From Candidatus Methylacidiphilales bacterium (lineage in GTDB: Bacteria; Verrucomicrobiota; Verrucomicrobiia; Methylacidiphilales; JANWVL01), in contig JANWVL010000110.1 of assembly GCA_025056655.1 (NCBI GenBank), positions 141,855 to 175,141 of the forward strand: a stretch of 33,287 nucleotides of DNA. Reading direction: 5' to 3'. Under the pieces are notes generated by a model. That model was not told the origin of the DNA. It did no database searches and saw only the letters and a list, made by a program, of their open reading frames with translations. Below are positions 1-33,287 of this stretch, one piece after another. How positions within the stretch are numbered: the stretch's first letter is position 1; each line of letters begins with the position of its first letter. Made by a program: the position numbers and the translations under genes.

Positions 1-54
1 CTTGAAGACGGGTTGCGGCAAGTGATTGCAGCGATAAGGTCAAGGAGCGATTAA
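1..54 (+). CDS. C-terminal tail of a sugar-nucleotide epimerase/dehydratase-like protein (partial)
   Basis: An open frame runs from the first base of the window to a TAA at 52-54 and encodes 17 residues, LEDGLRQVIAAIRSRSD. The LEDGLRQ...AIR pattern resembles the last helix of NAD-dependent epimerase/dehydratases of the extended SDR family, which often end in an 'xxEGLRxTIxWxR' helix. The frame stops four bases before the next epimerase gene, so the two are probably co-transcribed and may act in one nucleotide-sugar pathway. The fragment is too short for a firm family call, and the identity beyond 'SDR-like tail' is inference. Confidence 0.45.
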   Translation, partial: LEDGLRQVIAAIRSRSD

Positions 55-58
55 AAAT

Positions 59-1084
59 ATGAAACTTTTTATTACAGGTGGCGCTGGCTTTCTTGGCAGT
101 AATCTTGCGGCCGAGGCGTTGAGGCGAAATTTCGATCTCATCATTCTAGACAATCTCTCGAGGCTGGGATCGGCTGATAATTTGGAGTGGTTGCGAGAAT
201 GGGGAACCTTCACCTTCATCGAGGGTGACGTCACAAAGCCAGGCATTTTGCAAGAGATTGTGCGAAGGGAGCAGCCAGATGCGATTTTTCATCTGGCTGG
301 GCAAGTGGCTATGACGACTTCGATTGCGGATCCTATGCGGGACTTTGAAATCAACGCGCTTGGGACGCTGTATCTCTTGGAGGCGGTGCGTCAATATGCT
401 CCAGATGCTCATGTTTTCTATTCTTCGACCAATAAGGTGTATGGTGATCTTGAGCAGTTTACTTATCGGGAGACCTCGACGCGATATGAGTGCGTAGAAA
501 GGCCAAACGGATTTGATGAGAGCACGCCACTTGAGTTTCACTCTCCCTACGGTTGTTCGAAAGGGGCAGCGGATCAGTATATGCTCGATTACGCAAGGAT
601 TTTTGGGCTATGCACGACGGTGTTTCGGCATTCTTCGATGTATGGCGGGCGGCAATATGCGACTTATGATCAGGGTTGGGTAGGTTGGTTTTGCCAAAAG
701 GCTATTGAGATTCGCCGAGGCTTGTTGAAAGAGCCTTTTACGATCTCGGGGAATGGTAAACAAGTGCGCGATCTTCTTCATGCGGAGGACATGATAGCGC
801 TTTATTTTACATGTCTTGAAAAGCGAGAGGTGGTGAGGGGGGAGGTGTATAACATTGGGGGTGGTATGGAACGCAGTCTTTCGCTCTTGGAGCTATTTAT
901 GCGTCTTGAGGGGCTGACAGGGGTCTCTATGAGCTATCGTTCCTTGCCGCCTCGGATCTCAGATCAAAAGGTGTTTGTGGCGGATTTAAGTAAGGTCGCA
1001 CGGCATATTGGATGGACGCCGCAGGTAGATGTTGAGAGAGGATTAGAGTCAATGATTCGATGGTGTGAGAGGGTGGTTGGGTGA
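59..1084 (+). CDS. tyvE: CDP-paratose 2-epimerase (CDP-tyvelose epimerase), extended SDR
   Basis: This 341-residue protein is an extended short-chain dehydrogenase that should interconvert CDP-paratose and CDP-tyvelose, a 3,6-dideoxyhexose used in O-antigens, using tightly bound NAD. The N-terminal Rossmann motif TGGAGFLGSNL lies at residues 6-16. The catalytic Tyr-x3-Lys is Y164/K168 in YGCSK, and the Ser/Thr partner lies around S122-T124. Long stretches match the Salmonella/Yersinia RfbE (TyvE) enzyme as I remember it, including GQVAMTTSI, SSTNKVYGDLEQ, HSPYGCSKGAADQYMLDYAR and GWVGWFCQKA, so this is more specific than a generic epimerase call. A possible Shine-Dalgarno AAGGAG at 42-47 lies 11 bases before the ATG. 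It follows another SDR-like tail by 4 bases and converges with the ligase gene, separated by 7 bases. The substrate has not been tested and no other dideoxyhexose genes are visible in the window. Confidence 0.85.
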   Translation: MKLFITGGAGFLGSNLAAEALRRNFDLIILDNLSRLGSADNLEWLREWGTFTFIEGDVTKPGILQEIVRREQPDAIFHLAGQVAMTTSIADPMRDFEINALGTLYLLEAVRQYAPDAHVFYSSTNKVYGDLEQFTYRETSTRYECVERPNGFDESTPLEFHSPYGCSKGAADQYMLDYARIFGLCTTVFRHSSMYGGRQYATYDQGWVGWFCQKAIEIRRGLLKEPFTISGNGKQVRDLLHAEDMIALYFTCLEKREVVRGEVYNIGGGMERSLSLLELFMRLEGLTGVSMSYRSLPPRISDQKVFVADLSKVARHIGWTPQVDVERGLESMIRWCERVVG

Positions 1085-1091
1085 TGGATGC

Positions 1092-1799
1092 TTATATGCG
1101 TTGGTTCCAAGCAACTGTGTCGTAACGCTCACGGCACAGTTTTTCTGTGTGTGAAAGCTCTTCGCTGGTGATTGTTTCTTGTATGAAGTGAGCATCCCAT
1201 TTTTTGCAGAAGTGATGGATTAGGGTGAGGGCGAAGGTTTTTTTTAGGTCGAGCGACCAGTTGAGGCCTTGCACGCTGCCTTGGTGAAGCAAGCCGAAAC
1301 GATTGCGGCGTTGGGCGGCGCCAGCGATTTTCTGTCTAGTGCTGGGATGTAGGAGATCATGGGGGACTGGAGAAATGAAGCATGGAAGTGGGATTGCAGA
1401 CGTCGATGTGGGGTGTGAGGTGTTTAGAATCGTGTGGATCTTAATTTCAGCTAATGCATCGGAGAGGATCTGGTGAAAACTTCGGTAGCTCTCTGCGACT
1501 GAGATTTGTAGGCTTTCAAGATGGCGTTGTGGAATGATGACGGAATAGGTGAAATCGTTTTCGTGGTCTACAAGGCCTCCACCAGTGAGGCGGCGAACGT
1601 AGGAGCGGTGGTGGGGAACGATTTGCCAGGGATCTTGATAGCCGATGCTTATGGGGCGGCGGCCTTGTGAGTCTGGGCTCCAGGAGTAGACACGGAGGAC
1701 GGGGTGTGGGCTGCATTCTAGGAGAGCTTGGTCAGCCGCCATGTTCCAGCCTTTGGGACGTTCCTCTTCGATGATCAGTCGGAAGAGAGGACGGTTCAT
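1092..1799 (-). CDS. Lipoate-protein ligase A family protein
   Basis: This 235-residue protein belongs to the biotin/lipoate protein ligase (BPL/LplA/LipM) cofactor-transferase family. RRLTGGG at residues 69-75, followed by VDHENDFTYS, is the family's lipoyl-AMP binding loop. A conserved lysine lies in the QKIAGAAQRR segment (K157), and CFISPVPHDLL corresponds to the 'CF..P..DL' strand before it. Expected role: attaching lipoate or octanoate to 2-oxoacid dehydrogenase E2 or GcvH. The ATG at 1799 is chosen because it lies 5 bases after the sucD stop; upstream codons in this frame lie inside sucD. Placement directly behind sucC-sucD fits a link with lipoylated 2-oxoglutarate dehydrogenase. The sequence alone does not separate a true lipoate ligase from an octanoyl transferase (LipM) or amidotransferase (LipL), so no symbol is given. 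Confidence 0.8.
   Translation of the reverse strand: MNRPLFRLIIEEERPKGWNMAADQALLECSPHPVLRVYSWSPDSQGRRPISIGYQDPWQIVPHHRSYVRRLTGGGLVDHENDFTYSVIIPQRHLESLQISVAESYRSFHQILSDALAEIKIHTILNTSHPTSTSAIPLPCFISPVPHDLLHPSTRQKIAGAAQRRNRFGLLHQGSVQGLNWSLDLKKTFALTLIHHFCKKWDAHFIQETITSEELSHTEKLCRERYDTVAWNQRI
1113..1144 (+). terminator. Rho-independent terminator after the epimerase gene
   Basis: Bases 1113-1122 (AACTGTGTCG) pair with 1132-1141 (CGGCACAGTT) to give a 10-bp stem with one G-T wobble and a 9-base loop. The stem runs into five Ts at 1140-1144. It begins 28 bases after the epimerase stop and lies wholly inside the 3' coding part of the converging lipoate ligase-like gene. The structure is read directly. 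Function in vivo is inference. Confidence 0.55.
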
Positions 1800-1804
1800 T
1801 GGGG

Positions 1805-2677
1805 CTAGGAGAGTAGCTCTTTGAGTCGTTGTCCCATGACGGCGGGAGTCTCTGCGATATGGATGCCAGCTTCTCGAAGTGCTTGTATTTTGGCTTGAGC
1901 TGTGCCTTGGCCACTTGAGATGATGGCACCGGCGTGTCCCATGCGGCGGCCAGGTGGAGCTGTCTGGCCTGCGATGAAGGCTAGGACTGGCTTGCGGACG
2001 TGTTCGCGGATGTATATGGCGGCTTCTTCTTCTTCTTGTCCGCCGATTTCTCCGATGAGCATGATGGCTTGGGTCTCTGGATCTTCGTTGAATAGTCGGA
2101 TGGCGTCGGTATGTGTGGTGCCTTTTATGGGGTCGCCGCCGATGCCGATGCAGGTGCTTTGGCCTAGGCCGAGCTGGGTGAGTTGCCAGACGGCTTCGTA
2201 AGTGAGTGTGCCGCTGCGGGAGACGACGCCGACGGGGCCAGGTTTGTGGATGTATCCGGGCATGATGCCGATTTTGCAGGCGCCTGGGGTGATGATGCCG
2301 GGGCAGTTGGGGCCGATCAGACGGCTGTTTGTTTTTTTCAGTATGGTCTTTACGCGGATCATGTCGAGAACGGGGATGCCTTCTGTGATGCAGACGATCA
2401 GCTCGATGCCGGCAGCTGCAGCTTCGATGATGGAGTCTGCTGCGAAGGGGGCGGGGACGAAGATCATGGTGGCGTTGCAACCGGTTTTTGTTCGTGCTTC
2501 GGCTACGGTATCAAAAATGGGGACTTTTCCGTCGAAGGTTTCGCCACCGCGTCCAGGTGTGACTCCTGCGACGACTTGTGTGCCGTATTCCATACAACTG
2601 CGGGCATGGAATGCACCGGCGTTGCCGGTGATGCCTTGAACGAGGAGGCGTGTGTGTTGATTGACGAGGATGGCCAT
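1805..2677 (-). CDS. sucD: Succinyl-CoA synthetase (ADP/GDP-forming) alpha subunit
   Basis: This 290-residue protein has the usual length of SucD. With SucC it converts succinyl-CoA, nucleoside diphosphate and phosphate to succinate, CoA and NTP in the TCA cycle. The N-terminal CoA-binding Rossmann domain carries [12 protein letters not shown] at residues 13-24, and [12 protein letters not shown] at 121-132 is the ligase signature. The phosphorylated active-site histidine is H248 in the GHAGAIIS segment. Its start lies 18 bases after the sucC stop, and a lipoate ligase-like gene follows after 5 bases, giving a compact three-gene metabolic unit inside a longer minus-strand run. Confidence 0.97.
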
Positions 2678-2695
2678 AGGCGAGGGGGCTGGGGT

Positions 2696-3877
<1,182 letters not shown>

Positions 3878-3919
3878 GTTTGGTGGGGCGTCTGGATGAT
3901 GGCAGGGGGAGGAGAGAAT

Positions 3920-4663
3920 TCAACTTTGTTTGTGAGCGAGGGAGGGGTGAGGGGGTATGGTGATGAGGTGGATGTTGGGGATGGAGCCGTAGCCGACGAA
4001 ACGGGTTTTGTTGGTGCGGATGGTGCCCCAGAACCACCATGGGATGCGTTTGCGTTTTGGGTTGGGGAGGACGAAGTCGAAAACGCCGACGCCGTGCTTG
4101 GGGCGGCCGTGATAGGTGCGGCCTTCACTGGCTCCGGCCATTATTGGGCGATTTGAGTTTTTTTCGATGCCGAGGTAGATCATTACGTGGGAGATGGGGG
4201 GGTTGCGTTTTACTTTGTAGGTGCCTTCCCAGAATAGGATATCGCCCGGGCGGAGGAATTGGAGTTGGCGGTCGTGGGGGTCTTCGTCGTTGACTTTTTT
4301 GAGGGTGCGGTTTTGTTGAAGCCAGAGGTAGATTTGGGTGGAGTCGCGAGGGGGGTTTTTGTAGCCGAGTTGCTTGAGGGTGTAGTGGACGAAGCCGGAG
4401 CAGTCGAAGCCTCCTTGGTTGGGGTCGGCGGATCCGTATTTGTAGCTGAGGCGGCGAGAAGTTAGGTCTAAGCAGATGCGGATTAGGTGTTGTAGGTAGG
4501 GTGGGTAGTTATGGAAATTGAGTATGTCGTCGGGTTTGAGGGTTTGTGTGGGGAAGGGATTGGTCTGAGAGTTGGCGGGTTGAGATGAGAGTGGGGATAG
4601 GATGAGGGCTATTATTACGATGAATTGGCGAAGAGGGGGGAACGCTGGGTGATTGGAGATCAT
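3920..4663 (-). CDS. Exported NlpC/P60 family cysteine peptidase
   Basis: This 247-residue protein starts with a hydrophobic export signal (about residues 12-32), so it probably acts in the periplasm. The NlpC/P60 domain spans roughly 70-190. The catalytic cysteine is C88 in GFDCSGFVHY, the RPGDILFW turn lies at 138-145, and the catalytic histidine is H159 in ISHVMIYLG. Such enzymes usually cut gamma-D-Glu-diaminopimelate or related bonds in cell-wall peptides. No SH3b domain is evident before the catalytic domain. A basic, aromatic tail (KRKRIPWWFW) follows. It starts only 3 bases after the pheT stop, which suggests co-transcription with a housekeeping gene rather than dedicated control. The substrate cannot be decided from sequence. 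Confidence 0.88.
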   Translation of the reverse strand: MISNHPAFPPLRQFIVIIALILSPLSSQPANSQTNPFPTQTLKPDDILNFHNYPPYLQHLIRICLDLTSRRLSYKYGSADPNQGGFDCSGFVHYTLKQLGYKNPPRDSTQIYLWLQQNRTLKKVNDEDPHDRQLQFLRPGDILFWEGTYKVKRNPPISHVMIYLGIEKNSNRPIMAGASEGRTYHGRPKHGVGVFDFVLPNPKRKRIPWWFWGTIRTNKTRFVGYGSIPNIHLITIPPHPSLAHKQS

Positions 4664-4666
4664 GGT

Positions 4667-6973
4667 TTATATGGTGCGTATGGTGGCTTGGGTGTTTTGG
4701 GAGAGTGAGGTTTGGATTTTTTGCAGGGCTTGTTCTATTTCTTCGTCGTGGAGGGTGCGTTCGGGGTGGCGGAAGATGAAGGCGTAGGCGAGGGATTTTT
4801 TGTCAGCGGGTATTTTCTCGCCTTGAGGATCGGTGAATTGGTCGAAGAGGAAGAAGCGTTCGAGTATGGGAGGGGCATTTTTTTGAATGATAGAGGTGAT
4901 AGTCGAGTGGGTGATCTTAGGGTCGACTAGGAGGGCGAGGTCGCGGCGAGCGGATGGATATTTGGGGAGTGGGGGCAGGGTCGGAGGCGGTGGCTCTGGT
5001 GACTGGAGCCAGGTGGTGAGGTCGTATTCGGCGATGAAGGTGTCGCGTTTTATTCCATAGAGTTTTTTTGTGGCGGAGGGGAGGTTTTGTGGTGGTGTTG
5101 TGAGACAGGTGTGGGGGATTCGGAGGTTGTTTTCGAGGAGGGAAGTGATCGAGGTGAGGTCGTAGAAGTCGAATGGGCGTTGTGGCTCGAGCCAGTGTGG
5201 ATCGGCATTAAGGCCGGTGATGGCGAGAGCGAGGAGGTAGGATTCTGAGCCGTCGGGATGGGTGATGCGGTTGATTTCGAAGAGGCGGATGCCGGTGTTG
5301 CCGTGAGAGAGGTTGTAGGCAGCGGCTTTGAGAAGGCTTGGAATGAGGCTGGGACGGAGATGGGTGTAGTGTTCGTTGAGGGGATTTAGAATGGGTAAGG
5401 CTGAATTGAGTGCGTGAGTCTTGGGGTTGAGAAGGGGTTCTCCGAGGGTTTCGTGCCAGCCACGAGAGGCTAGGGTGTAGCGAAGGTTTTGGATGCGGCG
5501 GTAGAGGAGATCTGTGGTGGAAGGAGGCTGGGAGTGGAAGTGAATGTGGGAGGGGATGGACTCCATGCCGTGGAGGCGAACGATTTCTTCGATGAGATCG
5601 ATCTCAGAGGTGAGATCGTGGCGGTGGGTAGGAGGTAGCCATTGTGAGGAGCTCGGGGTTTCATTTTGGAGCTTGAGATGAAGGGAGGAGAGTATGGAGT
5701 GAATTTTTTCTTTTGGAATTTCAGTGCCTATAATTTCTGTGATTCGTCGAGAGCGAAGGGTGATCGGAGGAGGGGGCGGTGGGGGAGAGCCTAGAATAGT
5801 GGGCGCTGAGGCTATTTTTGCTTGGCACAGTTCGATTATTAGGTTGATGGCACGGTCTCTAGCTGCGAGGAGGGCATGGGGGTCGATGCGGCGTTCGAAA
5901 CGATAGGAAGAGTCGGTGTGGATCCCATGGCGGTGTGCGGAGCGGCGGACGTAGGAAGGTTCGAAAAAGGCGGCTTCGAGTAGGATGCGTGTGGTGTGCT
6001 CTGAGACGCAGCTGAGGCGACCTCCGATGACGCCTGCGAGGGCTTGTGGGTTTTGGTTGTCGGCGATGATGACGTCTTGGGGGGTGAGGAGATAGTTATG
6101 ATCGTCTAGTGCTGCGAAGGCTTCGGAGGGTTGGGCGTGGCGGATGGTGAGTGTGGAGCCGTTGAGGAGATCTGCGTCGAAGGCGTGGAGTGGTTGTCCG
6201 GTCTCCCAAAGGATATAGTTGGTGATGTCAACGACGTTGTTGATGGGGCGGTGGCCTGTGGCTTTGATTTTATTTGCGAGCCAAGAGGGGCTGGGAGCGA
6301 TGCGGATGTTGTCGAGGAGGATGGCTGTGTAGTAGGGGCAGGCCTCTGGGGCTGTATTGTGCACGGGGAATGGGGGTGCGGTGTTATCGAGGTGGATGAT
6401 TGGAGAAGGGGATGGGGTAAGTGTGCCGAGACCGAGGGCGGCTATTTCTCGTGCTAGGCCGATGTAGGAGCAGAGGTCTGGGCGGTTGGGTGTGATCTCG
6501 ATATCGAGGAAGGTGTCGGGTTGTAGGTAATGGTGCAAGGGCACGCCAAGTGGAGCTTGCGGGTCGAGTATTAGGAGGCCTTCGGAGTCTTCAGCGATGT
6601 TTAGTTCCTTTGCGGAACACATCATGCCTTGGGAGAGTTCACCCCGGATTTTGGTTTCTTTGATTTTGAAGTTGCCGGGCAATATGGCTCCGGGGAGCGC
6701 GAGTGGGACGCGGTCGCCGGGTTTGAAGTTGGAGGCGCCACAGACGATTTGTCGAGTTTCGCGGCCTGTGTTGACTTGGCAGAGGCGGAGTCGATCTGCA
6801 TTGGGATGAGGGATGTAGCTGAGGACTTCTGCGATGATGATGTGGTCACTTTGGATGCCGGAGGTGTAGGTGTATTGGACTTCGATGCCAGCACGGGTGA
6901 GGCTATCGATGAGGGTTTCGAGTGATGCTTGTATATCGAGATGCTGTTTTAACCAGGACAGAGAAAAGCGCAT
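4667..6973 (-). CDS. pheT: Phenylalanyl-tRNA synthetase beta subunit
   Basis: This 768-residue protein, counted from the ATG at 6973, forms the beta part of the alpha2-beta2 enzyme that charges tRNA-Phe. It opens with MRFSLSWLKQHLD, a typical PheT start. The frame stays open upstream to 7225, but that stretch lies inside the preceding gene and is not PheT-like. Domains in order are the tRNA-binding OB fold (about 40-150, with HPNADRLRLCQV), the B3/B4 editing domain after ITPNRPDLCSY, the B5 domain (about 400-470), the catalytic-like core, and a C-terminal FDX-ACB anticodon-binding domain starting near LPKYPSARRDLALLV. No pheS is present in the window, so the two subunits are encoded apart. 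It lies 25 bases after the McsA-like gene and 3 bases before the peptidase gene. Confidence 0.96.
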   Translation of the reverse strand: MRFSLSWLKQHLDIQASLETLIDSLTRAGIEVQYTYTSGIQSDHIIIAEVLSYIPHPNADRLRLCQVNTGRETRQIVCGASNFKPGDRVPLALPGAILPGNFKIKETKIRGELSQGMMCSAKELNIAEDSEGLLILDPQAPLGVPLHHYLQPDTFLDIEITPNRPDLCSYIGLAREIAALGLGTLTPSPSPIIHLDNTAPPFPVHNTAPEACPYYTAILLDNIRIAPSPSWLANKIKATGHRPINNVVDITNYILWETGQPLHAFDADLLNGSTLTIRHAQPSEAFAALDDHNYLLTPQDVIIADNQNPQALAGVIGGRLSCVSEHTTRILLEAAFFEPSYVRRSAHRHGIHTDSSYRFERRIDPHALLAARDRAINLIIELCQAKIASAPTILGSPPPPPPPITLRSRRITEIIGTEIPKEKIHSILSSLHLKLQNETPSSSQWLPPTHRHDLTSEIDLIEEIVRLHGMESIPSHIHFHSQPPSTTDLLYRRIQNLRYTLASRGWHETLGEPLLNPKTHALNSALPILNPLNEHYTHLRPSLIPSLLKAAAYNLSHGNTGIRLFEINRITHPDGSESYLLALAITGLNADPHWLEPQRPFDFYDLTSITSLLENNLRIPHTCLTTPPQNLPSATKKLYGIKRDTFIAEYDLTTWLQSPEPPPPTLPPLPKYPSARRDLALLVDPKITHSTITSIIQKNAPPILERFFLFDQFTDPQGEKIPADKKSLAYAFIFRHPERTLHDEEIEQALQKIQTSLSQNTQATIRTI

Positions 6974-6998
6974 GAAGGGGGGTGAGGTTTGGGGGACT

Positions 6999-7523
6999 TT
7001 ATTTTTCTGAGATTTTTGATTGGAGCTGCATAATGTGGTCACGGTAGATGGCAGCTTGTTCGTATTGTTCGTTTTCGATGGCTTTTTGAAGCTGAGCGCG
7101 TAGCTCTCGGAGGCGGGCTTCGTATTTGGCTTTTTCGATGAGGCGTTGAGGTTGTTTGCCTTTGTGTTGGACGGTCTTGTGCATGTCTTTGAGGATGGGG
7201 ATAAGGCCATCCCGGAAGACTTCATAGCATTGAGAGCAGCCGAGGCGGCCAGTTTTTCTGAAGTCGTTGAGCGTGAAACCGCATGCGGGGCAAGTATTGT
7301 TGGGGCTTGTGGAAGCTTGCATTTGCTGGGAGGCTCCTAGGCCAAGTAGAACATCAGCGAGGGAAAATCCTGTGGGATCGTCTATTTCCTTGGCATGTGG
7401 ACAGCTATCGCACATGTCGAGTTTGTTGAGGACACCGTTGACAATTTGAGTAAGGTGAACGGTGGCTGCTTTTTTGCAGTTTTCGCAACCGTGTGGGCGA
7501 TTTTCTGGCATAATCATGAACAT
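6999..7523 (-). CDS. McsA-like protein with four CxxC zinc motifs and a UvrB/UvrC motif
   Basis: This 174-residue protein carries four CxxC pairs (C13/C16, C38/C41, C78/C81 and C96/C99), enough for two zinc sites. A C-terminal helical UVR motif (about residues 135-170, around LQKAIENEQYEQAAIYRD) follows. This layout is that of McsA, which in Firmicutes activates the protein-arginine kinase McsB and is linked to CtsR/ClpC stress control. No mcsB, ctsR or clpC is seen nearby; instead the gene heads the pheT-peptidase-sucCD run. ATG codons at 7523, 7517 and 7511 are all in frame, and none has a clear Shine-Dalgarno site, so the exact start is open. The family call is firm. The partner and role here are unknown. 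Confidence 0.85.
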   Translation of the reverse strand: MFMIMPENRPHGCENCKKAATVHLTQIVNGVLNKLDMCDSCPHAKEIDDPTGFSLADVLLGLGASQQMQASTSPNNTCPACGFTLNDFRKTGRLGCSQCYEVFRDGLIPILKDMHKTVQHKGKQPQRLIEKAKYEARLRELRAQLQKAIENEQYEQAAIYRDHIMQLQSKISEK

Positions 7524-7606
7524 AGAGGATTTAAGGTATGGGGCAAGTTGTTAAGAGGGTGTGACTGATGAGAAGGGGTTGTTGCGCAAATTGGCGTAAA
7601 AAGTTT

Positions 7607-7635
7607 TTGACGTTTGCCTAGATTGAGCCGATAAG
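7607..7635 (+). promoter_or_regulatory. Candidate sigma-70-type promoter of the pilus-like block
   Basis: TTGACG at 7607-7612 and GATAAG at 7630-7635 are separated by 17 bases. They lie 25 bases before the ATG of the first gene of the block, in the 136-base divergent spacer between it and the McsA-like gene. The match is moderate (5/6 and 4/6) and no strong ribosome binding site follows. This is a pattern match only. Confidence 0.4.
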
Positions 7636-7659
7636 GATAGCGATAATTTATTAGAACGT

Positions 7660-8313
7660 ATGAAAAAGTTTTTAACGGTAACCGTGCTCGCGTGGATGGC
7701 CTGTGGAATGTATGTTGGAGCTCAAGAGGATGGAGGGGTGATTAGTTTTGATCGCACAGTAAAGATTAAACCTGAGTTTGTAGATGCACCAGTGTTTGCA
7801 GGTGGAGCAGCAAAGCCAGGGGGCACAGCTCCGACAGAATCGAAGTGGATGGAGGTGGAATTTAAATATGCATGTATGCCTCCTGAAGCTCTAGATTTGA
7901 ACTCAAAGAAGGGTATTTACCTTGATGAGGCTCAGTTCAAGATCTACATAGAGGGCATCAATCCGGATGAACCTAATTCTGACCAGGGAGAGCCAATTCT
8001 ACTCGTAGGTGAGGTAACTTATATCAACATCCCTGCTGGAAAAGAGAACTATGGCGTATTTTACGTTCATCCCAATACGATCGGCCGTTACGGCGGCCAA
8101 GCGACATTTGAAAAAAGCAATAAGAACATTCGCATAGAGGCTTACATTAACGGTCAACTTGTCGATGTAATACAAAAAAAAGAAGAAGATGATGACGGCT
8201 GGATCAATCCAATTAAGCGAGTGAACCATCAAGTATATACTAAAGAGGAAAGCCCTTTTCGTCTTGTGAATATCTCCCGTTACCCAGCCGAGAAGAAAAA
8301 TCGCAGGGATTAG
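7660..8313 (+). CDS. Exported protein resembling Akkermansia Amuc_1102 (pilus-like block)
   Basis: This 217-residue protein has a clear signal peptide (MKKFLTVTVLAWMACGMYVGA, cut before QE). The mature part is rich in beta-strand patterns. I recognise it mainly by position and size: it opens a block whose next three products match the Akkermansia muciniphila Amuc_1101, Amuc_1100 and Amuc_1099 arrangement, where the first gene encodes Amuc_1102, a small periplasmic beta-sandwich-type protein. No catalytic motif is visible. The gene ends 31 bases before the PilM-like gene, with which it is probably co-transcribed. The acidic and lysine-rich run near residues 172-177 (KKEEDDD) is a likely loop. 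The assignment to the Amuc_1102 family needs an alignment. A role in a pilus-like envelope machine is inference from context. Confidence 0.65.
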   Translation: MKKFLTVTVLAWMACGMYVGAQEDGGVISFDRTVKIKPEFVDAPVFAGGAAKPGGTAPTESKWMEVEFKYACMPPEALDLNSKKGIYLDEAQFKIYIEGINPDEPNSDQGEPILLVGEVTYINIPAGKENYGVFYVHPNTIGRYGGQATFEKSNKNIRIEAYINGQLVDVIQKKEEDDDGWINPIKRVNHQVYTKEESPFRLVNISRYPAEKKNRRD

Positions 8314-8344
8314 AGTCGAGAAGCTCACTCAGGGATGATGCAAT

Positions 8345-10123
8345 ATGTCCAAGCGAATACTTACCCTAGATATCGGGTCGCATGCAATTAAGCTTGCGGA
8401 ATTTTCTATCGATAAACAGAACGGCATCGTTCTAGTCCACTTTGGACAACAAGAGCTTCGTCAACGTAATTCCTCTTCGGAAGATCGTTCCACAGAAATT
8501 TCCCAAATCATCAAACAGCTCCTTTCTGAATACAAATCTCAAGCCCGAGAAGCTTTCCTCACCATCTCGTCGCAATCTACATTGATGAGGGCTGTCAAGT
8601 TGCCGCCAGTAGAAGCTGCCCAAATCGAAAAAATCATCGGTTTTGAGGCGCAACAAATCATCCCCTTTCCACTCGAAGAAATGGCCTGGGATTATCAAAT
8701 GGTTCCCTCACGTAGTGGAGATGGAGAAGAAGCCCTAATTGTCGCCGTTAAAAAAGAAATACTGGAACCAGAATGCCGTGCCATCGCCAACGCTGGGCTT
8801 CATGTCCAATTTGCCGATGCTGGCCCTCTAGCCCTTTACAACGCCTACCGTTTTAACTACGGATATCATCCCGAATCTGTCTTAATCCTCGATCTTGGGG
8901 CAAAAGCAACAAACCTCCTCTTCATCGAGGGATCTACTTTTTATTCCCGTTCCGTCCCCATTGCTGGCAATCACATCACTCAACAAATCGCCAACGAGTT
9001 CCAAGAGACTTTCCAAGCCGCAGAGACGCTCAAAAAGGGCAAAGGTTACGTCAATCTCGGTAACGACTATGCCGACACCGGCGATCCTACCTCGACTCGC
9101 ATCTCCCATCTTATTCGCAACACCATGCTCAAGCTCTACAGTGAGCTCACCCGTTCGATAAACTTTTACCGCACGCAACAAAACGGAGCCTCCCCAGTGA
9201 GAATCTACCTCACAGGCGGCACGGCTATGATTCCCTACCTCGATCTCTTTCTCGCCGAAAAGATGAAGCTGAGTGTTGAATATTTTAATCCCTTAAAAAA
9301 CATCAGCCTCCATCCCTCGATAGACCGTGAAGCTTTCCGATCCAAAGTTTTCTTCCTGAGCGAGCTTACTGGACTGGCTCTGCGGGCTGCAGGATCAGCT
9401 CCAATAGAAATTACTCTCAGCACTCCATGGATAAAGCAAAAAATCGCAGAGCGTCAACGTGCCCCATACCTCGTCGCGAGTCTAATCATCCTTTTTCTCT
9501 TATTCACCTTTAGTGCTACAGCCGTCTGGAGAGAAATCACTATCACCCAGCAACTCCTTGAAACAGCCCAAGCTGAAAATGCTCAATATCAGGCCACCGC
9601 AAGTCAACTTGAACCCCTCGAAAAAAATCTCGACCAACTCCAACACTACCTCGATCAAGCCAAAATCCTCGGCGATCAACGCCAATTCTGGCATCAAATC
9701 CTTAATGAACTCCACCGGTGCATTCCCGTCGGTGTCTGGATCACTGAACTTATTCCTCAATTCAACGGTTACGGCTTGAATGAGCTCGTCCCACCTGAAA
9801 AACCAGCTCCACCACCTTCTCGCCCCAAACCTTCAGCAGCTCCCTCTGGCACAACCGCACCACAAGCCGATGCATCCCCCAAGCCCGCTCCTCCCACACA
9901 AATCAACCAACTCAAGATCAAAGGCTTCTTTGAAAAAAATCTACAACCCGCCGTCATCAACACCTTCGTCTCAGCCCTCGCCGAATCCCCTCTCTTCGAT
10001 ATCAACCCCGAAAAAATCACCGAAGCCATTATCAGCACTGAGACGCCACAAGATTCTGACGCCCTCGGCTGGAGCTACGAACTCCGCATCAAACTCAAAA
10101 CCCCTCTCTCCATCCAGCCCTAG
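8345..10123 (+). CDS. pilM: PilM-like actin-fold ATPase fused to a PilN-like membrane domain
   Basis: This 592-residue protein is much longer than ordinary PilM (about 350). Residues 1-345 form the FtsA/PilM actin-like fold, with phosphate-1 loop LDIGSHAIKLAEF near 9-21, phosphate-2 loop LILDLGAKATNLLF near 180, and adenosine loop LTGGTAMIP near 290. One transmembrane helix follows at about 374-395, then a coiled coil (about 396-445) and a periplasmic PilN-like region. Inside that region lies a Pro/Ala-rich linker (about 480-520), before a last folded part starting INQLKIKGFF. In type IV pilus and type II secretion systems PilM holds PilN at the inner membrane; here both appear joined in one chain. 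It corresponds to Akkermansia Amuc_1101 by position. It is followed after 12 bases by the Amuc_1100-like gene. Confidence 0.85.
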   Translation: MSKRILTLDIGSHAIKLAEFSIDKQNGIVLVHFGQQELRQRNSSSEDRSTEISQIIKQLLSEYKSQAREAFLTISSQSTLMRAVKLPPVEAAQIEKIIGFEAQQIIPFPLEEMAWDYQMVPSRSGDGEEALIVAVKKEILEPECRAIANAGLHVQFADAGPLALYNAYRFNYGYHPESVLILDLGAKATNLLFIEGSTFYSRSVPIAGNHITQQIANEFQETFQAAETLKKGKGYVNLGNDYADTGDPTSTRISHLIRNTMLKLYSELTRSINFYRTQQNGASPVRIYLTGGTAMIPYLDLFLAEKMKLSVEYFNPLKNISLHPSIDREAFRSKVFFLSELTGLALRAAGSAPIEITLSTPWIKQKIAERQRAPYLVASLIILFLLFTFSATAVWREITITQQLLETAQAENAQYQATASQLEPLEKNLDQLQHYLDQAKILGDQRQFWHQILNELHRCIPVGVWITELIPQFNGYGLNELVPPEKPAPPPSRPKPSAAPSGTTAPQADASPKPAPPTQINQLKIKGFFEKNLQPAVINTFVSALAESPLFDINPEKITEAIISTETPQDSDALGWSYELRIKLKTPLSIQP

Positions 10124-10135
10124 CGATCACGCCCT

Positions 10136-11074
10136 ATGAAAACTAAATTTCCCCCCCTCCCTTGGCCATGGATCGCTGCTTATGCCTTAATCCTACTCCT
10201 CGGCACCATCGCCCTATGGCAACTCCAATCAATCTTAGAACAGAAGAAAAGCGAGCTTACCCAAGTCCTCCAGCAACAACAACAGCTCCTCCGACGCCGC
10301 TTCACGCCCGTCAACCTTAACGTCCAAGCCATCCAACAAACCCTCCAAGACTACAACTCACTCCAAAAAAATCTTCAACCCTTCCTCCACACCGGTATCG
10401 AAACACTCAAGCCCATCCGTGAAATCAACGCCATCAACTTCAAAGAAAAACTCGCAGAAAAAGTCAAACAACTGACCCAAAAAGCCAAGGAAAACAACAT
10501 CCGCCTCCCCCAAAATTTCTACTTCGGTTATTCCCTCTACAACAGTGAAATCAACCCCCCCGATCGAGCGACTCCTCTCCTTCAAAAACAACTCCTCGCC
10601 ATCGAAACGCTAGTCCTCACCCTCTACCAAGCTGGCATCGAGCAAATTCACGCCATCCGCAGAGCCCCTGATCCAGCGGAACCTCAATCTTCTAGCGTTC
10701 GCGGTGCCTCTCATCCCGACTATCTCCCCATATCCTCCAGCCTTAGCACCTCAGGCCATTACACCAACATCCCCATCGAAATCGAATTCAGCGCCCGCAC
10801 CGAGAGCCTCAGAAAAGCACTCAATGCACTACATAAATCACCCTATCTCCTCGTTCCCCGCGCCCTTGAAATCAAAAGCTCACGCACCTCTATCCCTCGC
10901 CTAAGCGACTTTCAAACCCAATCCGCTGAGCAAAGCGATCCCACCGTTCCGATCCTTGCCCTCGGGGATGAGACCGTAAGAGTCACCCTTCGCTCTGACC
11001 TCGTCGAATGGTCCTCAACTCAAGGCACCGAGCACATCTCCGTCAAATCCAATCCCCCTGCCCAGAATCCATGA
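10136..11074 (+). CDS. Amuc_1100-like membrane-anchored periplasmic protein (PilO-like)
   Basis: This 312-residue protein has an N-terminal membrane anchor (residues 10-29, WPWIAAYALILLLGTIALWQ), a Gln-rich coiled coil to about residue 50, then two alpha/beta domains. Compared from memory with Amuc_1100 of Akkermansia (317 residues), the same landmarks occur in order: a 'FGYSLYNSEIN' strand, the helix LLAIETLVLTLYQAGI, the strand IPIEIEFSA followed by helix RKALNALHKSPYLL, and a last strand VRVTLRSDLVEW. The fold is of the PilO/GspM ferredoxin-like type, which suggests a scaffold role beside the PilM-PilN fusion. Its stop overlaps the next start (ATGA at 11071-11074), showing translational coupling. 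The family call is good. The function in this organism is unknown. Confidence 0.75.
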   Translation: MKTKFPPLPWPWIAAYALILLLGTIALWQLQSILEQKKSELTQVLQQQQQLLRRRFTPVNLNVQAIQQTLQDYNSLQKNLQPFLHTGIETLKPIREINAINFKEKLAEKVKQLTQKAKENNIRLPQNFYFGYSLYNSEINPPDRATPLLQKQLLAIETLVLTLYQAGIEQIHAIRRAPDPAEPQSSSVRGASHPDYLPISSSLSTSGHYTNIPIEIEFSARTESLRKALNALHKSPYLLVPRALEIKSSRTSIPRLSDFQTQSAEQSDPTVPILALGDETVRVTLRSDLVEWSSTQGTEHISVKSNPPAQNP

Positions 11075-12210
11075 AAAACCACTGGCATCATCTCCTCCTC
11101 ATCCTCCTCTCTTTGATTGCTGCCGCATTGCTTTTTCAAAAAGCCACCTCATTCCCCACCCCTGAAGAAATCGGCGGCCCCAACCTCAAAAAACCCCCTC
11201 AAAAAAATCTCACCCCACCCACAAAAGAAGAGCTCCAAGCCATTCAATCTCCCTGGACGGAACCCAAAGAGTGGATTGCCCCACCCGGTGTCCCCAATCA
11301 ACTCTTCATCCCCCGCATGTGGCTATACTTCCCAGATCGCAACGAAGCCGAGCTGATCCAAGGCAATCTCGAAATAGACGGCATCCCCATAAGCTGGTTC
11401 GAAAAATATCGAATTAACTGGCGTATCCCGAAAATTGCCTTCATCGACTCCGACCAAGATGGATTTAGCAACCTCTACGAATATCGAAAAAACACAGCCC
11501 CATCCGATCCCCAGGAACATCCCGACTACACCGAGCTACTTCGCCTCAAGGATTTTGAAATCATCCCATTCCGCCTCCGCTTCCAAGCCGTCAACATGCT
11601 CGACGGACAAGAAGTATTTCAAATCAACCTCATGGACGATAACCCCCGATTCCCTCGCACCCTACGAGCATTCAACAAACGCATCAAAGAACGCATGATC
11701 ACCCCCGAAGCCGCTAAACTCCTACCCGAGCGCGACCGCGTCTTCCAACATTTCATCATCGACGCCTACCGCCCCAAACGCCAGACACAATTCAACGAAT
11801 CCACCAATCTCACCGAAGAAGTGGACGTCTCGGAGCTCGACATCGTCGATGAGCGCATCGGTGTCCCCATCACCCTTGTATTAAATAAAATCACGATTTC
11901 CCCCGACTCCAGCGCTGTCCTGATCCCCCTGCTCCCCGGTCGCACCAACCAAGAAATTCGCGTCCGCCAAGGCGAAGACTTCGAATTCCAATCTCAACAA
12001 TACCGCCTCATCAAAGCCACCTCGGAAAACGCCATCATCCGCAACCTAGCCAACGACACCGAAATCACAATTCCTCGCCTCCAAAATAAAGACCTCGACC
12101 TCGTCCCCATCAACTCGACAGCTCCGCCCCTAGAGCCGACGGAGACTCCATCCCCCACAACGTCACCCGATACGACTCGCACAACCTCTCCACTGCCGGC
12201 GGATCAATAA
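11071..12210 (+). CDS. Amuc_1099-like membrane-anchored protein of the pilus-like block
   Basis: The ATG at 11071 overlaps the previous stop and gives 379 residues; an in-frame upstream ATG at 11008 lies inside the Amuc_1100-like gene and is less likely. The product has one N-terminal hydrophobic helix (about 5-23), so it should be anchored in the inner membrane facing the periplasm. The sequence DSDQDGFSNLYEY near residues 128-140 looks like a single calcium-binding thrombospondin-type-3 or dockerin-like loop (DxDxDGxxN). By position it corresponds to Amuc_1099. The C terminus (about 347-379) is a Pro/Thr/Ser-rich, probably unstructured tail whose codons lie antisense to the conserved 3' end of lpxI. 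In Akkermansia a secretin gene (Amuc_1098) follows; here it is missing. Confidence 0.7.
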   Translation: MKNHWHHLLLILLSLIAAALLFQKATSFPTPEEIGGPNLKKPPQKNLTPPTKEELQAIQSPWTEPKEWIAPPGVPNQLFIPRMWLYFPDRNEAELIQGNLEIDGIPISWFEKYRINWRIPKIAFIDSDQDGFSNLYEYRKNTAPSDPQEHPDYTELLRLKDFEIIPFRLRFQAVNMLDGQEVFQINLMDDNPRFPRTLRAFNKRIKERMITPEAAKLLPERDRVFQHFIIDAYRPKRQTQFNESTNLTEEVDVSELDIVDERIGVPITLVLNKITISPDSSAVLIPLLPGRTNQEIRVRQGEDFEFQSQQYRLIKATSENAIIRNLANDTEITIPRLQNKDLDLVPINSTAPPLEPTETPSPTTSPDTTRTTSPLPADQ

Positions 12211-12946
12211 TCAAAGTCTTCCCCGCTTCCACACCGATCGCCGTCACACCATACTCCCGCGCCAATTCCACCGTTCGCTCGCCCACCACAGGCACATCAA
12301 ATCGCATATCCTGATTCGGCTCACTCACCTTCACCAACACACACCCCTTCCGTTTCCCAAGCTCCGCACCCCGTCGAATCATCGGATCCGTGCCCTCAAA
12401 CGCCTCCACCGCTAAGACCGTCCCTTGCTTCACCACCACCGCCTGACCGATCTTCCATTCGCTTATTTTTTTCGCGATTTGAAACCCATACCGCAAATCC
12501 TCCAACGTCCGCTCTTTCGGTATCGGCCCCGCACAATGGCCGCTCTTCGCCAGCCAATGCTCCACATAACGAGTCGCCGGCAACACCTTTATCCCCCGCG
12601 CCTCCAACTCATCTGCAATCGCACCAAATATCGAAGCCGCATTCCGCTCCTTCAACCGAGCAAGCAACATCAAGGCTTTCCAATCCGGCCGAAGCTCAAA
12701 CAAATTCGCCGGCCGAATCTGCCCCGCCATAATCACCTCCGCCACCCCCCCATCCTCCAAGACACGCAACATCCTCCCCAACTGCCCCACCCGCAACCAC
12801 GTCGTATCATAATTCTTGACCCACTCCTCATCCGTCTCATCATAAAAAGCAACCACCTTCACCTCCACCCCTTGATCTCGAGCAGAACGCGCCACCGCTG
12901 CCGGATACTTGCCGCGCCCCGCAATGATACCAAGTCGCCCTGCCAT
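12110..12946 (-). CDS. lpxI: UDP-2,3-diacylglucosamine pyrophosphatase LpxI
   Basis: This 278-residue protein belongs to the LpxI (DUF1009) family, which hydrolyses UDP-2,3-diacyl-GlcN to lipid X in lipid A synthesis and replaces LpxH in many bacteria. It begins MAGRLGIIAGRGKYPAAVA, the usual N-terminal motif. The middle part has VVVKQGTVLAVEAFEGTD (about 171-188), and the C-terminal part ends with GVEAGKTLIID (about 238-248), both family hallmarks. Its presence implies an LPS-type outer membrane. The last 33 codons overlap the opposite-strand Amuc_1099-like gene by 101 bases. Its coding strand is G-rich, unlike most other minus-strand genes here, whose coding strand is C-rich. Confidence 0.93.
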   Translation of the reverse strand: MAGRLGIIAGRGKYPAAVARSARDQGVEVKVVAFYDETDEEWVKNYDTTWLRVGQLGRMLRVLEDGGVAEVIMAGQIRPANLFELRPDWKALMLLARLKERNAASIFGAIADELEARGIKVLPATRYVEHWLAKSGHCAGPIPKERTLEDLRYGFQIAKKISEWKIGQAVVVKQGTVLAVEAFEGTDPMIRRGAELGKRKGCVLVKVSEPNQDMRFDVPVVGERTVELAREYGVTAIGVEAGKTLIIDPPAVERLCESYRVTLWGMESPSALGAELSS

Positions 12947-13030
12947 ATTCGGCCTAGCCTACGACAATCCCTGATTATAGCAAGATACAGTCCGTTTGCA
13001 TTTTGAAGCGCAAAACGTATGCTCTATAAC

Positions 13031-13402
13031 ATGAAACAGCCAGCCTTCTATCTCCCCCTTAGTCTAGCAATTTGTGTCGCCTTGGGGGGATGTGCCCAAC
13101 AGCAACCCACATGGGGAGGCGCTCGCGGTCCCGATATGCGCGTCGGCATCGGTGTCGGCACAGGGTGGGGTTCGCGATCCAGCGGAATCGGCGTAGGCGT
13201 AGGCACCTCCGTCTCTTTCCCCATCGGCACAGATCGACGAAGCCGAGACCAACGAGAACTGCAAGAATATCGCGCTTACCTCCGCGCCATGGATTTGACT
13301 AACCAGGAGCGTCAGCAAAAAAAACAAAAACCACTTGAAATCATGACTTTTGAGCAGTGGCGAGCGGCTCGAGAGCGACAATCAGCCCAGTCGCAGCCAT
13401 GA
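13031..13402 (+). CDS. Small glycine-rich lipoprotein, function unknown
   Basis: The ATG at 13031 gives 123 residues; an in-frame ATG at 13019 would add four. The first 20 residues form a lipoprotein signal with lipobox ALGGC (C21), so the protein is probably lipid-anchored in the envelope. A Gly/Val-rich stretch (about 40-60) with repeated GIGVG units follows, then a charged helical part rich in Arg, Glu and Gln (about 68-123). I do not recognise a named family. The stop overlaps the thiE start (ATGA at 13399-13402), so the two are translationally coupled, although no shared function is obvious. Confidence 0.75.
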   Translation: MKQPAFYLPLSLAICVALGGCAQQQPTWGGARGPDMRVGIGVGTGWGSRSSGIGVGVGTSVSFPIGTDRRSRDQRELQEYRAYLRAMDLTNQERQQKKQKPLEIMTFEQWRAARERQSAQSQP

Positions 13403-14058
13403 AATTACCTCAACGCCAAAAAATACTTCGCCAATCTCGCCTCTATGCGATTTTGGATTCCGCCTATCTCCCCTCTGATTCTGCCTTCATAAAAAAAACT
13501 GCAGAGCTTCTTCGCGCAGGAGTGAGGCTTTTTCAACTCCGCTTAAAAAACGAATCCCATAATCGCGTTCGCTCTCTCGTGGAGCTTGTAGCCCCTACAA
13601 TTCACGCGCAACGGGGACTTTTAATCTTAAACGATTACGCTGCATGGGCAGCCGAACTCCCCGTAGATGGAGTCCACGTCGGTCAAGACGATCTCTCAGT
13701 CTCAGACGTCCGCATGATTATTGGTTCACAACGCCTTGTCGGACTCTCCACGCACAGTCTAGATCAAGTGAGGGCAGCAAAAATCGTGCAGCCGGATTAC
13801 ATCGGCTTCGGACCACTCTACTCTACTCAGACCAAGCCGGATTACCCTCCGATCGGCCTTGAAAAGATCAGAGAAGCTACCCACTACATCGATCCCATCC
13901 CACTTTTTTGCATTGGAGGCATCACGCTGGAGCGGTTGCCCTCTGTAATTGCAGCCGGCGCGCAGCGTGTGGTCATCGTTTCCGCCCTCTTAAATGCTGA
14001 AAACAGCGAAGCCTACGCACGGCAAGTGATCGAGCGGCTTAGCTCGCTGAGTTCTTGA
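13399..14058 (+). CDS. thiE: Thiamine-phosphate synthase
   Basis: From the ATG at 13399, which overlaps the lipoprotein stop, the product has 219 residues, the normal ThiE length. It joins the hydroxymethylpyrimidine diphosphate and thiazole phosphate moieties to make thiamine phosphate. The TIM-barrel motifs are all visible: QLRLK at 46-50 (usually QLREK), HVGQDD at 93-98, GLSTHS at 115-120, GFGP at 136-139, TQTK at 143-146 and a GGI phosphate loop near the end. An open frame continues 14 codons upstream into the lipoprotein gene and is not part of ThiE. The related TenI regulators share the fold, but the TQTK and HVGQDD signatures favour the enzyme. The 3' end overlaps the converging prs gene by 20 bases. 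Confidence 0.88.
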   Translation: MKLPQRQKILRQSRLYAILDSAYLPSDSAFIKKTAELLRAGVRLFQLRLKNESHNRVRSLVELVAPTIHAQRGLLILNDYAAWAAELPVDGVHVGQDDLSVSDVRMIIGSQRLVGLSTHSLDQVRAAKIVQPDYIGFGPLYSTQTKPDYPPIGLEKIREATHYIDPIPLFCIGGITLERLPSVIAAGAQRVVIVSALLNAENSEAYARQVIERLSSLSS

Positions 14059-15001
14059 TTTCAAACAGTGAAGAGATCGATTGATCGGCGTGGATGCGAT
14101 CAATCGCTTCGGCCAGTAAGGGCGCTACGTCGAGAACTCGAATATTACAGCCCGCTGGGCATTTTACAGGTGTGCTATTGGTGGTGATCAGCTCTTCTAT
14201 GGGCGAATGCATCAATCGCTCAATGGCAAGATCCGTCAATATCGCATGAGAAACGGCCGCGAAAATGCGACGAGCACCATGTTCTTTTAGAACGCGTGCC
14301 GCGCTCGTGAGTGTGCCGGCAGTCTCCGTCAAATCATCCACTAGGAGGACGTCGCGACCTTTTACGTCGCCGACGACAAACTGCACTTCAGTCTCCGTAG
14401 CGCTCGTGCGGCGTTTCACGACTAGAGCCAGGCCAGCGTGAAGCATCTGTGAGTAATACGATGCCATTTTCATCCCGCCGACGTCTGGAGAGACGACGGT
14501 GAGATTCTCAAGGCCGAGCGTTTGCACGTATTTGTAAATCACGGGGGCAGCGTAGAGATGATCCACGGGAATATCAAAGAAGCCCTGGATCTGCTGGGCA
14601 TGGAGATCCATGGCTAGAATGCGGTTGGCTCCCGCGGCGACAAGGAGATTGGCGATGAGTTTCGCTGTGATCGGGACGCGTGGTTGATCTTTGCGGTCTT
14701 GCCGGGCGTAACCGTAGAACGGGATCACGGCGGTAATCCGCGCGGCGGACGCGCGCCGAGCTGCATCGATCATGATGAGCAGCTCCATGATGTTGTGATT
14801 GGTGGGGGGCGAAGTGGGCTGCAGGATGAAGAGGTCGCGACCGCGGATATTGTCGTGGTATTTCACAAAGGTCTCGCCGTCGGGGAAAGTGGTTACGTTG
14901 ACGACTCCAAGCTCGACGGAGAGGCAGCGGGCAATGGCTTCAGCGAGTGGACGGTTGGCGTTGCCGGAAAAAAGTTGCGGGGGAAGATTAAATCGTGACA
15001 T
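14039..15001 (-). CDS. prs: Ribose-phosphate pyrophosphokinase
   Basis: This 320-residue protein makes PRPP from ribose 5-phosphate and ATP for nucleotide, histidine and tryptophan synthesis. Visible features are FPDGETFVK (39-47), the flexible loop YARQDRKDQPR (98-108), H134 in the DLHAQQIQGFFDIPVDHLYA segment, SPDVGGMKMA (171-180) and the PRPP loop VDDLTETAGT (221-230). That loop usually reads VDDxIDTxGT, so the D-to-E change is a mild deviation. It starts 9 bases after the aldo/keto reductase stop, so both may share a transcript. Its last 20 bases overlap thiE tail to tail. Confidence 0.96.
   Translation of the reverse strand: MSRFNLPPQLFSGNANRPLAEAIARCLSVELGVVNVTTFPDGETFVKYHDNIRGRDLFILQPTSPPTNHNIMELLIMIDAARRASAARITAVIPFYGYARQDRKDQPRVPITAKLIANLLVAAGANRILAMDLHAQQIQGFFDIPVDHLYAAPVIYKYVQTLGLENLTVVSPDVGGMKMASYYSQMLHAGLALVVKRRTSATETEVQFVVGDVKGRDVLLVDDLTETAGTLTSAARVLKEHGARRIFAAVSHAILTDLAIERLMHSPIEELITTNSTPVKCPAGCNIRVLDVAPLLAEAIDRIHADQSISSLFEIKNSAS
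14078..14106. repeat. Perfect 10-bp inverted repeat at the thiE/prs junction
   Basis: CGATTGATCG at 14078-14087 and CGATCAATCG at 14097-14106 are perfect reverse complements with a 9-base loop. The hairpin starts 19 bases after the thiE stop and lies in the 3' coding region of prs. There is no T tract on the plus side, so it is not a standard intrinsic terminator. It could slow RNA polymerase or protect the thiE mRNA 3' end. Confidence 0.5.
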
Positions 15002-15010
15002 GGTGCAGGG

Positions 15011-16006
15011 CTATGGATTATCAAAGGGGAGAGGTTTGTTGCCGACTATTTGTTCGATTTGATTTAGCACCTCGGGTGTGAGTTTCTCAGTATCGTTGAG
15101 GGCTTGTAAGTTTTCCTGAAGCTGCTCCACTCGGGAAGCACCGAGGATGACCGTGGACACATATGGATTTTTTAGGCACCATGCGATGGCAAGGCGCGGA
15201 AGGCTGATAGAAAGGGAGTGCGCGAAAGCTTGAAGTTGTTGGATGATTTGGGCTTTTTGTGGAAAGGAGGGATGATCGATGGTCTTTTGGCGAAGCCATG
15301 AATACATCTCCATGCTGAGGCGGGAACCTTCTGCGGGGCGGCAGGCTTGGTGTTTTCCAGTGAGGAGACCAGAGGCAAGGGGGGACCAGGTGGTGAGGCC
15401 TAAGCCGATTGAGGAATAGAGTGGCGCGTATTCGATCTCGACGCGTTGGCGGCGAAAGAGGTTGTATTCGGGTTGCTCCATAGTAGGGGCAATGGCGTGC
15501 GTGGATCGAGCGATGCCAGCGGCCTCTGCAATCTGTGCGGCTGTCCATTCAGACGTGCCCCAGTAGAGAATTTTGCCTTGGCGAATCAGGAGAGTCATTG
15601 TCTCCACAATTTCATCTGTCGGAGTATCGGGGTCAGGACGATGACAAAAATAGAGATCGAGGTAATCCGTGCGAAGGCGCTTCAAGGCTGCATGGCAGGC
15701 ATCGGTGATATGTTTTCTACTGAGGCCGACTTGTGTGGGGCGATCGCCTCCCCAGAAGACTTTTGAGGAGAGGATGTAGGTATCGCGTGGCCAACCGAGC
15801 TCGTGGAGGATTGCGCCCATGGTTTCTTCGGAGCGTCCCATGGCATAGGCCTCGGCGTTATCAAAAAAATTCACGCCGTGGTCATAAGCCGTGCGCATGA
15901 GATCGCGGGCAGTCTCGTAAGAGATTTGCTGAGCAAAAGTGACCCAAGAGCCAAAGGAGAGTGCAGAGACTTTAAGACCAGATCGGCCTAAGCGGCGATA
16001 TTGCAT
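15011..16006 (-). CDS. Aldo/keto reductase of the Kv-beta (AKR6-like) group
   Basis: This 331-residue NADPH-dependent oxidoreductase has the TIM-barrel catalytic tetrad D49, Y54, K82 and H122. It opens MQYRRLGRSGLKVSALSFGSW, and its WxGD and WSPLASGLLTGK segments resemble the voltage-gated potassium channel beta-subunit-like bacterial reductases (YghZ/AKR14 and AKR6 groups). It probably reduces small aldehydes or ketones. The natural substrate cannot be read from sequence. It lies 9 bases upstream of prs on the same strand and is divergent from rmuC with a 44-base spacer. Confidence 0.9.
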   Translation of the reverse strand: MQYRRLGRSGLKVSALSFGSWVTFAQQISYETARDLMRTAYDHGVNFFDNAEAYAMGRSEETMGAILHELGWPRDTYILSSKVFWGGDRPTQVGLSRKHITDACHAALKRLRTDYLDLYFCHRPDPDTPTDEIVETMTLLIRQGKILYWGTSEWTAAQIAEAAGIARSTHAIAPTMEQPEYNLFRRQRVEIEYAPLYSSIGLGLTTWSPLASGLLTGKHQACRPAEGSRLSMEMYSWLRQKTIDHPSFPQKAQIIQQLQAFAHSLSISLPRLAIAWCLKNPYVSTVILGASRVEQLQENLQALNDTEKLTPEVLNQIEQIVGNKPLPFDNP

Positions 16007-16050
16007 AGACGTTCCTTTTCTAACGCTTCGAGGTGGGCTAACAAGGATTT

Positions 16051-17445
16051 ATGTTAATCGAAATTATCGCTTTTGCATGCCTGGGGGGAATTTTAGCGGC
16101 AGGTATCATTTGGATTTTCAGGCGGCAGTTTCGTGAAATGGCTGATGCTTTAGCCCAAAAAGAAGAAAATGCGAGGCAAGCTTTGTTAATCGCTGTGCGT
16201 GAGCGCATCGGAGAGCTGCAAACCTATTTTCAGCAAGAGTTTTCTTTGTTTCGGCAAGAGTTACAGGCTGCATCAAGGGAGGAGACGCAGGTGCTATTAA
16301 AACAAGCGCAAGAGGGCAGTCAGGCTGTGCAGCGGAGTCTGCTGGATTTTTCAGCTAATCTGAGTCAACGCACGGAAGCGGCTCATCAGATGCAACAGCA
16401 AGTTTTGCATCAGCTTCAATCGCGTCTGCAAGAGACACTGGATCGGCTAGGACAACGGATCGAAGAGCGGCTTGATGCGGTGCGAGCGACTGTGGAAGGT
16501 CGCTTGAGAAGCTTGCAAGAAGATAACGCCGTGCAGCTCGATCGTATACGACACACAGTGGATGAGCGTCTGCAGAACACGTTAGATAAACGGTTGAGCG
16601 AATCTTTCTCAGTCGTATCAGAACGGCTTGAGCTTGTGCAGCGCGGATTAGGGGAAATGCAGTCGCTTGCCAGTGGCGTGGGAGAATTGAAGCGCGTGTT
16701 GACGAATGTGAAGCAGCGCGGCACGTGGGCGGAGATTCAACTGGGCGTTTTGATCAGCGAGATGCTCGCTCCGCATCAGTATGCGGTGAACGTTAAACCG
16801 GATCCTCAATCACGGGAAGTCGTGGAGTATGCGATACGGCTTCCTGGGCGCGAGGGGGAGAGTGAAGTGTGGCTGCCGGTAGATTCAAAGTTTCCGATGG
16901 AGGATTATCAACGGCTTGTAGAGGCTTCAGAAAGAGGGGATAGTGCGGCCGTCGAGGTTGCGACTCGAGAGGTGCGGCGAGCTGTTATAGAAGCGGCTAA
17001 GGAGATTTCGCAGAAATATTTGCGACCTCCACGCACGACGGATTTTGCTATTATGTATCTACCGACTGAGGGGTTGTATGCTGAGGCCGTGCGTCAGGTG
17101 GGACTTGTGCAAGAGCTACAGCAAAAGTATCGGGTCGTTGTGGCTGGGCCGACGACCTTTACGGCACTGCTGAATAGCCTGCAGATCGGCTTCAAGACGC
17201 TGGCTATTCAAGAGCAATCGGCTCGGGTGTGGCGGGTGTTGAACGAAGTCCGTGTGGAATTCGGAAAGTTTGCGGAGTGGGTTGGAGCCGTGAAGGCGCG
17301 TTTTGATCAAGCGAGTAAAGAGCTTGAGAAAGTGGAGACGCGGACTCGTGCTGTGGAGCGGAAACTTCAGGGTCTTGGGACGGTGGGTGCGATTGAGTCT
17401 GAGCAGCCTGTGCTGAGGGTTGGAGAAGGAAGTGAGGGGGAGTAG
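16051..17445 (+). CDS. rmuC: DNA recombination protein RmuC family
   Basis: This 464-residue protein has an N-terminal transmembrane helix (about 2-23, IEIIAFACLGGILAAGIIWI). A long Gln/Glu/Arg-rich coiled coil (about 30-200) follows, then the RmuC domain (about 205-440). That domain contains KQRGTWAEIQLGVLI, VWLPVDSKFPMEDYQRL, FAIMYLPTEGLYAE and VAGPTTFTALLNSLQIGF, all typical. E. coli RmuC limits recombination at inverted repeats and has a predicted restriction-like nuclease core; the Asp-Ser-Lys in PVDSKFP is part of it. A good AAGGA Shine-Dalgarno lies 4 bases before the ATG. The gene stands between the divergent reductase and the sugar transferase region. Confidence 0.92.
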   Translation: MLIEIIAFACLGGILAAGIIWIFRRQFREMADALAQKEENARQALLIAVRERIGELQTYFQQEFSLFRQELQAASREETQVLLKQAQEGSQAVQRSLLDFSANLSQRTEAAHQMQQQVLHQLQSRLQETLDRLGQRIEERLDAVRATVEGRLRSLQEDNAVQLDRIRHTVDERLQNTLDKRLSESFSVVSERLELVQRGLGEMQSLASGVGELKRVLTNVKQRGTWAEIQLGVLISEMLAPHQYAVNVKPDPQSREVVEYAIRLPGREGESEVWLPVDSKFPMEDYQRLVEASERGDSAAVEVATREVRRAVIEAAKEISQKYLRPPRTTDFAIMYLPTEGLYAEAVRQVGLVQELQQKYRVVVAGPTTFTALLNSLQIGFKTLAIQEQSARVWRVLNEVRVEFGKFAEWVGAVKARFDQASKELEKVETRTRAVERKLQGLGTVGAIESEQPVLRVGEGSEGE

Positions 17446-17499
17446 TTTAGGGTTCACGGAAGGAGAATTTTTGTTAGTCTGCTAGGAAGAGGAGGCATT

Positions 17500-17535
17500 A
17501 TGATTCAGATGGGGGTTTTGTTGAATGTTGATTAG
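17500..17535 (+). CDS. Candidate 11-codon upstream ORF before the sugar transferase
   Basis: ATG at 17500 starts a short frame encoding MIQMGVLLNVD and ending in TAG at 17533-17535. GAGGAGG at 17489-17495, 4 bases before the ATG, is among the best Shine-Dalgarno sequences in the window. The frame is out of phase with the sugar transferase, and its stop overlaps that gene's own weaker AGAGGA site. This arrangement would allow translational coupling or a leader-peptide type control. Nothing in the peptide suggests a function of its own. Confidence 0.4.
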   Translation: MIQMGVLLNVD

Positions 17536-17543
17536 AGGATGTG

Positions 17544-18953
17544 ATGTTAACAAAAGTCTTACATGCACCGCTGCGATTTCATACGACAACGCTTTTGCTT
17601 TTGGATTGGGCGACGTTTTCGGCATGTTATTACGCCGCGGCGCTATACGTGCGGCAGAGTATCTTTGATCCTGAGGCTTTTGCTACGGATGTGTTGTTAA
17701 TATCGCTGGGGGCGATCAGTCTCATGTTTTTCGTTATCTCTGGATACGATCGGCGTAACGATATGCAAAGCTTGCGTTATACAATTGAGCATATATTGGC
17801 TGGGGGTGTAGCGCTTTTAGTGGTGTTGGTGGGGGCTTATGTTTTCACCTCGTATGCAGCGGTGATGATGCCGAGCCGGGGTGCGGTGTTGTTGGCTTTT
17901 GTGTCGTTTGTTCCTTTGTCGTTGACCTATCGGCGATTTTTGAGTGATCGGCTGGTGGATTATAATCGGGAAAATTACTTCTTGGCGGTCGGTGGGGCGA
18001 AGGAGTTGGAGGATTTTTATCGAGATTATAAGGAGGCTAAGCAGCCACAGAAGCTTGTGTTGGTGGGGTTGACTGAGGCTGATTGGGGAAAGCGGGTGGT
18101 GGGAAAAGGTGAGACGATTGAGATTGGGAGTGATCCGATAAAAGCTTTTGATCAGGTAGACGAGCGGTGTGAAGGGATCATTTTGTGTTTTGATCCGGAG
18201 CATTTGTCGGAGAAGTTTTTGGATCGCATTTTGTCGTTTTATTTAAAGCGGATACCTGTTTTTACGTTGGAGTCATTTTCGAGTATGTATTGGAAGAAGC
18301 TGCCTGTGGAGCGCGTGGACTTGGTATGGGCGTTGGAGGATAATTTAAGTCTGGCGCGGACGGAAGCTTTCGATAAGGCTAAGCGATTGATCGATATTGG
18401 GCTGAGTTTGTTGTTGTTGCTTCCTGCTGCTCCCGTTATTTTAGTGCTTGCGGGATTGATTAAGTTGACGAGTCCTGGACCGGCCTTTTTCGAGCAGACA
18501 CGGATAGGGCGATATCGTAAGCCATTTACGTTGTATAAGCTTCGAACGATGATCCACAATCCTGATCCGGAGAAGGGAGATGTTTACACGCGGAAAAATG
18601 ATCCTCGTGTGACGCCGCTGGGTGCTTTGCTGAGGAAGATGCGGCTAGATGAGTTGCCTCAGCTTTGGAATGTGTTGATCGGAGACATGAGCTTAATCGG
18701 GCCAAGGGCGGAATGGGCGAAATTGGTCGAGCACTATGAAAGTAAGATTCCGTATTATCATTTGAGGCATCTGGTCAAGCCTGGGATTACGGGCTGGGCA
18801 CAAGTGAACTATCCTTATGGGGAAAGTGAGAAAGATGCCGTCGAAAAACTTAAATACGATTTGTATTACATTAAGAACTACTCTTTCGTTTTGGATGCAG
18901 CGATTTTTTTGAAGACTATTTTCGTGATGCTTTTTGGGCGCGGTGCGCGTTAG
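17544..18953 (+). CDS. Polyprenyl-phosphate sugar transferase, exosortase-associated (EpsB_2/TIGR03013-like) type
   Basis: From the ATG at 17544 (a GTG lies one codon earlier) the product has 469 residues. Four hydrophobic segments fill about residues 14-135. A central Rossmann-like region follows, then a further membrane helix (about 290-312) and the C-terminal bacterial sugar transferase domain, with LYKLRTM, RMRLDELPQLWNVL-type (here MRLDELPQLWNVL), MSLIGPRAEW and VKPGITGWAQVNYPYG. The enzyme should transfer a sugar phosphate to undecaprenyl phosphate to start exopolysaccharide repeat units. The closing stretch (GWAQVNYPYGESEKDAVEKL, LYYIKNYSFVLD, MLFGRGAR) resembles the sugar transferases found with PEP-CTERM/exosortase systems. 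It converges with the DUF362 gene, 5 bases away. Confidence 0.88.
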   Translation: MLTKVLHAPLRFHTTTLLLLDWATFSACYYAAALYVRQSIFDPEAFATDVLLISLGAISLMFFVISGYDRRNDMQSLRYTIEHILAGGVALLVVLVGAYVFTSYAAVMMPSRGAVLLAFVSFVPLSLTYRRFLSDRLVDYNRENYFLAVGGAKELEDFYRDYKEAKQPQKLVLVGLTEADWGKRVVGKGETIEIGSDPIKAFDQVDERCEGIILCFDPEHLSEKFLDRILSFYLKRIPVFTLESFSSMYWKKLPVERVDLVWALEDNLSLARTEAFDKAKRLIDIGLSLLLLLPAAPVILVLAGLIKLTSPGPAFFEQTRIGRYRKPFTLYKLRTMIHNPDPEKGDVYTRKNDPRVTPLGALLRKMRLDELPQLWNVLIGDMSLIGPRAEWAKLVEHYESKIPYYHLRHLVKPGITGWAQVNYPYGESEKDAVEKLKYDLYYIKNYSFVLDAAIFLKTIFVMLFGRGAR

Positions 18954-18958
18954 TTCTA

Positions 18959-20029
18959 TCAGCGGAGGACTTGTATTCGACTGCGGTCTGCTTCTCCTAA
19001 GCCAATTTCAGCGGCTGCGGCTAGATGGCCTGGTTGGGGGGTAAGGGGAGGCATCTGAGCTTCCTTGCGGTATTCATTTAGGAGCTCGAGGCCGACGGTA
19101 TCGAGTGCGACAGGGTCTTGGCTAAGGAGGATGATTCCAGCAGGTCGGGAAAATTCGGCGTGTTGACGAGGTCCAGCAGCGAACTGGATGCGAAGACCGT
19201 CGAGAATGTGGAGACGGACTTTTGATTTCAAAATAGGATGATCAAGGATTTCTCCGATCGCTTCGTCTGTGCTGCGAGGGCCTTGGGTAAAGCGCAGGGT
19301 GTTGTCTACACTGCCGAGAGCGAGTGAGACTAAGGTGCCGTGTATGCCATAGAGATTATCATGATTGAGGGCAGAAACATTGATGACTTGAGTAAAAGTG
19401 TGGACAAGCGGGTGGGCAAAATACGAGCGCCTGCTAGTGCCGTTTTTGAGGTCAAAGAAACGTTTGCGATCCTTGAATTTTTCGGGGCGTAGGCGATCTC
19501 TTTGGTATTCTGTTAAAAAATCTAGATCGCCTGGGACAAGGTTTCCGACGAGTGGGTAGTCAATGAAGGCTTTGCGACTCATTCCCGGAGGTGATGGAAG
19601 GATCGAGGTGATATGGGCATCGAGATGATGAGAGGGGGGAAGGTAGCCAGCATGTTCCATATCGCGTTGCCATTTGTCCCACACAGTGATTTTGCTGATG
19701 CCAGCTTGACGAAGGCTTTGGATGATGGTTTTCACAAGTTCGATTCGAGTGCCACTGAGGCGGCCGCCGAGGGTGGAAATTTTGATTCCGACGTGATCGC
19801 GGCGAGAAAGGCCAAGTTTTCTCCATGCTGTGGTTTCAGATTGTGAATCTGTGAGTCGGAGTAGTGCGCTTTGCCATGCTAGACGGACTTTGTCTTCCAG
19901 AATATCCAAACCGACAATTGCTTCAGGAATGTCATGTCGCACTACAGTCGCGGGCATTGAAAACCCTGGTGAAACTGTTACGCCAAGAAGAAGAAAAAGC
20001 AGTAAATGGGAAGAGAGTAGGCGTCGCAC
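18959..20029 (-). CDS. Exported DUF362 domain protein
   Basis: The frame is open from a TTG at 20122. I prefer the GTG at 20029 because it gives a clean signal peptide (MRRLLSSHLLLFLLLGVTV...) and a 356-residue product; no start has a convincing ribosome binding site. The DUF362 features are HVGIKIS near the N terminus of the mature part, the central NVSALNHDNLYGIHGTLVSLALGSVDN segment (given here for its key residues H, D, G, H, G), and HILDGLRIQFAAGP followed by DPVALDTVGLELL. DUF362 proteins are often linked with iron-sulfur clusters, but no ferredoxin cysteines are seen here. The function is unknown. The gene lies directly behind the pseudopilin and would overlap it by 13 bases if the TTG start were used. 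Confidence 0.72.
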   Translation of the reverse strand: MRRLLSSHLLLFLLLGVTVSPGFSMPATVVRHDIPEAIVGLDILEDKVRLAWQSALLRLTDSQSETTAWRKLGLSRRDHVGIKISTLGGRLSGTRIELVKTIIQSLRQAGISKITVWDKWQRDMEHAGYLPPSHHLDAHITSILPSPPGMSRKAFIDYPLVGNLVPGDLDFLTEYQRDRLRPEKFKDRKRFFDLKNGTSRRSYFAHPLVHTFTQVINVSALNHDNLYGIHGTLVSLALGSVDNTLRFTQGPRSTDEAIGEILDHPILKSKVRLHILDGLRIQFAAGPRQHAEFSRPAGIILLSQDPVALDTVGLELLNEYRKEAQMPPLTPQPGHLAAAAEIGLGEADRSRIQVLR

Positions 20030-20109
20030 ATTTTGCGGCGGGAATTGACGGGCAAGGGATCTCCAAGCCAAACGGAAGAAAGAAGGGTAGCTTGTGCAGA
20101 GAATTGGGA

Positions 20110-20763
20110 TTAATCCAGCCAATTGGGAGCAGTAGGGGGGGTGTCAGCTTGCACCATCTGCGTGGCCATGGATTTCTTCATTTTCTGGGCTTCGCCATTT
20201 TTTCTAATGAAGACAAAGCCTTTTTCACCGAAAGGAGCTGTTTTGGTGAGAGCTCCCGTGCCCCAGGGAAGGCTTTTATTTTTGGTAGTGGCAAATATTG
20301 TAGTGCCTGGATCCGCATCCGAGACAAAACCGATCCGAAATGCATTGTTTGCAGAGGGGATATCAACAGGGCCGGTCGCATTGTTTGCGCCGGAAAATAC
20401 TGGCACACCGGCGGCAACAACGATTCTGACAATTTCACGTGGTGAAATGTAGTCGTTTTCTTGCATTATTCGGTAGTAGGCGGAGCAATTGGAGGGGGGA
20501 GAGGGATTAGTAATGTTGGCTGGCCAACCGATGCGATCGCTGCCCGTTGTGCTAGCGTCGAGAGACATCTGCATGGCAATGGTGTAGAGTTGACGTAGAT
20601 TATTGATGGCAGCCGTCATTTGAGCTTCATTTACAGCGTTGGTGATGCCTGGCAAAGCGAGACTCGCCAGAATGCCGATGATCGCTATGACGACTAAAAG
20701 CTCGACGAGGGTGAATGCGCGAAATTTTTGCTTTGGGAGAACGGTGGGCTGTTTGGAATTCAT
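20110..20763 (-). CDS. Type II secretion/type IV pilin-like prepilin (pseudopilin)
   Basis: The ATG at 20763 gives 217 residues; ATG at 20778 and TTG at 20802 are in frame alternatives. A short basic leader ends KFRA, then FTLVELLVVIAIIGILASLA begins the class III prepilin helix, with the conserved +5 glutamate at residue 21. The -1 residue is Ala rather than Gly, which is common in Verrucomicrobiota. After the helix comes a soluble domain with GWPANITNPSPPS and a Gly-rich C-terminal part. Verrucomicrobial genomes carry many such single pseudopilins, usually away from other secretion genes. Its connection to the pilus-like block at 7660-12210 is possible but unproven. Confidence 0.87.
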   Translation of the reverse strand: MNSKQPTVLPKQKFRAFTLVELLVVIAIIGILASLALPGITNAVNEAQMTAAINNLRQLYTIAMQMSLDASTTGSDRIGWPANITNPSPPSNCSAYYRIMQENDYISPREIVRIVVAAGVPVFSGANNATGPVDIPSANNAFRIGFVSDADPGTTIFATTKNKSLPWGTGALTKTAPFGEKGFVFIRKNGEAQKMKKSMATQMVQADTPPTAPNWLD

Positions 20764-20938
20764 ACTGGCTATCAACATTTCCTGCCATTCGTCTTTTGTC
20801 AAGCTTTGGGTATTTAAGAAAAATTAACCTGTTTGCGCCGAGATTTATCGAGAGTCGAGAGTCGGAGGTGTCTTCCCTTTCATCTAAGGTTGTGGCTTGT
20901 GCCTGACGTGTGAGGGGGGAGGGTGTCTGCAAAATGCT

Positions 20939-20967
20939 TTGACAACGCTGCCTGATTTCGCTTTTAT
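20939..20967 (+). promoter_or_regulatory. Candidate promoter of the rplM-rpsI operon
   Basis: A perfect TTGACA at 20939-20944 is followed after 17 bases by TTTTAT at 20962-20967. Transcription would start near 20974, only about 10 bases before the rplM ATG at 20984, so the leader would be very short and would lack a Shine-Dalgarno site. The -35 match is strong and the -10 match moderate (4/6). The spacer upstream (20803-20938) shows no other structure that I can support. Confidence 0.5.
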
Positions 20968-20983
20968 GCTGTGCTCCTTTGGT

Positions 20984-21412
20984 ATGAAGACGTATAGCGC
21001 AAAGAAGGAAGAGCAACGTCCTCGCTGGTATCTGATTGATGCGAATAATGCAGTGGTGGGCCGTGTTGCTGCGAAGGCAGCAGTTATACTTCGCGGTAAA
21101 AATAAACCGACCTTCACACCCCACGTAGATACGGGGGACTACGTCATTGTGATTAATGCAGCTAAAGCCGTTTTCACAGGTAAGAAAGAGACACAAAAAG
21201 TTTATACTAGCTATTCGGGCTACATTGGAGGTCATAAGGCAGAGACCGTTAAAGCACGACGAATGCGGCGGCCTGAACTGCTCATCCAGAATGCCGTTAA
21301 AGGTATGATTCCACATAATCGGCTTGGTCGAGCTGTCCTTAAAAAATTGCGTGTTTACGCGGGTCCGGAGCATCCTCATGCTGGACAAAATCCTATCGCG
21401 GTAACTCTTTAA
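20984..21412 (+). CDS. rplM: Large ribosomal subunit protein uL13
   Basis: The ATG at 20984 gives 142 residues, the normal bacterial uL13 length. It is preferred over in-frame upstream codons, which add an unrelated extension. Hallmarks are WYLIDANNAVVGRVAAKAA near residues 15-33, LRGKNKPTFTPHVDTGDYVIVINA, and the KGMIPHNRLGR region with YAGPEHPHAGQ near the end. uL13 is an early assembly protein of the 50S subunit. It heads a compact operon with rpsI, argC and a cytosine deaminase. The rplM-rpsI pairing is nearly universal. Confidence 0.97.
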   Translation: MKTYSAKKEEQRPRWYLIDANNAVVGRVAAKAAVILRGKNKPTFTPHVDTGDYVIVINAAKAVFTGKKETQKVYTSYSGYIGGHKAETVKARRMRRPELLIQNAVKGMIPHNRLGRAVLKKLRVYAGPEHPHAGQNPIAVTL

Positions 21413-21421
21413 TCGAATACC

Positions 21422-21820
21422 ATGAATGCTACTTCATCCTACATCGAGACAGTCGGTCGCCGTAAGACGGCTGTCGTCATTGCCCGTGTGAAGCCCGGCA
21501 CAGGAATCATCACCGTAAACAAGCGTCCATTTGAGGAATATTTCCCCACTCTAAATATGCAGCTTGAGGCCTTAAAGAGCCTCCAGGCTACTGACAGCAT
21601 TCGCAAATTTGATATCGAGGCCAGAGCCGAAGGTGGCGGCTTGCAGGGTCAAGCAGGAGCATTCAAGCTGGCCACGGCGCGGGCCCTCGTCAAAATCAAT
21701 AGCGAAAATAAAGCCATCCTTCGAAAAATCGGCGCTCTCACCCGTGATCCTCGCGCTAAGGAGCGTAAGAAATCAGGACAACCTGGCGCCCGAAAGCGCT
21801 TCCAGTTCTCCAAACGATAA
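21422..21820 (+). CDS. rpsI: Small ribosomal subunit protein uS9
   Basis: This 132-residue protein is uS9. It has the N-terminal VGRRKTAVVIARV segment and GTGIITVNKRPFEEYFP. The C-terminal tail ends in FQFSKR, whose last Lys-Arg reaches the P-site tRNA in the 30S subunit. It starts 9 bases after the rplM stop and is followed by argC after 3 bases. Nothing is unusual in it. Confidence 0.97.
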   Translation: MNATSSYIETVGRRKTAVVIARVKPGTGIITVNKRPFEEYFPTLNMQLEALKSLQATDSIRKFDIEARAEGGGLQGQAGAFKLATARALVKINSENKAILRKIGALTRDPRAKERKKSGQPGARKRFQFSKR

Positions 21821-21823
21821 GTC

Positions 21824-22858
21824 GTGTCCCTCACACCTGTCGTCATTATTGGAGCCTCCGGTTACACAGGGGAGGAGCTTGTCCGTCTTACCCTTCGCCA
21901 TCCGCATTTACAGCTTCAGGCTGTGACATCGCGCCAAAACGCAGGTGAACTGCTTGAACGCAAAATCCCAGCGCTTCCTCGCAAAACTGACCTGCGTTTT
22001 AGCAATCCACACCTGGATGAGTTGGCTCATCTTGCTTCAGTCTTTTTTTTGGCCGTTCCGCATGGGCTGGCGGCTGAATATGCTGTTCCGCTTATTCAGA
22101 TGGGAAAGATTGTTATTGATCTGAGCGCGGATTTTCGATTGCGAGAGGCTGCACGTTATGAGGCCTTTTATGGCCATCCTCATCCCGCGCCGAGTTTACT
22201 TAGTCAAGCTTGCTATGCGCTTCCAGAGATCAGACGCGAGATGATTCCCCAATACAATTTGCTAGCTGCGCCGGGGTGTTATCCCACGAGTATTCTCCTT
22301 CCACTTGTTCCGTTGCTTCGCCGAAAGCTCATCGAGGCTAACTCCATCACCATAACCTCTGCCAGCGGCGTAAGTGGGGCAGGAAAAAAGGCAGACCTGG
22401 CTTACTTGTTTGGAGAGGTAAACGAAAACTTTCGTGCCTACGGCTTGCCGTTACATCGGCATGTGAGTGAGATTGAGCAAGAACTTTCGCTTGCAGCCGA
22501 AGAGAACGTGTGTGTGACCTTTATACCTCATCTCGCTCCGTGGCATCGGGGCATCTGGACTACGATTGTGGTTATGCTTAAGGCCAATGTATCTGAGGCG
22601 GAAATTCATGCTGCTTATGAACGAGACTATACAAGTGAGCCGTTTATCTCCGTGATGCGCGCTACAGAAGTCATGCCTGATATGCGCAACGTTCAACGCA
22701 CGAATCGTGCTGAGATAGCGTGGCATCTAGATTCACGCACGGGGCGGCTGATTGTTTTTTCGACGATTGATAATCTGGGAAAGGGCGCTGCATCGCAGGC
22801 TATTCAAATTTTGAATTGTCGCATGGGATGGCCTGAGACAACCGGGTTAGAAGGATAA
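21824..22858 (+). CDS. argC: N-acetyl-gamma-glutamyl-phosphate reductase
   Basis: This 344-residue protein starts at a GTG three bases after rpsI. It performs the third step of arginine synthesis, the NADPH-dependent reduction of N-acetylglutamyl phosphate. The Rossmann motif GASGYTGEELVRL lies at 10-22, the catalytic cysteine is C152 in AAPGCYPTS, and the HRHVSEIEQEL and FIPHLAPWHRGI segments supply the usual catalytic histidine region. No other arg genes are nearby. Placement behind rplM-rpsI suggests it shares their growth-rate-controlled transcription; a similar order is known to me from other Verrucomicrobiota, but I could not check this. Confidence 0.95.
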   Translation: MSLTPVVIIGASGYTGEELVRLTLRHPHLQLQAVTSRQNAGELLERKIPALPRKTDLRFSNPHLDELAHLASVFFLAVPHGLAAEYAVPLIQMGKIVIDLSADFRLREAARYEAFYGHPHPAPSLLSQACYALPEIRREMIPQYNLLAAPGCYPTSILLPLVPLLRRKLIEANSITITSASGVSGAGKKADLAYLFGEVNENFRAYGLPLHRHVSEIEQELSLAAEENVCVTFIPHLAPWHRGIWTTIVVMLKANVSEAEIHAAYERDYTSEPFISVMRATEVMPDMRNVQRTNRAEIAWHLDSRTGRLIVFSTIDNLGKGAASQAIQILNCRMGWPETTGLEG

Positions 22859-22863
22859 ACGTT

Positions 22864-23310
22864 ATGCAAATGGATCAGCACTATATGTCACTAGCCCTAG
22901 AAGAAGCCAAGAAGGGGCTGGCTGAAGGAGGCATTCCGATTGGATCTGTGCTGGTATATCGCGGTGAGGTGATTGGCCGCGGGCATAATCAGCGCGTGCA
23001 ACGTGGCAGTGTGATTCATCATGCTGAGATGAATTGCCTGGAGAATGCCGGGCGTCGTACGGCCTCTGTATATCGTGAGTGTGTTCTATACACCACGTTG
23101 TCGCCTTGCCCGATGTGCAGCGGAGCAGTGATTCTCTATAAGATTCCAAGAGTGGTGGTGGGGGAAAATCAGACGTTTCGTGGTGCAGAAGACTGGCTTG
23201 CTCGAGAGGGGGTCGATGTCTGCGTGTTACAGGATGAAGCTTGTATGGCTCTGATGCGGGACTTTATTGCGAGACATCCTGCGCTCTGGAATGAGGATAT
23301 CGGTGTGTGA
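22864..23310 (+). CDS. Cytosine deaminase of the yeast FCY1 type (CDA fold)
   Basis: This 148-residue zinc deaminase has the HAE motif (H53, E55) and PCPMC (C82, C85) of the cytidine deaminase-like fold. It might be called a TadA-like nucleoside deaminase, but it matches yeast cytosine deaminase Fcy1 more closely along its whole length, as I remember that sequence. Shared landmarks are EGGIPIG, GRGHNQR with N42, LYTTLSPC, PRVVVGEN and the C-terminal W-x-EDIG. In Fcy1, Asn51, Trp152 and Asp155 contact the base, and the equivalents here are N42, W142 and D145. TadA enzymes have a different C terminus. The likely reaction is cytosine to uracil in pyrimidine salvage. It is the last gene of the rplM operon, 5 bases after argC. 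Confidence 0.8.
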   Translation: MQMDQHYMSLALEEAKKGLAEGGIPIGSVLVYRGEVIGRGHNQRVQRGSVIHHAEMNCLENAGRRTASVYRECVLYTTLSPCPMCSGAVILYKIPRVVVGENQTFRGAEDWLAREGVDVCVLQDEACMALMRDFIARHPALWNEDIGV

Positions 23311-23320
23311 AGCCAGAGAT

Positions 23321-24721
23321 TTATTTAGCGCCACGTCTTGCTAATACTGCGGGGATGGTGCGGAGGAGGATCTGGATGTCCAGCCAGAGGCTCCAGTTGT
23401 CGATGTATTCGAGGTCTAGGCGCACCCAGTCGCTGAAATCTTTGATTTCGTTGCGTCCAGCGACTTGCCATAGGCAGGTCAAGCCGGGGCGGACACTCAT
23501 TCGGCGTCGTTGCGAGTAGTCGGAGAAATTTTCAGTCTCATAGACGGGCAAGGGGCGTGGGCCGACGAGGCTCATTTCTCCGCGCAAGACGTTCCATAGC
23601 TGGGGTAGCTCATCTAGGCTCCAGCGCCGTAGGAAACGGCCGATGGGGGTGATGCGTGGATCGTTTTCAATTTTGAAAACTGGACCGCGCATTTCATTTC
23701 TAGCTTGGAGCTCGGGTTGCAGCTTTTCTGCATCTTTGATCATGGTGCGGAATTTGTGCATACGAAAGACGCGGCCGTATCGTCCGCTTCGAGGTTGCGA
23801 ATAGAAAATGGGAGGTCCACTTGTGACGAGGATAGCCGCAGCAATCAGGAGAAAGAGTGGTGAGAGAGTGATGAGGAGAATTAATGCTCCGATGCGATCG
23901 ATTAGGCTTTTACAGAGGAGCTGGAAAGAGCTGTCGGGGGTAGTGCGGAAGATTAGGAGGGGACGGCCGTAAAATTTGTCGAAAGATGGGCGAGCGAGGG
24001 AGGTGCGAAGGAAATCGGCGGTGACCCAGACTTCGACACCTTCTGTTTCGCAAGCTTGAACTATTTCGCTGCATGTGTGGAGATGGCGTTCGTGTAGCTC
24101 GACTACGACGAGGTCAATGTTTTCTTGGTGGAGGCGTTTTAGGAATTCTTCGCGTTGAACATCCTCAAGTGAGATGTGTCCTTTGATGGCATAGCTGGAG
24201 ATGGGTTGTGATTGAAATTCATTTTGCCAACGATGAAAAGAGGCGGCATCGCTGCAGATGAGGATATGCTGGCGATCGGCTTCGTTGCGGCTTTTTTGGA
24301 TGAGCCAGCGACGGAAGAGATACTCGCGGAGAACAATTAATGCCGTGGAGCAAGGGATGTAGGCGACAAAGACGCCACGACTCATGACGTTTTCTGGGAT
24401 TTTGAGAGCGAGGGTGGTAGCAGCTAAAACGAGGGTGAGAAAGGCGATGGCACGGATGATCGGCCAGATGAGCTGGCGCAGGCGGCGTATCATGCTGCCG
24501 CGGTAGAGGCCGTTAAACTCGAGTAATAACGGGCCTAGGGGAAGGATTATGCCGATGAGCCAGAGGTAGTTGTAAAAAGTGATGCTTTCTATGGGCTCGA
24601 GTAGGAAGTAGGGCATCACTTCGGATCGAAGCCAGAAAGCGAGGTAGAGGGCGAATGAGAGGAGGAATGCATCAATGAGCTGGAGGATCTGATAGTAAAA
24701 TTGTTGTTTGCGGGAAAGCAT
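23321..24721 (-). CDS. Exopolysaccharide polyprenyl-phosphate sugar transferase (WbaP/TIGR03025-like)
   Basis: The ATG at 24721 gives 466 residues; an upstream TTG at 24730 is less likely. Four or five transmembrane helices fill about 10-135. A Rossmann-like middle domain follows, and another helix at about 265-295 leads into the catalytic bacterial sugar transferase domain, with MHKFRTMI, ENDPRITPIGRFLRR, SLDELPQLWNVLRGEMSLVG and VRPGLTCLWQVAGR. It should place the first sugar phosphate on undecaprenyl phosphate for an exopolysaccharide or O-antigen repeat. It follows fcl after 15 bases, so fucose-containing polymer assembly is a reasonable inference. It differs from the transferase at 17544-18953 (LWQVAGRN in place of GWAQVNYPYG), so the two probably start different polymers. 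Confidence 0.9.
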   Translation of the reverse strand: MLSRKQQFYYQILQLIDAFLLSFALYLAFWLRSEVMPYFLLEPIESITFYNYLWLIGIILPLGPLLLEFNGLYRGSMIRRLRQLIWPIIRAIAFLTLVLAATTLALKIPENVMSRGVFVAYIPCSTALIVLREYLFRRWLIQKSRNEADRQHILICSDAASFHRWQNEFQSQPISSYAIKGHISLEDVQREEFLKRLHQENIDLVVVELHERHLHTCSEIVQACETEGVEVWVTADFLRTSLARPSFDKFYGRPLLIFRTTPDSSFQLLCKSLIDRIGALILLITLSPLFLLIAAAILVTSGPPIFYSQPRSGRYGRVFRMHKFRTMIKDAEKLQPELQARNEMRGPVFKIENDPRITPIGRFLRRWSLDELPQLWNVLRGEMSLVGPRPLPVYETENFSDYSQRRRMSVRPGLTCLWQVAGRNEIKDFSDWVRLDLEYIDNWSLWLDIQILLRTIPAVLARRGAK

Positions 24722-24736
24722 GAAGCACAACGGTTG

Positions 24737-25675
24737 TTATTTCAGAGATTGATTTTTTTGTAACCAATCACTATAGGAGGCTTCTAGGCCTTTTTCTAGG
24801 GGTGTTGTGGCTTTCCAGCCGAGAGCTTGGATTTTAGAGATATCGAGGAGTTTACGCGGAGTGCCATCGGGCTTGCTCGGATCGAAAATCAGTTTGCCGG
24901 TGTATCCTGTGATTTTGGCGATGAGATGTGCTAGTTCTGCGATTGTGATATCTTGGCCGCAGCCGACGTTGATAATTTCTGGGTCGTCGTAGTGATCCAT
25001 TAAGAAGAGGCATGCATCTGCAAGATCGTCTGAGTAGAGGAATTCTCGACGTGGGGTGCCTGTGCCCCAGATGGTGATGGTTGGGTGTTGATTGATGCGT
25101 GCTTCGTGGAATCTGCGGATCAGAGCAGGGATGACGTGGGAATGCTCAGGGTGATAGTTGTCGTTGGGCCCGTAGAGGTTGGTAGGCATGGCGCAGATGA
25201 AGTTGCAGCCGTATTGTTTGCGGTAGGCTTGGCAGAGCTTTATACCGGCGATTTTGGCGATGGCGTAGGCTTCGTTGGTGGGCTCTAGATGGCCGTTGAG
25301 GAGGGCGCTTTCGGGTATGGGTTGGGGTGCAAACTTGGGGTAAATGCATGAGCTGCCGAGGAAGAGGAGTTTGCGAACGCCGTAGCGATGAGCTGCGGAG
25401 ATGACGTTGTTTTGGATGGCGAGATTTTCTAGGAGGAAATCAACGGGATAGGTATCGTTGGCGAGGATGCCGCCGACTTTGGCTGCAGCAAGGAAGACAT
25501 ATTGGGGGCGATGTTGTTCAAAAAAGGTTGCGACGGCTTCTGCATTTTTGAGGTCAAGCTCAGCTCGTGTGCGGGTGAGGATCGAGCTGTAGCCTTTTTT
25601 TTGGAGTGCGCGGACGATGGCTGAGCCGACTAGTCCGCGGTGACCGGCGACGTAAATCGGGGCGTTTTTTTCCAT
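24737..25675 (-). CDS. fcl: GDP-L-fucose synthase
   Basis: This 312-residue extended SDR (WcaG) converts GDP-4-keto-6-deoxymannose to GDP-L-fucose by epimerisation and reduction with NADPH. The dinucleotide motif GHRGLVGS spans 11-18. The catalytic residues S108, C110, Y137, K141 and H180 all align with the known E. coli set (S107, C109, Y136, K140, H179). The [16 protein letters not shown] and [21 protein letters not shown] regions are diagnostic. It starts 3 bases after gmd, the enzyme supplying its substrate, and precedes a sugar transferase. Confidence 0.97.
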
Positions 25676-25678
25676 GGG

Positions 25679-26686
25679 TTAGGCACGGATATCAAGGCCT
25701 TTGAGTTGGCGATCGAGTAGTTCACAATCGGCTTCGACCATTATTTTGACAAGTTCTTTGAATCGGACTTTGGGTTCCCAACCGAGGCGTTTTTTGGCTT
25801 TGGAGGCGTCTCCGATGAGGAGGTCGACTTCTGCGGGGCGCAGGTAGCGTGGATCGAAGCGGACGTAATCTCTCCAGTCGAGGTTGACGTAGGCGAATGC
25901 TTCTTCGACGAATTCGCGGACGGAGTGGGTCTCGCCTGTGGCGATTACGTAATCGTCGGGGTTGTCTTGCTGGAGCATGAGCCACATGGCTTCGACGTAT
26001 TCAGGGGCGTAGCCCCAGTCGCGTTTTGCATCGAGGTTGCCGAGGTAGAGTTCTTTTTGGATTCCGGCTTTGATGCGGGCTACGGCGCGTGTGATTTTTC
26101 GTGTGACGAAGGTTTCGCCGCGACGGGGGCTTTCGTGATTGAAGAGGATGCCATTGCTGGCATGGAGGTTGTAGGATTCGCGGTAGTTGACGGTGATCCA
26201 GTAGGCATAGACTTTGGCGACGGCGTAGGGGCTGCGTGGGTAGAATGGTGTTTGTTCGTTTTGTGGGACGGTTTGGACTTTGCCGAACATTTCGCTGCTG
26301 GAGGCTTGATAGAATCGGCTTTTGATGCCGACTTGTCGCATGGCTTCGAGGATTCGGGTGGTGCTGAGTGCTGTCATGTCGGCTGTGGCTAAGGGCATGT
26401 CGAAGCTTACGCGGACGTGGCTTTGAGCGCCTAGGTGGTAGATTTCATCTGGGCGGATGTCGTAGAGGAGGTGGATGATATTTGAGGAGTCTGTGAGGTC
26501 TCCGTAGTGTAGGAATAAGCGCACGTCTTTTTCATGGCGGTCTTTGTAGAGGTGATCGATGCGTTCTGTATTAAAGGAGCTGGAGCGGCGGATGATGCCG
26601 TGGACTTCGTATCCTTTGCTGAGGAGGAGCTCTGCGAGGTATGAGCCATCTTGGCCTGTGATGCCGGTGATGAGGGCTTTTTTCAT
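25679..26686 (-). CDS. gmd: GDP-mannose 4,6-dehydratase
   Basis: This 335-residue extended SDR makes GDP-4-keto-6-deoxy-D-mannose from GDP-mannose, the first committed step to GDP-fucose. [17 protein letters not shown] spans 6-22, [15 protein letters not shown] gives the NADP-binding arginines, and the catalytic set includes E132 with Y154/K158 in SPYAVAK. Its length is a little shorter than E. coli Gmd (373). The usual [20 protein letters not shown]-type segment is present as [16 protein letters not shown]. It follows the KhpB-like gene by 22 bases and precedes fcl by 3. Confidence 0.97.
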
Positions 26687-26708
26687 GGAGTTTTTGGGGG
26701 GGTGTGGG

Positions 26709-27221
26709 TTATTTTTTGCGGGGTTCGATGATGATGCATTTTAGACCGGAACGGTCGTTGATTTCCTCACTGCGGGTTTGGATATCGGGGTCATCTTTGA
26801 AGTATTGGTGGATGAGGAGACGGTTGTAGGAGTTCATTGGGGGAAGTTTGATGGGTTGGCCTGTGGCACGGACTTTTTCTGCGCGTTCTTTCCAGCGTGC
26901 GAGGAATTGGTCGCGTTCAGTTTTGCGGTAGTTTTCGACGTCTATGCGGATTTTTGGGTGTTCGTTTTTTTTGCGTTCGGGGGAAGGGGAGTGGATTTCG
27001 TGTTGGGATTCGATGATGCGGTTGAGGAGGTATTCGAGCTCTTCGAGGGTGTGTCCGTTGCGTCCGATGAGGCGGCCGGGTTCGCGGGTGAAGATGTTGA
27101 GTGTGGGGCCTTCGAGTTCTTGTGTTTCTTGGATTTCAAATGTGAAGCCTAGGTGACCCAAGATGCTTTCGAGGATTTCTTTTGGGCTCTCGATGGGGGA
27201 AGGGGCTTGGGGAGCATTCAT
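26709..27221 (-). CDS. KH-R3H RNA-binding protein (Jag/KhpB-like, without Jag-N domain)
   Basis: This 170-residue protein has a KH domain with the GxxG loop in [20 protein letters not shown] (about 51-70) and a C-terminal R3H domain with the R-x3-H motif in [10 protein letters not shown] (about 130-140). KhpB (Jag/EloR) proteins bind small RNAs and influence cell elongation. The Jag-N domain of the classical form is missing and only about 20 non-conserved residues precede the KH domain. It sits between rbfA (71-base A-rich spacer upstream) and gmd (22 bases), joining the translation genes to the fucose genes. In many bacteria such genes lie near rnpA-yidC, so this place is different. Confidence 0.85.
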
Positions 27222-27292
27222 GCTCGGGATATTGCCTGATTTATTTTGGGGGGAAACTTTTTTGTTTTTTTAATTCTTTTGAATGGGTGTGG

Positions 27293-27640
27293 TTAACTGT
27301 TGGGTTCGAGATGATCGAGTATGTCGAGTAGGCGGAGGGTTTTTTGTTGGTGCTCGTCGTCGAGGTGGAAGGTGAGGCAGGGGGTGAATTTTGTTTTGAG
27401 GATTTTTCCGAGTTGTTGTTGCCACGGGTGGCGGTGTTTTTGGAGGATTTCGAGGATGTCTGTGTGGGGGATGTTTGAGTTCAGGATGGAGAAGTAGATG
27501 TGGGCTTGGCGGAGATCGGGGGTGACATCGACTTCGGTGATGGTGATAAAGTGTCCTTCGAGGTCGGTGTGTTGGCGGATGAGGGTGGGGAGATGGTGAA
27601 GGATGAGTTCTCCGACTCGGAGGGTGCGTTGTGTGTTCAT
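27293..27640 (-). CDS. rbfA: Ribosome-binding factor A
   Basis: This 115-residue protein is of normal RbfA length. The KH-type fold features are visible: RTLRVGELILHHLPTLI at the N terminus, ITITEVDVTPDLRQAHIYFSIL in the middle, and a final FHLDDEHQQKTLRLLDILD segment. The VTPDLRxAxIYxS signature is diagnostic. RbfA assists late maturation of the 30S subunit and is classically found behind infB, as here, 31 bases downstream. No truB or rpsO follows, unlike E. coli. Confidence 0.95.
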   Translation of the reverse strand: MNTQRTLRVGELILHHLPTLIRQHTDLEGHFITITEVDVTPDLRQAHIYFSILNSNIPHTDILEILQKHRHPWQQQLGKILKTKFTPCLTFHLDDEHQQKTLRLLDILDHLEPNS

Positions 27641-27671
27641 GAGTGTGGGGGGGAGGGAGGGGTTGGATAGG

Positions 27672-30014
27672 TCAGAGACTTTGTGGGATTTTTTCGAGTT
27701 GGTAGCATTCGATGATGTCGTTTTCTTGATATTCGTTGAAGTTGCCTAGGCGGATGCCACATTCTAGGCCTGATCGGACTTCGTTGACGTCGTCTTGGAA
27801 TCGTTTTAGGGTTGCGATGTTGCCGTCGTAGACAGGTTGTTTGTTGCGGAGGACGCGTGCGCGTGCGTTGCGGAGGATACGGCCGTTTTGGACGATGGAT
27901 CCGGCGACGTTAAATTTGCTGAGTTGAAAGACTTTTTTGACGAGGGCTGTGCCGATGATGGTTTCGCGGAGCTCTGGATCGAGGAGGCCGGACATGGCTT
28001 CTTTGACTTGATCTACGAGCTCATAGATGATGCTGTAGAGTTTGATTTGGACGGATTCTCGCTTTGCGGCGTTGACGGCGTTGCTTTCGGTTTTTGTGTT
28101 GAATCCGATGACGATGCCGCCGGAGGCTTTTGCGAGCATGATGTCTGTCTCACTAATGGGGCCGACTGCGGCATGGATGATTTCGAGGTCAACTTTGTTG
28201 CTTTTGATGTTGTTGAGCTGGTGTTGGATGGCTTCGAGGGAACCTTGGACGTCGCATTTTAGGAGGATGCGGAGGGTTTTCTTTTGGTTTCCGCTCATGG
28301 CTTGGAAGATGTTTTCCAAGGTGATCTTCGGGGCTTGGTCGAGTTTTTGTTTGCGGAGATTTTCTTGTCGCTCTTCACTAATTTGGCGGGCTTCGCGTTC
28401 GTCTTTTTTGACTTCGAAGCTTTCGCCGGGTGTGGGGACACCGTTTAAGCCGAGAATTCGGACGGGTATGCTTGGGGTGGCGGTTTTGACGTTTTGGCCT
28501 TTATCGTTGATGAGAGCTCTGATACGGCCGTAGTAGGGGCCACAGATGATGACATCGCCGACTTTGAGGGTGCCTTTTTGGACGATGGCGGTGGCGGTGG
28601 GGCCGCGGCCTTGTTCGAGTTGTGATTCGATGATGCGGCCGTGTGCGGGGGGGTGGTAGTCGGCTTTGAGCTCGAGCATTTCGGCTTGGAGGAGCATCAT
28701 TTCGAGGAGGTGGTCGATGCCGATGTTTTTGGTGGCCGAGACTTCGCAGACGATGGTGTCGCCGCCGTATTCTTCGGGGACGAGGCCTTTTTCTTGGAGT
28801 TGGGATTTGACTTTGATGGGGTTGGCGTTGGGGAGGTCGATCTTATTGATGGCTACCATGATGGCGACTTTGGCTGCGCGGGCGTGATTGATGGCTTCGA
28901 GGGTTTGTGGCATGATGCCGTCGTCGGCTGCGACGACGATGACGGCGATGTCTGTGATGTTGGCGCCACGGGCGCGCATGGCGGTGAAAGCTTCGTGGCC
29001 TGGGGTGTCGAGGAAGGTGATGAGTTGTCCGTTGTGTTCGACGGTATAGGCGCCGATGTGTTGGGTGATGCCTCCGGCTTCACCAGCAGCGACTTTTGTT
29101 TTTCGTATGCAGTCGAGTAGGGAGGTCTTGCCGTGGTCGACGTGTCCCATGAAGGTGATAATCGGAGGTCGTGGTCGGATGTCGGTCGGTGCGGTGGGTT
29201 GTGGGGGGTGTTTGGGGGGATGGATTTTTGATGTAGGCTGGGTTGATTGAGTGGGGGAGGTTTGCTGAGAGGCTTGTTTATCGCGTTTTTCGACTTGTAG
29301 GGTGAAACCGAGTTTGTTGCAGACTTTACGGGCAACTTCTTCTTCAAGGGGTTGAGTGAGCGTGGCGAAGATATTGAGCTCCATCATGTGGTGGAGGAGC
29401 TGGAAGGGCTTGAGGCCGAGTGCGACTGCAAGCTCTTTGACGACGATGGGGGGTTTGATAACGACGGTTTTGTTATCGGTGGATGATTTGCTTGCGGGGA
29501 CGAGAGTGGCTTGGGATGCTCCAGGAGGCGGAGGGGAGGAGGGAGGAGGCGAGGTATGAGATGTGGGGCCAGAAGTCGCTGGAGAGGGGGCAGCGGAAGG
29601 GGAAGGGGGATTGCTTGGAGGCGGTGGGGTTTGTGTTGTGGGGGGATTGGGAGGGGTGTTTAACTTTTCCTCTAGGGAGGTCAGCAGGGAATGTCGGCGA
29701 GGGGTTGGGGAAGTGGTTTTGGTTGCGGCTGCTGCACGGAGTTGACTGATAATATTTAAGTTCGAATTGGTGGCAGATTTTGAATCAGGGTTTGGTTCTT
29801 GGACGTGAGTTTGAGATTGGGATTCGCTTATGTCTTTTGAAGATTTCTTGGGGGCAGCGGTGGTAGTAGGGTTTTTTTTAGAGGTTTCGGTGAGAGCTTC
29901 GTCGGCCGGTTTGGGTTTGCTTTTCTTTTTTTTCACCGTGGCCGTTGGATTATCGGCATCGTTTAAGTCCTCTTGATCGAGGGTGGGGTCAATATGTTTT
30001 CTTTTGGCTGGCAT
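27672..30014 (-). CDS. infB: Translation initiation factor IF-2
   Basis: This 780-residue GTPase recruits fMet-tRNA to the 30S subunit and promotes subunit joining. The first 190 residues are Lys/Ser/Thr/Pro-rich and low in complexity, with several runs of three or more prolines. An IF2-N helical domain (about 195-240, [19 protein letters not shown]) follows. The G domain has G1 GHVDHGKTS (about 287-295), G3 DTPGHEAF, G4 NKID and G5 SATK. Domains II and III and the C-terminal fMet-tRNA-binding domain complete it, ending near [15 protein letters not shown]. It starts 36 bases after nusA. The polyproline runs would be expected to need EF-P for translation. Confidence 0.97.
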
Positions 30015-30050
30015 AGGTGGGCTTCAAGCGAAGGGGAAGGGAAGGGTTGA

Positions 30051-31313
30051 TCATTCCTCCTGCGTTTCTTGGTATTTATTCAAGGCAGCATGATAGATTT
30101 TCTTTGCTAACTCGGGATCGAGGTCTGCCGTGGCCTCGAGGAAGTCCGATTCTTCGATCAGAGTGATCTCTTTTCCTGAACTAAATCCAGCTCTTAAAAT
30201 TTTCTCCGCGATGTCTGCAGGGATGTCTAAATCTTGAGAGAGCATTTGGGTTGCCCGTGCGAGTTTCTCGGCGAATCCGGCTGTTCCGGTTTCCTCTTTG
30301 ATGATGTCTATCTCGTAACCTAAAATCTTGGAGGCGAGGCGCGCATTTTGTCCGCGTCGTCCGAGCGCGAGTGAGTAGTTATCCTCATCTACAGTCACCT
30401 TGAGCCGCTTATTTTGCTCATCTACGACGACATTTTTGAGCTTTGCGGGCTTCAAGGCATCCACTGCTAGTTCCTTGACGTTATCTGTCCATCGGAACAA
30501 GTCGATTTTTTCATTATTCAATTCGCGCACGATATTTTTCACTCGCGCTCCGCGGACACCGACGCAAGCCCCCACTGGATCAATCTTCTCCTTGGTTGTG
30601 GCCACGGCGATTTTCGTGCGATATCCTGCTTCGCGTGCTAGGGCTTTGATCGTGATTGTGCCGTCGGCTAGTTCGGTGACTTCCAACTCAAAAAGCTTCT
30701 TCACAAAGTTCGGGTGACTGCGGGATAACGTAATGCCCGTTCCCCGTCCGCTATTGTCCACGGATAAAACGTAAGCCCGAATACGGTCGCCAGGCTGCAA
30801 ATCTTCGCCTGCGATTCGCTCCTTAGCGGGCAACAAAGCTTCATACTTCCCCAAGTCCACATAGACGTCGCCGTGGTCGATGCGTCGCACGGTGCCCATC
30901 ACAATTGTGTTTTCTCGGTCCTTAAATTCTTCATAGATCATCGTTCGCTCGATCTGCCGCAGATTTTGATTTAGCGTCTGTTTGAAGACCTGCGCCGCGA
31001 TCCGCCCGAAATCTTTCGGCATCACTTCAAAATCTCGCACCTCCCCTACTTGTGCTTCTGGATATTTCTCACGGGCCCGCGCGAGCGAAATCTTCGAGGG
31101 GTCATTCGTCGCGTGCTCGACGATCTTCAGCGGGGCAAACACCTTGTATTTCCCCGTCTTGGCATCGATCTCAACTTTCACATTGGTCTCTTGCCCCATA
31201 CACTTCCGTGCAGCCGCCACGAGCCCTTGCCGCACAACCTCCACGGCTAGTGGCCGCTTTATGCCCCGGTCTTTCTCCAGGTAATCAAATATCGCCGCAA
31301 TTTCTTGACTCAT
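30051..31313 (-). CDS. nusA: Transcription termination/antitermination factor NusA
   Basis: The ATG at 31313 gives 420 residues; a GTG two codons upstream (31319) is possible. Domains are the N-terminal RNA polymerase-binding domain (to about 125), S1 (about 134-200, with GDVYVDLGKYEALLP), and KH1 and KH2 (to about 345, with DPVGACVGVRGARVKNI and LALGRRGQNARLASKILGYEIDI). A short C-terminal region of about 75 residues follows, with one helical, acidic repeat-like unit. The two full acidic repeats of E. coli NusA are not present. rimP, its usual upstream neighbour, is absent. The leader contains a candidate promoter and a terminator-like hairpin, which would suit autogenous control by NusA. 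Confidence 0.95.
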   Translation of the reverse strand: MSQEIAAIFDYLEKDRGIKRPLAVEVVRQGLVAAARKCMGQETNVKVEIDAKTGKYKVFAPLKIVEHATNDPSKISLARAREKYPEAQVGEVRDFEVMPKDFGRIAAQVFKQTLNQNLRQIERTMIYEEFKDRENTIVMGTVRRIDHGDVYVDLGKYEALLPAKERIAGEDLQPGDRIRAYVLSVDNSGRGTGITLSRSHPNFVKKLFELEVTELADGTITIKALAREAGYRTKIAVATTKEKIDPVGACVGVRGARVKNIVRELNNEKIDLFRWTDNVKELAVDALKPAKLKNVVVDEQNKRLKVTVDEDNYSLALGRRGQNARLASKILGYEIDIIKEETGTAGFAEKLARATQMLSQDLDIPADIAEKILRAGFSSGKEITLIEESDFLEATADLDPELAKKIYHAALNKYQETQEE

Positions 31314-31342
31314 ACTCACTTCTCTCTAGGCCCAAACCGCCA

Positions 31343-31398
31343 TGTCCAAGCAAAAAAAAAGTGGAGAACCTACTCAGCTCACCACTTCCTCTTGGACA
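31343..31398 (-). promoter_or_regulatory. Terminator-like hairpin with T tract in the nusA leader (candidate attenuator)
   Basis: Reading the minus strand, AAGTGG (31387-31382) pairs with CCACTT (31364-31359), extended by GAG with TCT/TTC-type pairs after one mismatch, around a 9-base loop. The stem runs into nine consecutive Ts (31360-31352). An outer repeat, TGTCCAAG (31398-31391) and CTTGGACA (31350-31343), encloses the whole and could form a second 8-bp helix. The T tract ends about 39 bases before the nusA ATG. No minus-strand gene lies upstream that would need a terminator: the neighbour there, the pseudouridine synthase, is on the plus strand. Hence attenuation of nusA itself is the simplest reading. 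Confidence 0.55.
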
Positions 31399-31418
31399 CA
31401 GAACTTTGAGCCATGCCC

Positions 31419-31446
31419 AACCTAGTCTCTCTCTTCCCCACGTCAA
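31419..31446 (-). promoter_or_regulatory. Candidate nusA operon promoter
   Basis: On the minus strand TTGACG (31446-31441) is followed after 16 bases by TAGGTT (31424-31419). Transcription would begin near 31412, about 14 bases before the leader hairpin and about 100 bases before the nusA ATG. The -35 match is 5/6 and the -10 match only 3/6, so this is a pattern-based candidate. The rest of the divergent spacer (31447-31625) is C-rich on the top strand and shows no further element that I can support. Confidence 0.4.
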
Positions 31447-31625
31447 GCCTCCTTTTTCCCCGCAACGTCCGCTCTCTCGTCCTCCTGCCCGCTCCACCCT
31501 GCTCCAGCCACTGCGCCTTCCCTCTTCCCTGGGTCGTCCTGCGCCATTTCGAGCCTGCCTCAGGGTCTCGACCGCACACCGCCTCTCTGCTACATTTTTG
31601 CCCACGTTTGCCAACGTCCCCCATC

Positions 31626-32645
31626 ATGTCCGCCATTCTGCCTCCTAGTTCCCCCACCGTCATCTCGCCCGAAGCCCTCCAACCCTTCGCTCGCACCCGT
31701 CTTGACATCGCCCTGGCTCGCATCACCGGCCGTTCCCGCACCTGGATCCAACGCCAGATCAAAGCCGGCCGCCTCACCACCTCCGAGGGCGTCCCTCTCC
31801 TCTCCTGCGCCGAGCCGCCTCCTCTCCACACCACTCTTCATCTCGCTGTGCCTTGCGACGCAGCTCCCTCCTCAGCCGCCATGGAAGAGGGGGAAACGCA
31901 CAACCGCCTCCCTGACTCCGCCTTCCTCTACGAGGACGACCACCTCATCGTCCTCAACAAACCTCCCGGCCTCGTCGTCCACCCTGCCTCGGGCCATTTT
32001 CGCGGCACCCTCTCCCAACTCCTCCTCGCCCGCTACGGCCCTCAATCCCTCTCCACCCGGGCCGGCTCCGATCGTCCCGGCATCGTCCATCGTCTCGATG
32101 CCCACACCTCCGGCCTTCTCCTCATCGCTCGGCACGACCACGCCCATGCCCTCCTCGCTGCCCAATTCGCCTCACGCTCCGTCGAAAAACACTACCTCGC
32201 CATCGTCCACGGCACTCTCCGTCACCCCCAAGGCCGCTGCGAAGGCCCTATCGGCCGTCACCCCACGCAACGCAAAAAAATGGCCGTCCTCCCCGGCGCC
32301 GGCCGCCCAGCCCTCACCGACTATCGTCTCCTGCACCAATCCCCCCAAGCTGCCCTCCTCCTCTGCCGTCCCCACACAGGCCGCACCCATCAGATCCGCG
32401 TGCATCTCGCCCACCTTGGCCATCCGATCCTTGGCGATGCCCTCTACGCCGGCCGCCGCGCTCAACTCCCCGATCTCCCGCCGATCCCCAGGCAAATGCT
32501 TCACGCCTATCGTCTCGCCTTCGACCATCCCGCAGACAGCCGTCGCCTCACCTTCACAGCCTCACCTCCAGAAGATTTCGCCAATCTCGCCTACGACCTC
32601 CAAATTCCTCTCAACACAATCCTCGAAAGACCACATCCAGAATGA
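31626..32645 (+). CDS. RluD/RluA-family 23S rRNA pseudouridine synthase
   Basis: The ATG at 31626 gives 339 residues. The frame is open to an ATG at 31413, but those 71 extra residues are Pro/Ser/Leu-rich and unlike the family. An N-terminal S4-like RNA-binding domain (about 22-75, RLDIALARITGRSRTWIQRQI) precedes the catalytic domain. There the start LYEDDHLIVLNKPPGLVVHP (101-120) and HRLDAHTSGLLLIAR (155-169, catalytic D158) are diagnostic, followed by KHYLAIVHG and RPHTGRTHQIRVHLAHLGHPILGD. RluD modifies helix 69 of 23S rRNA; RluA or RluC-like specificity cannot be excluded. Its coding strand is strongly C-rich. It is divergent from nusA. Confidence 0.9.
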   Translation: MSAILPPSSPTVISPEALQPFARTRLDIALARITGRSRTWIQRQIKAGRLTTSEGVPLLSCAEPPPLHTTLHLAVPCDAAPSSAAMEEGETHNRLPDSAFLYEDDHLIVLNKPPGLVVHPASGHFRGTLSQLLLARYGPQSLSTRAGSDRPGIVHRLDAHTSGLLLIARHDHAHALLAAQFASRSVEKHYLAIVHGTLRHPQGRCEGPIGRHPTQRKKMAVLPGAGRPALTDYRLLHQSPQAALLLCRPHTGRTHQIRVHLAHLGHPILGDALYAGRRAQLPDLPPIPRQMLHAYRLAFDHPADSRRLTFTASPPEDFANLAYDLQIPLNTILERPHPE

Positions 32646-32653
32646 TGTTTTTC

Positions 32654-32666
32654 ACTAAAATTTAGT
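32654..32666. repeat. AT-rich perfect inverted repeat (ACTAAA-A-TTTAGT)
   Basis: ACTAAA at 32654-32659 and TTTAGT at 32661-32666 are reverse complements around one base. They lie 8 bases after the pseudouridine synthase stop, in an AT-rich 175-base spacer. The spacing suits a protein-binding operator better than a terminator, as the stem is weak and no T tract follows. Regulator and target are unknown. Confidence 0.3.
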
Positions 32667-32820
32667 AAAATAAACACCCATTACCCTTGCCTTACCCACT
32701 TAGAGAAAATCCCCCTGCCGCCAATGCGGAAAAATATCTCATTTCTGTGACAATTCTTCATCAAAATTTTTACTTTAAGCTCCTTGCTATCAAGCAACAA
32801 TGTGTGCTAAGACCACAACC

Positions 32821-33287
32821 ATGAACACCACACGGCTCCTCATCCTCACATCATGGTTTGTCGCTACAGCCTCAGTTCATGCGCAAGTCACTTACTTCTT
32901 CGGTGACAACACCCCCGGCGCCTCCCAAAACATCGTCCAAGCCTTCAACGCATGGAAAGGCGGTGTCGGCCCCAGCGTCGCAACCATGACCGGCGCCGCT
33001 CTAGCAGCAGGCACCATCGCCGGCGCAGGTGGCACCTACGTGATCGATACTGGCATCAACGCCTCCTCACCCTTCGGCGCTTCTCCTACAAGCACGGAGA
33101 TCAATGACCCACCGCCATGGACACGGACGTATGGCGGAGGCGTCTTCACCTACACCGTTTACAATACACCCATGCTGAATACAAATCCAGCCACGTGGAA
33201 CACACCCGCTGCATATCTCGGAAACCAAATCTACTATCCTGGCAGTCCATCTACACTCTCTGCCCAACTCCTCGCTTCCCACAACGC
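32821..33287 (+). CDS. Secreted protein of unknown function, N-terminal part (runs off the window)
   Basis: ATG at 32821 opens a frame with no stop before the window ends (155 complete codons). The first 21 residues (MNTTRLLILTSWFVATASVHA) form a signal peptide, cut before QVTYFFGDNT. The mature part is rich in Gly, Ala, Thr, Asn, Pro and Tyr, with predicted beta-type segments such as GGGVFTYTVYNTP. It has no cysteine or catalytic motif in the visible part. It resembles in style the large families of exported, possibly PEP-CTERM-sorted proteins of Verrucomicrobiota, but the C terminus needed to prove that is outside the window. An AT-rich 175-base spacer upstream separates it from the pseudouridine synthase gene, so it probably has its own promoter. 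Confidence 0.7.
   Translation, partial: MNTTRLLILTSWFVATASVHAQVTYFFGDNTPGASQNIVQAFNAWKGGVGPSVATMTGAALAAGTIAGAGGTYVIDTGINASSPFGASPTSTEINDPPPWTRTYGGGVFTYTVYNTPMLNTNPATWNTPAAYLGNQIYYPGSPSTLSAQLLASHN

Follow-up and report, generated by a model that had tools for sequence, protein, structure and literature searches.

Amuc_1098-1102 is a locus of Akkermansia (PMC5332112, PMC4960237). The genes amuc_1099-1102 go by the name MUL2 in a 2026 paper, in which they were found to be often conserved in Verrucomicrobiales, less so in Chthoniobacterales, and were not detected in Methylacidiphilales (PMC13174399). The window described here is a stretch of 33,287 nucleotides lying on one contig (C110) of a draft metagenome-assembled genome (MAG) of the latter order, designated G000. 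Positions 7660-12210 of the window hold Amuc_1102-, 1101-, 1100- and 1099-like open reading frames, in that order and all on the plus strand. When compared with the locus of Akkermansia muciniphila (MUL2 plus PilQ) the same four scaffold genes are present in the same order, and Amuc_1098-type secretins likewise exist in G000. However, these secretins are displaced from the block and are two paralogues instead of one, and the products have diverged, those of 1101 and 1100 being below the equivalog cut-offs.

The block can also be compared with the pilMNOPQ genes of type IVa pili (Myxococcus, Thermus, Pseudomonas). The predicted model of the 1101 product has the PilM fold (Z 36.6, rmsd 2.5 and 324 residues against the PilM-PilN complex 2ych), relatives of this product give a weak PilN signal and in relatives of the block the secretin gene comes next, as pilQ does. 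Nevertheless PilM and a PilN-like part are fused in 1101, 1099 has no sequence match or clear fold match to PilP, and 1102 has no counterpart. With the GspL-GspM-GspC-GspD set of type II secretion the block shares the fused PilM/PilN-like layout of 1101, which is that of GspL, and a weak GspM match of 1100. It differs from this set in that the best match of 1101 is PilM and not GspL, and in that a calcium-type loop is present in 1099, while the searches gave no GspC match.

The four-gene block and its edge

The features of the block and of its downstream edge, in window coordinates, are the following.

7660..8313, plus strand: Amuc_1102-like secreted protein (NF042424, 63 bits, cut-off 55)
8345..10123, plus strand: Amuc_1101-like PilM (PF11104, E 1.5e-41; NF045709, E 1e-143)
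10136..11074, plus strand: Amuc_1100-like bitopic protein in the PilO/GspM position (NF038287, E 6e-32)
11071..12210, plus strand: Amuc_1099-like bitopic protein in the PilP position (NF042425, 104 bits, cut-off 50)
12097..12210, plus strand: low-confidence C-terminal stretch of 1099, running antisense over the last part of lpxI (the ordered model stops near residue 342)
12110..12946, minus strand: lpxI, convergent, where secA would be expected (LpxI_N, E 7e-37; LpxI_C, E 1e-42)

The order Amuc_1102-1101-1100-1099 had been proposed in the initial annotation and is borne out by the open reading frames and the NCBIfam profiles, all four products being related to their Amuc namesakes (NF042424, NF045709, NF038287, NF042425). 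The Amuc_1102 and Amuc_1099 products exceed the equivalog cut-offs and the other two stay under them, with 480 bits against 650 for 1101 (NF045709) and 111 bits against 180 for 1100 (NF038287). None of 30 genomes of the same order passes the NCBIfam cut-off for 1101, so the 1101 and 1100 models look tuned to closer relatives.

The Amuc_1102-like product has an N-terminal Sec-type signal and no type III prepilin motif at its start, both judged by eye, and a sequence search matched it to the solved Amuc_1102 structure 7dsz (E 5e-9). In the Amuc_1101-like product (model pLDDT 87) an actin-like domain (residues 1-350) is followed by a long helix which includes a membrane span and then by a periplasmic alpha/beta domain. 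This last domain occupies the PilN position and the overall layout is GspL-like. PilM structures were also recovered for this product by sequence search. Among 38 relatives of 1101, weak matches to PilN were obtained in eight and to T2SSL in six, and the Pfam matches of 1101 to PilN and of 1100 to PilO/GspM are weak. The solved Amuc_1100 was recovered with the Amuc_1100-like product, both by single sequence (E 6e-6) and as a profile (E 1e-19). The match of this product to GspM (NF040576, E 6e-5) is under the cut-off of that family.

The 1099 gene starts at 11071 and overlaps the end of 1100 through ATGA. Its product ends in a small beta domain (model pLDDT 87) and carries one calcium-type loop, DxDxDGF.N..E, encoded at about 11446-11481. 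The loop residues D126, D128, D130, F132 and E137 are invariant across the Amuc_1099 family, and in 20 of 43 relatives the loop is a bacterial TSP3 match. The function of the 1099 protein may be calcium-dependent. With the 1099 model Foldseek returned nothing under E 0.001 and the best VIA-align score was Z 3.9, to unrelated small beta domains; the 1099 profile, when run against solved structures, matched mostly calcium-binding EF-hands, none with an E-value below 0.5. No PilP match was listed by profile or by fold. As Foldseek and VIA-align gave no clear match, a likeness of 1099 to PilP or GspC is neither established nor excluded. A PilP-like part is favoured by the gene order in relatives, where 1099 stands beside the secretin gene, although the fold searches gave no such backing.

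At its downstream edge the 1099 open reading frame is overlapped by lpxI over about its last 100 bases. The tail of 1099 overlaps the last codons of LpxI_C, and the Pfam match to LpxI_C stops at residue 264 of 278. This tail, which lies beyond the ordered part of the predicted model, is likely to be the scar of a breakpoint; such a tail is what one would expect after a break directly behind 1099, be the break biological or an assembly error. The contig extends 21 kb past the block, and a profile search of the whole of it gave no match to a secretin, T2SSE, T2SSF or peptidase A24. The earlier observations that the block runs into lpxI on the opposite strand without a secretin, and that no motor ATPase, prepilin peptidase or PilC is nearby, were thus confirmed. 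The GC skew is very strong between positions 4000 and 13000 of the window, where it changes sign around 8 kb (about +0.5 before, about -0.45 after), and at lpxI it does not track the coding strand.

Secretin and motor genes elsewhere in the genome

The G000 assembly comprises 2.44 Mb in 178 contigs (96% complete, 3.1% contamination). In it the secretin domain PF00263 was matched on contigs C95 and C112 only. These contigs carry two tandem Amuc_1098-type secretin genes, secA and directly after it secB.

L004:498-2840; L005:7708-10029 with L004:2-487: the secretin pair, in locus coordinates

Contig C95 ends and C112 starts within secA, and both share an identical 141-base end which is found nowhere else in the genome. 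De Bruijn assemblers leave exact overlaps of k-mer size where two contigs adjoin. Across the join the secA frame stays open over the 560 residues that entered the tree. On C95 a PfkB-type kinase gene is placed upstream of secA, and it is preceded by genes that are, as we read their translations, pyrG, kdsA and lptB. The best family of both secretins is Amuc_1098 (NF042912), with 549 bits genome-wide and below the cut-off of 750 bits; like nearly all relatives in the order, G000 has both secretins and two of the four block products below the equivalog cut-offs. Both secretins contain TPR-like N-terminal repeats and a secretin domain, as has likewise been described for the Akkermansia PilQ (PMC4960237).

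In a tree of 80 secretins the first- and second-position secretins of Methylacidiphilales form two separate, well-supported clades. The secA product falls within the "first" clade (support 98) and that of secB within the "second" (support 100). Because the tree places them in the first and second clades of their neighbours, the displaced genes are, judged on their sequences, the operon's own secretins. The pair of tandem paralogues is conserved in all Methylacidiphilales genomes with the locus (loci L044-L075). In the same tree an independent tandem duplication is seen in loci of the Chthoniobacterales type, with single secretins elsewhere.

The gene order of same-order relatives with enough contig is 1102-1101-1100-1099-secA-secB. 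A set of 62 genomes of Methylacidiphilales was searched twice and 38 of them have a credible 1099 gene. The secretin follows 1099 directly in 32, five end at a contig edge (G005, G018 (from contigs), G052, plus G053 and G056 (from coordinates alone)) and one, G000, is severed. In a set of 67 distinct Verrucomicrobiota-type loci, made up of a GTDB scan and the relatives and each with at least 1.5 kb after 1099, a secretin lies less than 1 kb from 1099 in 66. The exception is L089 (L089:11570-12853), where, at the locus itself, 1099 has no following secretin and the genes that come next run the other way. The idea that a secretin placed elsewhere might be normal for the whole clade fails, given that the secretin normally adjoins 1099; G000, with its block on C110 and its Amuc_1098-family secretins on C95 and C112, departs from this rule. 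The genes flanking the block and the secretin pair gave no sign of which piece kept the ancestral place, because the flanks differ between families. Promoter scans around both breakpoints showed no excess over shuffles, and terminator scans around them gave no clear candidate. The motif TTGACG-N18-TTTAAT was noticed by eye shortly upstream of the secA start, which is no evidence by itself.

Six T2SSE matches were found in G000. PilB-type ATPase genes occur as a tandem pair beside PilC on C178, and another lies beside PilC on C45. In addition there is a PilT-type pair on C31, a Tad-like set on C87 (an ATPase and two weaker T2SSF genes), a prepilin peptidase (peptidase A24) on C101 and nine N-methylation matches over the cut-off. 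The type IV pilus gene set of this genome thus includes PilM, secretin, PilB, PilC, PilD and prepilin-like genes, and the secretin, PilB/PilT, PilC and PilD that the initial annotation had suggested looking for are all present outside the block. The lack of nearby motor genes, also mentioned in that annotation, points to nothing unusual: of about 88 distinct loci only two have such genes close to the block (L133, a PilB tandem, and L103, PilT-like), so that their absence beside it is the rule, and in G000 they are elsewhere in the genome. In L133 (L133:3-3048) two tandem PilB-type genes lie at a distance of about 6 kb from the gene for PilM, so that scaffold and PilB are directly linked in the genome, which is rare. 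The window does contain one prepilin-like open reading frame with an N-methylation motif (20110-20802, minus strand), 8 kb past the block.

Explanations for the split operon

The observed absence of a secretin gene from the block is explained by relocation, and the variant is a diverged, split, two-secretin form of a known machine. We consider it very probable that these genes belong to a type IV pilus-like machine of the ordinary sort, with an operon split just after 1099 and two secretin genes that now stand together elsewhere. Within the type IV pilus-like locus of Verrucomicrobiota (Amuc_1098-1102) the block is the half that belongs to the inner membrane and the periplasm. The ancestor of Methylacidiphilales would have possessed the operon 1102-1101-1100-1099-secA-secB, which in this lineage would have been cut just after 1099, with secA and secB now together behind the PfkB-type kinase gene. 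In the machine 1101 would correspond to PilM/N, 1100 to PilO and 1099 to PilP, and this alignment scaffold would couple the cytoplasmic PilB/PilC motor to the secretin channel. A pilus, predicted here from the genes, could then be extruded and retracted and used for attachment or substrate capture. The split would probably alter only the co-regulation of the genes.

The split itself rests on one draft MAG, which is the one genome of its family in the set analysed. This circumstance is what gives some weight to an artefact of assembly or binning, in which the contig would have been misjoined at 1099/lpxI and the true genome would have the usual six-gene operon; moreover every other genome of the order whose contig is long enough keeps the genes contiguous, and secA itself lies at a contig break. 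We nevertheless find such an artefact improbable. The 1099/lpxI junction has no internal repeats, is unique in the genome except for a 31-base match of 87% and weaker chance ones, and none of its words longer than 12 bases recurs in the secretin contig stretches. The contig break falls within secA and not between 1099 and secA, and as C95 continues upstream of secA into the PfkB kinase and ordinary genes, two wrong joins would be needed. In addition, the 4-mer profiles of the contigs are more alike each other than those of relatives.

Of the two readings offered in the initial annotation, that of a secretin moved elsewhere gained support from secA and secB on C95 and C112, orthologous to the secretins that usually follow 1099. 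The other, a scaffold that forms an unusual envelope machine and needs no secretin, is not supported; taken together with two secretins that serve another system, it seems to us extremely improbable. The genes are indeed no longer adjacent, and L089 too is without a secretin after 1099, at the locus only; but the operon's own secretins are present in G000, and since no other PilM-type gene was found in this genome, secA and secB have no other obvious partner. A somewhat better case can be made for the view that scaffold and secretins belong to a type II-like secretion system and not to a pilus. The fused, GspL-like layout of 1101 and the weak GspM match of 1100 fit this reading, and the PilB and PilC genes on C45, a second such pair, might be of a T2SS-like kind. 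It is still unlikely, as PilM is the best match of 1101 by both sequence and fold, a PilT-like pair is present and PilQ of Akkermansia has been presented as the secretin of a type IV pilus (PMC4960237).

The two secretin paralogues, which diverge in parallel, might conceivably form a two-part portal, either as a mixed ring or as two channels on one scaffold (the pilus might use one of them, for instance, and the uptake of bound polymer or DNA the other), with the split letting the portal be made independently of the scaffold. We put this forward as a speculative suggestion, with the odds against it. The parallel pair allows one to ask directly whether one pilus scaffold serves two outer-membrane channels.

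Range of the locus in Methylacidiphilales

In this analysis the Amuc_1099-1102 locus was present in most families of Methylacidiphilales, the order in which the 2026 paper found none. Genes of the pmoA type were found in five searched genomes of one family, f8. No secretin was found in these five, G007, G013, G019, G023 and G027 (99% complete); four of them gave no match to Amuc_1101 and the fifth a weak one, with a score like that of FtsA. A match to 1099 was obtained in none of 13 genomes of this family. As the pmoA-bearing family is without the genes of the locus, a survey centred on cultured methanotrophs would see nothing, and this may explain the published non-detection.

The locus is widespread in the non-methanotroph families of the order, and therefore neither mucin nor a gut host is bound up with what Amuc_1100-type proteins originally did. 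With the present results a false lead is removed, there being no evidence for a secretin-less Amuc_1100 machine, and the locus is of moderate interest for its secretin pair and its phylogenetic range, not for the gene that the block lacks. These by-products, namely the parallel secretins throughout the order, the locus where it had been reported as undetected and its absence from the pmoA-bearing family, may outweigh the split. Three public MAG records, those of L075, L065 and L071, are titled Akkermansia muciniphila, Betaproteobacteria and Bacteroidetes, respectively; their loci group with Methylacidiphilales and the titles look wrong.
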